Below, piece after piece: positions 1-64,000 of a stretch of 64,000 nucleotides of DNA (its first letter is position 1; each line of letters starts with the position of its first letter). Origin of the DNA: Thiobacillus sp. (GTDB taxonomy: Bacteria > Pseudomonadota > Gammaproteobacteria > Burkholderiales > Thiobacillaceae); the NCBI GenBank assembly GCA_030692355.1, contig JAUYCF010000083.1, forward strand, positions 1 through 64,000, given 5' to 3'. A model generated the notes under the pieces. That model had not been told where the DNA came from. It made no database searches and saw only the letters and a list, made by a program, of their open reading frames with translations. Position numbers and translations under genes: made by a program.

Positions 1-421
1 AGGCAAATTCGGCATCGCCCAGCCGCGCATCCTGGTGGCCGGCCTCAACCCGCACGCCGGCGAAGCCGGCCACCTCGGGCGCGAGGAAATCGGCATCATC
101 GAACCCGCGCTCGAGCGCCTGCGCGGCGAGGGCATGAACCTCGTCGGCCCGCTGCCCGCCGACACCCTGTTTTCGCGCATCCGCGTCGAGCCCTGCGACG
201 CCGTACTGGCGATGTACCACGACCAGGGCCTGCCCGTGCTCAAGTACGCCAGCTTCGGCGCCGGCGTGAACATCACGCTCGGCCTGCCCTTCATCCGCAC
301 CTCGGTCGACCACGGCACCGCGCTCGACCTCGCCGGCACGGGCCGCGCCGAAGTGGGCAGCCTGTTGGCGGCGATCGAGGTGGCGCTGGAGATGGCTGGC
401 AGGGGTCAGGGAATAGCGTGA
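1..421 (+). CDS. pdxA: 4-hydroxythreonine-4-phosphate dehydrogenase, 3' part
   Basis: C-terminal part of PdxA, which oxidises and decarboxylates 4-phosphohydroxy-L-threonine in the DXP-dependent pathway to pyridoxal phosphate. The reading frame is open from base 2, so the gene begins before the window. Family landmarks visible are [12 protein letters not shown] with the metal-binding histidine, LGREE, the stretch [13 protein letters not shown], and [14 protein letters not shown] near the end. It is followed 70 bp later by rsmA on the same strand, the usual pdxA-rsmA neighbourhood in proteobacteria. Identity is secure; only the N-terminal half is missing. Confidence 0.95.
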
Positions 422-491
422 TGCCCGTTGATATAAAACGCTAAACGCCGCACAAAAAGCCGATCCTAGAATCCCGATCCCTAACCCTCAA

Positions 492-1271
492 ATGCACACC
501 CCGCGCAAACGCTTCGGCCAGAACTTCCTCATCGACGACGGCATCATCCACGCCATCGTCAACGCCATCCATCCGCAGGCGGGGGAAACCGTGGTCGAGA
601 TCGGCCCGGGCCTGGGGGCGCTGACCCGCCCCCTGCTCGAACGCCTGCCGCACCTGCATGCGGTCGAGCTCGACCGTGACATCGTCGCGCGCCTGCAGCG
701 GGCCTGGCCGGCCGAACGCCTCACCGTGCATAGCTGCGACGCCCTGAAATTCGATTTCGGCCAGCTCGGGCACGATCTGCGCATCATCGGCAATCTGCCG
801 TACAACATTTCCACGCCGCTGCTGTTCCACCTGCTGGAGTTTGCCGCGCACATCCGCGACATGACCTTCATGCTGCAGAAGGAAGTCGTCGAACGCATGG
901 TCGCAGAGCCCTCGACCAGCGATTACGGGCGGCTGTCGATCATGCTGCAGCGGCGCTTCCACCTCGAATGGCTGCTCGACGTGCCGCCCACCGCCTTCAA
1001 CCCGCCGCCCAAGGTCAACTCCGCAGTGGTCCGGCTGATTCCAAAAACGCCGGCCGAAATCGTGCCGCTCGACGAAACACTGTTTGCGCGCGTGGTCGCT
1101 GCCGCGTTTTCGCAGCGCCGCAAGACGCTGCGAAATACGCTGGGCGGCCTGATGAAGCCGGAGGACTTCACGGCGCTCGGGATCGACGCCGGCAAGCGCG
1201 CGGAGAACCTTTCCCTCGCCGACTACGAGGCCATCGCCCGCCACCTGGGCAATCCGCGACAGTCCGCTTGA
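492..1271 (+). CDS. rsmA: 16S rRNA (adenine1518-N6/adenine1519-N6)-dimethyltransferase
   Basis: RsmA/KsgA, 259 residues, dimethylates two adjacent adenines in the helix 45 loop of 16S rRNA late in small-subunit assembly. The N-terminus RKRFGQNFL is the family signature. The SAM-binding motif [10 protein letters not shown] lies at about 36-45, and the catalytic NLPYNIS motif of adenine-N6 methyltransferases starts at residue 101. Length is normal. The gene follows pdxA and ends 20 bp from the convergent oxidoreductase gene. The ATG at 492 is the natural start because the family motif begins within the first ten residues. Confidence 0.97.
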
Positions 1272-1291
1272 TCGCCCCCTCGAAGCAACGC

Positions 1292-2371
1292 TCAGTCCAG
1301 CAAGAAGGGATAGTCGGTGTAGCCTTTCTCTTCCCCGCTGTAGAGCGTTTCGTAGTCGGGCGCATTGAGCGGCGCGCGACGGCGGAAGCGCTCGACCAGG
1401 TCGGGGTTGGCCAGCAGCAGCCGGCCGAATGCAATCGCATCGGCCGCGCCGGACATCACCGCCTGCTGCGCCGTTTCGAGGTCGTAGCCGTTGTTGCGGA
1501 TCAGGTTTCCTGAATACAGCGCGCGCAGCCGCTCGTAGTCGAACGGAATCCACTGTTCCCTGGGCGCGCCGCCGCTTCCCTCCAGCACGTCGAGGAAGGC
1601 CAGGTTCAGCGGATTCAACTGCGTGACGACGTAATCGAACGTCTCCTGCGGGCGATCGTCGCTGATGTCGTTGAACGGCGTCACAGGCGACAGCCGCAGG
1701 CCGACCCGGTCGTTGCCGATTGCCTTGCAGACCGCGTCCATCACCTCCAGCAGCAGGCGCGCGCGGTTTTCCTTGCTGCCGCCGTAGGCATCGGTGCGCC
1801 GGTTGGTGGACGAACGCAGGAACTGATCCAGCAGATAGCCGTTGCCGGCATGGACTTCCACCCCGTCGAAGCCCGCTTCCATCGCATTGCGCGCCGCCTG
1901 GGCGTAGCTTTCGACGAGCGCGGGGATTTCGGAAAGCTCAAGCGCGCGCGGCGTGACGAAATCCTTCATGCCCTGCCCGGTGAACACCTGCCCGGCCGGG
2001 CGGATCGCCGAAGGCGCGACCGGCAGGGCGCCGCCCGGCTGCAGGTCGGGGTGCGAAATCCGCCCCACATGCCACAACTGCAGCGCGACCCTGCCGCCGG
2101 CGCCATGCACCGCGTCCGTCACCGGCTTCCAGCCGGCGATCTGCCCGTGCGTATGGATGCCGGGCGTTCGCGGGTAGCCGTGGCCCTCCGGGCAGATCGG
2201 CGTCGCCTCGGTCAGGATCAGGCCGGCCGACGCGCGCTGGCGATAATATTCGGCGATCAGCGGCGTCGGCACATTGCCGGCGCCGGCACGGTTGCGCGTC
2301 AGCGAGGACATCACCACACGGTTGGCCAGTTCGATGGCGCCGAAGCGGGCTGGCGAAAAAAGATCGGTCAT
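1292..2371 (-). CDS. NADH:flavin oxidoreductase, old yellow enzyme family
   Basis: FMN-dependent ene-reductase of the old yellow enzyme class (NemA-like), 359 residues. It is expected to reduce activated alkenes, quinones or nitro compounds with NAD(P)H in the cytoplasm. Landmarks are the N-terminal NRVVMSSLTRNRA, LQLWHVGR, VEVHAGNGYLLDQFLR and YGGSKENRARLLLE, spread over a TIM barrel of standard length. I place the start at the ATG at 2371 (MTDLF): AAGGA lies a few bases upstream and the family begins there. The gene is convergent with rsmA and divergent from the DUF4202 gene. The substrate cannot be read from sequence. Confidence 0.92.
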   Translation of the reverse strand: MTDLFSPARFGAIELANRVVMSSLTRNRAGAGNVPTPLIAEYYRQRASAGLILTEATPICPEGHGYPRTPGIHTHGQIAGWKPVTDAVHGAGGRVALQLWHVGRISHPDLQPGGALPVAPSAIRPAGQVFTGQGMKDFVTPRALELSEIPALVESYAQAARNAMEAGFDGVEVHAGNGYLLDQFLRSSTNRRTDAYGGSKENRARLLLEVMDAVCKAIGNDRVGLRLSPVTPFNDISDDRPQETFDYVVTQLNPLNLAFLDVLEGSGGAPREQWIPFDYERLRALYSGNLIRNNGYDLETAQQAVMSGAADAIAFGRLLLANPDLVERFRRRAPLNAPDYETLYSGEEKGYTDYPFLLD

Positions 2372-2571
2372 GTCGGGTTCCTTTGGGTTGAGTCCTGCGA
2401 GCAAGTCGGCCCGCAACCGTTTACATTCATGACACCACACCTGGCGGGGCGGGATTCGGTTTCCGGACCGTGCCCCAGCCAATAACCCCTCCGGGGGATT
2501 TACCTGCGGCCTTCATACTCGTGACAATTGCACATGCAACGCAACATCACCTCACTGCCAAGGATTCCAAG

Positions 2572-3183
2572 ATGATCGAAAACCAGGAAAGTTTCAACCA
2601 GGCCCGTTTCAATCAAACCCTGGCACTGTTCGATGCCGCCAATTCGGAAGACCCCAATCTGGACGAGGGCCAGCCGAAAGAACTGCTGTATTCCCAGCGC
2701 ATGTCCGACATGATCGCTCGCTTTGCGCCGGATGCGTCAGAAGCCGCACAGCTGGCGGTGCGCGCCCAGCATATCCAGCGCTGGAAGGTGCCGCGCAACA
2801 CCTATCCGATGACCAGGGAAGGCTATCACGCATGGCGCACCGGGCTGTATACGTTCCAGGCCGACGCCGCCGGCGAGCTGATGCGCCAGGCCGGCTATGA
2901 CGATGCAATGATCGAACGGGTCAAGAAGGCGGTCAGCAAGCGCGGCATCAAGAGCAACCCGGAAACGCAGCTGCTGGAGGATATCGCCGACCTGGTCTTC
3001 ATCGAGTATTACATGCTCGGCTTTGCCAGCAGCAAGCCCGACTACGACGAAGAGAAATGGCTGGAGATCATCCGCAAGACATGGAACAAGATGTCTAAAA
3101 GCGCCCAGGCCTATGCCCTGTCCGGCAAGATCAAGCTTCCGGAACCCCTGGTGCCGCTGATTACCAAGGCGATCAGTCAGTAA
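2572..3183 (+). CDS. DUF4202 family protein
   Basis: A 203-residue soluble protein that I recognise as DUF4202, a family of unknown function found in bacteria and some fungi. Typical segments are RFNQTLALFDAANSEDPN near the start, RNTYPMTREGYHAWR in the middle, and SNPETQLLEDIADLVFIEYY further on. No catalytic motif is obvious. The ATG at 2572 is preferred to an in-frame upstream start at 2470 because the intervening residues are not family-like. About 200 bp separate it from the divergent oxidoreductase gene. It ends shortly before the convergent gloA. Confidence 0.85.
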   Translation: MIENQESFNQARFNQTLALFDAANSEDPNLDEGQPKELLYSQRMSDMIARFAPDASEAAQLAVRAQHIQRWKVPRNTYPMTREGYHAWRTGLYTFQADAAGELMRQAGYDDAMIERVKKAVSKRGIKSNPETQLLEDIADLVFIEYYMLGFASSKPDYDEEKWLEIIRKTWNKMSKSAQAYALSGKIKLPEPLVPLITKAISQ

Positions 3184-3210
3184 GCGCAGCGGCGCGGGCG
3201 GATGCCGACT

Positions 3211-3624
3211 TCACTCCGCCCACTCCTTCACCCACCCCGCGGTTCCCTTCTGGATGAATTCGATCGGGTAGCCGTCCGGGTCTTCAATGAACGCAATAAC
3301 GGTCGTGCCATGCGACATCGGCCCGGCCGGGCGCAACACCTTGCCGCCTTTTGCCGCGACCGCATCGCACGCAGCATAGGCGTCGTCGACCTCGATGGCG
3401 ATGTGGCCGTAGCCGCTGCCGAGTTCGTATTTGTCGACGCCCCAGTTGTAGGTCAGTTCGAGCACCGCCGTCTTGTCTTCGCTGTCGTACCCGACAAAGG
3501 CGAGGGTAAATTTTCCAGCTGGATAGTCCTTGCGGCGCAGCAGTTTCATGCCGAGGACGTTCGTGTAGAAACGGATCGAGCGATCGAGATCACCTACCCG
3601 CAACATGGTATGAAGCAGTCTCAT
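3211..3624 (-). CDS. gloA: lactoylglutathione lyase (glyoxalase I)
   Basis: Glyoxalase I, 137 residues, isomerises the methylglyoxal-glutathione hemithioacetal to S-lactoylglutathione. The N-terminus [19 protein letters not shown] carries the first metal-ligand histidine. The [20 protein letters not shown] block and the [14 protein letters not shown] end are typical of the short Ni-dependent bacterial enzymes. Start is the ATG at 3624, where family homology begins; the frame stays open further upstream but those residues are not family-like. It sits 31 bp downstream of the YgjP-like gene on the same strand, so co-transcription is possible. Confidence 0.96.
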
Positions 3625-3655
3625 TTTGCAGTCCTTTGTGTCGTTGTTTAACGCA

Positions 3656-4303
3656 TCAAACCTGAAACAGCACCGCACTCATTGTGCGCAACTCGGCGCG
3701 CCTTGCCGACGCGTCGGGGCACAGTTCGGCGACCTGCGCCCAGAAGCGCGGCGAGTGGTCGAGGTGAACCAGATGTGCCAGTTCGTGCGCGGCAACGTAG
3801 TCGATCAGTGCGAGCGGCGCCTGCACCAGCCGCCAATTGAGGCGGACATGGCCGCGCCGGGTGCAGCTGCCCCATTGCGTCTGCGCGTTGGACAGGGCGA
3901 AGCGGCTGGGTGCGCGCCCCAACCGGCGGGCGATGCGCGCCAGACGCCAGGCCAGCAGGCGGACGGCCTGGCCGTGCAGCCAGTCGCGGATCAGTGCGCC
4001 GACATCGGCGTCGAGCGGGGCATGCACACGCAGGCTGTCGCCGCGGCGCTGGATGTCGACGAACAGGGAGGCCCGAATGTCGAGCGTGAGCGCACGCCCG
4101 AGAAAGCGCACTTCGGCCGGGGGTTCAGTGCACGCTTGCGGCGAACGCGCCTGCAAGCGGGTCCACATGCGATGCAGCCAGTCATGCTGCTGCCGCACAT
4201 AGCATTCGATTTCGGCACGCGGGGTCCAGCTCGGCGCGTGGATGCGCACTTCGCGCGGCGTGACCGTCAGGCCCAGCGTGCGGCGGCGGTGCGAGCGCCG
4301 CAA
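3656..4303 (-). CDS. YgjP-like (DUF45/M48) metal-dependent hydrolase
   Basis: A zinc-metallopeptidase-like protein of the YgjP/DUF45 family, at least 215 residues. The HELAH zinc motif is at about 173-177, the third ligand lies in LDHSPRFW, and WGSC precedes it at 154-157, all hallmarks of the family. Physiological substrate is unknown. The first conventional start in frame is the TTG at 4303. Family similarity appears to begin upstream, since the frame continues with GDAAVPYQ before [11 protein letters not shown], yet no ATG, GTG or TTG occurs there before the end of plsC. The true start may therefore be non-canonical or overlap plsC. Confidence 0.82.
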
Positions 4304-4343
4304 CTGGTACGGAACGGCGGCGTCACCGATCTGCAGGACGCCG

Positions 4344-5066
4344 CTATTGGCGTGGGGCAGCAGGGGGCAGCCTCGCCATTTCGGTTTCGATCCACGCCTC
4401 GACTGCGCGGGTGAGTTCCGCCGCGCTCTTGCCGGCGGTCTCGATGGCCGGGCCGATGCTGACGGTAATGGTGCCGGGGCGCTTGACGAAGGCGTTCTTC
4501 GGCCACACCTCGCCGGCGTTGTGCGCCACCGGCACGATGGGCGCGCCGGTCTCAGCCGCCAGCCAGGCGCCGCCGATGCCGTAACGCCCTTTCTCGCCGG
4601 GGGCGACGCGGGTGCCCTCGGGAAACACCAGCACCCAGAAATCCTGTTCGAGCTTGGCCTTGCCCTTGGTCACGATCTGCTTCAGCGCCTCGCGCCCGGC
4701 GCTGCGGTCGATGGCGATCGGCGAGAGCATGCGGTACGCCCAGCCGAAGAACGGCACGTTCAGCAACTCCTGCTTGATCACCGCCGACACCGGCGGGAAC
4801 AGGAACAGAAACGCCACCGTCTCCCACGCCGACTGGTGCTTGGCCAGCACCACCGCCGGGCGGGCAGGCAGATTCTCGCGGCCGAGCACCACGTAGCGGA
4901 TACCGAGCACCACGCGGGCGAGCCAGATGACGATATGGTTGTAGCCGGTGATCATGCGGTAGCGGGTGTGCGCCGAAAATGGAAAACTGAACAGCGCGAC
5001 CATGCTGAAAAACACCGTCAGCGCAGTCTGCATCACTGCGAAAACAACCGAGCGGATCAGGTTCAT
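4344..5066 (-). CDS. plsC: 1-acyl-sn-glycerol-3-phosphate acyltransferase
   Basis: PlsC-type acyltransferase, 240 residues, adds the second acyl chain to lysophosphatidic acid at the inner membrane. A hydrophobic N-terminal segment (about 5-30) anchors it. The HX4D motif appears as KHQSAWE at 76-82, with Glu in place of Asp, a variant I associate with betaproteobacterial PlsC. The second motif FPEGTR is at about 148-153. Its start overlaps the end of gmhB by 4 bp (ATGA), so the two are probably translationally coupled, as in other betaproteobacteria. Confidence 0.95.
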   Translation of the reverse strand: MNLIRSVVFAVMQTALTVFFSMVALFSFPFSAHTRYRMITGYNHIVIWLARVVLGIRYVVLGRENLPARPAVVLAKHQSAWETVAFLFLFPPVSAVIKQELLNVPFFGWAYRMLSPIAIDRSAGREALKQIVTKGKAKLEQDFWVLVFPEGTRVAPGEKGRYGIGGAWLAAETGAPIVPVAHNAGEVWPKNAFVKRPGTITVSIGPAIETAGKSAAELTRAVEAWIETEMARLPPAAPRQ

Positions 5067-5605
5067 GCGGCCGTTTTCAGCAAGTGATCGACGGCCTCGC
5101 TCAAGTCGGCAAACACCGGGGTGTTCTCGGGCAGGCCGCCGGCCGCCAAGGTTTTTTCGCCCTTGCCGGTTTTGACCAGCAGAGGGCGCGCGCCCACGCT
5201 TGCTGCCGCAAGCAGGTCGCGCAGCGAATCGCCAATCGCGGGCACATCGTGCAGGTCATGGCCATAACGCGCGGCAATCTCATTCAGCAGCCCCGGTCTG
5301 GGCTTGCGGCAATCGCAGTTCATCTCGGCCGCATGCGGGCAGTAAAACACGGCTTCGATGCGCCCACCCGCCTGTGCCGCCGCCTTGTGCATCTTGGCGT
5401 GGATGGCGTTGAGTGTCACCATCTCGAACAATCCGCGCGCCAGGCCGGATTGATTGGTCGCCACCACCACGCGCCAGCCTTCGCGCGTCAGCCGCGCGAT
5501 CGCCTCCAGGCTTCCGGGGATGGGCTTCCATTCATCGGGTGACTTGATGAACTGATCGGAGTCGAAATTGATGACGCCGTCGCGGTCGAGAATGATGAGT
5601 TTCAT
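5063..5605 (-). CDS. gmhB: D-glycero-beta-D-manno-heptose-1,7-bisphosphate 7-phosphatase
   Basis: HAD-superfamily phosphatase of 180 residues that removes the 7-phosphate from heptose bisphosphate during ADP-heptose synthesis for LPS core. The nucleophile motif DRDGVIN sits at the N-terminus. VVATNQSGLARG is the second HAD motif. CPHAAEMNCDCRKPRPG supplies the cysteine/histidine zinc site and the motif III lysine, and IGDSLRDLLAA is motif IV. It lies 30 bp downstream of glyS in the order glyQ-glyS-gmhB-plsC, a common betaproteobacterial order. Confidence 0.95.
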   Translation of the reverse strand: MKLIILDRDGVINFDSDQFIKSPDEWKPIPGSLEAIARLTREGWRVVVATNQSGLARGLFEMVTLNAIHAKMHKAAAQAGGRIEAVFYCPHAAEMNCDCRKPRPGLLNEIAARYGHDLHDVPAIGDSLRDLLAAASVGARPLLVKTGKGEKTLAAGGLPENTPVFADLSEAVDHLLKTAA

Positions 5606-5635
5606 GGCTAAACTCCTGCCGTTTCAAGGCCCATA

Positions 5636-7741
5636 TTACGCCGCCAGCCGCGACAAGTCCGCAACCCGGTTCATGGTCTGGTGCAACTGGTTCAGCAGCG
5701 CCAGCCGGTTGGCTTTGAGCGCGGGATCGTCGGCGTTCACCATCACCTGATCGAAGAAGGCATCGACCGGGGCTTTCAGCGCCGCCAGCACCTGCAGCGA
5801 CGCGGTATAGTCGCCCGCGGCAAACGCGGCGTCGGCCCGCGGGGCAATCCCGGAAAGCGCGGCAAACAGCGCCGTTTCCGCCGTCTCGACGAACAATGCC
5901 GCATTGACCCCGCCGCCCGCCTCGCCCTCGGCTTTTTTCAGGATATTGCCGACGCGCTTGTTGGCGGCGGCGAGTGTGGGGGCTTCCGGCAATGCTGCGA
6001 AAGCACGCACCGCCTCCAGTTGCTTCGGTACCAGATGGATCTGCGTCGGGTTCAGGCTCAGCACCGCATCGACCTCGTTCGCGGAATAGCCCTGTTCGCG
6101 CATCGCGCCACTGAGACGCTCGAACACGAACATGTACACATCCGTGTGCGCCTGTCCGAGCAATCCCTGCGGGAAGGCGGCGAAGGCGATAGTGACCAGA
6201 TCGTCCAGGCTCAGCGGCAAGCGCTTTTCGATCAGCATGCGGATCACGCCCAGCGCATGGCGACGCAGCGCAAACGGATCCCGGTCGCCGCTGGGTTTTT
6301 CGCCGATGCCGAACAGCCCCACCAGCGTCTCCAGCTTGTCCGCCAGCGCAACACACACGCCAACGTCGCTGCGCGGCAACTCGTCGCCGGCGAAGCGCGG
6401 CTTGTAGTGGTCCTCGATGGCGAAGGCGATATCGTCGGCCAGCCCATCGTGCTGCGCGTAGTAGCGCCCCATGATGCCCTGCAGCTCAGGAAACTCGCCG
6501 ACCATATCGGTGAGCAGGTCGGCCTTGGCCAAGAGCGCGGCCTGGTCGGCCTTCAGCGCCAGCGCCTCGCCGCCGATCTGCTCGCCGATGGCGCGGGCAA
6601 TCGCCTGCACCCGCGTCACGCGTTCGCCCTGGGTGCCGAGCTTGTTGTGGTAGACGACCCTGGCCAGCCCCAGCACGCGCGAGTCCAGCGCCTTCTTGCG
6701 GTCCTGGTCGTAGAAGAACTTGGCGTCGGCCAGACGCGGGCGCACCACGCGTTCGTTGCCCTGGATCACGGCGGAGGCATCGGCGGGCGAGATGTTGGAA
6801 ACGATGAGAAAGCGGTTGGTCAGCTTGCCTTGCGCGTCCAGCAGCGGGAAGTATTTCTGGTTCGCCTTCATGGTCAGGATCAGGCATTCCTGCGGCACTT
6901 CGAGGAAGGCCTCCTCGAACGTACCGACCAGCACATTGGGGCGCTCGACCAGCGCGGTGACTTCATCCAGCAGCGCGTCGTCCTCGACCGGCGTCAAACC
7001 CGAGGGCGCAGCCACAGCCTGCAACTGGCGGACGATCTCGGCGCGGCGCTCGGCAAAGCTGGCGATCACTGCGCCGTCGTCTTTCATTTGACTGGCGTAG
7101 CTGTCAGCGCTCCGGATCACCACCGGACTGACGCGCGCTTCGAAGCGATGGCCCTGCGTGTCGCGCCCGGCCGTCAAGCCCAGCACGGACAGCGGCACGA
7201 TGTCCGCGCCATGCAGCGCGAGCAGGCCATGCACCGGGCGCACGAAGTGCACGCTGCTCCAGCCGTCGGCCAGTTGGTACTGCATCACTTTCGGGATAGG
7301 CAGCTTCGCCATCGCGGCTTCGAGCGCGTGCTGCAGGCCCTCGGCGAGCGTCATGCCGGATGCGATGCTGTCGTGGAACAGTGCTTCATTCTTGCCGTCC
7401 GCCGCGCGGCGTAACCGGCTGACGGCGGATGCATCGGCCCCCAGTGCGGCCAGGCGCTTCAGCAGCGCGGGCGTGGCCTTGCCATCCGCATCCAGGCCCA
7501 CGGCAACTGGCATCAGCTTGGTCGACACCGGCTTGTCGGCGGCGCGCTGCAGGACGCCTTCGATATGCACGCCAAGGCGACGCGGCGAGGCAAAGTCAAC
7601 GACTGCAGCCTTCGCCTCGGTCAGTCCCTGCGCGACCAAACTTTCGGCAAGCGCGGCGGCAAAGGTCTCGCCCAGCTTCTTCAGCGCCTTGGGCGGCAGT
7701 TCTTCGACAAAGAGTTCAACGAGCAAATTCTGCGTGGTCAT
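5636..7741 (-). CDS. glyS: glycine--tRNA ligase beta subunit
   Basis: Beta subunit (701 residues) of the heterotetrameric bacterial glycyl-tRNA synthetase; it binds tRNA-Gly and works with the alpha subunit. The N-terminus [18 protein letters not shown] and the internal [14 protein letters not shown] block are characteristic, as is [16 protein letters not shown] in the C-terminal half, where an anticodon-binding-like domain follows. Start overlaps the glyQ stop by 4 bp, consistent with coupled translation of equimolar subunits. A long open frame on the opposite strand is a codon-bias shadow. Confidence 0.98.
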
Positions 7742-8661
7742 GCTGCGGCCTTCTTTTCAATCTGTGCCAGGACTTCGTCTGCCCAGGCCTTGGGCGCCAT
7801 CGGAAAGCCAAGCCGCGCGCGGCTGTCCAGATAGCTCTTCGCCACCGCCCGCGCCAGATTGCGGATGCGCCCGATGTAGGCCGCGCGCTCGGTCACCGAA
7901 ATCGCGCCGCGCGCATCGAGCAGGTTGAAGGTATGGGCGGCTTTCAGCACCTGTTCATACGCCGGTAGCGCGAGCTGCACGGCCATCAGTTCCTGCGCCT
8001 TCTTCTCGTGCGCGGCAAACGCGCTGAGCAGGAACTCGACGTCACTGTGCTCGAAGTTGTAGGTCGACTGCTCGACTTCGTTCTGGTGGTAGACGTCGCG
8101 GTAAGTCAGCCCCTCGGTCCACACGAGGTCGAACACGCTTTCCACGCCCTGCAGATACATCGCCAGGCGCTCCAAACCGTAGGTGATTTCGCCGGTGATC
8201 GGCTTGCAGTCGATGCCGCCGACCTGCTGGAAGTAGGTGAACTGGGTGACTTCCATGCCGTTCAGCCACACTTCCCAGCCCAGCCCCCAGGCGCCGAGCG
8301 TGGGGTTTTCCCAGTCGTCCTCGACGAAGCGCACGTCGTTCTTTTTCAGATCGAAACCCAGCGCCTCAAGCGAACCCAGATACAGTTCCAGAATGTCGGC
8401 GGGTGCCGGTTTCAGCACCACCTGAAACTGGTAGTAATGCTGCAGCCGGTTGGGGTTGTCACCGTAGCGCCCGTCCTTGGGCCGGCGGCTCGGCTGCACG
8501 TAGGCCGCCTTCCACGGCTCCGGTCCGAGCGCACGCAGGAAGGTCGCGGTATGCGAGGTGCCGGCGCCGACCTCCATGTCGTAGGACTGCAAGAGCGCAC
8601 AGCCACGCTCGGCCCAGTAGCGTTGCAGGGTGAGGATGATGTCCTGAAAGGTGGGTTTCAC
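7738..8661 (-). CDS. glyQ: glycine--tRNA ligase alpha subunit
   Basis: Alpha subunit (307 residues) of tetrameric glycyl-tRNA synthetase, a class II enzyme that activates glycine with ATP. Diagnostic segments are [17 protein letters not shown] at the start, [22 protein letters not shown] and [19 protein letters not shown], then [21 protein letters not shown]. Length is normal. It is the first gene of the glyQ-glyS-gmhB-plsC run. The 263-bp gap upstream holds the terminator of the phoX-like gene and no further gene that I can support. Confidence 0.98.
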
Positions 8662-8875
8662 GGCGGATGAGCGGCTTTTCGGGAAAGGCGCATTTTAACG
8701 TGGTTGACGGGGGTTTCGGGGTTGACTGTGGCCCGGAATTCCGCGGAACCCGCGGCCCGTGATTGCATCGCGCCCCACCATCATCCCATTATCCCTGGAC
8801 CTTTCTTTCCCCAACCCATGGCATGTCGCAGAAAAATGCGCCGCCAGGCATGTCAAGCTTACGTTTGGACGCAAA

Positions 8876-8899
8876 AAGGCCGGACTCGCGTCCGGCCTT
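8876..8899 (-). terminator. rho-independent terminator of the phoX-like gene
   Basis: Perfect 10-bp stem (8876-8885 with 8890-8899) around the loop TCGC. On the minus strand the stem is followed by a run of T. It lies 26 bases past the stop of the phoX-like gene. Confidence 0.85.
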
Positions 8900-8924
8900 G
8901 CATGGTCTGCCGATCAGAAAAAAA

Positions 8925-10808
8925 TTACTCGATGGCGGGCAGGCCGCCGATGTAGCCGAAGCCTCCCTGATTCACGCCGTTACCGATCCTGGCCTGGAGC
9001 TGCGCCTTGAGGTCGGCCGGCATGCTGCCGAGCAGGTCGCCCCAGTGCTGGGTGTTGCCCATGATGTAGGCGCCCTTGCCATTGACGTTGTCTAACACCT
9101 GCAGGCCAGTGTTCTCGGCGCCGGACAGCGCGCTCATGATGCGGGTCAGCTTCTTTGTGTCGACGTTGTAGGCCCAGACGTAGTTGTTGACGTGGGTGCC
9201 CGAGTCCTCGCCGATGAAGAGGGTGCGCATCTTCTCGGAGAAGAACACGTTGTCGGCGTTGGCGACCTTGTTCGGGTTGGACGTGTTGCCCAGCGCGTCA
9301 ACCGCGATATCCTCGCCGAGCAGGCCGGCTTCCACATACATTCTGGTCGGCACGTGGTTGGAGTTGATCGCTTCGGCACCGTTGGCCGTCTTCTGGCCGC
9401 CCGCCATGTCCATGGTGTAGGTGCCGCCGGCATTGGTTTTGGCGACCTTGATGTGGTCGACCGGGCCGCTGGCATCGGCCTTCATGCCCTTGTCGATGTA
9501 GGACATGGCGATGTAGGCCTTATTGTCCTTCGCGTTGAAGGCAACGCCCTCCATCTTGTTCCACTCGGTGGTGGCGCCCAGATAGGCGGCGTAGCGGCGG
9601 GTTTCCATGAAGGCAGCGGCCTTTTCCTTGCCCGGCTTGAGCATCAGGCACTCGTCCGCCGTGGATCCGGTGCGGACGCGCGTATAACCGGCATCGCAGG
9701 CACCTCCGACGGGAGCAACGAAATCCCAGATGTCGGCGAAGGTGGTGCCGGCATCGATGATGGCCTTGATCTCGGCGTTGGTGGCATGGCCCAGCTTGAA
9801 CCAGGTCAGATCGGCCGCGCCGGCGCCGGTGGCGGAGGTCTGGTTCCATTTGGCGGCGTACAGGGTGCCGGCGGAGAGGTCTTTCTCCTTGTCGGCGACA
9901 AACATGATGAGGGCGACGTTGGTGCCATCGTCGCCCATCAAGGCGGTCCTGCTGTCGGCCATAACCATGGACATCTCCCAGGTACCGCGGCCCATCGCGT
10001 AATGCTTGACCACGCTGGTGGAGCCATCCTTGTTCACGACAACTTCCGGAATCCAGCCGTAATGGTAGGGGTTGGCGGTCTGGGTATTCTTCCAGTACAG
10101 CTCGGTCATGGCCTTGATGCCGGCGGCGGTAGTGGTAGCGTAGTTGGTGTTCAATGGGTTGAGCTGCAGATCGTAGTCCTCTTCGGAACCCAGGTGGGTG
10201 TTCCACGGCGTTTGCGAGCCGAAGCAGTTGATCCAGGTGCCGTTGACGGAGGAGAAGTCGATCGGACGCTGGGACTTCACGGACAGCGCGCCGTTGTCGG
10301 CCTGATTGATCCCGGTCAGCAGCATGCCGGTGGGCACGCGGCTGTACCAGCCGGCGGTCTTGTCGGCCTCGCTGCCGTCGGACAGCAGCCAGTCGTATTC
10401 CAGGTGGCTGACCAGCCATAGATTGCCATCGACGTTGAGCAGGCTGTTGGCATCCGGAGTTTCGAGAACCACCGGCTGGCCGTAGGGGTCGATCAGAGGC
10501 TGCATTTGGTAGTCATAAGCCTGTCCAGCCGGGTGAGCATTGCCGCCGACCTTGTCGTTGACGCCAAACAGGGTGTGATAGGCCAGGGGAAAGTCCTTGC
10601 TGGTGCCATCGTCGTAGGTCACCACGGCTTTGGCGGTGATGAAGTTCTGCGACATCGTGTCGACGGTATTGGGAGCGGCGGCGGTTTCGACAAATTCGAC
10701 CGAAACGATCCGGGCTTCGTCGTCGTCGCTGTTACACGCGGTCAATGCAAAGGGGGCGGCGAGCCCCAAAGTTGCCAGGACTGCAAGGTTCAAGATTTTC
10801 AGCTTCAT
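8925..10808 (-). CDS. PhoX-like (DUF839) phosphatase lipoprotein
   Basis: A 627-residue protein of the PhoX/DUF839 family, whose characterised members are Ca/Fe-dependent alkaline phosphatases. The family-typical segment WINCFGSQTPWNTHLGSEED and the later MEGVAFNAKDNKAYIAMS are present. The N-terminus is a lipoprotein signal with lipobox LTAC, Cys at residue 25, then NSDDD. This is unlike textbook PhoX, which is Tat-exported and has a twin-arginine signal. Likely outer-membrane or periplasmic anchoring. I see no convincing pho box upstream. Phosphatase activity is inferred from family only. Confidence 0.85.
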   Translation of the reverse strand: MKLKILNLAVLATLGLAAPFALTACNSDDDEARIVSVEFVETAAAPNTVDTMSQNFITAKAVVTYDDGTSKDFPLAYHTLFGVNDKVGGNAHPAGQAYDYQMQPLIDPYGQPVVLETPDANSLLNVDGNLWLVSHLEYDWLLSDGSEADKTAGWYSRVPTGMLLTGINQADNGALSVKSQRPIDFSSVNGTWINCFGSQTPWNTHLGSEEDYDLQLNPLNTNYATTTAAGIKAMTELYWKNTQTANPYHYGWIPEVVVNKDGSTSVVKHYAMGRGTWEMSMVMADSRTALMGDDGTNVALIMFVADKEKDLSAGTLYAAKWNQTSATGAGAADLTWFKLGHATNAEIKAIIDAGTTFADIWDFVAPVGGACDAGYTRVRTGSTADECLMLKPGKEKAAAFMETRRYAAYLGATTEWNKMEGVAFNAKDNKAYIAMSYIDKGMKADASGPVDHIKVAKTNAGGTYTMDMAGGQKTANGAEAINSNHVPTRMYVEAGLLGEDIAVDALGNTSNPNKVANADNVFFSEKMRTLFIGEDSGTHVNNYVWAYNVDTKKLTRIMSALSGAENTGLQVLDNVNGKGAYIMGNTQHWGDLLGSMPADLKAQLQARIGNGVNQGGFGYIGGLPAIE

Positions 10809-11073
10809 GCGAGGCTCCCAATAACGAAATTTGATTAAGGTGTGCTTTGAATTGCCACAAGGCGCAGCAAGCTTGACCTTTTTTCGTTACGGTTTTTTGT
10901 TGGAACTGTGAAACCCGGTGTTTAACGGCATTACCAAACAACCGCCGGCTAACCGCCGGGCTACCCCCGGCATTTCAGTGCATTGAAGGTTTAGCCATTC
11001 GGTGCTTCACGTCCATCCTCAGACTGGATTTCTTCGCTGCGCTCGTAACGGCGCACGAATAATTCAGCGATTT

Positions 11074-13038
11074 CTAAGCGCTCGCCGCTTCCAGCGCCTC
11101 AATCTCCCCCGACAATTCCAGCCACTCCCCCTCTTCAATCGCCAGTTCGTCAATGACATGCTGAAGCTGCTTGCCGGTTTCAGTAATCTCCTCGACGGAA
11201 AGCGTCCCGCCCAAGCGGGCTTCGAACGCCGCCTTTTCCGCTTGTAGCGCAGCCATGCTTTTGTCGAGTTTCTCCAGTTTCTGCTGCAACGACTTGATCT
11301 TGCCCGAGGACACCGGCTTCTTTGCCGAAACCGGCGCAGGTTCCGCCTTGACTACCGGCGCGCTAGCCACCTTGCCGGCCTCCTTCAGGCTTTCGCGCAC
11401 GCGCTTGCCCTCATCCAGCAGATAGCGCTGGTAGTCGTCCAGATCGCCGTCGAACGGCTCCACCCCGCCGCGCGTGACCAGCCAGAATTCGTCGCACACC
11501 GAGCGCAGCAGGGCGCGGTCATGGCTGACCAGCATGAGGGTGCCTTCGAATTCGTTCAAGGCCATCGCCAGCGCTTCGCGGGTGGCGAGGTCGAGGTGGT
11601 TGGTCGGCTCGTCCAGCAGCAAGAGATTCGGTCGCTGCCACACGATCATGCACAGCACCAGCCGCGCTTTTTCGCCGCCGCTCATGGTGCCGACGGCCTG
11701 CTTGACCATGTCGCCGTTGAAATTGAAGGTGCCGAGGAAGTTGCGCAGGTCCTGCTCGCGGCTGCTGAACTGGCCGGCGCCGCCGTTGGCGATGGTGTCA
11801 CGGGCGAGGCGGATCATGTGTTCCAGCGGGGTGTCTTTGGGGCGCAGCACGTCGAGTTCCTGCTGCGCGAAGTAGCCGATGTTGAGGCCGCGCCCCTCGA
11901 TCACTTCGCCCGCGACCACCGGCAAGGTGCGCGCAATCGTCTTCACCAGCGTCGATTTGCCCTGGCCGTTGGCGCCGAGGATGCCGATGCGCTGCCCGGC
12001 GAAGACCGACTTGCTGACATGCTGCACGATCACCGTGGCGGGGGTTCCGGCAGCCGCATCCGCGGGCGGCGGATAGCCGAAGCTGGCGTCGTCGATGGTC
12101 AGCATGGGGTTGGGCAGGTTGAGCGGCTCCTTGAATTCGAAGGTGAAATCCGCGCTCGCCAGCATCGGCGCCAGGCGTTCCATGCGATCCAGCGCCTTGA
12201 CCCGGCTCTGCGCCTGTTTGGCCTTGCTGGCCTTGGCCTTGAAGCGGTTGATGAACTCCTGCAAGTGGGCGATCTTGTCCTGCTGTTTGGCAAACGCCGC
12301 CTGCTGCAGCGCCATCTGCTCGGCGCGCATGTCCTCGAAGGTGCTGTAGTTGCCGCCGTAGCGGGTGAGCTGGCCGTTTTCGATGTGGATGGTGACGTTG
12401 GTCACGGCATCGAGAAACTCGCGGTCGTGACTGATCACCAGCATGGTGCCGGGGTATTTTTTCAGCCAGGCTTCCAGCCACACCAGCGCATCGAGGTCGA
12501 GGTGGTTGGTGGGTTCGTCGAGCAGCAGCAGGTCGGACGGGCACATCAGCGCCCGCGCCAATTGGAGTCTCATCCGCCAGCCGCCGGAAAAGCTGTTGAC
12601 CGGCTGATCCAGCTCGCGCACCTGGAAGCCAAGCCCGAGGATCAGCGACTGCGCGCGCGACTGCGCGTCGTGCGCGCCGGCGTCGTGCAGCGCCATGTAG
12701 GCGTGTGCCATGCGCTCGCCGTCGTCGCTTTCCTCGGCGGCGGTGACCTCGGTCTGCGCCGCGACCAACTGGCTGTCGCCGGCGATGACGAAGTCGGTTG
12801 CGGGCTCGCTCGTTTCCGGCATGTCCTGCGCCACCTGCGCCATGCGCCACTGCGACGGCATGGAAAAGTCGCCCTTGTCTTCGTGCAGGGTGCCGTTGAT
12901 GAGCGCGAACAGACTGGACTTGCCGGCGCCGTTGCGCCCCACCAGGCCGACCCGTTCGCCGGGGTTGATCGAGACCGACGCGTTGTCGAGCAAAACCTTG
13001 GCGCTACGCCGCAGGCTGAGATTCTTGAGGATGATCAT
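11074..13038 (-). CDS. ABC-F family ATPase (YheS-like)
   Basis: A soluble 654-residue protein with two ABC ATPase domains and no membrane segments, hence ABC-F. The first Walker A is GRNGAGKSSLF near residue 35 and its signature is NSFSGGWRMRLQLARAL. The second Walker A is GANGQGKSTLVKT and its signature is GTMSGGEKARLVLC. The inter-domain linker and a charged coiled C-terminal tail (lysine/alanine-rich, then LQQKLEKLDKSMA) resemble E. coli YheS. ABC-F proteins act on ribosomes; the exact role of YheS-type members is unsettled. Start ATG 13038 begins at the family N-terminus. Confidence 0.93.
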   Translation of the reverse strand: MIILKNLSLRRSAKVLLDNASVSINPGERVGLVGRNGAGKSSLFALINGTLHEDKGDFSMPSQWRMAQVAQDMPETSEPATDFVIAGDSQLVAAQTEVTAAEESDDGERMAHAYMALHDAGAHDAQSRAQSLILGLGFQVRELDQPVNSFSGGWRMRLQLARALMCPSDLLLLDEPTNHLDLDALVWLEAWLKKYPGTMLVISHDREFLDAVTNVTIHIENGQLTRYGGNYSTFEDMRAEQMALQQAAFAKQQDKIAHLQEFINRFKAKASKAKQAQSRVKALDRMERLAPMLASADFTFEFKEPLNLPNPMLTIDDASFGYPPPADAAAGTPATVIVQHVSKSVFAGQRIGILGANGQGKSTLVKTIARTLPVVAGEVIEGRGLNIGYFAQQELDVLRPKDTPLEHMIRLARDTIANGGAGQFSSREQDLRNFLGTFNFNGDMVKQAVGTMSGGEKARLVLCMIVWQRPNLLLLDEPTNHLDLATREALAMALNEFEGTLMLVSHDRALLRSVCDEFWLVTRGGVEPFDGDLDDYQRYLLDEGKRVRESLKEAGKVASAPVVKAEPAPVSAKKPVSSGKIKSLQQKLEKLDKSMAALQAEKAAFEARLGGTLSVEEITETGKQLQHVIDELAIEEGEWLELSGEIEALEAASA

Positions 13039-13144
13039 GCGGAAGATGCGGCGCGCAGAACACGCCCCGCTTAAATCGTAAAGCCGGATTTTACCCCGAC
13101 ATGGGTCCCTGCCCGTTCGGAATGTCGACAGTTTGCCGTTTCGA

Positions 13145-13174
13145 CGCCGGTTGACGGTTTTCCGTCAACCGGCG
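13145..13174. promoter_or_regulatory. 13-bp perfect inverted repeat upstream of a sigma-54-like promoter
   Basis: Arms 13145-13157 and 13162-13174 match perfectly around TTTT. No gene ends here: both flanking genes start on either side. A terminator is therefore unlikely. It lies about 87 bp upstream of the -24/-12 element, a distance where an enhancer-binding activator site would fit. Function is inference. Confidence 0.45.
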
Positions 13175-13260
13175 CAAGCGGCCCAACCGGCCCCTTCAAG
13201 ACGGACCTTGCAAGCCTTTGTTTTGTTAATTTATTTTTTCGTCACATTGCCACAGCCCAA

Positions 13261-13277
13261 TTGGCACAGGCATTGCA
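13261..13277 (+). promoter_or_regulatory. sigma-54 (-24/-12) promoter
   Basis: TTGGCACAGGCATTGCA matches the RpoN consensus TGGCAC-N5-TTGCA, with the invariant GG (13263-13264) and GC (13275-13276) separated by exactly 10 bp. Predicted transcription begins near 13288, about 26 bases before the ATG at 13314, with the ribosome site AGGAG at 13303-13307. Confidence 0.8.
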
Positions 13278-13313
13278 AGTATTTAGGCATTCCGCCTCAC
13301 CAAGGAGCGCATC

Positions 13314-13466
13314 ATGAAACTGCAATTCGGTAAAAACCAACTGGTTCTCGAACTCAGCACCTCGCCCTTCGCCTGGTTTCACGGCCAGACCGAGCGCATG
13401 AGCCTCACCAGCCTGTCACTGCTATTCGTGCAATTTTCCCTGTTTGCACGCCAGCCCGCCGCCTGA
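13314..13466 (+). CDS. small protein A of a tandem paralogous pair
   Basis: A 50-residue protein I do not recognise. ATG at 13314 has AGGAG at a 6-base distance and sits just behind a sigma-54-like promoter. There is no signal peptide, and the hydrophobic stretch SLSLLFVQFSLF is short. Residues 10-46 align without gaps to the next small protein at about 17 of 37 identical positions. The shared pattern is LS-S-P, F-G-T-RMS, SL-LLF and a final F and R. That similarity, the promoter and the ribosome site argue that it is real despite its size. Function unknown; a small regulatory or stress peptide is possible. Confidence 0.72.
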   Translation: MKLQFGKNQLVLELSTSPFAWFHGQTERMSLTSLSLLFVQFSLFARQPAA

Positions 13467-13621
13467 TGCAGGTCGGTCGAGCCACCAGCGTGAGCATCCG
13501 CCTGTCCAGTTCGCCGCTGGGATTTTTCAGCGGCAGCACCTACCGCATGTCGATGTTCAGCCTGACGCTGCTGTTCATCGAATTCCGGGTTCTGCGGCGG
13601 AGCACGCCCTACTACCCCTGA
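13466..13621 (+). CDS. small protein B of a tandem paralogous pair
   Basis: A 51-residue protein whose ATG shares one base with the TGA of small protein A (TGATG), so translation is probably coupled. It is homologous to protein A, as seen from SSSPLGFFSGSTYRMS against STSPFAWFHGQTERMS and LTLLFIEF against LSLLFVQF. The N-terminus and the C-terminal tail (RRSTPYYP) differ. No known family is recognised. Its end overlaps by 10 bp the end of the convergent histidine kinase gene. Conservation of the paired motif is the main evidence for coding. Confidence 0.7.
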   Translation: MQVGRATSVSIRLSSSPLGFFSGSTYRMSMFSLTLLFIEFRVLRRSTPYYP

Positions 13622-14919
13622 CCGCCAGGCTGCTGGCGGGGAATTTCCAGCACCGCCTCCAGACCGCCTGCCGCACGGTTCCCGAGCCGCACCTTCCAGC
13701 CGTTTATTTCCGCCAGCTGGCGCACGATCGCCAGCCCCAGCCCGGTTCCGCCCGTAAGCTGTGAGCGCGAGGCCTCCAGCCGGTAAAACGGCCTGAATAC
13801 CTTTTCCAGCTGATCGTCGGGAATCCCGGTGCCGGCATCGCGCACGATCACCCGCGCCAACGCGTCCGAACATTCCAAAGCCAGCTCGATGGGCGTGCCG
13901 CCGCCATAGCGCTGCGCATTCTGGATCAGGTTGGACACAATCCGCCGCACCGCCAGCCGCGCCACCGTGACCTCGCACGGCGCCACGCCCGCCCATGGCA
14001 GGCCCGCATCGGCCGCCACCTCCTCCAGCAATTCCGCAAGATCGAAGCGCACCTTCGTTTCGGCCTGCGTGGTCCGCGCCAGTTCCAGATAACCGGTAAT
14101 CAGCCTGTTCATGTCGGCCAGATCGGCCACCGCGCGATCAATGCGCGCAGGGTCGGGCGCATCGCGCAGCATTTCCAGATTCAACTGCAGGCGCGTCATC
14201 GGGGTGCGCAGGTCGTGCGAGATGCCTGCCAGCAGGGTGGTGCGGTTATCCAGCAGCTCGCGCACTTCGGCCGCCATGATGTTGAAGCGGCGCGCCAGTT
14301 CGGCGAGTTCGGCGGGACCGGTTTCCGGCAAGGGCTCGGGCAGCTCGCCCGCACCCACCTGGCTGGCCGCCTGCGCCGCGCGCGCCAGCGGCACGGTGAT
14401 GCGGCGCACCAGAAACAGGGCGGTCAGCAGGCTGAGAAAGGTGCCCAGCGCAACGACCGCGATCGCGGCCAGCGGCGGCTTGACGGCATAGCGGGCGGGG
14501 AAGAAGCCGACCCGCAGGTCGTGCCCGCCGACCGGGATATCCAGCCACGCCGCCGCGGTTCCCGGCACTCCGCGCAGCACGATGGTTTCACCCACGCGGC
14601 GGCTCAGCGCGGCTTCAATCTGGCTGCGGAACGCAAACCGCGGCGCATTCGCGGTCGCCCCGACATCGACGGTGGTCAGGCGCAGACCGTGACGGCGCGC
14701 CAGTTCGCGCTCGAACGCCGGACGCGTCTCGGGCGGCAGTTCCACCCAGGTCTGCGCCGACAGCACGACCAGGCCGGCCAGGTCGTCGGCCGAGCGCTCC
14801 GCCACCGGGATGATCAGGGTGCGGGTCACCACCCAGAACGCCGCCGCCTGGAACACGACGAAGGCCAGCGCCAGCGTCAGCGCGGTGCGGACGAACAGCG
14901 AGCGGGTGATGGACTTCAT
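13612..14919 (-). CDS. EnvZ-like sensor histidine kinase
   Basis: Membrane histidine kinase of 435 residues. Transmembrane helix 1 is at about 10-32, then a periplasmic domain of some 115 residues, helix 2 at about 148-171, HAMP, and the H-box AGISHDLRTPMTRLQLNLE with phosphorylated His235. N, G1 and G2 boxes follow (LIQNAQRYGGG, RDAGTGIPDDQ, GGTGLGLAI). The organisation matches EnvZ/RstB-type kinases. Start ATG 14919 (MKSITR) is preferred; an in-frame ATG at 14931 lies inside an inverted repeat. The partner regulator is directly upstream, separated by that 103-bp repeat element. The signal sensed is unknown. Confidence 0.93.
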   Translation of the reverse strand: MKSITRSLFVRTALTLALAFVVFQAAAFWVVTRTLIIPVAERSADDLAGLVVLSAQTWVELPPETRPAFERELARRHGLRLTTVDVGATANAPRFAFRSQIEAALSRRVGETIVLRGVPGTAAAWLDIPVGGHDLRVGFFPARYAVKPPLAAIAVVALGTFLSLLTALFLVRRITVPLARAAQAASQVGAGELPEPLPETGPAELAELARRFNIMAAEVRELLDNRTTLLAGISHDLRTPMTRLQLNLEMLRDAPDPARIDRAVADLADMNRLITGYLELARTTQAETKVRFDLAELLEEVAADAGLPWAGVAPCEVTVARLAVRRIVSNLIQNAQRYGGGTPIELALECSDALARVIVRDAGTGIPDDQLEKVFRPFYRLEASRSQLTGGTGLGLAIVRQLAEINGWKVRLGNRAAGGLEAVLEIPRQQPGGQG

Positions 14920-14929
14920 CGCTGGCCCC

Positions 14930-15032
14930 ATTCCATTTCAAAACTGGAAAGATCGCGAAGGCAAGCCGAAGACAGTACCCACTGTACGGCGAGGCGCAGC
15001 CGACAAAGAGATTTCCGGTTTTGAAATGGAAT
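14930..15032. repeat. 103-bp element with 21-bp terminal inverted repeats
   Basis: Arms 14930-14950 and 15012-15032 are complementary over 21 bp with one mismatch (ATTCCATTTCAAAAC then GGAAA). The interior contains a smaller ACAGT-ACCC-ACTGT palindrome. It fills the gap between the response regulator stop and the kinase start and resembles a MITE or REP-type intergenic element. No transposase is present. Confidence 0.7.
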
Positions 15033-15745
15033 CACCCCTTGCCCTGCGGCACGAACAGATAGCCCTGCCCGCGCTGGGTACGGATATAGGCCGGGTTGGC
15101 CGGGTCGACCTCGATTTTCTTGCGCAGGCGATTCACCCGCACGTCGATGCTGCGGTCGAACGGGTCGCGCTCGAAGCCGCGCAGCTGGTCCATCAGCCAG
15201 TCGCGCGACAGCGCGCGGTTGGCATGGGTAACGAAGATTTCCAGCAGTTCGTACTCGCCGCTGGTCAGCGGGATTTCCACACCGCCGCGACTGAGCGTGC
15301 GGGCGTCGAGATTGGCGCTGAACGGACCGAAATTCACCAGCCGGGTGGTTCCGGTCGCCGCCGGCGCGGCCGCCCCGCCGTGCCGGCGCATCACCGCACG
15401 GATGCGCGCCAGCAGCTCGCGCGGATTGAACGGCTTGGGCAGGTAGTCGTCGGCACCGACTTCGAGGCCGATGATGCGGTCGATGTCCTCGCCCTTGGCC
15501 GACAGCATGATGATGGGCGGAAATCCAGGCTGCGCGCGCAGCCGCCGCGCCACCGACAGGCCGTCCTCGCCCGGCATCATCCAGTCGAGCACCAGGAGGT
15601 CGGGCAGCCGGGCGGCGAGCAGCCGATCGAGCGAGGCCGCATCTTCCGCGGTCTCGACCGCATAGCCCTGGCCCGCCAGGTATTCGGCCACCAGTTCGCG
15701 GATGCCGGGGTCGTCGTCGGTTACGTAAATCACGTTTTTTTCCAT
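15032..15745 (-). CDS. OmpR-family response regulator
   Basis: A 237-residue regulator with an N-terminal receiver domain and a C-terminal winged helix. The acidic pocket is DDD at about 10-12, the phospho-acceptor is Asp54 in LLVLDWMMPGEDG, and the conserved lysine lies in YLPKPFNPRE. The output domain contains LTSGEYELLEIFVTHANRALSRD and RSIDVRVNRLRKKIE, typical of OmpR. It is upstream of its kinase on the same strand and divergent from three small exported proteins, which makes them candidate targets. Direct GTTACA repeats lie in the shared promoter region. Confidence 0.95.
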   Translation of the reverse strand: MEKNVIYVTDDDPGIRELVAEYLAGQGYAVETAEDAASLDRLLAARLPDLLVLDWMMPGEDGLSVARRLRAQPGFPPIIMLSAKGEDIDRIIGLEVGADDYLPKPFNPRELLARIRAVMRRHGGAAAPAATGTTRLVNFGPFSANLDARTLSRGGVEIPLTSGEYELLEIFVTHANRALSRDWLMDQLRGFERDPFDRSIDVRVNRLRKKIEVDPANPAYIRTQRGQGYLFVPQGKG

Positions 15746-15788
15746 GCGGCAACTATATCAGCGGCAACCGGGTGCCATTCCCTCCCAG

Positions 15789-15804
15789 GTTACACACTGT
15801 TACA
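15789..15804. promoter_or_regulatory. direct GTTACA repeats, candidate response-regulator box
   Basis: GTTACA occurs at 15789-15794 and again at 15799-15804, one helical turn apart, the arrangement bound by OmpR-family dimers. The segment TACACACTGTTACA fits 10 of the 12 specified positions of the RstA box TACATNTNGTTACA as I remember it. It lies between the divergent regulator and exported-protein genes. Confidence 0.5.
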
Positions 15805-15896
15805 AAATCGCCCTTGCGCGAAACAGTGCACTTACTTTCCTCAACCAGACTGCGAAGCATGGAAGCAAAGCAGCAACCACAGAAATGGAGATCACG

Positions 15897-16187
15897 ATGA
15901 ACACACGACAACTTTGGATTTCCGGGCTGGCCGCACTGGGACTGGCCCTGGCCGCCCCGGTTCAGGCCGCCCCGGACTTGATGGATGGCGCGTTCATCGT
16001 GGCCAAGCGCGACCGCGGCGACGAGGTTCGCCCGGATCGGCGCGATGCCCGCAAGGACGAGCGCAGCGCCTCCAGGCACGAAGCCGGGACCGAGGAGCCG
16101 CGAGGCTACGGCTACGGCTACGAACGGCGCCGCCAGAAACAACCGCAGCCCCCCGAAGAGGGCAGTCGCCCCCGCGACCGCCGCTGA
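15897..16187 (+). CDS. small exported protein, charged and proline-rich
   Basis: A 96-residue protein of no recognised family. It has a clear signal peptide (hydrophobic core about 8-20, cleavage likely after VQAA). The mature part is highly charged, rich in Arg/Asp/Glu, with GYGYGYERRR and a PQPPEE stretch near the end. ATG 15897 is chosen over the in-frame ATG at 15885 because GGAG at 15887-15890 is well placed for it. It is first of three exported proteins divergent from the OmpR-like regulator, so an envelope stress or homeostasis role is plausible but unproven. Confidence 0.7.
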   Translation: MNTRQLWISGLAALGLALAAPVQAAPDLMDGAFIVAKRDRGDEVRPDRRDARKDERSASRHEAGTEEPRGYGYGYERRRQKQPQPPEEGSRPRDRR

Positions 16188-16222
16188 ACCCGACTGACTT
16201 GAAGCAACCAAGGAGAGTAACG

Positions 16223-16807
16223 ATGAAATCACGCACCCTGAACACCACCCTGATTGCCGCACTGCTTGCTGCCAGCGGCGCAGCGCAGGCCGGTCCCGGC
16301 CGTGGCAACGGCGACGGCTTTACCGCCCGCGCCCAGGTTCTGGCCAGCACGCCGGTCTACGAAACGATCAACGAGCCGCGCCGCGAGTGCTGGACCGAAA
16401 CCGTCGGTTATGAGACACAGCGCTATCGGGAGGGCAACAACGCAGGCGGCGCGATTCTCGGCGCCATCGCCGGCGGCCTGATCGGTTCCACCGTCGGCAA
16501 GGGCGACGGCCGGGTCGCCGCCGCCGCAGTCGGTGCCGCCACCGGCGCCGTGGTGGGCGACCGCTGGAACGACGGCGGCACCCGTTACGAATCGCGCCCG
16601 CAGCAGGTGGAACGCTGCCGCGCCCAGGACAACTTCCGCCAGGTGGTCAGCGGCTACGACGTGCGCTACCGCTTCCAGGGCCGCGAATACAGCACCCACT
16701 TGCCCTACGACCCGGGCAGATGGTTGACCCTGAATGTGAGATTTTCCGTGGCCGATGACCAGCGCGGCGAGCGCTGGAACAGCAGCCGCAACAAGTGGAA
16801 CGACTGA
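16223..16807 (+). CDS. glycine-zipper 2TM-domain envelope protein
   Basis: A 194-residue exported protein with a signal peptide ending near AAQA. A glycine-zipper block (GGAILGAIAGGLIGSTVG and AAAAVGAATGAVVGDR, about residues 75-110) follows, as in Rickettsia 17-kDa-antigen/SlyB-like proteins. The N-terminal part contains CWTE and the C-terminal part CRAQDNFRQVVSGYDVRYRFQG, a pairing common in this family. Likely periplasmic or outer-membrane associated. ATG 16223 has AAGGAGAG nearby. It follows the 96-residue exported protein by 35 bp, so the two are probably co-transcribed. Confidence 0.85.
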   Translation: MKSRTLNTTLIAALLAASGAAQAGPGRGNGDGFTARAQVLASTPVYETINEPRRECWTETVGYETQRYREGNNAGGAILGAIAGGLIGSTVGKGDGRVAAAAVGAATGAVVGDRWNDGGTRYESRPQQVERCRAQDNFRQVVSGYDVRYRFQGREYSTHLPYDPGRWLTLNVRFSVADDQRGERWNSSRNKWND

Positions 16808-16860
16808 CGCTCAGCCGAGCGCAAGCATTCCAGACCTGAAACCTGAAAGGAGCAAGCGCC

Positions 16861-17253
16861 ATATTACGCACCCTTCTGATTGCAACCGCCCTGCTGGCCG
16901 CCTCCGGCACCGCCATCGCCCGCGGCGACTATGGCCACGGCCGCGTGGTCTCGGTCGAACCGCACTTCACCATTTCGTTCGGCACCCGCCACCATGACGG
17001 TTTCCGCGTGCTGGTCGAGTCCGGCGGCAGCCGTTACTGGACGCATACCCCGTACCGTCCAGGTCCTGTCATCGTGCTGCCGCCTCCGCACCGGGTGACG
17101 CATGTGCGGCATTACCGCGAGTACGCTTACCGGGAATACGATCGTGGCTGGGATGATCGCCGCGGCCGGAAAGACCACCGCGATGACTGGCGCGACGATC
17201 GACATGAGCATCGCAACGACCGTCGCGACCACCGCCGCCACGGGCGCGACTAG
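16861..17253 (+). CDS. exported protein with His/Asp/Arg-rich tail, apparent ATA start
   Basis: Open frame of 130 residues encoding a good signal peptide (LRTLLIATALLAASGTAIA) and a mature region GDYGHGRVVSVEPHFTISFG. A low-complexity charged tail of about 35 residues, rich in Asp, Arg and His, closes the protein. The signal peptide begins immediately after ATA at 16861, which lies 8 bases from AGGAG (16848-16852). No ATG, GTG or TTG occurs in frame upstream. The next conventional start, GTG 16945, would delete the signal peptide. ATA may be a rare start, a mutated ATG, or a sequencing error. Third in the run of exported proteins. Confidence 0.65.
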   Translation: MLRTLLIATALLAASGTAIARGDYGHGRVVSVEPHFTISFGTRHHDGFRVLVESGGSRYWTHTPYRPGPVIVLPPPHRVTHVRHYREYAYREYDRGWDDRRGRKDHRDDWRDDRHEHRNDRRDHRRHGRD

Positions 17254-17260
17254 ACAGGCG

Positions 17261-17286
17261 ATGGGCCCGGGGTTTCCCGGGCCCAT
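17261..17286. terminator. bidirectional hairpin terminator
   Basis: Perfect 11-bp stem (17261-17271 with 17276-17286) and GTTT loop, placed between the convergent ends of the exported-protein run (17253) and the ferredoxin reductase gene (17313). The following T content is modest. Confidence 0.7.
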
Positions 17287-17312
17287 TCGTTGTTCAAACG
17301 GCCCGGGGGCGA

Positions 17313-18059
17313 TTACCCGTGATGCACGACGAACGCGACTTCGGTGGTGAAGTTGCCGACACCGCGATGGCTGGTCGGGGTCCAGCCTGAATCCTTGAGG
17401 TGGTGCGTCAGCTCGCGCGTCATCGCCGGGTTGCCGCAAACCATCACGCGGTCCCGTTCGGGGTCCGCTGCGGGCAAGCCAAGGCGTTGCGACAGCGCGC
17501 CGGAACGGAACAGGTCGCCGCCGCGTTCGGGAACAGGGAAAGGCTCGCGCGTCACCGTCGGCACGTAATAAAGCTGGGGGTTGTCCAGCGATTCGATCTC
17601 GTCGCGGTAGGCCAGTTCGGCGACTGTGCGCACCGAATGCACCAGCACCACGTTCTCAAAACGAGCATAGAGTTCGGGATCGCGAATCAGGCTCATGAAC
17701 GGCGCCAGCCCGGTGCCGGTGGCCAGCAGGTACAGCGTGCGTCCCGGCAACACATGATTGAGCGTGAGCGAGCCGGTGGCCTTGCTGTTGACCCACACGT
17801 TGTCGCCGGGGCGGATGCGAACCAGCTGACTGGTCAGCGGCCCGTCCGGCACGTGGATGCTGAGAAACTCAAGATGATCGCGGTCGGCGGTGGAGACGAT
17901 TGAATACGCGCGCGCCACCAGCCGGCCTTCGCGCTTCAAGCCGATGGTGACGAATTCGCCGTTCTCGAAGGCAAAATCCTGCGGCCGGCTGAGCGTGAAG
18001 CTGAAGGTCTTGTCCGACCACGGCCGCACCGACTGCACGGTTTGTTCGCTGTAAGGCAT
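17313..18059 (-). CDS. fpr: ferredoxin--NADP(+) reductase
   Basis: FAD-dependent reductase of 248 residues that exchanges electrons between NADPH and ferredoxin or flavodoxin. The FAD-binding RAYSIVSTADRDHLEFLSI, the NADP-binding LLATGTGLAPFMSLIRD and VMVCGNPAMTRE, and the C-terminal end GVGNFTTEVAFVVHHG are all typical of subclass II (Fpr) enzymes. ATG 18059 has GGAG 6 bases upstream, better placed than the ATG at 18071. It lies 88 bp downstream of rtcB on the same strand. A functional link with RNA repair is not evident. Confidence 0.93.
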   Translation of the reverse strand: MPYSEQTVQSVRPWSDKTFSFTLSRPQDFAFENGEFVTIGLKREGRLVARAYSIVSTADRDHLEFLSIHVPDGPLTSQLVRIRPGDNVWVNSKATGSLTLNHVLPGRTLYLLATGTGLAPFMSLIRDPELYARFENVVLVHSVRTVAELAYRDEIESLDNPQLYYVPTVTREPFPVPERGGDLFRSGALSQRLGLPAADPERDRVMVCGNPAMTRELTHHLKDSGWTPTSHRGVGNFTTEVAFVVHHG

Positions 18060-18147
18060 GGGGCACTCCATTTTCCATTTGCGACTGCTGCGCCGCATTC
18101 GATCGATTTGACGCCGCAAACAAGCCACAGTTCCAACGAGGCGCCAT

Positions 18148-19578
18148 TCAGCCCTTGATGCAGACCAGCGGCTTCAGCTTGGCCACCTTGCGCGCCAGGC
18201 CGGCGCGCTCGGCCGCCTCCACCACCGCGCCGACGTCCTTGTAGGCGCCGGGGGCTTCTTCCGCCACGCCCCGCAGCGAGGGGCTGCGGATCAGGATGCC
18301 CTGGCTGGCGAGTTCGTCCACCAGTGCCCGGCCACGCCACTGGCGGGTGGCCTGGTGGCGGCTCATGGCGCGCCCGGCGCCGTGGCAGGCGGAACTGAAG
18401 GCGCGCGTCATGCCTTCCTCGCTGCCGACAAGAATGTAGGACGCAGTGCCCATGCTGCCGCCGATCAGCACCGGCTGGCCGATATCGCGCAGGTCGCCGG
18501 GCAGACTCGGATGGCCCGGGCCGAAGGCGCGCGTTGCACCCTTGCGATGCACATACAGGCGGCGCGTCTGGCCGCCGACCGTATGCCATTCTTCCTTGCA
18601 GGTGTTGTGCGAAACGTCGTAGATCAGGGTGAGGCGGGTTCCCGGAACGAGGTCGGCGAACACCTTGCGGGTGAGGTGGGTGATGACCTGGCGGTTGGCC
18701 AGGGCGCAGTTGACCGCCGCGCGCATGGCGCCGAGGTAGGCCTGGCCGACAGGCGAGTGGATGGGCGCGCAGGCGAGTTCGCGGTCGGGCAGCTCGATGC
18801 CGTACCCCGGTGCGGCGATCACCATCCGCTTGAGGAATTCGGTGCCGATCTGGTGCCCCAGCCCGCGCGATCCGCAATGAATGCTGACCACCACTTCGCC
18901 CTGGCGCAGGCGAAAACGCTCGGCCGCCTTGATATCGTAGATCTCGACGATTTCCTGCAGTTCGAGGTAATGGTTGCCGGAACCGAGGGTGCCGATCTCG
19001 TCGCGCTGGCGGCGCTTGGCCTGCTCGGACACCTGGCCCGGCTCGGCGCCGGCCATGCAGCCATGCTCCTCGATGCGATCCAGATCGGCCTCGCTGCCGT
19101 AGCCCTGCTCGACCGCCCAGCGCGCGCCGCCGCGCAGCATCGCGTCCATCTCACCGGCGTCGAGGCGCAACTGGCCGGTGCTGCCGACGCCGGCCGGAAT
19201 GTGGGTGAACAGGCGGTCGGCCAGACGCTGCTTGAGCGGCGCGATCTCTGTCGCCGTAAGCCCGGTATGCAGGGTGCGCACGCCGCAGGAAATATCGAAC
19301 CCCACCCCGCCGGCCGACACCACGCCGCCCTCCTCGGCATCGAACGCCGCCACCCCGCCGATCGGGAAGCCGTAGCCCCAGTGCGCGTCGGGCATGGCGT
19401 AGGCAGCCTGGACGATGCCCGGCAGCATGGCGACGTTGGTGATCTGCTCATGGACCTTGTCGTCCATTTCGGCGATCAATGCCCGATCAGCATAGATCAC
19501 CGCCGGCACCCGCATTTTTCCGGATGGCGCGATATGCCATTCGAAATCCGACACCTGCTTGAGCTGTTCAGTGTTCAT
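18148..19578 (-). CDS. rtcB: RNA-splicing ligase RtcB
   Basis: GTP- and Mn-dependent RNA ligase (476 residues) that joins 2',3'-cyclic phosphate or 3'-phosphate ends to 5'-hydroxyl ends. The metal-site motif GVGFDISCGVR with Cys98, the histidine-rich SIHCGSRGLGHQ, LIYDVSHNTCKEE and the C-terminal SLRGVAEEAPGAYKDV define the family. It is immediately downstream of an archease gene (3-bp gap), so ligase and activator are co-expressed. There is no RtcA cyclase or RtcR activator nearby, and I see no sigma-54 site upstream of archease. Confidence 0.97.
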   Translation of the reverse strand: MNTEQLKQVSDFEWHIAPSGKMRVPAVIYADRALIAEMDDKVHEQITNVAMLPGIVQAAYAMPDAHWGYGFPIGGVAAFDAEEGGVVSAGGVGFDISCGVRTLHTGLTATEIAPLKQRLADRLFTHIPAGVGSTGQLRLDAGEMDAMLRGGARWAVEQGYGSEADLDRIEEHGCMAGAEPGQVSEQAKRRQRDEIGTLGSGNHYLELQEIVEIYDIKAAERFRLRQGEVVVSIHCGSRGLGHQIGTEFLKRMVIAAPGYGIELPDRELACAPIHSPVGQAYLGAMRAAVNCALANRQVITHLTRKVFADLVPGTRLTLIYDVSHNTCKEEWHTVGGQTRRLYVHRKGATRAFGPGHPSLPGDLRDIGQPVLIGGSMGTASYILVGSEEGMTRAFSSACHGAGRAMSRHQATRQWRGRALVDELASQGILIRSPSLRGVAEEAPGAYKDVGAVVEAAERAGLARKVAKLKPLVCIKG

Positions 19579-19581
19579 TCT

Positions 19582-20004
19582 TCAAACGTCCACCACGCAT
19601 TGGGCCAGCCATTCCCCGGACTCGCCCTTCTCCACTTTCAGCTCAGTATAGGTGGCGCCCTTGATCTCCACGGCCGGTTGGTGCTTCTCAACGTCAACGG
19701 CTTCGCCCCACGCAGTGGCATGCAGGCAATGCCCGTCCAGGCTGACTTCAAAGCGGCTGAACAGCATGTGGCGCGCCGCCATCTCGAGGATCAGCGCATT
19801 GAGCCAGTCGACCAGCAACAATTCATTGTCCGGCGCCTCGCTGTCGATACCGACTGCCATCGCCGGCGCCACACTGGCCGGATCGGTCACCACGGCGGTC
19901 ATCGCCAGTGCCGCCTGCTCGAAGGCCGCCGCCAGGGCGGGGCCGACGCCGCGCACGCCCATGTCGGCCTGGTGCGGAAAATGCTCCCATCGCGCTGCAA
20001 TCAT
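19582..20004 (-). CDS. archease, RtcB-activating protein
   Basis: Archease, 140 residues, a small metal-binding protein that accelerates guanylylation and turnover of RtcB. Family marks are [17 protein letters not shown] at the N-terminus, with the acidic residue and histidines of the metal site. [19 protein letters not shown] follows, and [12 protein letters not shown] lies near the C-terminus. The gene directly precedes rtcB with 3 bp between them. Archease next to RtcB is common in archaea and found in scattered bacteria. Start ATG 20004 matches the family N-terminus. Confidence 0.93.
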
Positions 20005-20049
20005 GTGACGTCTCCCGCTCCGGGCTGGAATGCGTGAAAGGCGCCCGGC

Positions 20050-20466
20050 TCAGTCGGTGATGTCCTCAAGAACGTCCACCACCACGCGGGTACGGGTATT
20101 CATGATCGCCACGTCGGTGCCGATGATGACGCGCACATACTCGGGCGGCAGGCGCGAAAGGCGTTGATCCAGCGCATAAGGGAGGTAGCGCCATTGCGCG
20201 TCCTCGTGAATCGGCTGGTTGGGTCTTGCCCGCCAGGCATGGCCGGGCGGAAGCCGGCCCTTCCTGACCTGGCCGGGCGGGAATTTCTGGTAGCGTGGCG
20301 CGTAATAGTCGCCAATCAGGCGGCGGTCAAGATCGGTAAACATCACCATCGCCGAGTAGTGCGGGTCGCGCACCGCGACCTCGCCATAACGCGGGCCGGT
20401 CTCGCAGCCAACCAGGGCAGGCGTCAAGACGGCAGCCAGCAGGACAACAGGCCATCCGGATTTCAT
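20050..20466 (-). CDS. putative lipoprotein
   Basis: A 138-residue protein with a lipoprotein signal peptide (hydrophobic core about 5-18) and lipobox LVGC, Cys near residue 21. The mature part contains FTDLDRRLIGDYYAPRY and a basic LPPGHAWRARP stretch. Near the C-terminus IIGTDVAIMNTRTRVVVDVLEDI resembles RcnB-like or DUF1236-like periplasmic proteins only loosely. No enzyme motif. Start ATG 20466 is where the signal peptide begins. It lies 45 bp upstream of archease on the same strand, but shared function is not suggested. Confidence 0.75.
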   Translation of the reverse strand: MKSGWPVVLLAAVLTPALVGCETGPRYGEVAVRDPHYSAMVMFTDLDRRLIGDYYAPRYQKFPPGQVRKGRLPPGHAWRARPNQPIHEDAQWRYLPYALDQRLSRLPPEYVRVIIGTDVAIMNTRTRVVVDVLEDITD

Positions 20467-20578
20467 GGATACACTCCTCTTGAAAATCAGATCGATAAGC
20501 AAACCTCTTTTCAAGGATAGACGCCTATGGACGTTGTACAGGGACTGCGCCCACGGCGCCGCCGAGCCGCCGGCCCGC

Positions 20579-21808
20579 TTACGGCTTGTCCGTCCGGGGC
20601 CGATCGCGCCATGCCGCCACCGCGGCCGCCCGCGCCTGGAAGATGGCCTCCCGGATGCGCGCCGGGTCGGCGTTGCGCGCCACCCCGGCGGCATCGATCG
20701 CCTGCGCGGCCTGCAGCGCCTGCCGCAGGTAATCCGGCTCGGGGAAAGGCTTGTCCGGGTAGCCCGGCCGGCCGCGGAAATCGCACTCGCAGGCCTGCAG
20801 GAATTCCTCGAAGCGCTCGGGGCGGCGGAAGGCGTCGAGCCGTTCCAGCAGTTCGACGATGGTGCCGGGGCGCAATTCCAGCGCGCGGTGCACGGTGCCG
20901 TGATCACGCGCCACCACAACGGCGAGATCGCGGCAGTCGGCAGGCACGCGGATGCGTTCGCAGAGCGTGCGCACCAGATCGACGCCTCTCGCTTCGTGGT
21001 CGTGGTGCCGGGGCCAGAGTCCAGGGGGGGTGACGCCCTTACCGAGGTCGTGGGTCAAGGCTGCGAAGCGCACCGGCAGGCTGAAACCCTGCCGCGCCGC
21101 CCAGTCGACGACCAGCATGGCATGCACGCCGGTATCGATTTCGGGATGGTGCTCGGGCGGCTGCGGCACACCGAACAGGCGGTCGATTTCGGGAAACAGC
21201 CGGGCCAGCGCGCCGCAATCGCGCAGCACCTGGAACATGCGCGACGGCTGCGCGTCCATCAGGCCGCGCGCGATTTCCTGCCACACCCGTTCGGGCACCA
21301 GCGCGTCGACTTCGCCGTTGTCCACCATCAGCTGCATCAGCGCATTGGTTTCCGGCGCCACGGCAAAGTCGGTAAAGCGGGCGGCAAAACGCGCCACTCT
21401 TAGAATTCGAACAGGGTCTTCGGCAAAGGCTGCGCTGACGTGGCGGAAGGTTTTGGCGGCCAGGTCGCGCTGGCCGCCGCAGGGGTCGATCAGGGCGCCG
21501 GTCTCGTCCTCGGCCATCGCGTTGATGGTGAGGTCGCGCCGCAGCAAGTCCTCTTCCAGCGTGACTTCCGGCGCGGCATACACCTTGAATCCCTTGTAGC
21601 CGTGGCCGGACTTGCGCTCGGTGCGCGCCAGCGCGTATTCCTCATGGGTTTGCGGGTGCAGAAAGACGGGGAAATCCTTGCCGACCGGCTGAAAACCCAG
21701 CGCCAGCATCTCGTCGGGGGTGGCGCCGACGACGACGAAGTCGCGGTCGGCCACCGGCAGCCCCAGCAAGCGGTCGCGCACGGCGCCGCCGACGATGTAG
21801 GTTTTCAT
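20579..21808 (-). CDS. cca: multifunctional CCA-adding tRNA nucleotidyltransferase
   Basis: Class II CCA-adding enzyme of 409 residues that builds or repairs the tRNA 3' CCA end. The N-terminal nucleotidyltransferase motif [25 protein letters not shown] has the catalytic DRD carboxylates. [15 protein letters not shown] and the [16 protein letters not shown] segment follow. A C-terminal HD-type domain ([11 protein letters not shown] and HHDHEARG) indicates the gammaproteobacterial/betaproteobacterial form with extra phosphohydrolase activity. It is 15 bp downstream of the NDUFA9-like gene. Confidence 0.97.
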
Positions 21809-21823
21809 GGCGGCACGGCGTCC

Positions 21824-22861
21824 TCAACGACGGGCGTTTTCGCGGTAGCCCTCGTACCGCGCGCGCGGCGTGTCGGCGCGCAGGTATTCCGGCGCGATGG
21901 CTTCGAGCGCAGCCGGCTGGAAATCAAACACCGACGGCCAGCCGCCGCTGCAGACGTTATCCACGCACATGGCGAAGAAATTGTCGCGCGTCATCAGTTT
22001 TTTGCCGGGCTTGAATTCCATTGCCCAGGCCTGCAGGTAGGAAAGCAGATCCCCCAGCGGAACGATTCTGCGTGGCTTGCCGGTGACTTCGCCCACGTAG
22101 CGCACCAGCTCCTGCAGGGTATAGACCTTGGGGCCGCACAGGTCGTAGGTCTGGCCGTAGGTCGCGGGGTTGTCGAGGCTGTCGGCATAGGCGCGGGCGA
22201 CGTCGTCCACGTGCACCGGGGCAAAGCGCGCGCCGGCACTCGCCAGCGGCAGCATCGGGAAAACCTTGAGCAGGCGGGCGAACATCGACAGAAAGGAGTC
22301 GCCGCGGCCGAAGATCACCGACGGCCGGAAGATCGTGACATCGAGCCCGTAGCCGTGGATAAACTTGGGGCCGTTTAAATACCAGTTTTCGTGCTCGATG
22401 TGCTGCATCCCGGCCTCGCGCACCAGCGCCTCGCCGATGCCCTTGGAACGCTGGTAGGCCGAGCGCGAATTGGGGTTGGCGCCGAGTGCGCTCATGTGCA
22501 GCAGGCGGTGCACGCCCGCCTCGCCGCAGGCGTGGACGACCTTGCGCGGCAGTTCGATATGGGCTTTCTGGAAGTCGCCGCGGCGGGCGCCCGGCAGGTC
22601 GACGCGGCCGACCTTGTTTTCGTGCAGGATGCCGACCAGATTGATGACCGCATCCATGCCGCGGAAGTGGCGGATGAGTTCCTGCCGGTCATGCACGTCG
22701 GCCTCGATCACCTCCACCGCGGGCAGCAGGATCAGGTCCTTGGCCGCTTCGCGGCGGCGGGAAAGCACGCGCACCTGGAGGCCGCGCGCGGCGAGCTGGC
22801 TGACGAGACGGCTGCCGACAAAGCCGGCCCCGCCGAGGATGCAGATGCGTTCAATTTTCAT
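21824..22861 (-). CDS. NDUFA9-like NAD(P)-binding SDR protein
   Basis: An extended short-chain-dehydrogenase-type protein, 345 residues, of the complex I NDUFA9 subunit-like family. The N-terminal Rossmann motif is ILGGAGFVGSRLVSQLA. DAVINLVGILHE, LHMSALGANPNSRSAYQRSKGIGE (with the YxxxK pair) and TIFRPSVIFGRGDSFL follow. In bacteria these proteins are usually annotated as epimerases of unknown substrate; the link to complex I is by homology only. Co-oriented with, and 15 bp upstream of, cca. Confidence 0.9.
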   Translation of the reverse strand: MKIERICILGGAGFVGSRLVSQLAARGLQVRVLSRRREAAKDLILLPAVEVIEADVHDRQELIRHFRGMDAVINLVGILHENKVGRVDLPGARRGDFQKAHIELPRKVVHACGEAGVHRLLHMSALGANPNSRSAYQRSKGIGEALVREAGMQHIEHENWYLNGPKFIHGYGLDVTIFRPSVIFGRGDSFLSMFARLLKVFPMLPLASAGARFAPVHVDDVARAYADSLDNPATYGQTYDLCGPKVYTLQELVRYVGEVTGKPRRIVPLGDLLSYLQAWAMEFKPGKKLMTRDNFFAMCVDNVCSGGWPSVFDFQPAALEAIAPEYLRADTPRARYEGYRENARR

Positions 22862-22930
22862 GGTGGGGTTGCTTCAAATATGAGGCGTTGCCGATTTTAG
22901 CCCGGATGTTTCGTCAATCGAGCATCCAGG

Positions 22931-24892
22931 CTAGTCGCCCGGCCGCTCGATTTCCAGCGCGGCGTCAGGGCCGGGGGCGGAATCTGCCGGGGTTTTGCGC
23001 GGCGGCACCGTGCCCAGCCGGTCTGTCAGCAGCACCGAGGGCTGGCCGAAACGCACGGCGTAATACATGGCGTTGCTCATCACCTTTTTGACGTAATCAC
23101 GCGTCTCGGCAAACGGAATCGACTCGATGTAGACCGCGGCTTCCATCGGCCGGGTGTCGCGCCAGCGCTGCGCGCGTCCCGGTCCGGCATTGTAGGCGGC
23201 GGTGGCGAGCACCGGAGAACCGTCCAGGCTGGTTTGAACGTGCTTGAGGTAATACGCGCCGAACTGGATGTTTTTTGCCGGATCCTGCATCTCGCGCGGA
23301 TGGAAGCGCTTGATGCCGAGCCGTTGCGCGATCCACGTGGCAGTGGCCGGCATGATCTGCATCAACCCGGACGCGCCGACGCTGGAACGCGCGACGTTGA
23401 TAAAGCGGCTTTCCTGCCGCATCAGGCCGAACACCCAGGCTTCGTCGAGCTCGTTTTCGCGCGCGGCCTTTTGCGCCAGTTCGCGGTAAGGCGCCAGAAA
23501 ACGCAATTCGAAATCGTGCAGCTCGCGGGTGCGCTCGGCGGTGTTGATGGCGCGGTCATACCATTCCATGCGCCGTGCCAGTTCGGCGGCTGCCAGCAGC
23601 TGGGTGTCGGAAAACGCCTGGATCGTCCAGTTCCACTCCTGGCTGGCGTCGCTGCGCAAGCCGAGTTCATACAGGGCCTGTGCGCGCGCAATACCAGGCT
23701 GGCGGGCAATGGCCGCGACGTCGTCGCCACCCGTCTTGATGTTGATGACCGGCGCCTGCATCACCGGGCCGAGCTCTTCCTGCGCCAGCTGGCCGTAGTA
23801 ATGATGCTCGCGCGCCAATGTTAGAAACAGCGGATTCGCCGCTGCGCGCTGGCCGGCGGCCTGCAAGGCGCGTGCGCGCCAGTAGCGCCAGACGGGCAGC
23901 GTGCGAGTGGCTTCGCCCATGCCCTCGATCGCCCGCTGCACGGCTGGCCAGTCCCCTGCGCGCAGTGCGGCGCGCGCCCACCATTCGCGCTGAAAATCGT
24001 TGGTCGCCGCCACACCGGCCTGCTGAAACCATCCCAGGGCAACCGCCTCATGGCGGCGCGCCGCCCAGGTGGCGAGATGCGCCCAAGCCGCTTGCAGCTC
24101 CTCCGCGGTGAACTGCGGCGCCCACTTCCGCAACGCCTGCACCGCCTCGCTGGAACTGCGCCGGGCAAGCCGGTCGAGCGCATAGAGCGCGATTTCGCGG
24201 TCGCCGCGCTTGCCGGAATCAAGCTGGCCGGGGCTCAGCACGCGTCCGGGATCGCGGCTGGCCTGATCGAACAGCACCGCGGCCGGACGCAGCTCTGCCG
24301 GCAGGGCATTGGCCGCCGTCCTGGCGACGCCGGGGTTGCCCGCATCCAGCGCCAGCCGGATGCGCCGCCAGACGTCTTCCCGGCCGATCAATCCGGCCCC
24401 GATCAGCTGCTCGAACAAGGGCGTGCAGGCCGACGGCATATCGCGCCCGGTGAACCACAAAGCCACCGCCTCGCGCAAATGGCTGCGATTGCCCAACGCC
24501 CATTCGGCACGGTAGGCATAACACTGGTGCGCGGTATCGGGTTTGACGAGGCGCGGGTACTCGGCCAGATAGGCCGGCCACGCCTCACGCGCGCCAAGCG
24601 ATTTCAGCCAGTCGGCGCGCAGCGCTTCGGCCATGCGGCTGCCGGGATGGCGCGCCAGAAAATCGGCAAGACGCGCATCTTCGGAGCGGCTTGCCAGCAT
24701 CAGGCGCCAGTATTCGACATAGGGCGCCAGCACATGATCGGCCGGAACGCCGCGTGCGGCCTGTTCCAGCGTTGCCAGCTTGCGCGCGGCAAACGCCTGC
24801 TGCGCCTGCAGCACGGCAGTGTCGCCCGGGGCCGCCTGGACGGCTGCCGCAGACAATGCGCCCAGCAGTAAAAAAACGAAGATTCGAAGCAT
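22931..24892 (-). CDS. slt: soluble lytic murein transglycosylase
   Basis: Slt70-like exported transglycosylase of 653 residues that cleaves peptidoglycan to 1,6-anhydro-muropeptides. The signal peptide occupies about residues 1-23 (LRIFVFLLLGALSAAAVQA). A long alpha-superhelical region follows, and a C-terminal SLT domain holds the catalytic Glu in MRQESRF followed by GASGLMQIMPATA and ATAAYNAGPGRAQRW. ATG 24892 opens directly into the signal peptide, so it is preferred to the start at 24919. The gene precedes the NDUFA9-like gene, with 69 bp between them. Confidence 0.95.
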   Translation of the reverse strand: MLRIFVFLLLGALSAAAVQAAPGDTAVLQAQQAFAARKLATLEQAARGVPADHVLAPYVEYWRLMLASRSEDARLADFLARHPGSRMAEALRADWLKSLGAREAWPAYLAEYPRLVKPDTAHQCYAYRAEWALGNRSHLREAVALWFTGRDMPSACTPLFEQLIGAGLIGREDVWRRIRLALDAGNPGVARTAANALPAELRPAAVLFDQASRDPGRVLSPGQLDSGKRGDREIALYALDRLARRSSSEAVQALRKWAPQFTAEELQAAWAHLATWAARRHEAVALGWFQQAGVAATNDFQREWWARAALRAGDWPAVQRAIEGMGEATRTLPVWRYWRARALQAAGQRAAANPLFLTLAREHHYYGQLAQEELGPVMQAPVINIKTGGDDVAAIARQPGIARAQALYELGLRSDASQEWNWTIQAFSDTQLLAAAELARRMEWYDRAINTAERTRELHDFELRFLAPYRELAQKAARENELDEAWVFGLMRQESRFINVARSSVGASGLMQIMPATATWIAQRLGIKRFHPREMQDPAKNIQFGAYYLKHVQTSLDGSPVLATAAYNAGPGRAQRWRDTRPMEAAVYIESIPFAETRDYVKKVMSNAMYYAVRFGQPSVLLTDRLGTVPPRKTPADSAPGPDAALEIERPGD

Positions 24893-25044
24893 GATGCGAG
24901 AGTAGCATGCAGCCCGCACACACCGCCCGAGCGAAATTCACCCTGGCAACAGCAAGGTTTAGTTCGGTGCCCCGTGCGCCGAGCACGCGCCATACCCCAC
25001 CCACAGCCTGCTCGGCATCAACACCTGCGGCCTGAAGAAATAAA

Positions 25045-26562
25045 TCAGGCCAGGAACAGCTTGTAGGCCGGATTGCGGGACTCGTCCCAATACCGGTAGC
25101 CCAGCCCGTCCAGAAATTTCTGGAAGCCGGGCTTTTCCTTTTCCGGCACCTGAATGCCGACCAGGATGCGGCCGTAGTCCGCGCCGTGGTTGCGGTAGTG
25201 GAACAGGCTGATGTTCCAGCCGCGGCTCATGCTTTCCAGAAATTGCATCAGCGCACCGGGGCGCTCGGGAAATTCGAAGCGGTACAGCACTTCATTCACC
25301 GCCTCCGGCGCGCGCCCGCCGACCAGGTGGCGAATGTGCAGCTTGGCCATTTCATTGTCGGTGAGATCGAGCGCTTCCAGCCCATGGCGCTGCAACAGCT
25401 CGACCACGCGCGCGCCCTCTCCCGCTCCCGGCACCGACAGGCCGACGAACACGCGCGCCGTTTTTGGATCGGAATAGCGGTAGTTGAATTCGGTGATGTT
25501 GCGCGCGCCCAAGAGGCCGCAGAAGGTCTTGAAGCTGCCAGGCGTCTCGGGAATGGTCACCGCCAGCACCGCTTCCCGCTTCTCGCCGAGTTCGGCGCGT
25601 TCGGCAATATGGCGCAGGCGGTCGAAGTTCATGTTGGCGCCGCTCGCCACCGCGACCAGCGTCTTGCCCTTGAGCCGGTCGCCCGCGATCGCGGCTTTCA
25701 TCCCGGCAATCGACAGCGCGCCGGCCGGTTCCAGGATCGAGCGCGTGTCCTCGAACACGTCCTTGATCGCCGCGCAGATGGCGTCGTTGTTGACGCGAAT
25801 GATTTCGTCGACATACAGCTGCGCCAGCCGGAAGGTTTCCTTGCCGACTCTTTTCACCGCCACGCCGTCGGCAAAAATGCCCACGCGCGGCAGCGTGACG
25901 CGCTTGCCCTTGCACAGCGAGCGCGCCATGGCGTCGGCGTCCTCGGGCTCGACACCGATGATCCTGATTTCCGGCCGCAGCCGCTTGATGTAGGCCGCCA
26001 TGCCTGCGATCAGCCCGCCGCCGCCGACTGGAATGTAGACCGAGTGGATCGGGCCGGGATGCTGGCGCAGCAACTCCATCGCCACCGTGCCCTGCCCGGC
26101 GATTACGTCGGGGTCGTCGTAAGGGTGGACGAAAGTCGCTTTCGCTTCCTTGGCCAGCGTGGTGGCGTGGGCGCAGGCTTCGTCGTAATTGTCGCCGTGC
26201 AGGATCACCTGCGCGCCGCGCGCGACCACCGCGTCAACCTTGATTTTTGGGGTCGTCGCCGGCATCACGATGATCGCCGTCACCCCGAGCTTCTGCGCGG
26301 CCAGCGCCACCCCCTGCGCGTGATTGCCGGCCGAAGCTGCCACCACGCCGCGCGCAAGCTGGGCCTGCGTCAGCTTCGCCATCTTGTTGTAAGCCCCACG
26401 ACACTTGAACGAAAACACCGGCTGCAGGTCTTCGCGCTTCAGCAGAATCTGGTTGTTGAGACGCCGCGACAGATTGTGGGCCACGTCGAGCGGCGACTCG
26501 ATCGCCACATCGTAGACGCGCGAAGTGAGGATGCGTTCGAGATAATCGTCAGGTGGGCTCAT
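25045..26562 (-). CDS. ilvA: threonine ammonia-lyase, biosynthetic
   Basis: PLP-dependent threonine deaminase (505 residues), the first step from threonine to isoleucine, giving 2-oxobutanoate. The PLP lysine is Lys53 in VFSFKCRGAYNKM; the phosphate-binding glycine loop is VGGGGLIAGMAAYIK. Two C-terminal ACT-like regulatory repeats (about residues 330-505) mark the long, feedback-sensitive biosynthetic form rather than the catabolic enzyme. It is divergent from rpiA, with 80 bp between their starts. Confidence 0.97.
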   Translation of the reverse strand: MSPPDDYLERILTSRVYDVAIESPLDVAHNLSRRLNNQILLKREDLQPVFSFKCRGAYNKMAKLTQAQLARGVVAASAGNHAQGVALAAQKLGVTAIIVMPATTPKIKVDAVVARGAQVILHGDNYDEACAHATTLAKEAKATFVHPYDDPDVIAGQGTVAMELLRQHPGPIHSVYIPVGGGGLIAGMAAYIKRLRPEIRIIGVEPEDADAMARSLCKGKRVTLPRVGIFADGVAVKRVGKETFRLAQLYVDEIIRVNNDAICAAIKDVFEDTRSILEPAGALSIAGMKAAIAGDRLKGKTLVAVASGANMNFDRLRHIAERAELGEKREAVLAVTIPETPGSFKTFCGLLGARNITEFNYRYSDPKTARVFVGLSVPGAGEGARVVELLQRHGLEALDLTDNEMAKLHIRHLVGGRAPEAVNEVLYRFEFPERPGALMQFLESMSRGWNISLFHYRNHGADYGRILVGIQVPEKEKPGFQKFLDGLGYRYWDESRNPAYKLFLA

Positions 26563-26642
26563 GGCGGCGAAGGGTGCGGGGTTTGTAAAATTGGGGCGAT
26601 GCCGCTATCTTAGCCGGCTGCAACCCAATCGACGAAAACATC

Positions 26643-27299
26643 ATGAATCAGGACGAAATGAAGCAAGCCGTGGCACGTGCCGCGGTAGATTATGCCAAGG
26701 GCGGCATCATCGGGGTAGGCACCGGCTCGACCGCAAACTATTTCATCGACGCGCTGGCCGAGGTCAAGGGCCGCATCGACGGCGCCGTGGCCAGTTCGGA
26801 AGCCACCGCCGCCCGTCTCAAAAGCCACGGCATCCAGGTGCTGGATCTCAACAGCGTGGGCGAACTCGAAATCTACGTCGACGGCGCGGACGAAATCACC
26901 GAGCACTTCGCCATGGTAAAGGGTGGCGGTGGCGCGCTGACGCGGGAAAAGATCGTGGCGGCGTGCAGCAAGCAGTTCATCTGCATTGCCGACGAGAGCA
27001 AGCTGGTCGGCGTGCTGGGCACGTTTCCGCTGCCGGTCGAGGTGATCCCGATGGCACGCTCGTATGTCGCGCGCGAACTGGTGAAACTCGGCGGCCAGCC
27101 CAGATTGCGGGAGGGCTTCACCACCGACAACGGCAACCTCATCCTCGACGTCCATGGCCTCTCGATCGTCGATCCGGTGTCGCTGGAAACCGCGATCAAT
27201 CTCATCGTCGGCGTGGTCACCAACGGCCTGTTTGCACGGCGCGGCGCGGACGTGCTGCTGCTGGGAACAGCATCCGGCGTCAGGACCTGCAAGAAGTAA
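26643..27299 (+). CDS. rpiA: ribose-5-phosphate isomerase A
   Basis: RpiA, 218 residues, interconverts ribose 5-phosphate and ribulose 5-phosphate in the pentose phosphate and Calvin pathways. Conserved blocks are [18 protein letters not shown] (phosphate loop), VDGADEI and [14 protein letters not shown] with catalytic Glu and Lys, and DNGNLILD. Length is standard. Its stop codon directly abuts the stop of the convergent yacG gene, with no spacer, which leaves no room for a terminator between them. Confidence 0.97.
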
Positions 27300-27497
27300 T
27301 TACTGGGCTTGCGAGGGGCCGTCCCCGGGTTCCCGCTCATCGGAGGGAACCCGATACTTCTCGGTGGCCCACTGTCCCAGGTCGATCAGCTTGCAGCGTT
27401 CGCTGCAAAATGGCTTCCAGCGATTCTCCGCGGTCCACTTCACGGACGCACTGCATATCGGGCAACTGACAACGGGTAGTTTGGCTGCGGGCTTCAC
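27300..27497 (-). CDS. yacG: DNA gyrase inhibitor YacG, zinc protein
   Basis: A 65-residue zinc-finger protein that binds GyrB and inhibits gyrase in E. coli. The zinc site is CPIC at 12-15 and CSERC at 31-35, with [18 protein letters not shown] as the family core. The start overlaps the zapD stop by 4 bp, so it is the last gene of the pilBCD-coaE-zapD-yacG run. It is somewhat divergent at the C-terminus, as usual for the family. Confidence 0.95.
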
Positions 27498-28249
27498 AGG
27501 GTACAGAAGGTCAGGTCAAAATCGATCGGCCCGGCGGTGCAGGCGCGCAGCTGCCCGGATCCCGCCGGCACGAAGCGGATGTTGAGCATGTACTTGTTGG
27601 CGGATATCTCCGGCACACACGGCAGATTGTCGCCCAGAGCGACGCGGATCAGCTGCGGGTTGCGCGCTTCGAGCATGCGCTGATACTGGCCATTGTCCAC
27701 GTGCTGGATTTCGGGCTGGCCGCTGTCGCGCAACAAGCCGAGCACAATGTCGACCGCCGCGCGGATTGACAGGAAGGGCGCCAGCCAGCGCTGCAGCGGC
27801 TGCATACGCTGCTCGGCCGGCTGGTGCAGCCAGTAATGGTAGGACGGCAGATCGAATTCGCACATCCCGCCCGGGATGGCCGCGCGCTGCTTGATGGCCA
27901 TCAGCCAGTCGTCTTCGCGCAGGTGCTGGCCGACTTTTCCTGGCAACTGATAGATGCCGTGATGCGCCGAATCGATCGCCGCCAGCACCTTTTCCAGCGT
28001 TGCGCCCTGCACATGCGGATTGCCGCGCAACGCCGTCAATACGGCTTTTTGCCGGTCCAGTTCCTGTAGCAGATCGGACTTGAGGTCGGCGCGTGCCGCC
28101 ACTTCCGCCATTTCGAACAAGGTCAGCAAAGCCGCATGATGCGCATGCGGATCAGGCGATGCGGCATAGGCATCGAAGCGTTCGAACAGGCTCTCCAGCC
28201 GCAGCAAGGTGCGGATGCGTTCGCTCAGGGGATATTCGTAGTGGATCAC
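27494..28249 (-). CDS. zapD: cell division protein ZapD
   Basis: ZapD (DUF1342), 251 residues, cross-links FtsZ protofilaments at the septum. The family begins with an [16 protein letters not shown] segment. [19 protein letters not shown] and the C-terminal NIRFVPAG and PIDFDLTFC regions also match. I choose GTG 28249, because the conserved N-terminus starts directly after it; residues encoded further upstream overlap nothing family-like. It lies between coaE and yacG in the conserved betaproteobacterial order. Confidence 0.93.
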
Positions 28250-28301
28250 GCCGCGCCGCGTTGGTTCGGATGGGTCGATTGTCGCTGATTGAGATGGAAA
28301 A

Positions 28302-29021
28302 TCAAGGCGGCGGCGCGGCGGCAAGGGCCAGATAACGCTGGTGCAGTGCGGCCACCTCGACACGCAACGCCTCCTGCGTTGCGGTATTGACGATGATATC
28401 GTCCGCCACCGCCAGGCGTTCGGCGCGCCCGGCCTGTGCCGCGAGAATGGCTTTTATTTCGTCATATGCGAGTCCGCTGCGCGCCTTCACCCGCGCGATC
28501 TGCACATCTTCCGGGCAATCGACCACCAGCACGCGGTTCAGCATATCCCGGTAGCCGCCGGTTTCCACCCGCGAGGGGTACGCCGCCAGACGCTCGCCCT
28601 TCGGGCGGTGCGTGGTTGTTGCCGACTTGTCGACTTTACAACCACGGCCTGCCCCTTGCGGGTGGTCTTGGCGCTGCACCAGCAAAGGAATCACGACGAG
28701 CGCATAGGGTGCGGTCAACGTGGCGAGCATGTCCCCCGCCACCTGCCGGATACGCGGGTGCAGGATGGCTTCGAGCCGGCGCCGCGCCCCACCGTCGGCG
28801 AACACGCGGCGGCGCAGGGCGGCGCGGTCCAGTGTGCCGTCGGCCTGCATCACCGTTTCGCCGAACCCCGCGCGGATCCCCTCCAGTGCCGCCCCGCCGG
28901 GTGCGGTCAGGTCGCGTGCAATGACATCGGTATCGATCACCGGCACGCCCAGCGCGGCAAAACAATCGGCGACGGTCGACTTGCCGGACCCGATGCCGCC
29001 GGTGAGGCCGACCGTGAACAT
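28302..29021 (-). CDS. coaE: dephospho-CoA kinase with in-frame insert
   Basis: CoaE phosphorylates dephospho-CoA at the 3'-hydroxyl, the last step of CoA synthesis. The P-loop GGIGSGKST is at 8-16, followed by DTDVIARDL and the HPRI segment. The protein is 239 residues, about 35 more than usual. The excess is a single insert of about 37 residues (116-152) that splits the conserved VIPLLVE-GGYR region; continuity on both sides is otherwise normal. The insert is encoded by palindrome-rich DNA (28566-28676). The kinase core looks intact, so the gene is probably functional. Start overlaps the pilD stop (TGATG). Confidence 0.93.
28566..28676. repeat. 111-bp palindrome-rich in-frame insert within coaE
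   Basis: The 111 bases encode 37 residues absent from ordinary CoaE proteins. They contain short inverted repeats: CGCCC-TTC-GGGCG (28595-28607) and GTGGTTGT (28612-28619) with ACAACCAC (28638-28645). A GTG valine codon stands at both junctions, a possible small duplication. It resembles the palindromic elements known to insert in frame in Rickettsia genes. Confidence 0.65.
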
Positions 29022-29872
29022 CAGAATTGTGCGAGATAGGCCTGGGTCAGGTCGGCGCCGAAGAACAGCGCCACCAGCCCGCCGCCGGCCAGATAGGGGC
29101 CAAAGGGAATCGGCATGCGCCGGTCGTGCTTCACCAGCACGATCATCGCGATGCCGATCGCCGCGCCGACCACCGACGACAGCAGCAGGGTGACGGGCAG
29201 CATCTGCCAGCCGAGCCAGGCACCGATGGCCGCCAGAAGCTTGAAGTCGCCGTAGCCCATGCCGTCCTTGCCGGTGACCAGCTTGAACAGCCAGTACACC
29301 GACCACAGCACCCCGTAGCCGGCGATGGCGCCGATGACCGCATCCGGCAGGCTGGCGAAATGCCCGCCCAGGTTGAACAGCAGCCCCAGCCACAGCAGCG
29401 GCAGGGTAAGGCTGTCGGGCAGCAGGGTGGTATCGAGGTCGATGAATGCCAATGCGATCAGCGTCCACACCAGCAGCAGCGCGCCCAGCGTTTGCGCGCT
29501 CACGCCCCACTTCCAGGCCACCGCCGCCGACAGCAGCGCGGTGAGCAATTCGACCAGGGGATAGCGCGCGCCGATCGGCGCGCTGCAGGCCGAACAGCGT
29601 CCGTGCAGCCACAGCCACGACAGCAGCGGGAGGTTTTCCAGCGCGGTGATCCGATGCCCGCACTTGGGACAGGCCGAACGCGGCACGGCGAGGTTGTAAG
29701 GCGTGGATTCAGCAGGTATTTCGCCGCGCAGCTCGGCACACTGCGCCTGCCATTCCGCCTCCATCATTTTGGGCAGGCGATGGATGACGACGTTGAGAAA
29801 GCTGCCGACCAGCAGGCTGAATAAAAAAACCAGCCCGGCGAACAGGGCTGGTTCGGCTTCCAACAGTTCCAT
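29021..29872 (-). CDS. pilD: type IV prepilin peptidase / N-methyltransferase
   Basis: PilD, 283 residues, an inner-membrane aspartyl protease that cleaves prepilin leaders and methylates the new N-terminus. The cytoplasmic zinc loop has CPKC at 68-71 and a second pair in GRCSAC. Catalytic aspartates are in FIDLDTTLLPD and GMGYGDFKLLA. About eight membrane helices. Stop and start codons overlap with coaE and pilC on either side, indicating a tightly coupled pilB-pilC-pilD-coaE transcript. Confidence 0.97.
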   Translation of the reverse strand: MELLEAEPALFAGLVFLFSLLVGSFLNVVIHRLPKMMEAEWQAQCAELRGEIPAESTPYNLAVPRSACPKCGHRITALENLPLLSWLWLHGRCSACSAPIGARYPLVELLTALLSAAVAWKWGVSAQTLGALLLVWTLIALAFIDLDTTLLPDSLTLPLLWLGLLFNLGGHFASLPDAVIGAIAGYGVLWSVYWLFKLVTGKDGMGYGDFKLLAAIGAWLGWQMLPVTLLLSSVVGAAIGIAMIVLVKHDRRMPIPFGPYLAGGGLVALFFGADLTQAYLAQF

Positions 29873-31092
29873 CAGACGACCGAGCCCATCTTGAAGATCG
29901 GCAGGTACATGGCGATGACCATGCCGCCGATGAGCACGCCCAGCACCACCATGATGATCGGTTCCATCAGGCTGGACAGGGCCGCCACGGCGTCATCCAC
30001 CTCGGCCTCGTAAAAGTCGGCCACCTTGCCCAGCATGGAGTCGAGCGCGCCGGATTCCTCGCCGATGGCGGTCATCTGCAGCACCATGTTGGGGAAACGT
30101 CCGGAGTTCTGCATTGCCTGCGTCAGCGCGGTGCCGGTCGAGACTTCACCGCGGATTTTTTGGGTGGCCTCGACGAACACCTGGTTGCCCGATGCCCCGC
30201 CCACCGATTCCAGCGCTTCGACCAGCGGCACGCCGGCGGCGAACATGGTGGACAGCGTGCGCGTCCAGCGCGCGATGGTGGCCTTTTCGATCACCGCACC
30301 AAAAATCGGCAGCTTGAGCATGACCCGATCCATGAACATCTGCACCTTGCGCGAGCGCTTCCAGGCTTGCAGCAAAGCATAGATCCCGCCGCCGATAGCA
30401 CCGAAAATTGCCCACCACCATTGGACGAAGAAGTCCGATATTGCCATCACCACCAGGGTCGGCCCCGGCAGATCCGCGCCAAAGCTGCTGAACAGGTCCT
30501 TGAACGCCGGAATGACGAAAATCATGATGACGGCGGTGATGACGAACGCCACCACGATGATGGAAACCGGGTAGAACAGCGCCGACTTGATCTTGCTCTT
30601 GATCGCGAGGATTTTTTCCTTGTAGATCGACAGGCGTTCGAGCACAGCATCCAGAATACCGGCCGATTCGCCCGCGCCCACCAGGTTGCAGAACAGCGCG
30701 TCGAAATACAGCGGGTGGCGGCCAAACGCCTGGGTGAGGCTGCTGCCCTTCTCGATGTCCGCCTTGATTTCCAGCAGCAGGCGCTGCATCGACGGGTTGG
30801 AATGCCCGCGCGCCACGATTTCAAACGATTGCAGCAGCGGCACCCCGGCCTTCATCATGGTCGCCAACTGGCGGGTGAACAGGGTGACATCCTTGTCGCT
30901 GATGCGCTTGCCGCCCGAAAACAGCGTGCTCTGTTTCTTGACCTTGGTAACGGTGACGCCCTGCTTGCGCAGCAAGGAATTGACCACGGCTTCGCCGCCG
31001 GCCTGCATCTGGCCTTTGACCTTCTTGCCGCGCTTGTCCATGCCTTCCCACAGGAAGGTGGCGTCCTTGACTGCCTTTGCCGCTGTAGCCAT
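29872..31092 (-). CDS. pilC: type IV pilus inner-membrane platform protein PilC
   Basis: PilC, 406 residues, is the GspF-family platform protein that couples the PilB motor to pilus assembly. It has two T2SSF domains with three membrane helices. Typical parts are FLWEGMDKRGKKVKGQM at the N-terminus, FTRQLATMMKAGVPLLQSFE, then RWTRTLSTMFAAGVPLVEALE in the second repeat, and a hydrophobic C-terminus ending GMVIAMYLPIFKMGS. It is adjacent to pilB (19-bp gap) and overlaps pilD by one base. Confidence 0.97.
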   Translation of the reverse strand: MATAAKAVKDATFLWEGMDKRGKKVKGQMQAGGEAVVNSLLRKQGVTVTKVKKQSTLFSGGKRISDKDVTLFTRQLATMMKAGVPLLQSFEIVARGHSNPSMQRLLLEIKADIEKGSSLTQAFGRHPLYFDALFCNLVGAGESAGILDAVLERLSIYKEKILAIKSKIKSALFYPVSIIVVAFVITAVIMIFVIPAFKDLFSSFGADLPGPTLVVMAISDFFVQWWWAIFGAIGGGIYALLQAWKRSRKVQMFMDRVMLKLPIFGAVIEKATIARWTRTLSTMFAAGVPLVEALESVGGASGNQVFVEATQKIRGEVSTGTALTQAMQNSGRFPNMVLQMTAIGEESGALDSMLGKVADFYEAEVDDAVAALSSLMEPIIMVVLGVLIGGMVIAMYLPIFKMGSVV

Positions 31093-31111
31093 ACAGAAAA
31101 TTCCTTAGACC

Positions 31112-32830
31112 CTAGATGTTGGTAACGGCCTCGACCTCTTCCAGCGAGGTAAGGCCGGATTTCACTTTCAACAGCCCCGCCTGGCGCAGGTCGAGCACCC
31201 CTTCGCGCCGCGCCTGGTCGGCAATATCGGACTCGTTCCCGCCCTTGAGGATGATGCGCGTCATGGCGTCGGTGATCGGCATCACCTGGTAAATGCCAAC
31301 CCGTCCCTTGTAGCCCGAACCGCCGCAGATGTCGCAGCCCACCGGTTTGTTGGGCCGCCAGGTCCCATCCAGCTGTTCTTCGGTAAAGCCCGCGGCCAGC
31401 AGCGCCTCCCGGGGAAGATCGGCCGGCTGCTTGCACGAGCACAGCTTGCGCGCCAGCCGCTGGGCGGTGATCAGGATCACCGAGGAGGCGACGTTGAATG
31501 GCGCCACCCCCATGTTCAGCAGGCGCGTCAGCGTGCCGGGCGCGTCATTGGTGTGCAGGGTGGACATCACCATGTGGCCGGTCTGCGCGGCCTTGATGGC
31601 GATGTCGGCGGTTTCCAGGTCGCGGATCTCACCGACCATGATGACGTCGGGATCCTGTCGCAGGAAGGATTTCAACGCCGCCGAAAACGTCAGTCCGGCC
31701 TTGTCGTTGACGTTGACCTGGTTGATGCCCGGTAACTGGATTTCCGCCGGGTCTTCCGCCGTCGAGATGTTGACGTCGGGCTTGTTGAGGATGTTCAGGC
31801 ACGTATAGAGCGACACGGTCTTGCCGGAGCCGGTCGGACCGGTCACCAGCACCATGCCGTAAGGGCGCTGCACCGCGTTCATCAGCAAATCCTTCTGCCA
31901 CGGCTCGTAGCCCAGCGCCTCGATCCCCAGCTGGGCGCTGGTCGGATCCAGAATACGCATGACGATCTTTTCGCCATACAGCGTGGGCAAAGTGCTGACC
32001 CGGAAATCGATGGCGCGATTCTTCGACAGCACCATCTTCATGCGACCATCCTGCGGCACGCGCTTCTCCGAGATATCCAGCCGCGACAGTACCTTGATGC
32101 GCGAGGCCACCTTGTCCTTGATCGCCATTGGCGGCTGCGCCACTTCGGACAGGATGCCGTCACGGCGGTAGCGAATGCGGTAATATTTTTCGTACGGTTC
32201 GAAATGGATGTCGGACGCCCCCTGATTGATGGCATCCAGCATGATCTTCTGCAGATAGCGCACCACCGGCGCATCGTCGATTTCAATGCCGCCGGTATCC
32301 TGCTGGGCAGCGGCGGCGCTTTCCTCGTCGGCAAAATCCAGATTGAGATCCTCGGCATTCAACACCGCCATCGTGTTGTCGTCTGCCTCACCCGCTTTCT
32401 GGATCAGCTTGCCGAGCTTGTCGTCCTCCACCACCACCGGCTCCACCGCCTGCCCGGTCTGGAACTTCACTTCGTCCAGCGCCTGCAGATGGGTCGGGTC
32501 GGAGGTCGCCACGTACAGCTTGTTGCCCCGCTGGTACAGGGCAATCACACGCCGCTTTTGCACCAGTTTCGGGTCGAGCACCCCATGCGGCAGGTTCTCG
32601 GCATCCATGGCGTTCAGGTCGAGGAAGGGGAAGCCGAACGAGATGGCCGCGAATTCGGCGACCTGGTCGGCCTTGAAACGCTTTCCCTTGATCAGCTCGG
32701 TCACGAACGATTCGCCCGCCTGGCTGGCGCGCTTCCATACGCCCTCGGCATCGTCCTCGGACAGCCAGCCATGGTTGACCATGGCGCGCGCCAGTCCGGT
32801 TAAATTGTTGGTATTTGTCACAGCAGCCAT
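31112..32830 (-). CDS. pilB: type IV pilus extension ATPase PilB
   Basis: PilB, 572 residues, a hexameric secretion-type ATPase powering pilus extension. An N-terminal MshEN-like domain is followed by the N2 domain with DIHFEPYEKYYRIRYRRDG. Walker A is GPTGSGKTVSLY, with an Asp box, Walker B (PDVIMVGEIRD) and the tetracysteine-type zinc region CSCKQPADLP to GCDICGGSGYKGR. First gene of pilB-pilC-pilD-coaE-zapD-yacG. A 93-bp gap separates it from the upstream CNNM/CorC gene. Confidence 0.97.
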   Translation of the reverse strand: MAAVTNTNNLTGLARAMVNHGWLSEDDAEGVWKRASQAGESFVTELIKGKRFKADQVAEFAAISFGFPFLDLNAMDAENLPHGVLDPKLVQKRRVIALYQRGNKLYVATSDPTHLQALDEVKFQTGQAVEPVVVEDDKLGKLIQKAGEADDNTMAVLNAEDLNLDFADEESAAAAQQDTGGIEIDDAPVVRYLQKIMLDAINQGASDIHFEPYEKYYRIRYRRDGILSEVAQPPMAIKDKVASRIKVLSRLDISEKRVPQDGRMKMVLSKNRAIDFRVSTLPTLYGEKIVMRILDPTSAQLGIEALGYEPWQKDLLMNAVQRPYGMVLVTGPTGSGKTVSLYTCLNILNKPDVNISTAEDPAEIQLPGINQVNVNDKAGLTFSAALKSFLRQDPDVIMVGEIRDLETADIAIKAAQTGHMVMSTLHTNDAPGTLTRLLNMGVAPFNVASSVILITAQRLARKLCSCKQPADLPREALLAAGFTEEQLDGTWRPNKPVGCDICGGSGYKGRVGIYQVMPITDAMTRIILKGGNESDIADQARREGVLDLRQAGLLKVKSGLTSLEEVEAVTNI

Positions 32831-32923
32831 TGCTCGGTTCCAGACAGGTCCAGCATCAGGTTATGCCTCACTCGCCGAAAGGCGGCGAATGGGCGATCAC
32901 AGGCCTTAACGGCGATCTTTCGC

Positions 32924-34222
32924 CTAAATTGAGGCGTTTCCGGACGAGACGCCATCCGATGCCGGAGGATAGATGCGCGCCATTTTCACTGCCCGGTCCT
33001 GTGTCTGCACGATTTCCACCGGCACGCCGCCCAGCTTGATGCTTACCCCCGCCTCGGGAATGTCCTCGAAATGCTCCAGCAGCAGGCCGTTCAGTGTCTT
33101 CGGTCCGTCCAGCGGCAGCGACAGTCCCAGCTTGCGGTTCAGATGGCGCAGCAGCACGGAGCCCTCGGCCAGCCAGCTGCCATCCGCTTCGCGCCGCAGG
33201 TAACCCGTGTCCGATGGCGCCTGCGTGGTGAATTCGCCGACCATTTCCTCCAGCAGGTCTTCCAGCGTCACCAGTCCCTGCAGCTCGCCGTATTCGTCGA
33301 CCACCAGCGCGAGACGGCGGCGGCTGCCCTGGAAATTGCGCAACTGGGTAAACAGCGGCGTGCCCGCCGGAACAAAATAGGGTTCCTCGAGATTCTCCTT
33401 CAGCGTCTCAGGATCCAGTTCCTCGCCGGCCAGTGCGTGCAGCACTCGCCGCACATGCAGCACGCCGAGCAGGTTGTCGGATGAGCCCGCATGCACCACC
33501 ATCCGGGTATGGTGGCTGGTGGAAATCTGCTGGCGCAGGCGCTCGGGGTCATCCTCGATATCGATCGCCTCGATCTGGTTGCGCGGCGTCATCACGTCGT
33601 CGACGGTGATGTCTTCCAGTTCCAGCAGATTCACCAGGATCCTGTGGTGTTCGCGCGGCAACACCCCGGACGATTCCAGCACGATGGTGCGCAGTTCCGC
33701 CAGGCCGAGGCGGCTGCCGTGCCCCGGCTCGGGCGGCTTGATCCGCAGCAGCCACAGAATCCCCTGCACGAACAGGTTGACGAACCAGACCACCGGATAC
33801 GTCAGCTTGAGCATCGGCATCAGCACATACGCGGCCGGGTAGGCGACGCGCTCGGGGTAGGATGAACCAAGCACTTTGGGCGTGACTTCGCTGAACACCA
33901 GGATCAGAAAGGTCAGCAGCAGCGTCGCCAGCGACAGCGCAAGATCGGAGTCGCCGAACAGGCGGATCGAAATGATCGTCGCCAGCGTCGCGGCAGCGAT
34001 ATTGACCAGGTTGTTTCCAAGCAGAATCACGCCCAGCAGCTTGTCGGTCCGGTTCAGCAGCGACAGGGTCAGCATCGCGCCGCGGTGGCCGGTTTCTGCG
34101 GCATGGCGCAGCCGATAGCGGTTGATCGCCATCATGGCGGTTTCGGATGCGGAAAAGCAGGCCGACAAAAACAGCAGGCCCGCGAGCAGGCCGAACAGGG
34201 TACTGATAGATAAGGCTTCCAA
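32924..34222 (-). CDS. CNNM/CorC (HlyC) family membrane protein
   Basis: A 432-residue YfjD/CorC-type protein. An N-terminal DUF21/CNNM transmembrane domain (about residues 1-190; SACFSASETAMMAINRYRLRH near the start) precedes paired CBS domains (VDDVMTPRNQIEAID). A C-terminal CorC_HlyC domain contains LVVDEYGELQGLVTLEDLLEEMVGE. Members are linked to magnesium or cobalt homeostasis and to sodium-coupled magnesium export; the substrate here is inference. It follows the CcsA/YpjD-like gene by 37 bp. Confidence 0.92.
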   Translation of the reverse strand: MEALSISTLFGLLAGLLFLSACFSASETAMMAINRYRLRHAAETGHRGAMLTLSLLNRTDKLLGVILLGNNLVNIAAATLATIISIRLFGDSDLALSLATLLLTFLILVFSEVTPKVLGSSYPERVAYPAAYVLMPMLKLTYPVVWFVNLFVQGILWLLRIKPPEPGHGSRLGLAELRTIVLESSGVLPREHHRILVNLLELEDITVDDVMTPRNQIEAIDIEDDPERLRQQISTSHHTRMVVHAGSSDNLLGVLHVRRVLHALAGEELDPETLKENLEEPYFVPAGTPLFTQLRNFQGSRRRLALVVDEYGELQGLVTLEDLLEEMVGEFTTQAPSDTGYLRREADGSWLAEGSVLLRHLNRKLGLSLPLDGPKTLNGLLLEHFEDIPEAGVSIKLGGVPVEIVQTQDRAVKMARIYPPASDGVSSGNASI

Positions 34223-34259
34223 GGACTATTCCTGAAAAGAGTGCCAGCGGGCGGACGAC

Positions 34260-35045
34260 TCAGCGCCCAAGCAACACTTCCATCACGAACTGGGTGCCCA
34301 GATAAGCCAGCAGCAGCAGGGTGAAGCCCGTGATCGTCCAGACCAGCGCCGTGCGCCCGCGCCAGCCGCGGAAATGCCGCCCCGCCAGCAGGCCGCCGAA
34401 CACCACCCAGGACAGAATGGCGAACATGGTCTTGTGGGAGAACTGCAAAGGCGTGCCGAAGAGATCTTCCGAAAAAAACACGCCGCTGAACACCGCCAGG
34501 GTCAGCAGCACGAATCCGGCGCCGATGGTCCTGAACAGCATCGCCTCCAGCGTCAGCAGCGGCGGCGCGCCGTCCTGCATGAGCGCGCCGCGATGCAGCT
34601 GTTTTTCCAGCATGGTCATCAGCACCGCATGCAAGGCCGCTACGGCCAGCAGGCCATAGGCGAGAAAAGACACGACCAGGTGCATGCGCAGCGCCAGCGC
34701 CTGCGAGTCGGGAATCACATGGCTGGCGGTGAAAAAAGCCATGACCAGCACCGACACCGCCGCCAGCCCGCTGACCCACGACTGCAGGCGCGCCAGCGGC
34801 GCACCCTGGCTGGCCAGCCAGTAGGCCAGCGCGGTCAGCCATAGAATGGTCGACAGGGAATTGCCGAAGCCGAGCCGGATATCGCCCTGCCCCAGCATCG
34901 ACTGGTAGATCAGCGCGCCGTGAGCCAGCAGGGCCAGCGGCAGCAGCCAGCGCACCGACGCGGCGGGCGGCGTGCGCAGCAGGCGCCAGGCCACCCAGCC
35001 ATACAGCGCACTCACACATAAAGTAACCAGCAATAGCGGAGACAT
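34260..35045 (-). CDS. CcsA/YpjD-like cytochrome c assembly membrane protein
   Basis: A 261-residue polytopic membrane protein with about eight helices, of the CcsA/CcmC-related family usually called YpjD in proteobacteria. The conserved heme-handling part is HLVVSFLAYGLLAVAALHAVLM and SGVFFSEDLFGTPLQFSHKTMFAILSWVVFGGLL, with histidines in similar places to CcsA. YpjD function is not established. It is divergent from ffh, a conserved arrangement in many proteobacteria. Confidence 0.88.
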   Translation of the reverse strand: MSPLLLVTLCVSALYGWVAWRLLRTPPAASVRWLLPLALLAHGALIYQSMLGQGDIRLGFGNSLSTILWLTALAYWLASQGAPLARLQSWVSGLAAVSVLVMAFFTASHVIPDSQALALRMHLVVSFLAYGLLAVAALHAVLMTMLEKQLHRGALMQDGAPPLLTLEAMLFRTIGAGFVLLTLAVFSGVFFSEDLFGTPLQFSHKTMFAILSWVVFGGLLAGRHFRGWRGRTALVWTITGFTLLLLAYLGTQFVMEVLLGR

Positions 35046-35131
35046 TCGTTAAAATGGAATTCTGAATTCAATCGGCCCCATTATCCACGCCGCCCATAGC
35101 GGCAACAAGGAAGACGTGTTAGAGAACCGCC

Positions 35132-36475
35132 ATGCTAGATAATCTAAGCGGACGCCTCGCCGGCGTCGTCAAGTCCCTGCGCGGACAGGCACGCATCACC
35201 GAAGCCAACGTGCAGGACACGCTGCGCCAGGTGCGCCTGGCCTTGCTGGAAGCCGACGTTGCGCTGCCGGTGGTCAAGGACTTCATCGAAGCGGTGAAAG
35301 CCCGCGCGCTGGGCCAGGAAGTGCTCGCCAGCCTGTCGCCGGGCCAGGCGCTGATCGGCATCGTCCACGAAGAGCTCACCCGCCTGATGGGCGGCGAAAA
35401 CACCGACCTCAACCTGGCCGCCACCCCGCCCGCCGTGATCCTGATGGCCGGCCTGCAGGGCTCGGGCAAAACCACCACCAGCGGCAAGCTCGCGCTGCTG
35501 CTGAAGAACCGCAAGAAAAAAGTCCTGCTCGCCTCCGCCGACGTCTACCGTCCCGCCGCCATCGACCAGTTGCGACAGCTCGCCACCCAGCTCGACGTCA
35601 GCTTTTTCGAGGCAGGCGACGAGCGCGACCCGCTGAACATCGCACGGGCCGCACAGGATCATGCGCGCCGCCAGTTCTACGACGTGCTGATCGTCGACAC
35701 CGCCGGCCGGCTGGCAATCGACGAAGCGATGATGGCCGAAATCCGCGCGCTGCACACCGCGGTCAAACCGGTCGAAACCCTGTTCGTGGTCGATGCCATG
35801 CAGGGCCAGGACGCGGTCAACGTCGCCCGCGCCTTCAACGAGGCGCTGCCGCTCACCGGCATCGTGCTGACCAAGCTCGACGGCGATTCGCGTGGCGGCG
35901 CGGCACTGTCGGTGCGCCACATCACCGGCAAACCGCTCAAGTTCATCGGCGTCGGCGAAAAGCCCACCGGGCTGGAACCCTTCCACCCCGAGCGCATGGC
36001 GCAACGCATTCTCGGCATGGGCGACGTGCTTTCGCTGATCGAGCAGGCGCAGGGCTCGGTCGACATGGCCGAGGCCAGGAAGCTTGCCGACAAGGTCAAG
36101 AAAGGCAAGGACTTCGACCTCGAGGACTTCAAGTCGCAAATCCAGCAAATGCGCAAAATGGGCGGCCTCTCGGCGCTGATGGACAAACTCCCCGGCGCCG
36201 GGCAAATGGCCGTGCCGGCGGGCGCCGACGACAAGGCCGTCAACCGGCTGGAAGGCATCATCAACAGCATGACGCCGCTGGAACGCCGCAAGCCCGACAT
36301 CATCAAGGCCAGCCGCAAGCGCCGCATCGCCGCCGGCGCCGGGGTGCAGGTGCAGGAAGTCAACAAGCTGCTGAAGCAGTTCGAGCAGGCGCAGAAGATG
36401 ATGAAAATGATGGGCAAGGGCGGGATTTCCAAAATGATGCGCGGCATGAAAGGCATGCTGCCCGGAATGCGATAA
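35132..36475 (+). CDS. ffh: signal recognition particle GTPase Ffh
   Basis: SRP54 homologue, 447 residues, binds signal sequences emerging from ribosomes and delivers them to FtsY. The N domain spans about 1-90. The G domain has GLQGSGKTTTSGKLA (P-loop 107-114), DTAGRLAIDE and TKLDGDSRGG. The methionine-rich M domain ends MMKMMGKGGISKMMRG and so on. Length and layout are standard. Divergent from the CcsA/YpjD-like gene, and followed after about 75 bp by the rpsP operon with its own promoter. Confidence 0.98.
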   Translation: MLDNLSGRLAGVVKSLRGQARITEANVQDTLRQVRLALLEADVALPVVKDFIEAVKARALGQEVLASLSPGQALIGIVHEELTRLMGGENTDLNLAATPPAVILMAGLQGSGKTTTSGKLALLLKNRKKKVLLASADVYRPAAIDQLRQLATQLDVSFFEAGDERDPLNIARAAQDHARRQFYDVLIVDTAGRLAIDEAMMAEIRALHTAVKPVETLFVVDAMQGQDAVNVARAFNEALPLTGIVLTKLDGDSRGGAALSVRHITGKPLKFIGVGEKPTGLEPFHPERMAQRILGMGDVLSLIEQAQGSVDMAEARKLADKVKKGKDFDLEDFKSQIQQMRKMGGLSALMDKLPGAGQMAVPAGADDKAVNRLEGIINSMTPLERRKPDIIKASRKRRIAAGAGVQVQEVNKLLKQFEQAQKMMKMMGKGGISKMMRGMKGMLPGMR

Positions 36476-36485
36476 TGCCGGCACG

Positions 36486-36514
36486 CTGGCAAGTCGGGCG
36501 ATTGTGGGTATAAT
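36486..36514 (+). promoter_or_regulatory. candidate sigma-70 promoter of the rpsP operon
   Basis: CTGGCA (36486-36491) and TATAAT (36509-36514) are separated by 17 bp and lie 36 bases before the rpsP start codon. The -10 is a perfect consensus match. Confidence 0.65.
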
Positions 36515-36549
36515 TCCTGGTTTTCTCCGTTTACCCAGTGGGTTAAATC

Positions 36550-36810
36550 ATGGTCGTTATTCGTCTTTCGCGCGGCGGCGCTAAAAACCGCCCCTTCTAC
36601 AACGTGGTGGTGGCCGATTCGCGCTGCCGCCGTGATGGCCGCTTCATCGAGCGCGTCGGCTTCTACAATCCGGTCGCCGCCGCGGGTTCCGAAGCACTGC
36701 GCCTGGATCAGGAGCGCATCAGCTACTGGACCGGCAACGGCGCGCAGCTGTCCGACACCGTCGCCCGCCTGGTCAAGCAGAACAAGTCCGCTGCCGCTGT
36801 CACTGCCTGA
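36550..36810 (+). CDS. rpsP: 30S ribosomal protein S16
   Basis: S16, 86 residues, a small-subunit assembly protein. The N-terminus [24 protein letters not shown] and the block [11 protein letters not shown] are diagnostic. First gene of rpsP-rimM-trmD-rplS, which runs to a clear terminator after rplS. A good promoter lies directly upstream. Confidence 0.99.
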
Positions 36811-36839
36811 TTTCAATCGGGACAGCAGGGCCGAGATAC

Positions 36840-37346
36840 TTGAGCCAAGATAGCGACTGGATCGTGATGGGGCGCATCGCCGCCCCGTTCGGCATCAAGG
36901 GCTGGGTCAAGATCCAGACCTTCAGCGACGATCCGGCAACGCTGATGGATTTTGAATCCTGGCGCGTCGGACGCGGCGAGCAGCAGAAGCAATACACCGT
37001 CGAAGCCATCCAGGACCACAGCAACACCCTGGTCGCCAAACTGGTTGGCATCGACGACCGCGACGCGGCGTATGCCCTGCGCGGGCAGGAAATTTCGGTG
37101 GCGAAAAATGAGTTGCCGCCGCCGGAAGAAAACGAGTTTTACTGGTCCGACCTGATTGGCCTGAAAGCCGTCAATCGCGAAGGCATCGAACTCGGACGGG
37201 TGGACAGCCTGCTGGAAACCGGCGCGCACGACGTGCTGGTGATCAAAGGCACGCGCGAACACCTGATTCCGTTCGTCGCTGCCTTTGTCGGCAAGGTCGA
37301 TGTGGCAGGCGGGACGATCGAGGTGGACTGGGGCGAAGATTATTGA
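36840..37346 (+). CDS. rimM: ribosome maturation factor RimM
   Basis: RimM, 168 residues, binds S19 and assists maturation of the 30S head. An N-terminal RimM domain ([20 protein letters not shown]) is joined to a PRC-barrel ([16 protein letters not shown] and [13 protein letters not shown]). The TTG at 36840 gives the usual N-terminal length; the ATG at 36867 would start only at MGRIAA and is an alternative. Stop overlaps the trmD start (TGATG). Confidence 0.95.
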
Positions 37347-38113
37347 TGCGCTTTGACGCCATCACGCTCTTCCCCGAAATGTTCGATGCAGTGCTGGACT
37401 CCGGCATCACCCGGCGGGCGCTGGATCGCGGGCTGTATCGGTTCAAGGCGTGGAATCCGCGCGACTTTACCGACGATCCGCACCGCACCGTGGATGACCG
37501 GCCCTATGGCGGCGGCCCCGGCATGCTGATGCAGGCCGAACCGCTGGATCGCGCGCTGAACGCCGTGCAGCAGGATCTGGCCAGCGAAAATTTGACGCCC
37601 TGGGTGGTGCATTTTTCCCCCCGCGGCCGCCAGCTCACGCACCAGCGGGTGATGGAACTGAAGGAAGCCGCGCTCAACCAGAATCGTGCATTGGTTTTAT
37701 TGTGCGGGCGGTACGAAGGAATCGATGAGCGCTTGTTGCAGCGCCGCGTGGACGAAGAAATCTCGCTGGGCGACTTTGTATTGTCGGGCGGCGAACTCCC
37801 CGCGCTGGCCCTGATGGATGCGATTATCCGGCTGCTGCCGGGCGCGTTGAACGACGCCGATTCGGCGCTGGAAGATTCCTTCGCCAACGGCTTGCTCGAC
37901 TGCCCGCACTACACCCGCCCCGAAGTCTGGCAGGGGGTGGCGGTGCCGGAAGTGTTGAAAAGCGGCAACCACGCCGCGATCGCCCAGTGGCGGTTGCAGC
38001 AGAGCCTGACGATCACGGCGACCCATCGCCCCGATCTGCTGGCGAAACGCGGCTTGTCGAAGCAGGAACAGGAACTTCTCGCGGCGCACCCGCCCGGTGC
38101 GCCGCGGAATTAA
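37346..38113 (+). CDS. trmD: tRNA (guanine37-N1)-methyltransferase
   Basis: TrmD, 255 residues, methylates G37 next to the anticodon and prevents +1 frameshifting. It is a SPOUT knot enzyme: [15 protein letters not shown] at the start, [31 protein letters not shown] and [20 protein letters not shown] in the knot, then [15 protein letters not shown]. Coupled to rimM by a one-base overlap and about 100 bp upstream of rplS. Confidence 0.98.
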
Positions 38114-38116
38114 AGC

Positions 38117-38135
38117 GGCACGGTAACCCCGTGCC
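38117..38135 (+). other. hairpin in the trmD-rplS intergenic leader
   Basis: Seven-base perfect stem (38117-38123 with 38129-38135), 5-base loop, in the 102-bp gap before rplS. No T-run follows. It could be an RNA-processing or expression-balancing element; function is inference. Confidence 0.4.
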
Positions 38136-38215
38136 ATGTGAAACGGCGCGACGTCCGCCCGGGAGTCCAAACAGACCCGGTGGCGCACCTCTCCCGCCAG
38201 ATGCAAGGAAACATC

Positions 38216-38611
38216 ATGAACATCATCGAGCAACTCGAACAGGAAGAAATCGCCCGCCTGGGCAAAACCCTCCCCGACTTCGCCCCCGGCGACACCATCG
38301 TCGTCCAGGTGAAAGTGAAGGAAGGCACCCGCGAGCGTCTGCAGGCCTACGAAGGCGTCGTCATCGCCAAGCGCAACCGTGGCCTCAACTCCGCCTTCAC
38401 CGTGCGCAAGATCTCTGCCGGCGAAGGTGTCGAGCGCACCTTCCAGACCCATTCGCCGCTGGTCGCCAGCGTCGAAGTCAAGCGCCGCGGCGACGTCCGC
38501 CGCGCCAAGCTGTACTACCTGCGTCAGCGCTCCGGCAAGTCCGCCCGCATCAAGGAAAAGCTGCCCGCCCGCAAGGTCAAAGGCGGCACACCCGCTGTAG
38601 CTGCCGAATAA
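38216..38611 (+). CDS. rplS: 50S ribosomal protein L19
   Basis: L19, 131 residues, sits at the interface of the ribosomal subunits. Typical blocks are [46 protein letters not shown] and [23 protein letters not shown] 38216 with AAGGAA upstream is chosen over earlier in-frame codons that precede the family N-terminus. Last gene of the rpsP operon. Confidence 0.98.
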
Positions 38612-38633
38612 GCAGTTTCCCCTGCCGCAACGC

Positions 38634-38665
38634 AAAACGCCCGCTTCATGCGGGCGTTTTTGTTT
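38634..38665 (+). terminator. rho-independent terminator of rpsP-rimM-trmD-rplS
   Basis: Eleven-base stem (38634-38644 with 38650-38660) around TTCAT, followed by a T-rich tract. It lies 22 bases after the rplS stop and just upstream of ogt. Confidence 0.9.
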
Positions 38666-38687
38666 GTGCCGGGCGCTAAAATGCGGC

Positions 38688-39158
38688 ATGCCTATCTACG
38701 ATGCCATTCTGGATGCGCCACCCTGCCACCTCGGCGCGATCTTCACCGGCGAAGCCCTGACACGGCTGGACCTTCTGCCTGTCGACACACCCGTCTCCGG
38801 ACAAACCAGCAGGCATGTCCGCCAGCTAGCCGACGAACTGGAAGCCTACTGGCACAATCCCGCCCACGCTTTCGACCTGCTCTTCGTGCCGGCCGGCACG
38901 CCGTTTCAACTGCGGGTGTGGCACGCGCTCATGGCCATTCCTGCCGGGCAGCCGACGACCTATGGCGCGCTGGCGAAACGGATCGGCACCGCGGCGCGCG
39001 CGGTCGGCCAGGCGTGCGCTTCGAATCCCTTGCCCATCCTCATTCCCTGCCACCGTGTGGTGGCGGCGAACGGCCCGGGCGGCTTCATGCATGCCTCCAG
39101 CGGCGCGCCGCTGGATGTGAAAACCTGGCTGCTGGCGCATGAACGACGCGCTGATTGA
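38688..39158 (+). CDS. ogt: methylated-DNA--[protein]-cysteine S-methyltransferase
   Basis: Suicide repair protein, 156 residues, moves the alkyl group from O6-alkylguanine to its own cysteine. The active-site motif is IPCHRVV with acceptor Cys121; FQLRVWHALMAIPAGQPTTYGALAKRIG and the arginine-finger region AARAVGQACASNP precede it. ATG 38688 (MPIYD) fits the Ogt N-terminus. Its 3' end overlaps xerD by 20 bp, so the two are probably co-transcribed. Confidence 0.95.
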   Translation: MPIYDAILDAPPCHLGAIFTGEALTRLDLLPVDTPVSGQTSRHVRQLADELEAYWHNPAHAFDLLFVPAGTPFQLRVWHALMAIPAGQPTTYGALAKRIGTAARAVGQACASNPLPILIPCHRVVAANGPGGFMHASSGAPLDVKTWLLAHERRAD

Positions 39159-40029
39159 CCGGTTCTGCGATCACCTGTGGCTGGAAGACGGGCTGGCCGA
39201 CCTGACGCTGGCGGCGTACCGGCGCGACTTGAAGACCTTTGGCGCCTGGCTTGAAAAAGAACGCAGCCATGCGCTAAATGCCGCCGTTGCGGGCGACATC
39301 GAAGCCTATCTGGCGTGGCGCTTTGCAGCTCGCGCGCAACCGCGCAGCGCAGCGCGCTACACCTCGGCGCTGAAGCGCTTTTATCGCTATCTGCTGCGCG
39401 AGAACCTGATCGCCTTTGACCCCACGCTCAATCTCGACAGCCCCAAGCTGCCGCGCTCGCTGCCGAAGACGCTGACCGAAACAGATGTGGAGCGCCTGCT
39501 CGACAGCGCCGATACCGTCACCCCGCTGGGACTGCGCGACCGCGCGATGCTGGAGACGCTGTATGCCACCGGCTTGCGGGTATCGGAACTGGTGGGGCTG
39601 AAGCTGACGGCGGTGAACCTCAACGACGGCGTGCTGCGCGTCACCGGCAAGGGCAACAAGGACCGGCTGGTGCCGCTGGGGGAGGAAGCAGTGAATTGGC
39701 TCAGGCGCTACCTGGCGGAGTCACGGTCGCTGCTGCTGGAAAGGCAGCTCTCCGATGCGGTGTTCGTGACCGCGCGCGGCGGCGGCATGACGCGGCAAGC
39801 GTTCTGGTATCTCATCAAGCGGCATGCCCGCACCGCCGGCATCACCCGCCCGCTGTCGCCGCATACCCTGCGCCACGCCTTCGCCACCCACCTGCTGAAC
39901 CACGGCGCCGACTTGCGGGTGGTGCAGATGCTGCTCGGCCACAGCGACATTTCCACCACGCAGATCTACACGCACGTCGCACGCGAACGGATGAAGCAGC
40001 TCCACGCGGCCCACCATCCACGCGGCTGA
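39139..40029 (+). CDS. xerD: tyrosine recombinase XerD
   Basis: XerD, 296 residues, resolves chromosome dimers at dif with XerC and FtsK. A SAM-like N-terminal DNA-binding domain (DHLWLEDGLADLTLAAYRRDL) is followed by the catalytic domain. The active set is Arg in ATGLRVSELVGL, Lys in GKGNKDRLVPLG, His and Arg in LSPHTLRHAFATHLL, His in LLGHSDISTTQIY, and the nucleophile Tyr in the same segment (QIYTHV). Overlaps ogt and ends one base before the convergent AstE-like gene. This is the housekeeping enzyme, not a phage integrase, judging by the motif match. Confidence 0.95.
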   Translation: MNDALIDRFCDHLWLEDGLADLTLAAYRRDLKTFGAWLEKERSHALNAAVAGDIEAYLAWRFAARAQPRSAARYTSALKRFYRYLLRENLIAFDPTLNLDSPKLPRSLPKTLTETDVERLLDSADTVTPLGLRDRAMLETLYATGLRVSELVGLKLTAVNLNDGVLRVTGKGNKDRLVPLGEEAVNWLRRYLAESRSLLLERQLSDAVFVTARGGGMTRQAFWYLIKRHARTAGITRPLSPHTLRHAFATHLLNHGADLRVVQMLLGHSDISTTQIYTHVARERMKQLHAAHHPRG

Positions 40030-40030
40030 C

Positions 40031-41044
40031 TCAGGCAGGTGTCCTGATCCGTTCCATCAGATAACACAGACAGTCCTGGCGGATCACCTGTTCGTCGCGC
40101 GTCAGCATCGCCGGCATCAGCGGCTTCCTCAAGGTGATCTCGCCGCGGCTGTAATCAAACAGGCGGTCGCCGATCTCTGCGCCGTTTTCATCCAGCGCCT
40201 GCAGCCTGGCCGGGCTGCCCGGCCGCACCCGGCCCAGCATGTCGCCGTGTTTCAGTTCGCGGAAATTGTAATGATCCAGCTCGGGCACAAAGTCGATGTC
40301 CGCGTCCGGCGCGACGAAACCGAAGCTGACCTGTTCCGGCACCTTGACCGTGGCCACGGTATGAAACAGGTCGACGTCATTCGGCGCCACCGGGTGCACC
40401 GGAAATTCGGACAGATGCAGGCAGGCTTCCATGAACGCGGCGGCATGCTCGACGCTGCCGGGCGTCCCCGGCTTGCCGCACTCCACCGTGACCGCCGGGC
40501 ACAACCCGGCGAAGGCGGCCGACTGCACGCCGCGCGGCCGGATGAAATAGACCACGATGCGCGAAAACAGGGCGGCGAGGTGCAGGAAGTCCTGCTCCAG
40601 CCGGTTGACGCAGGCGTAATGCGGGTTGAGTCCGGTGTTATTGTGGATGTCGATGCTGGCGAACACGCCGCGTGCGCGCATTGCGTCGACCACCTCCTGC
40701 ATCATCGCCGCTTCGGCCGGATGCGCTTCCTCGCCGCCCGGCCACACCCGGTTGTAGTCCGGCTGGCCGTCGAGGCGGCGCTGCCCTGTCCGTGCCGCCT
40801 CGACGTTGCCGATGAACAGCGACAGCGCGCGCGGCAGTTCGGCCATCGCAAATTTCTTCAGCACCGATTGTGCCGCCAGCCAGCCGGTGTCCTCGTTGCC
40901 GTGCAGCAGTACCGAAACAAAAATGGGCGGCATACGCCGGCCTGGCAGGTGGATCAATGTCGGCCCCGGCAGCACCTCGCCCAGCCGGGCAGCCGGGAGG
41001 TCCAGCAGGCCGGGCGGCAAGGCTTCGTATTGCGTCAGCATCAT
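40031..41044 (-). CDS. AstE/aspartoacylase-like zinc carboxypeptidase (copy 1)
   Basis: M14-family succinylglutamate desuccinylase/aspartoacylase-like protein, 337 residues. The zinc motif HGNE appears in VSVLLHGNEDTGW, with substrate-binding arginines and SIDIHNNTGLNPHYACV carrying the third zinc ligand histidine. AVTVECGKPGTPGS supplies the catalytic Glu. Such enzymes cleave N-acyl amino acids or related amides; the substrate is unknown. It starts 6 bp after the GCS2-like ligase, and a second M14-like gene lies beyond that ligase, suggesting a shared pathway. No other Ast pathway gene is present, so arginine catabolism is unlikely. Confidence 0.88.
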   Translation of the reverse strand: MMLTQYEALPPGLLDLPAARLGEVLPGPTLIHLPGRRMPPIFVSVLLHGNEDTGWLAAQSVLKKFAMAELPRALSLFIGNVEAARTGQRRLDGQPDYNRVWPGGEEAHPAEAAMMQEVVDAMRARGVFASIDIHNNTGLNPHYACVNRLEQDFLHLAALFSRIVVYFIRPRGVQSAAFAGLCPAVTVECGKPGTPGSVEHAAAFMEACLHLSEFPVHPVAPNDVDLFHTVATVKVPEQVSFGFVAPDADIDFVPELDHYNFRELKHGDMLGRVRPGSPARLQALDENGAEIGDRLFDYSRGEITLRKPLMPAMLTRDEQVIRQDCLCYLMERIRTPA

Positions 41045-41049
41045 GAAAC

Positions 41050-42480
41050 CTACCCCCACTGGTGCACCGGCGAACCGGAACGCTGGTTTTCCAGATAGTC
41101 GTCCATCATGCGGTGGACGTCGCCCCCCACCTGCGCGAGCCGTTGAAGCTGCCACGCCGATCCGGTCTGGCCGCTGCGCACCCGGGCTTCGACGACGCCC
41201 AGGTAATGCTCGATCTCGGCATCCGCCAGGCCGAAATCGCGCAACCCCTCGCGCGCCAGCGGCAGCCCCGCTTCGAGGAGGATGTCCTGCGCCAGATGGC
41301 GCCGGCCATCCAGCCAGGTCAGTTCGGCCTGCAGCCCATGGCGCGCGGCGGCATAAAAATTGGCGCGCGCGGCGGCAAAGGGAATGTCGGACTCGGCGAC
41401 CCGCGGCTGACGCGCCAGTGCATGCACCAGGCCGTAATACAGCGCCGCATTGGCGACCATGTCCAGCACCGTCGGGCCGCTGGGCAGCACCCGCTGCTCC
41501 AGCCGGACATGGCCCTGCCCGGCCGCATCGAATCCGATCAGCGGCCGCACCCAGCGCCAGATGGCGCCGTTGTGCAGACGCAGATGCGGAAATCGGGTCG
41601 CAGGCTCAACCTGGGGGATCGGCAGCAGCACCGGGTAATGTTCGAGGTTTTCCTCGAACAATTCCAGCGGGCTGCCCGCCACATAGCCGCGCCCGAAGGT
41701 CACGCGCCGCACCGTGGTTTCGGCCAGCCCGCCATAGCCGCCCAGTTCGACCGCCTGCTCAAACAGCGGCACCCGCGTTTCCTGCCACAGCCGCTGGCCG
41801 AACAGGAGCGGCGAATTGACGGCCGCCGCCAGCAACGGCGCGCAGCTGAGCAGCGAGGCGTTGTAGTAGCGGCCCGCCTTTTCATAAGGCACCTGAAGAT
41901 GCAGCTGAAACGAGGTGGTGGCGGCTTCCAGCATCACGTCGGGCCGGCTCAGGTGCAGCTGGTCCGCGCCCTCGATATCGATGCGGATGGGCGCGCCGCC
42001 GCGCTGCAGAAGCACCTGCGCATTGAGCACGTCGAAGCGCTTCATCGCCGACATGTTGGCCAGACACAGATCCTCGTCGCGGATGGTCGGCAGGATGCCG
42101 ATCATCGCCAGCGCCGTGTCCATGCCGTGCGCCACGTGCTGGCATGCGTCCCAGGTGGTCAGCAGGGATTCCTCCATCGCGGCCAGCACGCCCGCGCCCA
42201 TCTCCACCGGCGGCGCATTCAGTTCGACGTTGAAGCGGGAGAGCTCGGGGACCACCAGCGGATCGTTCAGCGCGCGCAGGTAGGGGACGTTGACCGGGCT
42301 GGGCCGCCCGGCGTGATCGAGCAGCCAGGCCTCGAGTTCGAACCCGGCTACGTAGCGCGTATCCTTGAACCCGCCGGCCTGGGCAAACGACCGCAGCGCT
42401 GCCGTTTCCTCCGCCAGGCGGGCGGAGAACTGCTCAAGATCCGCTTCCGAAAAGCGGGTGCGATCGATTTCCTGTCCCAT
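41050..42480 (-). CDS. GCS2-family glutamate-cysteine-ligase-like carboxylate-amine ligase
   Basis: A 476-residue ligase of the GCS2 (plant/YbdK-type) family, which makes amide bonds between a carboxylate, often the glutamate gamma-carboxyl, and an amine with ATP. The N-terminal YVAGFELEAWLLD, then RFNVELNAPPVEM, ADQLHLSRPDVMLEAATTSFQLHLQVP and VRLEQRVLPSGPT build the ATP-grasp-like metal site. It may be the cell's glutathione-type GshA or a ligase for another gamma-glutamyl-like product. Being sandwiched between two AstE-like hydrolases favours a synthesis/hydrolysis pair. Substrate unproven. Confidence 0.8.
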   Translation of the reverse strand: MGQEIDRTRFSEADLEQFSARLAEETAALRSFAQAGGFKDTRYVAGFELEAWLLDHAGRPSPVNVPYLRALNDPLVVPELSRFNVELNAPPVEMGAGVLAAMEESLLTTWDACQHVAHGMDTALAMIGILPTIRDEDLCLANMSAMKRFDVLNAQVLLQRGGAPIRIDIEGADQLHLSRPDVMLEAATTSFQLHLQVPYEKAGRYYNASLLSCAPLLAAAVNSPLLFGQRLWQETRVPLFEQAVELGGYGGLAETTVRRVTFGRGYVAGSPLELFEENLEHYPVLLPIPQVEPATRFPHLRLHNGAIWRWVRPLIGFDAAGQGHVRLEQRVLPSGPTVLDMVANAALYYGLVHALARQPRVAESDIPFAAARANFYAAARHGLQAELTWLDGRRHLAQDILLEAGLPLAREGLRDFGLADAEIEHYLGVVEARVRSGQTGSAWQLQRLAQVGGDVHRMMDDYLENQRSGSPVHQWG

Positions 42481-42559
42481 GCGCGCGCTCGACGGTTACT
42501 CCGTCGGTTGTTGTGGATCAGCCTTGACCATCATATCCGACCATCCATTTTTTCAGCCG

Positions 42560-43516
42560 TCACACCCGCGTGCTGCGCCGGGCGAGGTAAAACCACTCCT
42601 GTCCCGGCATTGCGTTGGGATTGGGGAAGACGATGTAGCCATCGCTATCCGCCAATACCGGCCTGCCGTCGTGGCGCGTGCCGATGACTTCCCCCGCACG
42701 CACCCGATCGAAGCTGGACCAGCCGCGCACAAAGGCATCTTCCGCATGGACGCGGTCGACGACCTGGTACAGGCGCAGGGCCTCGGTATCGGTCACCGGG
42801 GCCGGCGCGGGCGCGTCGCTCAGCCGCAGATGCGCAAGCGCATTGCGGATGGCGTGCCAGGCCACCTCGGGCGCGGCCGGATCGTCATGCTGGCCGCATT
42901 CCAGGGTGAGCGCGATTCCGCCCTGCGCGCGCATGTGCTCGGTCGTTCCCACACCGTAATGCACATCGGCCTCGCGCGACGACGCGCCGGCTGCCAGCCG
43001 GCGGGCGACGCCGGCGGCATAGGTGTCTAGCCAGCCATCGACGAAGCGGTGCACGCCCAGGCTCAGCGCCAGCGCGGTTTCCCCGGCCGCGCGCGCAAAC
43101 GGCTCCAGCGTGCCGCCGTTGTCTTGCGGCCCGAGCATGACGAAGGGCTGGCCGGCGGTATGAAACGAATGCAGGTCAAGCAGCGCGTCATGCTGCGCCA
43201 GCAGCGGACACAGCCAGTTGGCGATGCGGTCCTCGAACTCGGCCGGCGTGTCGGTCGGCGCCAGATTGCGGTTGAGGTTGCGGTCGCCCATGCGCTGGCG
43301 GCGGGCATAGGCCAGGGGATTGGTAATCGGAACGAAGGTGACGCTGCCCGCGACTATCCCCAACTGGCCGGATTCGATCTCCGCGATCACGCGGCGAATC
43401 GCCTGCGTGCCGCAGGTTTCGTTGCCGTGCACCGCGCCCAGCACGATCAGGCGCGCGCCCGGCGCCAGGCCGGTGAACGACACGGATTGAAAATGCAACG
43501 ACTCAAGCTCACTCAT
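42560..43516 (-). CDS. AstE/aspartoacylase-like zinc carboxypeptidase (copy 2)
   Basis: Second M14-family AstE-like protein, 318 residues and clearly divergent from copy 1. Zinc motif HGNE is in LGAVHGNETCGTQAIRR. GDRNLNRNLAPTD carries the substrate-binding arginine pair, LLDLHSFHTAGQP the third ligand, and ALTLECGQHDDP the catalytic Glu. The ATG at 43516 overlaps the stop of the TauE/SafE permease (ATGA). Likely an amidohydrolase on an acylated or amidated amino acid; the specific reaction cannot be stated. Confidence 0.87.
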   Translation of the reverse strand: MSELESLHFQSVSFTGLAPGARLIVLGAVHGNETCGTQAIRRVIAEIESGQLGIVAGSVTFVPITNPLAYARRQRMGDRNLNRNLAPTDTPAEFEDRIANWLCPLLAQHDALLDLHSFHTAGQPFVMLGPQDNGGTLEPFARAAGETALALSLGVHRFVDGWLDTYAAGVARRLAAGASSREADVHYGVGTTEHMRAQGGIALTLECGQHDDPAAPEVAWHAIRNALAHLRLSDAPAPAPVTDTEALRLYQVVDRVHAEDAFVRGWSSFDRVRAGEVIGTRHDGRPVLADSDGYIVFPNPNAMPGQEWFYLARRSTRV

Positions 43517-44250
43517 ACGCTTAGGGCCTTGAACAACAGCGACACGCTGGACACCAGCAACAATACACCGACCAGCCGCGTCATCTGCGCCTGGCTCAGG
43601 CCGACATGCGCCCGCCCGCCCAGGTAGAGCGCGCCCAGCACCAGCGGCAGCGCGACGAAATAGGCGATCCACACCTTGGCCGTCATCAGCAGCCCAGCCA
43701 CCAGAAAGCTGGCAATTCGCGTCAATCCCTCGGTAAAAAACAGCGCCGAAAAGGTCGCGCGCAAATCGCTCTTGTCGCGGATGCGATGGCTCAGATAAAT
43801 CACATACGGCGGCCCGCCGGTGCCGAACAATGCCCCGACGGTGCCACCGGTGAGCGCGGCCGGCACCGCCCAGCCGCGCGAGACCGGTTTTTCGCCGTGG
43901 ATATTGAACAGGCTGCGCAGCGCGAAGATGAAGACAAACCCGGCCAGCGCAATCAGCATGGGCCCGGGCGGCAGATTGACCAGCAGGCTGGTGCCCAGCA
44001 CCACCCCGACAACGCCGAACGGAATCAGCACGCCGATCTCGCCCCACTTCACGCGCTTGAAATTGAGGCCGCCGATCACGATCGACGCAGTGAAATCCAG
44101 CAACAGGATCAGCGGCACGACGAATTTCAGCGGCAGGAACAGCGCCAGCAAGGGCACCGAAATCAGCCCCGAGCCAAAACCGGTGATGCCGCGAATGAAA
44201 TACGCCGCCAGCAGGATGGCCGCCATCGCGGCCATGTGCTCAAAGCTCAC
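43513..44250 (-). CDS. TauE/SafE family sulfite exporter-like permease
   Basis: A polytopic membrane protein of 245 residues with about eight helices, of the TauE/SafE (DUF81) family associated with export of sulfite, sulfoacetate or related anions. Family repeats are FIRGITGFGSGLISVPLLAL near the N-terminus and GGTVGALFGTGGPPYVIYLSH in the second half. I choose the GTG at 44250 because it overlaps the folB stop (GTGA); ATG 44235 is the alternative. Its place between folB and an AstE-like hydrolase suggests transport of a substrate or product of that cluster, which is inference. Confidence 0.88.
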   Translation of the reverse strand: MSFEHMAAMAAILLAAYFIRGITGFGSGLISVPLLALFLPLKFVVPLILLLDFTASIVIGGLNFKRVKWGEIGVLIPFGVVGVVLGTSLLVNLPPGPMLIALAGFVFIFALRSLFNIHGEKPVSRGWAVPAALTGGTVGALFGTGGPPYVIYLSHRIRDKSDLRATFSALFFTEGLTRIASFLVAGLLMTAKVWIAYFVALPLVLGALYLGGRAHVGLSQAQMTRLVGVLLLVSSVSLLFKALSV

Positions 44251-44609
44251 AGGCGCGCGCCGCGCTCGATGGTGATGCCCAACTCCTTGATGCCCGGGAT
44301 GATGGCGAACTTGGTGACCGACACCCTCACCCACGGCGCGCCGAACTCATCCCGCACAATGGCGGCCACGTGCTCGGCGACCGACTCGACCAGGGTGATC
44401 GGCCGCGGCGCATTGTGCAGATAATCTTTCACCCGCTTGGCCACCGCGCCATAGTCGATGGTGTCGGCGACGTTGTCGGTGCCGCCGGCCTTGCTGTCCG
44501 GCAGGCCGATTTCGAGATCGAGCCGCACCGGCTGCGGCACTTTGCGTTCCCACTCGTATATGCCGATAATCAGCTCGAGACGAAAGTCCCGCAAAAATAG
44601 AATATCCAT
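44247..44609 (-). CDS. folB: dihydroneopterin aldolase
   Basis: FolB, 120 residues, converts dihydroneopterin to hydroxymethyl-dihydropterin in folate synthesis. The N-terminus DILFLRDFRLELIIGIYEWER, catalytic Glu in that segment, DTIDYGAVAKRVKDYL and LVESVAEHVAAIV are all family features. Divergent from plsY with 65 bp between starts, an arrangement frequent in proteobacteria. Probably first gene of a run into the TauE-like permease and the AstE/GCS2 cluster. Confidence 0.97.
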   Translation of the reverse strand: MDILFLRDFRLELIIGIYEWERKVPQPVRLDLEIGLPDSKAGGTDNVADTIDYGAVAKRVKDYLHNAPRPITLVESVAEHVAAIVRDEFGAPWVRVSVTKFAIIPGIKELGITIERGARL

Positions 44610-44674
44610 AGATTTCTTTATCCGCGACGCAGCCCCAAGGGCTCAACCAAACCTGCCATTTTACTGACTTCGCC

Positions 44675-45277
44675 ATGACCACGTTGCTGTTTGTTGCCGC
44701 CGCCTATCTGCTGGGCTCCATTTCGTTTGCCGTGATCGTCAGCCGTGCCATGCGCCTGCCCGACCCGCGCGAATACGGATCGGGCAATCCGGGGGCGACC
44801 AACATGCTGCGTTCCGGGCGCAAGGCGGCTGCCGTGCTGACGCTGCTCGGCGACACGTCGAAAGGCTGGGTGGCGGTGGTGGCGGCGCGCGCACTGGCGC
44901 CGCAATTCGGTCTCGACGACAGTGTCGTGCTGCTGTGCGCGCTGGCCGTGTTTATCGGCCACCTGTTCCCGGTGTTTTTCGGCTTCAAGGGCGGCAAGGG
45001 CGTCGCCACCGCGCTCGGCGTACTGGTCGGCCTCAATCCCTGGCTCGGGCTGGCGTGTTTGCTGACCTGGCTGTTGATGGCCGGGGTGTTCCGTATTTCC
45101 TCGCTCGCCGCGCTGACCACCGCGGTGCTCGCCCCGGTCTACGCCGGGCTGCTGATGGGCTGGGGACGCAGCGCGATTGCCGTGCTGGTGATCGCGCTGC
45201 TGCTGGTCTATCGTCATAAGCGCAACCTCATCAAACTGGTCAACGGCGAGGAAGGACGCATCGGCGTCCGCTCCTGA
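44675..45277 (+). CDS. plsY: acyl-phosphate:glycerol-3-phosphate acyltransferase
   Basis: PlsY, 200 residues, an inner-membrane enzyme that acylates glycerol 3-phosphate from acyl phosphate. The three signature loops are GSISFAVIVSRAMRLPDPREYGSGNPGATNMLR near the start, then GHLFPVFFGFKGGKGVATALG, and the KRNLIKLVNGEE end. Five or so membrane helices. Followed 16 bp later by an unknown membrane protein on the same strand. Confidence 0.97.
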   Translation: MTTLLFVAAAYLLGSISFAVIVSRAMRLPDPREYGSGNPGATNMLRSGRKAAAVLTLLGDTSKGWVAVVAARALAPQFGLDDSVVLLCALAVFIGHLFPVFFGFKGGKGVATALGVLVGLNPWLGLACLLTWLLMAGVFRISSLAALTTAVLAPVYAGLLMGWGRSAIAVLVIALLLVYRHKRNLIKLVNGEEGRIGVRS

Positions 45278-45293
45278 CCCGGCCCAACGAAAT

Positions 45294-46094
45294 ATGGCCC
45301 TGTTCGACAAAACTATCGAGCACGCAAAGGACAGCCTCGCCGAGGTGTCGCGCGAGGCGATCGACCGCGCGAGCGAGCGGCTGTCGGATGTCGTGAAGGA
45401 CGGCGTCCTGCAGGCCGGCACCGAGCTGAAGGATGTCATCTGGCGCGCCAGCCAGGAAATCGACACCAAGCTTGACAAGATTTCCGAGGAACTGCACGCG
45501 CAACGCCAGTTCACCAAGGACGATGTGCGCGAAATGGTCGATTACGCGGGAGAAAGGCTCGGCACCGTAATGGACGCGCGCATCGTCCACGCCAAGTCGG
45601 AACTCTCGTCGCTGGTGCAGGAAAAGGTCGAGTACTTCAAGCGCGAGATCGACAGCTTCTTCATCGAGCGGCAGCGCGACCTCGCGCGCGAGCGGCGGCG
45701 GCTGTTCATCAACGTCGCCGTCGCCATTCTGGCGTCGCTGTCGCTCGGCTTCGTGTCCTGGCTGTACCACCAGTATCTCGGCGGCGGAATCGACGTGTTC
45801 GCCATCTTCCGCATCGTGTTTGCCTCGCTGATGGGCGGCTATGCGGCCTACCTCGCGGTCAAGCTGTTGCGCCGCTGGCTACTGATGTCGGAACACAAGA
45901 AGGACGCACTTTTCCTGGCCAGCCGCTACTGGGGCGCGCTACGGCCGGAAAGCATTTTTGGCACGGTTGTTCTGGTATGCCTGATGGCGGTGCTGATCGG
46001 ATTTCTACTGTTTCCGGAACAGATCGCGCAACTCACCGGCAGCGAAAAATGGCTCAAGGCCTTGCGCGAGGCCTACCCGATCTTTCAGCATTGA
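45294..46094 (+). CDS. hypothetical membrane protein with amphipathic N-terminal half
   Basis: A 266-residue protein I cannot assign to a family. Residues 1-138 are charged and helical (coiled-coil-like, with repeated acidic/basic heptads such as KVEYFKREIDSFFIERQRDLARERRRL). Three hydrophobic segments follow, at about 140-164, 172-195 and 222-243. The soluble region resembles apolipoprotein-like or tail-length-like helices only in composition. Start ATG 45294 is next to the plsY stop, so co-transcription is likely, and a membrane-associated role is the only inference I can support. Confidence 0.7.
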   Translation: MALFDKTIEHAKDSLAEVSREAIDRASERLSDVVKDGVLQAGTELKDVIWRASQEIDTKLDKISEELHAQRQFTKDDVREMVDYAGERLGTVMDARIVHAKSELSSLVQEKVEYFKREIDSFFIERQRDLARERRRLFINVAVAILASLSLGFVSWLYHQYLGGGIDVFAIFRIVFASLMGGYAAYLAVKLLRRWLLMSEHKKDALFLASRYWGALRPESIFGTVVLVCLMAVLIGFLLFPEQIAQLTGSEKWLKALREAYPIFQH

Positions 46095-46116
46095 ATCGGC
46101 GTGACCTGGCGACCCG

Positions 46117-47130
46117 TCATACGGCGTCGAGCGTCGCCAGTTCCCAGCGCGGCTTGACCGCAAACGTCAGATCCGGAATCGAACTCGACTGCGCCACCAG
46201 CCGCTGCGCGCCGGCGTAGGCGATCATCGCGCCGTTGTCGGTGCAGAATTCCAGCCGCGGATAAAACACAGCAATGCCGCGCGTAGCCGCGTCGCGCGTG
46301 AGCCGCTCCCGCAAATGCGCGTTGGCGCCGACGCCGCCCGCCACCACCAGCCGCGTTGCGCCGCTGTGCAAACAGGCTGCCAGACTTTTTTTCACCAGCA
46401 CCTCCACCGCCGCGGACTGGAACGCCGCAGCGATATCCGCCGCCTCGTCCAGCCCGACCTTGCGTACCAGCGTCAGCACTGCGGTTTTGAGTCCGCTGAA
46501 GCTGAAATCAAAATCGCCGGAATTCAACATCGGGCGCGGCAAACTGAAGCGGCTGGGATCGCCCGTAGCCGCCAGCGCCGACAGCGCCGGCCCGCCCGGA
46601 TAGCCCAGCCCGAGCAGCTGGGCGGTCTTGTCGAAGGCCTCGCCGGCTGCGTCGTCCAGCGTCTCGCCCATCAGTGTGTAGCGCCCGACGCCGGATACCA
46701 GCATCAGCTGCGTGTGCCCGCCGGACACCAGCAGGGCGACGAACGGGAATTCCGGCGGCGTATCGGAAATCAGCGGCGACAGCATGTGACCTTCGAGGTG
46801 ATGCACCCCGACCGCGGGGATGGCCAGCGCATACGCCAGCGCACGCGCCATCCCGGCGCCCACCAGCAAGGCGCCGGCAAGCCCCGGCCCCTCGGTGTAG
46901 GCAATGCCATCGATATCGGAAAGTGTGCGGTCACTTTCGGCCAGCACCTCGCGGGTCAGAGGTAATACCCGCCGGATATGGTCGCGCGATGCCAGTTCCG
47001 GCACCACCCCGCCATACGCGCTGTGCATGGCGATCTGCGAATACAGCGCATGCGCCAGGAGGCCGTGCGCGCTGTCATACAGCGCGACACCGGTTTCATC
47101 GCAGGAGGATTCGACGCCAAGCACAAGCAT
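46117..47130 (-). CDS. tsaD: tRNA N6-adenosine threonylcarbamoyltransferase
   Basis: TsaD, 337 residues, transfers threonylcarbamoyl to A37 of ANN-decoding tRNAs with TsaB and TsaE. N-terminus [18 protein letters not shown], metal histidines H111 and H115 in [30 protein letters not shown] and [13 protein letters not shown]. Divergent from rpsU, with 81 bp between the genes, the classic proteobacterial tsaD/rpsU arrangement. Confidence 0.98.
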
Positions 47131-47167
47131 AGGGAAAACGGGGGGACTGGAAAAATCCTTGAGGGCT

Positions 47168-47176
47168 TGCTATTAT
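47168..47176 (+). promoter_or_regulatory. candidate extended -10 promoter of rpsU
   Basis: TGCTATTAT matches an extended -10 (TGn then TATTAT), 36 bases before the rpsU ATG, in the divergent tsaD/rpsU gap. I see no good -35. Confidence 0.35.
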
Positions 47177-47211
47177 TCTCGTTTTTCCAGTTTCCAGGAA
47201 GCCATCCCCAC

Positions 47212-47424
47212 ATGCCCCACGTCAAAGTCAAAGAAAACGAGCCGTTCGATGTCGCCCTGCGCCGCTTCAAGCGTTCCATCGAAAAAGTCGGCCTCTTGAC
47301 CGAACTGCGCGCCCGCACGTTCTACGAAAAGCCCACCGCCGAGCGCAAGCGCAAGCTCGCCGCCGCAGTCAAGCGCCAGAGCAAGCGCCTGCGCGGCCAG
47401 CAACTGCCTCCCAAGATGTATTGA
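47212..47424 (+). CDS. rpsU: 30S ribosomal protein S21
   Basis: S21, 70 residues, a basic small-subunit protein needed for initiation. The family core [20 protein letters not shown] and a C-terminal KRQSKRLR run are present. First gene of the rpsU-yqeY-dnaG-rpoD macromolecular synthesis operon. A hairpin follows its stop. Confidence 0.98.
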
Positions 47425-47444
47425 TTCTGCGTTCACGCAGAATC
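47423..47444 (+). other. hairpin between rpsU and yqeY
   Basis: Perfect 9-base stem (47423-47431 with 47436-47444), four-base loop, starting at the rpsU stop. There is no T-run, so a processing site or partial attenuator is more likely than a full terminator. It probably lets rpsU exceed dnaG, as in E. coli. Confidence 0.5.
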
Positions 47445-47454
47445 GCGCCTACCC

Positions 47455-47931
47455 ATGTCGCTCAAGGCACGCGTCACTGACGACATGAAAACGGCCATGC
47501 GCGGCCGCGCTAATCCTGATGAGGCGCAACACGCCAGGGAAACGGTGCGCCTCGGTACGATTCGCCTGCTTCTCGCTGCCATCAAGCAGAAAGAAATCGA
47601 CGAACGCATCGAACTGGACGACGCTGCGGTCAGCAGCATCGTCGAAAAACTCATCAAGCAACGCAAGGATTCGATCAGCCAGTTTCAGGCGGCCGGTCGC
47701 GATGACCTGGTGGCGGCCGAACAGGCCGAGCTCGCCGTGCTGCAGGCCTATCTGCCCGAGCCGCTCTCCGCCGCCGAGGTGGAGGCCGCGGTCACGGCGG
47801 CGATAGCCGAATCCGGCGCGTCCAGCGCCAAGGACATGGGCAAGGTGATGGGGCTATTGAAGCCCCGCCTCGCAGGCCGTGCCGACATGGGCCAGGTTTC
47901 CGCGCTGATCAAGGCCCGCCTCGCAGGCTGA
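47455..47931 (+). CDS. GatB/YqeY domain protein
   Basis: A 158-residue protein of the YqeY family, related to the tRNA-binding tail of amidotransferase subunit GatB. Core motifs are LKARVTDDMKTAMRGR, DERIELDDAAVSSIVEKLIKQRKDSI and the C-terminal MGKVMGLLKPRLAGRADMGQVS. A role in translation quality is suspected but not established. Sits between rpsU and dnaG, an insertion common in betaproteobacterial versions of this operon. Confidence 0.93.
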   Translation: MSLKARVTDDMKTAMRGRANPDEAQHARETVRLGTIRLLLAAIKQKEIDERIELDDAAVSSIVEKLIKQRKDSISQFQAAGRDDLVAAEQAELAVLQAYLPEPLSAAEVEAAVTAAIAESGASSAKDMGKVMGLLKPRLAGRADMGQVSALIKARLAG

Positions 47932-47936
47932 GTCCC

Positions 47937-47957
47937 ACCCGGGCTCGCCCGGGTTTA
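47937..47957 (+). terminator. terminator-like hairpin before dnaG
   Basis: Perfect 7-base GC-rich stem (47937-47943 with 47948-47954) and CTCG loop, followed by TTAT only. It directly precedes dnaG and may attenuate read-through from rpsU-yqeY. Confidence 0.5.
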
Positions 47958-47970
47958 TCATGCAACAACC

Positions 47971-49665
47971 ATGATCCCGCGCGATTTCATCGACACCCTG
48001 CTCGCCCGCGTCGACATCGTCGACGTCATCGACCGGCGCGTGCCGCTGAAAAAAGCCGGGCAGAATTACCAGGCCTGCTGCCCCTTCCACAGCGAAAAAA
48101 CCCCCTCCTTCACGGTCAGCCCGACCAAGCAGTTCTATCACTGCTTCGGCTGCGGCGCGCACGGCTCCGCGCTTGGCTTCCTGATGGAATATGAGCACAT
48201 GGGCTTTCCCGACGCGGTGGCGGCGCTGGCGCAGGATACCGGCCTGCCGGTGCCCGAGTCCGGCGAGCCTGATCGCCCCAAGCCGCCACCCGCGCTGTGG
48301 GAGGCGCTGGAACAGGCCGCGCAGTTCTATAGAAAACAACTCAAGCAGACACCGCGCGCCATCGACTATCTGAAAAAACGCGGGCTGACCGGCGCCATCG
48401 CCGCCCGCTACGGCATCGGCTACGCGCCGGACGGATCACCGTTGAAGCAGGTCTTCCCCGATTACACGGCGGATGCCCTTGCCGTATCCGGCTTGGTCAT
48501 CGACGGCGACCGCGGACGCTACGACCGCTTCCGCGACCGCATCATGTTCCCCATCAAGAACATCAAGGGCCAGATTGTCGGCTTCGGCGGCCGGGTGCTC
48601 GACAAAGGGGAGCCGAAATACCTCAATTCGCCGGAAACCCCGCTGTTCCACAAAGGCTCGGAGCTTTACGGCCTGTTCGAAGCGCGCGCCGCGATCAAGG
48701 CTGCAGGACGCGCGATCGTGGTCGAAGGCTATATGGACGTCGTCGCACTGGCGCAGCACGGCGTGGAATTTGCCGTCGCTGCACTGGGGACGGCCACCAC
48801 ACCGATTCATGTGCGCACCCTGCTGCGCCACACCGACCGTCTGATCTACGCCTTCGACGGCGACAACGCCGGCCGCAAGGCCGCCTGGCGCGCACTCGAA
48901 AACTCGCTGGAAGCGCTGCAGGACGGCAAGGAAGTCAGCTTCCTGTTCCTGCCCGAAGGTGAAGACCCCGACAGCACCATCCGTGCCCACGGACAGGCTG
49001 CCTTTTTAAAACTGCTGGACACCGAAACCCTGCCGCTCTCGGCTTTTCTGGTGCGCGAACTGTCGCGCGACCGCAAGCTCGACAGCCAGGAGGGCCGTGC
49101 CACGCTGATCAAGGAAGCGAAACCGCTGCTGGAGAAAATTGGCGCGCCGCTGCTGGCCCGTCTGATCCAGCGGCAAATCGCCGAACTTGTGCACTTGCAG
49201 GCCGATGAGCTCGGCCTCATGGGGACGAAACCCGGTGTCGTCCGGCGCCCGCCCTTGCGCCCGCAGCGGCGGCCGGCGCCATCGCGCGTGCGCAGCCTGG
49301 CCCGCACCCTGCTAATGAACCCGCAGCGCGTCGCCGAAGTCGATCCCTGCTGGCTGGACGTGAACGACCCGTTATGCGGGCACATGAGCGAACTGATGAA
49401 CTGGCTGCGCGACGTGGGTCCGCTCAAGCCGCAAACACTCACCGAAGCCGCCAAAGGCAGCGTGCTTGAACCGCTGATCGAGGAACTGATGACAGATTTG
49501 CTCGACAAAGATGACAGTTGGGACTGGAACGCGGAATTCGATGGCGCTGTCAAACAGCTGCGCGACGACTGGCAGCGCCGCCGCTGGCAGGAATTGGCGA
49601 CGCGGCCGCTGGACAGCCTGAGCGCCGGCGAACGCCAGGAATTGACTGAGCTAGCACGATTTTAG
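47971..49665 (+). CDS. dnaG: DNA primase
   Basis: DnaG, 564 residues, makes RNA primers at the replication fork. The N-terminal CHC2 zinc domain has [12 protein letters not shown] and [10 protein letters not shown] (Cys36/37, His40, Cys58, Cys61). The RNA polymerase domain holds [19 protein letters not shown] and the TOPRIM region [15 protein letters not shown] with AFDGDNAG. The C-terminal helicase-binding region is present but compact. Followed by rpoD after 112 bp that contain a possible internal promoter. Confidence 0.98.
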
Positions 49666-49702
49666 CTTGTCAGATGCCCCAAGACAAAGTCCCGGCTTGC
49701 AG

Positions 49703-49708
49703 TATAAT
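49703..49708 (+). promoter_or_regulatory. candidate -10 of an internal rpoD promoter
   Basis: TATAAT in the dnaG-rpoD gap, 69 bases before the chosen rpoD start; no convincing -35 accompanies it. An internal promoter for rpoD is expected by analogy with E. coli. Confidence 0.35.
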
Positions 49709-49777
49709 TACCGGTTTTTGAACGATTTTTTCTGCCCGATCCGGTTGCATGGGCAGAACCTGAGCGGAGAAATACCT

Positions 49778-51712
<1,935 letters not shown>

Positions 51713-51718
51713 GCACCC

Positions 51719-51739
51719 AGCCCTGCCAGTGGCGGGGCT
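51719..51739 (+). terminator. hairpin after rpoD
   Basis: Nine-base stem with one G-T pair (51719-51727 with 51731-51739), three-base loop, and a weak T-run (GTTTTC) 6 bases later. It could end the operon just before the tRNA. Confidence 0.5.
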
Positions 51740-51750
51740 GCCACGTTTTC

Positions 51751-51827
<77 letters not shown>

Positions 51828-51878
51828 ATTCACCCAACATCAGCGATAATCTCCCCCATAAAAACAGGGGGGAGACGG

Positions 51879-52463
51879 ATGGAAGGGGAAGCAAGGAAAC
51901 CCGGCGAGCGCCGTTTGCAGATCCTGCAAACGCTGGCTGCGATGCTGCAGGAACCAAAACCGGAAAAAATCACCACGGCGGCACTGGCGGCACGCGTCGG
52001 CGTGTCGGAAGCGGCGCTGTACCGTCACTTTGCCAGCAAGGCGCAGATGTACGAAGGCCTGATCGAGTTCATCGAACAGACGCTGCTCGGACTGATCGCG
52101 CGCATCACGGCCGACACGCCGTCACCCGCCGCCCAGGTCGAAGCCATTCTCGGCATGCTGCTGAACTTTGCGGAAAAGAATCCGGGGATGACGCGGGTAC
52201 TGATCGGCGATGCGCTGGTGAACGAAAACGAGCGCCTGCAAAAACGTATCAATCAACTTCACGATCGCATCGAGGCGCAGTTGCGGCAATGCCTGCGCTT
52301 TTGCGGCGACCGGCAGGCCGAACTCAGCGCACCGCTGGCCAATCTGCTGCAATGCGTGGTGGTGGGGCGCTGGCACCAGTTTGCCAAGAGCGGGTTTACG
52401 CGCGCGCCCGGCGGCGACATCCAATTGCTGCTGTCGCGCCTGCTGGGCGCTCAGCCGGCCTGA
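51879..52463 (+). CDS. slmA: nucleoid occlusion factor SlmA
   Basis: SlmA, 194 residues, a TetR-family DNA-binding protein that blocks FtsZ assembly over the nucleoid. N-terminal helix-turn-helix ITTAALAARVGVSEAALYRHFASKAQMYEGLIEFIE, then the ligand-type helical core with KNPGMTRVLIGDALVNENERLQKRI and a HQFAKSGF segment, typical of SlmA rather than a drug-responsive TetR. It follows the tRNA by 51 bp and overlaps the end of the convergent moeB by 13 bp. Confidence 0.92.
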   Translation: MEGEARKPGERRLQILQTLAAMLQEPKPEKITTAALAARVGVSEAALYRHFASKAQMYEGLIEFIEQTLLGLIARITADTPSPAAQVEAILGMLLNFAEKNPGMTRVLIGDALVNENERLQKRINQLHDRIEAQLRQCLRFCGDRQAELSAPLANLLQCVVVGRWHQFAKSGFTRAPGGDIQLLLSRLLGAQPA

Positions 52464-53221
52464 AACGCGGCCGGCCCGCACACCGGGCAGGCCGGGTCGC
52501 GCGGCACCTTCATTACGCGGGCATCGGCCCGCAGGCCGTCCCACAACAGCAGCCTGCCGATCAGGGGCTCGCCCACCCGTGCCAGATATTTCAGTGCCTC
52601 CATCGCCTGCATCGCGCCGACGATACCCACCAGCGGCGAAAACACACCCGCCTCGGCACAGCGCAATTCGGGCTCATCCACATGGTCGGGGAACAGGCAG
52701 TGGTAACACGGGGTGCCGTCGAGGCGCGAATCAAAGACGGCCAGTTGCCCCGAAAATCCGATCGCGGCGCCCGACACCAGCGGCTTGCCCAATGCCACGC
52801 AGGCGCGGTTGACGGCATGCCGGGTGGCGAAATTGTCCGACGCGTCGACCACCAGATCGACCGCCGCGACGGCCTCAAGCAAGGCGGTATTCGCCAGCGC
52901 CTGGCCGATCGGCTGCACGTCGATTTCCGGATTGATGGCGCGCACGCTGCGCGCCAGAGATGCGGCCTTGTTCTCGCCGATCGCCGCCGTGGCATGGCCG
53001 ATCTGGCGCTGCAAATTGGTGAGGTCGACCGTGTCGCCGTCCGCCAGCAGCAACCGCCCGACCCCCGCCGCACCCAGATACAGTACCACCGGGCATCCCA
53101 GCCCGCCGGCGCCGACAACCAGCACCGCGGCATCGCAGATGCGCGCCTGCCCGTCCACGCCAACATCCGGCAGCAGGATGTGCCGGCTGTAACGCAGCAG
53201 TAGGTCGTCGGTCAGTTCCAT
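52451..53221 (-). CDS. moeB: molybdopterin-synthase adenylyltransferase
   Basis: MoeB/ThiF-type E1-like enzyme, 256 residues, adenylates the C-terminus of a sulfur-carrier protein (MoaD or ThiS). The nucleotide loop is LVVGAGGLGCPV. DGDTVDLTNLQRQIGH and VDASDNFATRHAVN follow. The two zinc CxxC pairs are CYHC and CPVC. Start ATG 53221 matches the family N-terminus (LLLRYSRHILL). MoeB and ThiF cannot be separated by sequence alone. Convergent with slmA; the unknown 131-residue gene lies immediately upstream. Confidence 0.88.
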   Translation of the reverse strand: MELTDDLLLRYSRHILLPDVGVDGQARICDAAVLVVGAGGLGCPVVLYLGAAGVGRLLLADGDTVDLTNLQRQIGHATAAIGENKAASLARSVRAINPEIDVQPIGQALANTALLEAVAAVDLVVDASDNFATRHAVNRACVALGKPLVSGAAIGFSGQLAVFDSRLDGTPCYHCLFPDHVDEPELRCAEAGVFSPLVGIVGAMQAMEALKYLARVGEPLIGRLLLWDGLRADARVMKVPRDPACPVCGPAAFQAG

Positions 53222-53237
53222 TGGGGGGATCGGGTCG

Positions 53238-53633
53238 TTATTTATAATCACGCCATTCTTCCGGCGTGTCGTCACGGTCGCCGTGCAAGTGGCTCTCGTA
53301 GACCTTCATGAAAGCCTGCTGGGATTTGATGTCCGGTTCGTCGGCCGCGACATTGCTGCGCTGCACGCTTTCGCTGAAATAAGCCAGCGCGCGTTTGAGC
53401 TTGCTCATGAGGCTGTTGTCGAGATGAAATCCCTGACTCGCCAGCGCCGTTTCCAGACCTTCCAGGGTGTATTCGCAGATGTGGTAGCGCACCAGCAGAC
53501 GGCTGCCGTCCGATCCGACCGTCGCCACCAGCCCCTCCAGTCCTTCGAGCAAAACCAGCGCGTGTTCTGCCTGACCAGACGGCAGGTCATGGAAAACAAT
53601 TTCGCGGATTTTTTCGAGGTCACATGGGCGCAT
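53238..53633 (-). CDS. conserved-looking hypothetical protein
   Basis: A 131-residue soluble protein that I cannot name. Residues 20-75 (HALVLLEGLEGLVATVGSDG followed by a VRYHICEYTLEGLETALASQGF segment) have the beta-alpha-beta rhythm of a ferredoxin-like HMA domain, without a CxxC metal site. The rest is helical, ending in an acidic tail. It lies between moeB and ctpA on the same strand. A ligand- or protein-binding module is the most I can infer. Confidence 0.7.
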   Translation of the reverse strand: MRPCDLEKIREIVFHDLPSGQAEHALVLLEGLEGLVATVGSDGSRLLVRYHICEYTLEGLETALASQGFHLDNSLMSKLKRALAYFSESVQRSNVAADEPDIKSQQAFMKVYESHLHGDRDDTPEEWRDYK

Positions 53634-53713
53634 GGCACACCACTCAGACAGAATTTATCCAGTATAGCGCTGCTATTTGTGCGGTGGCGGGTTTACAGCC
53701 ACCGCACACCAGA

Positions 53714-55129
53714 TCAACGGCCCTGCAGGATCTGCAAGCCTTTCAGCAGGTTTAGCGCCTGATTCATCTGGTAATCGTTCTTCGAGACGATCTCGCCCGG
53801 TTCCAGTGCCGTCGGCTTTTTGTCCTCGCCATTCTTGCCCGGTTTGTCCGCTGGCGGCGCCTTGATGACTTCGTCCGGCTTGGGCATCGGGGCGGGCTCC
53901 TCGCCCGCGGGATTGACCAGATGCTTGTTGAGATCGGCCTCGCGAATACCAAAACCGTTCTCCGATTCAGGCATTGCCGGGTCTTCCACCACGATATCCG
54001 GCTCGATGCCCTTGGCCTGGATGGAGCGCCCGTTCGGCGTGTAGTAGCGCGCGGTGGTGAGCTTGATCGCCGTGCCGTTACCGATCGGCAGGATGGTCTG
54101 CACCGAGCCCTTGCCGAAGGTGCGGGTGCCCATGACGACTGCGCGCTTGTGGTCCTGCAGCGCGCCCGCCACGATTTCGGACGCCGAGGCCGAGCCGCTG
54201 TTGACCAGCACCACCATCGGCACGCTCTTCACGCCCTCCGGCAGGTTTTTCAGATAATCGGACTGCATCGGGCGCAGATAATGTTCACGGCTGGCGGTCA
54301 GACGCATTTTGGCGTCTTCGCTGCGCCCCTCGGTATACACCACCAGGCTGTCGGGCTTGACGAAGGCGGCCGTCACCGCGACCGCGCCGTTGAGCAGGCC
54401 GCCCGGATCGTTGCGCAGATCAAGAATCAGGCCCTTCAGCGGCGCCTTGTTGTCCTTGTAGAGACCGTTCAATGCTTCGGCCAGCAACTCGCCGGTGTGT
54501 TCCTGAAACTGCGTCACGCGCACGTAACCATAGCCGGGATCGACCAGTGTGGACTTGACGCTGCGAATTTTGATGACCGCGCGGGTCAGGGTCAGCACGA
54601 TGGGTTTGGCCACGCTCTTGCGTGCGATGGTGAGCCTGATGCTCGTCCCCGGCTTGCCGCGCATCCGCTTCACCGCATCGTTCAGCGTCATGCCTTTCAC
54701 CGGCGTGTCGTCGAGCTTGACGATCAGGTCGCCCGGCTTGACCCCGGCCTTGAAGGCAGGCGTATCCTCGATCGGCGAAATGACCTTGACGAAGCCGTCT
54801 TCCATACCGACTTCGATGCCGAGGCCGCCGAACTCGCCCTGGGTGCCGACCTGCAGGTCCTTGAACGCCTCGATATCCAGGTAGGAGGAGTGCGGATCCA
54901 GCCCGGTCAGCATGCCATTGATCGCTTCGGTGATGAGTTTCTTGTCTTCGACCGGCTCGACGTAATCATTCTTGATGCGGGCGAACACGTCGGTAAAGGC
55001 GCGCAGCTCCTCGACCGGCAGCGCCGTCTCCGCATCCTTGTCGGCGATCGCCGACAGGTTGACCGTCAGCGCGGCGCCGGCCAGCAAGCCGGCCAGGCCG
55101 ACGAGTATGGATTTCGCCTTTTGTGTCAT
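53714..55129 (-). CDS. ctpA: S41 carboxy-terminal processing protease
   Basis: C-terminal processing peptidase, 471 residues, an exported serine protease. An N-terminal hydrophobic anchor (about 8-28) is followed by a PDZ domain with GGLGIEVGM and a PGDLIVKLDDTPVKGM segment. The S41 catalytic domain has the nucleophile serine in SGSASASE (311-318) and Lys340 in RTFGKGS. A proline- and acid-rich tail follows. It is directly downstream of envC (1-bp gap), a conserved pair, hinting at control of cell-wall hydrolase factors. Confidence 0.96.
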   Translation of the reverse strand: MTQKAKSILVGLAGLLAGAALTVNLSAIADKDAETALPVEELRAFTDVFARIKNDYVEPVEDKKLITEAINGMLTGLDPHSSYLDIEAFKDLQVGTQGEFGGLGIEVGMEDGFVKVISPIEDTPAFKAGVKPGDLIVKLDDTPVKGMTLNDAVKRMRGKPGTSIRLTIARKSVAKPIVLTLTRAVIKIRSVKSTLVDPGYGYVRVTQFQEHTGELLAEALNGLYKDNKAPLKGLILDLRNDPGGLLNGAVAVTAAFVKPDSLVVYTEGRSEDAKMRLTASREHYLRPMQSDYLKNLPEGVKSVPMVVLVNSGSASASEIVAGALQDHKRAVVMGTRTFGKGSVQTILPIGNGTAIKLTTARYYTPNGRSIQAKGIEPDIVVEDPAMPESENGFGIREADLNKHLVNPAGEEPAPMPKPDEVIKAPPADKPGKNGEDKKPTALEPGEIVSKNDYQMNQALNLLKGLQILQGR

Positions 55130-55130
55130 C

Positions 55131-56369
55131 TCACTTCACCCACAGGAGGGGATTAACAGGACGGCTTTGATGCCGCATTTCAAAATACAGGCCGGGGTCG
55201 GGCTGGCCGCCGCTGTTGCCGACCGCGGCGATGGCGTCACCGGGCTGGACCCGTTCGCCCACCTGCTTATACAGACTTTCATTATTACTGTACAGACTCA
55301 TATAGCCCTCCCCGTGGTCGACAATAATGAGGTTGCCAAAGCCGCGCAGCCACTCGGCAAACACCACCTGCCCGGCTGCGATCGCCTTCACCGCGGCGCC
55401 CTCCGCGGCACGGATGAACAGGCCTTTCCAGCTCACCCCACCATCTTCTCTCTGAGCGCCGAAGCGGTTCATCAGTTCCCCGGCGACAGGCAGCCGCAGT
55501 GAACCTTTCAAACCTGAAAAAGGCTTGTCGGAGCGGAACGCTACCGGCGTTTCGGTATTGACGCCCAGGGCGCGGCGCGGCTGGCTGGGCGCGCTCTTCC
55601 CATCTTTTTGATTCCTTTGCGCCTGTTGGGCGGCACGTTCACGCGCCGCCTGCTGCGCCATCAGCCGGTTGAGGCGCTCTACCAGTTGCGTCAGGCTGCG
55701 CTCGTCACGCTTGAGGCTGGAAATTTCACGCCGCTGCTGCTGGATTTGCACCGACAGTTTTTGCAGGACCTGCTCGCGGGCGCGTTTGTCGGCCAGCAGT
55801 TTTTTTTGCTCGGCTTCGCGGGCTATCTGCAGCTGCGCCAGTTCGGTCGTCTTTTGTTCGGTTTGCTGCCGCAGCGCTGCCAGTTTCGCCAGGTCGGCGC
55901 GAAGCGCCTCGATCGTCTCGTGCCGGGCGCGCGACAGGTGCGCCAGGTAACGCAGATCGCGCGCGGCCTGGTTGGGGTCCGCGCCGTTGAGCATGAGTTT
56001 GAGCGCATCGCCCTGCCCGCGCTGGTAGGCGGCCTTGAGCGCCTGGGCAAGGTGGGCCTGCTGCGCGCGGATGCGTGCCGTCGTAGCGTCAGCCTGCTGC
56101 GTCAGCGCCTGCAAATCAGTCTGGGCGCGCTGGCGTTCGCCGTCCAGCTGGCGCAACTGGCGCAGCGCGCTGCTGATCGCGCGCTCGGACTGGCCCAGCT
56201 CGTCGGCCGCTTCCTTACGGTGCGCCTGGGTGCCGCGAAATTCCTGCTGCAGGGTTTGCAGGCGCTGCTTGAGGGCATCGAGTTCGGATTGCTTGCGATC
56301 GGCCTGGTTGGCGCTGGCGCACAGCGGCCAGATCAACACCAGCAGGACGAGAAATGGTCTGAAGTTCAC
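55131..56369 (-). CDS. envC: EnvC-type murein hydrolase activator
   Basis: A periplasmic protein of about 412 residues: signal peptide, long coiled-coil (about 25-250, many KQ/RQ/EQ heptads), then a C-terminal LytM (M23) domain. The zinc ligands of catalytic LytM enzymes are replaced: WKGLFIR where HxGxD is expected, SLYSNN, and GLYFEM instead of HLHFE. That is the EnvC pattern, so it should activate amidases rather than cut peptidoglycan. I start at GTG 56369, where the signal peptide begins; upstream residues would overlap gpmI. Confidence 0.93.
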   Translation of the reverse strand: MNFRPFLVLLVLIWPLCASANQADRKQSELDALKQRLQTLQQEFRGTQAHRKEAADELGQSERAISSALRQLRQLDGERQRAQTDLQALTQQADATTARIRAQQAHLAQALKAAYQRGQGDALKLMLNGADPNQAARDLRYLAHLSRARHETIEALRADLAKLAALRQQTEQKTTELAQLQIAREAEQKKLLADKRAREQVLQKLSVQIQQQRREISSLKRDERSLTQLVERLNRLMAQQAARERAAQQAQRNQKDGKSAPSQPRRALGVNTETPVAFRSDKPFSGLKGSLRLPVAGELMNRFGAQREDGGVSWKGLFIRAAEGAAVKAIAAGQVVFAEWLRGFGNLIIVDHGEGYMSLYSNNESLYKQVGERVQPGDAIAAVGNSGGQPDPGLYFEMRHQSRPVNPLLWVK

Positions 56370-56400
56370 CCTGATGAGCTTACCCGAACTTGCACCCGGT

Positions 56401-57942
56401 TTACTCGAATCGCACCAGGGCTTCACCGGTCATTTCAGGGGGCGGCGGCAAACCCATCATTTTCAGCAGGGTCGGGCTGATGTCTTCGAGCGCCCCGGTT
56501 TCCGCCAGCGTGGCCGGGCGCCGTCCCACGTAAATCAGCGGCACCAGGTTCAGGGTATGCGCAGTGTGGGCCTGGCCGGTTTCGGTATCGCGCATCAGTT
56601 CGGCATTGCCGTGGTCGGCGGTCACCAGCACCTCGCCACCACGCGCCAGCTGGGCCTCCACCACCCGGCCAAGGCAGGCGTCCACCGTTTCGATCGCCTT
56701 GATGGCCGCCTGCAGATCACCAGTGTGCCCGACCATATCCGGGTTCGCGTAATTGCAGACTATGACGTCGTATTGCTTGCTGTCGATCGCGGCGGCCAGC
56801 TTTTCGGTCACCTCGAAGGCGCTCATTTCGGGCTTCATGTCGTAGGTGGCGACGTCGGGCGACGGCACCAGCACCCGGTCCTCGCCGGGGAAAGACACTT
56901 CCTCGCCGCCGTTGAAGAAGAAGGTGACGTGCGGGTATTTCTCGGTCTCGGCGATGCGCAGCTGGCGCAGGCCGAGCCTGGCGATGTATTCGCCGAGACC
57001 GTTTTTGATGCGTTCGGGCGGGAACGCCACCGACACGGCAAAGTCGTCGCTGTAGCCGGTCAGCGTGCAATAGGTGGCCAGGCGCGGGGTGACTTCGCGT
57101 TCGAATTCGCTGAAATCGCGCTCGATGAACGGCCGCGACAGCTGGCGCGCACGGTCGGAGCGGAAGTTGAGGAAGATTACCGAATCGCCGTCTTCCATCT
57201 TCACCGGCTTGCCGTCCGGCGGCAGGATCGCCGTCGCCTTGACGAACTCGTCGGTCTCGCCGCGCGCGTAGGCGGCTTCCAGGCCAGCCTGCGGATTCTC
57301 CGCCATGAATTCGGCGTGCCCCTGGGTCAGCAGGTCGTAGGCCGATTTGACCCGCTGCCAGCGACGGTCGCGGTCCATCGCATAGTAGCGGCCGATCATC
57401 GACGCGATGTGGCCGATGCCGGTCTGTTCGATTTTTTCGTTCAGGCGGCGCAAATACACCTCGGCGCTTTTCGGCGGCGTGTCGCGGCCGTCCAGAAACA
57501 CGTGCAGGCACACCTTGTTGAGGCCCTCGCGCGCCGCCAGGTCGAGCAGGGCGTGAAAGTGCGATTCGTGGCTGTGCACCCCTCCGTCCGACAGCAGGCC
57601 CAGCACGTGCAGGGTCTTGCCGTTGTCGCGCGCCAGATGCACCGCATTCAGCAGGGCCGGGTTGGTGTAGAAATAGCCGGACTCGATGGCGCGGTCGATG
57701 CGGGTGAACTCCTGGTACACCACGCGCCCCGCGCCGATGTTCAGGTGCCCCACCTCGGAGTTGCCCATTTGTCCCTTGGGCAGGCCCACCTCGGATTCCG
57801 ACGCATGAATGAGGGTGTGCGGATGATGCTTCCACAAGCGGTCCCAGTTGGGTTTGCTGGCCTGGGCGATTGCATTGTCGGCGCGTTCCGCGCGGCAGCC
57901 AAAGCCGTCGAGGATGATGAGGAGAACCGGCAGGGTCTTCAT
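56401..57942 (-). CDS. gpmI: 2,3-bisphosphoglycerate-independent phosphoglycerate mutase
   Basis: Manganese-dependent iPGM, 513 residues, interconverts 3- and 2-phosphoglycerate. The alkaline-phosphatase-like domain starts LPVLLIILDGFGCRAERADNAI; the catalytic serine is in GQMGNSEVGHLNIGAG. The phosphatase-fold metal ligands include YANPDMVGHTGDLQAA and TADHGNAE near the C-terminus. Upstream of envC and ctpA in the usual gpmI-envC-ctpA order, divergent from the ArsR-type regulator. Confidence 0.97.
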   Translation of the reverse strand: MKTLPVLLIILDGFGCRAERADNAIAQASKPNWDRLWKHHPHTLIHASESEVGLPKGQMGNSEVGHLNIGAGRVVYQEFTRIDRAIESGYFYTNPALLNAVHLARDNGKTLHVLGLLSDGGVHSHESHFHALLDLAAREGLNKVCLHVFLDGRDTPPKSAEVYLRRLNEKIEQTGIGHIASMIGRYYAMDRDRRWQRVKSAYDLLTQGHAEFMAENPQAGLEAAYARGETDEFVKATAILPPDGKPVKMEDGDSVIFLNFRSDRARQLSRPFIERDFSEFEREVTPRLATYCTLTGYSDDFAVSVAFPPERIKNGLGEYIARLGLRQLRIAETEKYPHVTFFFNGGEEVSFPGEDRVLVPSPDVATYDMKPEMSAFEVTEKLAAAIDSKQYDVIVCNYANPDMVGHTGDLQAAIKAIETVDACLGRVVEAQLARGGEVLVTADHGNAELMRDTETGQAHTAHTLNLVPLIYVGRRPATLAETGALEDISPTLLKMMGLPPPPEMTGEALVRFE

Positions 57943-58108
57943 GAAGAAATTTGTATAACCTGACTCGTTTTTGTGGAATTATTTTAATATATGCGTGATT
58001 GCTAATCTATAAGCAAGGCGTAATGTTGCTTCAATAACGCCATGCGCGGCCTGAGTTTCCATCCGGAGCCCGGTCGCATCAGGGTACTACACGAACAGGA
58101 CCGAGGTT

Positions 58109-58438
58109 ATGAATATGGCAGCTGATTGGGACGAAGTGGACCTCATGGACAAGGACGAGCACATCGAGCAGGCCTCGCGTGCGATGAAAGCCATGTCGCA
58201 TCCGCTGCGCCTGAAAATTCTCTGCGTGCTGGGCGACAAGGAAATCAGCGTGCAGGAAATCGTCGACCAGGTCGGCACCTCGCAAAGCAACATCTCGCAG
58301 CATCTGGCCATCCTGCGCGACAAGGGCGTGCTGCGCACCCGCAAGGTCGCCAACCGCGTATTTTACCGCGTCGGCGACACCCGCACGCTCAAATTGCTGA
58401 GCATGATGCGCGACGTGTTCTGCGGCTTCACCAAGTAA
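58109..58438 (+). CDS. ArsR-family regulator with SqrR/BigR-like cysteine pair
   Basis: A 109-residue winged-helix repressor. The DNA-recognition helix lies in SVQEIVDQVGTSQSNISQHLAILRDKGVL and the wing in RKVANRVFYRVGD. It lacks the ELCVCDL metal site of ArsR/CadC. It has just two cysteines, Cys39 in LKILCVLG and Cys105 in DVFCGF, 66 residues apart. That is the same separation as Cys41/Cys107 of SqrR and Cys42/Cys108 of BigR, the redox pair of the persulfide sensors. ATG 58115 (2 residues later) has better ribosome-site spacing and may be the real start. Probable repressor of the next operon. Confidence 0.88.
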   Translation: MNMAADWDEVDLMDKDEHIEQASRAMKAMSHPLRLKILCVLGDKEISVQEIVDQVGTSQSNISQHLAILRDKGVLRTRKVANRVFYRVGDTRTLKLLSMMRDVFCGFTK

Positions 58439-58462
58439 ACGCAACGCACCCCGGCAGCGCCC

Positions 58463-58498
58463 GGCCCGGCTACGCGCAAGCGTACCGGGCCTTTGTTT
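58463..58498 (+). terminator. rho-independent terminator of the ArsR-type regulator
   Basis: GGCCCGG (58463-58469) pairs with CCGGGCC (58485-58491) around an inner TACGC-GCAA-GCGTA stem, followed by TTTGTTT. It separates the regulator transcript from the RND operon. Confidence 0.85.
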
Positions 58499-58559
58499 AT
58501 GGTGCATACTTGAAACAGCCGCGGCGCCGCAATCTGCGTCAGAACCACCACCCAAGCGC

Positions 58560-58591
58560 TTGAATTAAATGCTTAATTAGAATATCCTAAT
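58560..58591 (+). promoter_or_regulatory. promoter overlapped by an AT-rich palindrome, candidate operator
   Basis: TTGAAT (58560-58565) and TATCCT (58583-58588) are 17 bp apart. The perfect inverted repeat ATTAG-AATATC-CTAAT (58576-58591) covers the -10. This suits repression by the upstream ArsR-type regulator. Base composition contrasts sharply with the surrounding GC-rich DNA. Confidence 0.6.
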
Positions 58592-58615
58592 GGACGCTTT
58601 CCTGGAGGTGCCCCT

Positions 58616-59656
58616 GTGCTGAACCCCGCCCGTTTGCTGGCCTGCCTCATCCTCGCATCCCCGTCCGCCTGGGCAGCCCTGCCCTTTGCGATTGCCCCGG
58701 TGAAATACCAGATGGTCGACACCGGCTACTCCACCGAAGCCACCGTCGAGGCCGTCAAGCAATCCACGATCGCGGCGCAGGTGGCGGGGCGCGTGTCGGC
58801 GGTCAACTTCGACGCCGGCGACTACGTCAAGGCAGGCGCGGTCATCGTCCGGCTTTCCGCACAGGAACTGACGGCCGCCGTGGCGGGCAGCCAGGCGCAG
58901 GTGGCGCAGGCCGATGCCACGCTGGCCAATGCCCGCGCCAACTACCAGCGCCAGCAGCAGCTTTTTCAGCAGAAATTCATCAGCCAGGCCGCACTCGACC
59001 GCGCCACCGCCGAGTTCCGCGCCGCCGAGGCGGCGGCGCGCGCGGCGCGCGCCGGCGTCGGCCAGACCGCGGCGGTGAGCGGCTACACCGTGATCACCGC
59101 GCCGTATTCGGGCGTGGTCTCCGCCCGCCACGTGGAAGTGGGCGAAACGGTCGCGCCCGGCACCCCGCTGATGACCGGCTTCGACCCCAAGGACATGCGG
59201 GTGATCGCCAACATCCCGCAGTACAAGATGGCGGAAATCAAGGCATCGCCGCGCGTGGCGGTCGAGATTCCCTCGCTCAACAAGTGGATCGACGCTGCCG
59301 GCGTCACCGTGCTGCCGTCTGCGGATGCAGCCACCCACACGGTCAAGGTACGGATCGACCTGCCGGCCAGCCTGGAAGGCGTCATCCCGGGGATGTATGC
59401 CCGCGCGCATTTTTCGGTGGGCAGCGCACGCAAGCTCACCATCCCGTCGACCGCAGTGGTGCACCGCTCCGAGCTCACCGCGGTATACGTGGTCAAGGAT
59501 GACAGGGTGAGCCTGCGGCAGATCCGCCTCGGCACGCTCAACGGGCGCGGCCAGGTGGAAGTGCTGGCCGGGCTCGATCCGGGTGACGTTATTGCGCTCG
59601 ATCCGGTCAAGGCGGGCATCTACGCCAAAAGCACCGCCAACCAGCCCGCGAAATAA
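58616..59656 (+). CDS. RND efflux periplasmic adaptor subunit
   Basis: Membrane-fusion (adaptor) protein, 346 residues, linking the RND pump to an outer-membrane channel. A signal peptide of about 20 residues leads. The lipoyl domain halves are STIAAQVAGRVSAVNFDAGDYV and YTVITAPYSGVVSARHVEVGETV, flanking an alpha-hairpin rich in Ala/Gln. GTG 58616 has GGAGG 7 bases upstream. First gene after the AT-rich operator; the pump follows 12 bp later. No outer-membrane factor gene lies within the window. Confidence 0.93.
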   Translation: MLNPARLLACLILASPSAWAALPFAIAPVKYQMVDTGYSTEATVEAVKQSTIAAQVAGRVSAVNFDAGDYVKAGAVIVRLSAQELTAAVAGSQAQVAQADATLANARANYQRQQQLFQQKFISQAALDRATAEFRAAEAAARAARAGVGQTAAVSGYTVITAPYSGVVSARHVEVGETVAPGTPLMTGFDPKDMRVIANIPQYKMAEIKASPRVAVEIPSLNKWIDAAGVTVLPSADAATHTVKVRIDLPASLEGVIPGMYARAHFSVGSARKLTIPSTAVVHRSELTAVYVVKDDRVSLRQIRLGTLNGRGQVEVLAGLDPGDVIALDPVKAGIYAKSTANQPAK

Positions 59657-59668
59657 ACGGAGACGCGC

Positions 59669-62600
59669 ATGGGACTCTCCGGACGCACCGCCCGCTTCTT
59701 CCTCACCTCCCAACTCACCCCGCTGATCGCACTGATCGCGGCGCTGCTAGGCCTGTTCGCCATCATGGTCACGCCGCGCGAGGAAGAACCGCAGATCAAC
59801 GTGACCATGGCCAACGTGTTCATCCCCTTCCCCGGCGCTTCGGCACGGGACGTGGAGGCGCTGGTCGCCACCCCCGCCGAGCAGGTGCTGTCGCAGATCG
59901 ACGGCATCGAGCACATCTACTCGGTGTCCAGGCCGGGCATGGCGGTGCTGACGGTGCAGTACCTGGTCGGCCAGGACCGCACCCAGGCGCTGGTGCGGCT
60001 GCACGACACCATCCGGGCCAACCTCGACTGGGTGTCGCCCGAACTCGGCGTCGGCGAACCCATCATCAAGCCGGTCGGCATCGACGACGTGCCGATCGTC
60101 ACCGTGACCCTGTGGACGCGCGACGAGACGCGCGGCGCCTACGAGCTGGAGCAGGTGGCGCACGCCGCGGAAATCGAGCTGAAGCGCATCGCCGGCACCC
60201 GCGAAGTCACCACCCTCGGCGGCCCCGGCCGCGCGGTGCGGGTGCTGATGGACCCCGACCGGATGGCGGCGTTCGACGTGTCGGCGCAGGACATCCGCGC
60301 CGCGCTGCAGGTGTCCAACGCGGCGCAGCCGTCCGGCACGCTGGTGTCGGGCAACCAGGAAATTCTGGTGCAGACCGGCACCTTTCTCAGCGGCGCCGAC
60401 GACGTCAAGCAACTGGTGGTCGGCGTCGCGCAGGGCCGCCCGGTCTACATGACGGATGTGGCCAGCGTCGTCGCCGGGCCCGACCAGCCGGCGCGCTACG
60501 TCTGGCACGCCCCGGGTGCGGGCGGGCCGCACCAGGCCGAGCGAGGGCAGACCTTCCCGGCGGTCACACTGGCCATTTCCAAAAAGCCGGGCGAAAACGC
60601 GGTCGACGTCGCCGAAAAGGTGATCGAGCGGGTCAACTCGCTGCATGGCAGCATCCTGCCCGAGGGGGTCGAGGTCAGCGTCACCCGCAACTACGGCGCA
60701 ACCGCCGACGACAAGGCAAAGAAACTGATCCAGAAGCTGATCTTCGCCACCCTCTCGGTGGTGCTGCTGGTGCTGTTCGCCATCGGCAAACGCGAGGCCT
60801 TGATCGTCGGCGCGGCGGTGCTGCTGACGCTGGCGGCCACGCTGTTTGCCTCGTGGGCGTGGGGCTTCACGCTCAACCGGGTGTCGCTGTTCGCGCTGAT
60901 TTTCTCGATCGGCATCCTGGTCGACGACGCCATCGTGGTGGTGGAGAACATTCACCGCCGCATGGGGCTCGACCACGACGGTCTCGAAGCGATCATTCCA
61001 CGCGCGGTCGACGAGGTGGGCGGCCCGACCATCCTCGCCACCTTCACCGTGATCGCCGCGCTCTTGCCGATGGCCTTCGTCTCCGGCCTGATGGGGCCGT
61101 ACATGAGCCCGATCCCGATCAACGCCTCGATCGGCATGCTGATTTCGCTGGCGATCGCCTTCATCATCACGCCCTGGCTGGCCCTCAGGCTCATCAAGCA
61201 GGCGCCGCACGGCGCCCCCGAAGCGGGCGACAACAAGCTCACCGCCATGTTCCGCAAACGCCTCGCGCCCTTCCTGCACGGCACCAAGGGCCGCGCTGCG
61301 CGCCGCATGCTGTGGCTGGGCATCGGGCTGGCCATCCTCATTTCGGTCGCGCTGCCGGTGGTGCAACTGGTCATCATGAAAATGCTGCCGTTCGACAACA
61401 AGTCTGAATTCCAGATCATCGTCGACCTGCCGGTCGGCACGCCGCTTGAAAAGACCGCCCAGGTGCTCGCTGAAATGGGCGCGGCCGTTGCCGCCACGCC
61501 CGAGGTCACCGACTATCAGGCCTACGCCGGCACCGCGGCGCCGATCAACTTCAACGGCCTGGTGCGGCAGTATTACCTGCGCGCCGGCCCCGAGGTCGGC
61601 GACCTGCAGGTGAACCTGGTCGACAAGAGCGAGCGCGACCGCAAGAGCCACGACATCGCACAGGCGCTCCGCCCGCTGGTCGAGCAAATTGCAAAAAAGC
61701 ACGGCGCCGACGTCAAGGTGGTCGAAGTACCGCCCGGGCCGCCGGTGATGTCGCCCATCGTCGCCGAAATCTACGGCCCCGATTACGACGCGCAGATGCA
61801 GGTTGCCAAGCAGGTGCGCGCGGTGTTCGAGAAGACCGATGGCATCGTCGCCATCGACGACACCGTGGAGAACGACGCCCAGCGCTTCGTGCTGCGCGTG
61901 CTGCGGAACAAGGCGGCGCTGGCGGGGGTGGCGCAGCAGGACATCGTCGCGGCGATGAAGATGGGGCTGGCCGGCGAAAACGTCACCCCCATCCACGGCA
62001 GCGGCGCCAAGTACGAAGTCCCGGTGCGCATCACCCTGCCGCCGGAGCGCCAGAGCGAAATCGGCGAACTGCTCAAGCTCACCGTGCGCGGCAACAACGG
62101 CAATCTGGTGCCGCTGTCCGAGCTGGTGGAAGTGATGCCGAGCGAGCGCGAAAAGACCATCTACCACAAGAACCTGCTGCCCGTGGTGTACGTGCTCGGC
62201 GACACCGGCGGCGTGCTGGATTCGCCGCTGTACGGCCTGTTCGGCATGCGCGGCGAATTGAAGGACATGGCGCTTGAACAGGGCGGCACGCTGTCCGAAT
62301 ATTTCATCCGCCAGCCCGCCGACCCCTACGCCGGCTTCAGCCTGAAGTGGGACGGCGAATGGCAGGTGACCTACGAGACCTTCCGCGACATGGGCCTCGC
62401 CTATGCCTTCGGACTGATGCTGATCTACATCCTGGTGGTGGCGCAGTTCAAGAGCTATCTCACGCCGCTCATCATCATGGCACCGATCCCGCTCACCGTC
62501 ATCGGCGTGATGCCGGGCCACGCCCTGCTCGGCGTCCAGTTCACCGCCACCTCGATGATCGGCATGATCGCGCTGGCCGGCATCATCGTGCGCAACTCCA

Positions 62601-62887
62601 TCCTGCTGGTCGATTTCATCAACCAGCAGGTTGCCGAGGGCATGGACTTCCAGGAAGCCGTCATCCAGGCCGGCGCCACCCGCGCCAAGCCGATCGTACT
62701 GACCGGCGCCGCCGCCATGATGGGGGCATTTTTTATCCTCGACGACCCGATTTTCTCCGGGCTCGCGGTATCCTTGATTTTCGGCATTCTTGTCTCCACC
62801 CTGCTCACGCTGGTGGTGATTCCGGTGCTGTATTACGCAGCCAATTACCGCAAATTTTCTTCCCAACAACAGGAGCTTTACCCATGA
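59669..62887 (+). CDS. RND family efflux permease
   Basis: A 1072-residue resistance-nodulation-division transporter with twelve membrane helices and two large periplasmic loops. The start RTARFFLTSQLTPLIALIAALLGLFA is helix 1, followed by TPREEEPQINV, a pattern common in the family. Proton-relay region: FSIGILVDDAIVVVENIHRR (helix 4). The second half holds GMIALAGIIVRNSILLVDFIN. Proximity to rhodanese and glutaredoxin genes, and the regulator, suggests export of a sulfur-related or thiol-reactive compound; the substrate is inference. Stop overlaps the DUF2892 gene (ATGA). Confidence 0.95.
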   Translation: MGLSGRTARFFLTSQLTPLIALIAALLGLFAIMVTPREEEPQINVTMANVFIPFPGASARDVEALVATPAEQVLSQIDGIEHIYSVSRPGMAVLTVQYLVGQDRTQALVRLHDTIRANLDWVSPELGVGEPIIKPVGIDDVPIVTVTLWTRDETRGAYELEQVAHAAEIELKRIAGTREVTTLGGPGRAVRVLMDPDRMAAFDVSAQDIRAALQVSNAAQPSGTLVSGNQEILVQTGTFLSGADDVKQLVVGVAQGRPVYMTDVASVVAGPDQPARYVWHAPGAGGPHQAERGQTFPAVTLAISKKPGENAVDVAEKVIERVNSLHGSILPEGVEVSVTRNYGATADDKAKKLIQKLIFATLSVVLLVLFAIGKREALIVGAAVLLTLAATLFASWAWGFTLNRVSLFALIFSIGILVDDAIVVVENIHRRMGLDHDGLEAIIPRAVDEVGGPTILATFTVIAALLPMAFVSGLMGPYMSPIPINASIGMLISLAIAFIITPWLALRLIKQAPHGAPEAGDNKLTAMFRKRLAPFLHGTKGRAARRMLWLGIGLAILISVALPVVQLVIMKMLPFDNKSEFQIIVDLPVGTPLEKTAQVLAEMGAAVAATPEVTDYQAYAGTAAPINFNGLVRQYYLRAGPEVGDLQVNLVDKSERDRKSHDIAQALRPLVEQIAKKHGADVKVVEVPPGPPVMSPIVAEIYGPDYDAQMQVAKQVRAVFEKTDGIVAIDDTVENDAQRFVLRVLRNKAALAGVAQQDIVAAMKMGLAGENVTPIHGSGAKYEVPVRITLPPERQSEIGELLKLTVRGNNGNLVPLSELVEVMPSEREKTIYHKNLLPVVYVLGDTGGVLDSPLYGLFGMRGELKDMALEQGGTLSEYFIRQPADPYAGFSLKWDGEWQVTYETFRDMGLAYAFGLMLIYILVVAQFKSYLTPLIIMAPIPLTVIGVMPGHALLGVQFTATSMIGMIALAGIIVRNSILLVDFINQQVAEGMDFQEAVIQAGATRAKPIVLTGAAAMMGAFFILDDPIFSGLAVSLIFGILVSTLLTLVVIPVLYYAANYRKFSSQQQELYP

Positions 62888-63102
62888 CCGTTGAACGCAT
62901 GGTTCGCATCATTGCCGGTTTTTTCATCATGTTGTCGCTGGCGCTGGCGCATTTTTCAGGCAGCGTCGACATGGCCCAGATCTCGTGGCTGTGGTTCACC
63001 GCCTTCGTCGGCTTCAATCTGTTCCAGTCCGGCATTACGCGCTTTTGCCCAATGGACATCATGCTGAAAAAAGCCGGCGTCAAGCCGGGCTGTGGCCTGT
63101 AA
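62884..63102 (+). CDS. DUF2892 small membrane protein (YgaP-like membrane part)
   Basis: A 72-residue DUF2892 protein with two helices (about 7-24 and 34-52) and cysteines at 55 (RFCPMDIML) and 70 (KPGCGL). The RFCP motif is the family mark. In E. coli YgaP this membrane part is fused to a rhodanese; here the rhodanese is the next gene. BigR-type operons also contain DUF2892 proteins. Its start overlaps the RND stop by 4 bp, indicating co-translation. May help sulfane-sulfur transfer at the membrane. Confidence 0.9.
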   Translation: MTVERMVRIIAGFFIMLSLALAHFSGSVDMAQISWLWFTAFVGFNLFQSGITRFCPMDIMLKKAGVKPGCGL

Positions 63103-63114
63103 GCGAGAATATTC

Positions 63115-63531
63115 ATGGACATGCAATTTCTGCAGGACAACTGGATGCTGGTGACGCTGGCAATGTTTTCGGGCGCCATGCTGGCCTGGTCCTTCATCGG
63201 CGGCAGGCTCTCCGGCGTGGAGCAGGCCGATACGCTGAAGGCCACCCGGCTGTATAACGACGACGCGCTGGTGCTCGACGTGCGCGAGGACAAGGAATTT
63301 GCCGCCGGCCATATCCCCAAGGCCAGGCACATTCCGCTCGGCCATCTGACCGGTCGCATCAAGGAGCTCGACAAGTTCAAGGGCAAGCCGGTCCTGGTCA
63401 CCTGCCGCAGCGGCCAACGCTCGGCACGCGCCTGCCGCATGCTGAAAAAAGCCGGTTTTGAAACCGTGTACAACCAGGCGGGCGGCATCATCGCGTGGGA
63501 ACGCGCCAACCTGCCCGTCACCCAGAAATAA
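63115..63531 (+). CDS. membrane-anchored rhodanese-like sulfurtransferase
   Basis: A 138-residue protein with a single N-terminal membrane helix (about 8-30) and one rhodanese domain. DVREDKEFAAGHIPKARHIPLG opens the domain, and the active-site loop CRSGQRS has nucleophile Cys97. It should carry persulfide on that cysteine and pass sulfane sulfur to an acceptor. It follows the DUF2892 gene by 12 bp and precedes glutaredoxin by 11 bp. The pair matches the two halves of YgaP. Confidence 0.95.
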   Translation: MDMQFLQDNWMLVTLAMFSGAMLAWSFIGGRLSGVEQADTLKATRLYNDDALVLDVREDKEFAAGHIPKARHIPLGHLTGRIKELDKFKGKPVLVTCRSGQRSARACRMLKKAGFETVYNQAGGIIAWERANLPVTQK

Positions 63532-63542
63532 GGATCCCTCCC

Positions 63543-63806
63543 ATGTCCAAAGTCGTGATGTACTGCACCGCCGCCTGCCCCTACTGCGTCGCTGCCGAGC
63601 GCCTGCTCAAAAGCCGCGGCGTGACCGAAATCGAAAAGATCCGCATCGACCTCGATCCGGCAAAACAGGACGAAATGATCGCCCGCTCCGGCGGCCGCCG
63701 CAGCGTGCCGCAGGTGTTCATCGGCGACACCCACGTCGGCGGTTTCGACGACACCTCGGCGCTGGATGCCGCCGGCGAACTGGTGCCTCTGCTGGCCCGC
63801 GCTTAA
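63543..63806 (+). CDS. grxC: glutaredoxin 3
   Basis: GrxC, 87 residues, a glutathione-dependent disulfide oxidoreductase. Active site CPYC at 12-15 in VVMYCTAACPYCVAAERLL, then SVPQVFIGDTHVGGFDD with the cis-proline and glutathione-binding residues. ATG 63543 has a GGATC-like weak ribosome site; the earlier start at 63495 adds residues that are not family-like. Position right after the rhodanese suggests reduction of persulfidated or glutathionylated proteins. trxC follows about 85 bp later. Confidence 0.96.
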   Translation: MSKVVMYCTAACPYCVAAERLLKSRGVTEIEKIRIDLDPAKQDEMIARSGGRRSVPQVFIGDTHVGGFDDTSALDAAGELVPLLARA

Positions 63807-63891
63807 ATCCTGTATTGGTTCGCCCGGCGTGCTTGATTTTCTGGCGCGCCGCCCCACCTTGAAGCATGGATGATTCGTTCAAGGAACCCCG

Positions 63892-64000
63892 ATGGAACTT
63901 GCCTGCCCCCACTGTCTCGCCGTCAACCGTGTGCCGGACGAGCGACTGGCCGACGCGCCCAAGTGCGGCAAATGCGGTGCGCTGCTGCTGCCCGGCAAGC
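63892..64000 (+). CDS. trxC: thioredoxin 2, 5' part
   Basis: Start of TrxC, the thioredoxin with an N-terminal zinc finger. The 36 visible residues hold CPHC (5-8) and CGKC (25-28), the four zinc ligands, followed by the GALLLPGK end of this domain. The thioredoxin active site lies beyond the window. AAGGA (63880-63884) is well placed before ATG 63892. Probably continues the thiol/sulfur run behind glutaredoxin, though the 85-bp gap may hold its own promoter. Confidence 0.9.
   Translation, partial: MELACPHCLAVNRVPDERLADAPKCGKCGALLLPGK

Follow-up and report, generated by a model that had tools for sequence, protein, structure and literature searches.

Two small overlapping genes of Thiobacillus sp., here called ORF1 and ORF2, encode mutually homologous proteins of about 50 residues that, as far as tested, form a new small-protein family unmatched to any known one, and their transcription is very probably under the control of sigma-54. 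Whether this family belongs to the exopolysaccharide regulon governed by sigma-54 together with the two-component regulator PrsR is, in our estimate, an evenly balanced question. The features on which the argument draws are the following:

13152..13167, unstranded: upstream dyad TGACGGTTTTCCGTCA, candidate sigma-54 activator site, 94 bases before the -24 element
13211..13220, plus strand: CAA-N4-TTG, an IHF-like core with a T-rich stretch after it, located between the dyad and the promoter
13262..13277, plus strand: predicted sigma-54 promoter TGGCACAGGCATTGCA, with -24 GG and -12 GC
13302..13307, plus strand: predicted ribosome-binding site AAGGAG of ORF1, purine-rich in 46 of 48 loci
13314..13466, plus strand: ORF1, small protein of 50 amino acids, ATG start, stop codon included
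13466..13621, plus strand: ORF2, paralogue of 51 amino acids, ATG start
13612..14931, minus strand: EnvZ-like sensor kinase, convergent neighbour, with HAMP, HisKA and HATPase_c domains (best NCBIfam match EnvZ, below its cut-off)

Both reading frames lie in the window (the whole stretch of 64,000 nucleotides that was analysed) as a sequence-only reading had described them, namely as two small proteins of 50 and 51 residues joined by TGATG. Within this motif the stop codon of ORF1 and the start codon of ORF2 overlap by one base, an arrangement kept in 44 of the 48 loci compared (the window and 47 further Thiobacillus genomes, with both copies read in all). The same reading had claimed a mutual resemblance beyond that of random frames, and this is borne out: the best ungapped register yields 17 identities over 49 positions, a number reached by none of 5000 shuffled versions of ORF2 (mean best 7.7, maximum 16). 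BLASTP of ORF1 against ORF2 gives 20 identities over 46 positions (E 6e-12 in a single comparison), and ORF2 was recovered from its own genome with ORF1 as the query (E 1e-6). A separate observation from the own-genome search is a possible third paralogue elsewhere in the window (53619-53702, E 0.02).

The pair is widely retained within the genus. When ORF2 was searched against 149 relatives, with matches of E below 1e-12 counted as strong, strong matches to the pair recurred in 47 of 55 other Thiobacillus genomes; of the other eight, G040 has its locus truncated where the contig ends, and seven gave no match. A search of named records with ORF1 found 44. Of their titles, 29 name Thiobacillus, with T. 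denitrificans RG and T. thioparus DSM 505 among them, one says Rhizobium, and the rest are less specific. Differences from the window across the 48 loci are distributed over codon positions 1, 2 and 3 as 138, 37 and 559 for ORF1, and as 365, 185 and 563 for ORF2. Mean synonymous and non-synonymous differences amount to 0.330 and 0.060 for ORF1 and to 0.409 and 0.134 for ORF2 (first 46 codons, with pairs at a synonymous difference of 0.05 or below excluded from the means), and the median dN/dS over the 48 loci is 0.125 for ORF1 and 0.237 for ORF2 (pairs without a finite ratio excluded). Both genes are under purifying selection. Homologues in related genomes and codon-position bias among substitutions, the two points on which the sequence-only reading had beforehand let its case depend, are thus both present, the Ka/Ks comparison that it had proposed agrees, and ORF1 and ORF2 look like real, conserved genes.

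Its further view that the proteins could be assigned to nothing known also stands, as far as tested. Searches of Pfam, NCBIfam and PHROGs at E up to 1 returned no family for either ORF, 27 family members compared with family databases including Pfam and NCBIfam gave scattered weak matches only, and the PDB yielded two chance-level matches (E 0.29 and 1.5). No title about the family appeared among the literature matches listed. Family members share a core of approximately T-x-R-[LM]-[SA]-x-x-S-[LI]-x-L, frequently with E or Q as the next residue. PilZ was considered on account of the TxRxSxxSL motif and rejected: the PilZ motif is D/NxSxxG, the corresponding position in family members mostly reads RxSxxS, and none of the 27 members matched PF07238 at E up to 1. 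Membership among the PEP-CTERM proteins, a class marked at the C-terminus by PEP, a transmembrane segment and a basic tail, was likewise rejected on the basis of the sequences and of NCBIfam, where the 27 members gave no PEP-CTERM match. By eye, no obvious signal peptide is seen in the small proteins, and the g4-type members (genera are numbered g1, g4 and so on) show no clear membrane-spanning segment in the sequences read. Because obvious signal peptides and PEP-CTERM features are both lacking, the ORF1 and ORF2 proteins are probably intracellular. AlphaFold predicts a single helix for each protein at low to moderate confidence (ORF1 with mean pLDDT 63 from a 44-row alignment, ORF2 with pLDDT 75.7 without alignment), in conflict with a hydrophobic periodicity that is strand-like at both ends, and we regard these models as not informative on structure.

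At wider taxonomic range, a 22-row profile detected members of the protein family in 66 of 100 genomes and 7 of 12 genera of the taxonomic family to which Thiobacillus belongs, and homologues occur in three other families of the order. A 27-row profile found strong matches (E below 1e-14) in 17 of 399 genomes sampled from the order; six further weak matches there, with E above 1e-3, are probably due to chance. Among 369 genomes sampled from the class, the two matches were the own genome and one with an internal stop, with nothing else convincing. No relatives were found in viral contigs or plasmids, and a phage or plasmid origin was set aside. The pair is present in genera g1, g6 and g12, some g6 genomes being without any member, and a single gene was found in the loci read from g4, g8, g9, g11, g40, g46 and g95. 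The one exception, g4 genome G864, carries its own tandem copy (L166, 7142-7505), and this pair appears to have arisen independently from a single-copy gene. An 18-sequence tree with weak supports clusters the ORF1-type sequences of g1, g6 and g12 together and the ORF2-type sequences of g1 and g6 together, with the ORF2 of g12 apart. Since the ORF types group across genera in this tree, the duplication probably predates Thiobacillus; the tree suggests that it is older than the split of g1 and g6, and probably also than that of g12. The local duplication under selection that the sequence-only reading had proposed is supported.

The region upstream of ORF1 has the anatomy of a sigma-54 promoter. 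The pattern GGCA[CT]N5[TG]TGC, with -24 GG and -12 GC at the fixed 10-base spacing, occurs within 70 bases upstream of ORF1 in 48 of 48 Thiobacillus loci; the pattern itself fixes the two dinucleotides, so that their invariance holds by construction, yet no locus failed to match. Of 20 loci from other genera and families, 19 have a similar sigma-54-like site that precedes the start by 41-58 bases, and the twentieth (L160) has a variant site. The stretch 13000-14000 yielded no sigma-70-like promoter, as chance would also predict.

Further upstream, about 100 bases before the promoter as for a sigma-54 activator site, lies the candidate dyad TGACGG-N4-CCGTCA, which is exact in 39 of the 48 loci and carries one or two mismatches in six more (45/48). 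Counted from the -24 element it lies at -109 to -112, or at -98 in the case of L038, and it is absent from three loci, L043 with a run of N upstream, L047 and L048. Ten genomes were searched for the exact dyad: seven contain it, six of these at this locus only, while the own genome has one additional copy. The backward control pattern matches in one of the ten. Relaxed dyads of the form TGWCG-N6-CGWCA number 8 in the own genome against 9 for the control, which is a chance number. An IHF-like core occupies the interval from dyad to promoter in 37 of 48 loci, compared with 2.6% of shuffled regions, this relaxed form having been chosen after inspection of the sequences; its assignment follows the IHF consensus. 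Dyad, IHF-like core and promoter stand in canonical order and spacing, and promoters of the sigma-54 type with IHF placed between them and their activator site are an established arrangement (cited excerpt of PMC7962754). Together, these elements argue strongly for sigma-54 control of ORF1 and ORF2.

The identity of the activator is less certain, and the most likely candidate is PrsR. In the excerpted account of Haft et al. (2006, PMC1569441), PrsK-PrsR is the predicted regulator of PEP-CTERM/exosortase surface proteins that are connected with exopolysaccharide, and the predicted PrsR site is a 17-base motif ending in TTTACA, with a sigma-54 site on average 63 bases further on (32-92). For an Aquincola PEP-CTERM gene, the excerpt consulted reports sigma-54 dependence as shown and a role of PrsK-PrsR as probable only (PMC9850573). 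The own genome encodes eight strong sigma-54 activator domains, one of which belongs to PrsR (TIGR02915, 767.5 bits against a cut-off of 502.6). Upstream of all five PEP-CTERM genes detected in this genome (L229 9796, L230 19073, L231 6291, L232 9565 and L233 1056) stands TGTCGG-N5-TTTACA, which fits PrsR motif 1 and is clearly the version of this predicted motif used locally; two further matches with at most one mismatch, not at PEP-CTERM genes, were found in the 82 kb examined. A sigma-54-like site follows the motif at 62-97 bases in four of these genes and at 176 in the fifth.

Likeness between these sites and the small-protein dyads is partial. Three of six g4 loci have dyads beginning TGTCGGAA, with the half-site TGTCGG as in PrsR motif 1, and TGTCGA occurs in the small-protein dyads of g46, g8, g12 and g6 loci; in Thiobacillus the two halves of the dyad mirror each other (TGACGG/CCGTCA), and the TTTACA half of the PrsR motif is missing. 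With a matrix built from the five PrsR sites and run over 21 small-protein promoters, the window scores at p 0.14 and the genera combined at p 0.02, the promoters of g40, g46, g12, g11 and g6 not scoring. The likeness of the PrsR site to the dyad is thus weak, and the activator role of PrsR is inferred. As in the PrsK-PrsR regulon of PMC1569441, in so far as the excerpt describes it, a predicted sigma-54 promoter is here combined with a candidate upstream activator site, at a spacing of 94 bases compared with the 32-92 (mean 63) given there; unlike that regulon, the products of ORF1 and ORF2 are not PEP-CTERM proteins.

Phylogenetic co-distribution speaks in part for PrsR. PrsR exceeds its cut-off in 100 of the 399 genomes of the order sample and is present in all 17 strong carriers of the small protein (Fisher 2e-11, ignoring relatedness), and in none of the six genomes with weak matches. 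Conversely, 83 of the 100 PrsR genomes are without a detectable small-protein homologue, including G449 (family f35) and G138 and G182 (family f50). Among 28 hand-chosen genomes, relatedness again being ignored, PrsR is present in 17 of 17 carriers and lacking in 9 of 11 non-carriers; in G069 and G089 PrsR is present and the small protein undetected, and genus g6 is split, presence and absence of the two agreeing in the three genomes tested from it. The carriers come from four families, and the co-distribution therefore reflects few independent events. Taken together, we give PrsR a one-in-two chance of being the activator of ORF1 and ORF2.

Sigma-54 control could also be real and be exerted by a different activator, such as the response regulator of an MSHA cluster, a TspR-like protein or another member of the NtrC family, placing the genes in another regulon, for instance that of pili or of sulfur oxidation. 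The number of activator domains in the own genome allows for this, and in several carriers a PrsR-like regulator gene has genes of the AAA ATPase, secretin and GspE types as neighbours. When the MSHA-like regions fetched were scanned by script, no sigma-54-like site was preceded by a dyad starting with TG, and the presence of PrsR in every strong carrier of the order sample also argues against another activator. The dyad resembles the TspR site TGTCCCAAATGGGACA as well: the TspS-TspR/sox regulon of Acidithiobacillus caldus (PMC6335251, from the cited portion) shares with the present system a sulfur-oxidising host, sigma-54 two-component control (predicted here) and a 16-base 6-4-6 dyad, with the half-site TGTCCC there and TGACGG in Thiobacillus. 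On balance we find a different activator possible, and rather doubtful.

Some observations made during this comparison stand on their own. Second PrsR-like sigma-54 response regulators beside ATPase, secretin and GspE-type genes were seen at L236, L238, L240 and L242 (g40, g95 and g6 genomes), the MSHA-like cluster domains having been scanned in L236 only, and a regulator related to this MSHA-cluster one is encoded at C82 in the own genome. At L197 (1501-1516) a relaxed dyad, TGT-N10-ACA, precedes by 42 bases a sigma-54-like site that in turn lies ahead of a nitrogenase-component-type gene (PF00148); this dyad was rejected as part of the small-protein system, as it fits a NifA site instead. 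The own genome probably has NifA-controlled nitrogen-fixation genes.

The genomic neighbourhood raises two other explanations. One is that the products of ORF1 and ORF2 act as modulators of the EnvZ/OmpR-like two-component system encoded next to them, in the way that the small protein MgrB modulates PhoQ. An EnvZ-like gene lies on the opposite strand in 42 of the 48 Thiobacillus loci and is convergent in 13 of 13 loci from six other genera of the family. It is missing from six Thiobacillus loci, two of them cut short and four (L032, L036, L039 and L042) with 3-4.5 kb of sequence, and none was found in the stretch fetched around the small gene in seven of seven loci from three other families, where the neighbours include a glycerate kinase (L161), a hydroxyacid dehydrogenase (L163), a DsrE-like gene (L158) and a glycyl-tRNA synthetase region (L159). 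Because the EnvZ-like gene is absent from four ample Thiobacillus loci and from all seven other-family loci, a dedicated EnvZ partnership is less likely. MgrB-type regulators of sensor kinases, as covered by the cited part of PMC8404706, are similarly of about 50 residues and often adjoin a sensor-kinase gene; unlike MgrB, the small proteins (g4-type) have no clear transmembrane segment and their kinase neighbour is not conserved beyond the family, and whereas MgrB is itself regulated by the kinase that it inhibits, the small-protein gene has its own predicted sigma-54 promoter. An MgrB-like role is accordingly one that we hold to be unlikely. Less probable still, to the point of being very improbable, is that the locus acts as RNA, with a sigma-54 transcript running antisense into envZ and the ORFs incidental. 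In the window, ORF2 and the convergent envZ-like gene do share 10 bases at their 3′ ends, and the sole terminator-like match at 13000-14000 (a chance number) sits inside ORF2; against this, the reading frame governs substitutions in both ORFs, the family is retained beside different neighbour genes, and Rfam gave no match at the locus.

Two features of the surrounding DNA may be recorded here. Between the envZ-like and ompR-like genes lies an element of about 100 bases with terminal inverted repeats (14933-15029; CCATTTCAAAAC...GTTTTGAAATGG), for which one fragment match each was found in L010 and L012 among the Thiobacillus loci scanned. On the minus strand, 8925-10808 encodes a PhoX-type alkaline phosphatase-like lipoprotein (PF05787, E 1e-16; lipoprotein signal by eye).

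The most economical reading is that the pair is an accessory of the exopolysaccharide/PEP-CTERM programme. ORF1 and ORF2 would be the duplicated form of a family of probably intracellular proteins of about 50 residues, probably switched on through their sigma-54 promoter together with a surface-polysaccharide (biofilm) programme. An enhancer-binding activator, most likely PrsR of the PrsK-PrsR system, would act from the dyad about 95 bases upstream to drive the promoter, with IHF bending the DNA in between; the resulting transcript would be translated from ORF1, with translation of ORF2 coupled to it, and the two proteins, possibly as a heteromer acting on some putative target, may serve the exopolysaccharide or floc programme. 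A bolder version, which we consider improbable in its entirety, assigns the unnamed family to the PrsK-PrsR exosortase programme as an intracellular arm dedicated to it, in which coupled duplicates made only upon commitment to exopolysaccharide form a heteromer that feeds back to envelope signalling through the adjacent EnvZ/OmpR-like system.

The PrsR regulon is described via PEP-CTERM surface proteins in the literature cited here, as far as the excerpts go. If the proposed membership is true, a conserved small protein without export signal would represent a different kind of PrsR output, and the small-protein pair would offer a reporter and a knockout target in a sulfur oxidiser. More generally, promoter anatomy combined with a phylogenetic profile can place a small gene of unknown family in a pathway.
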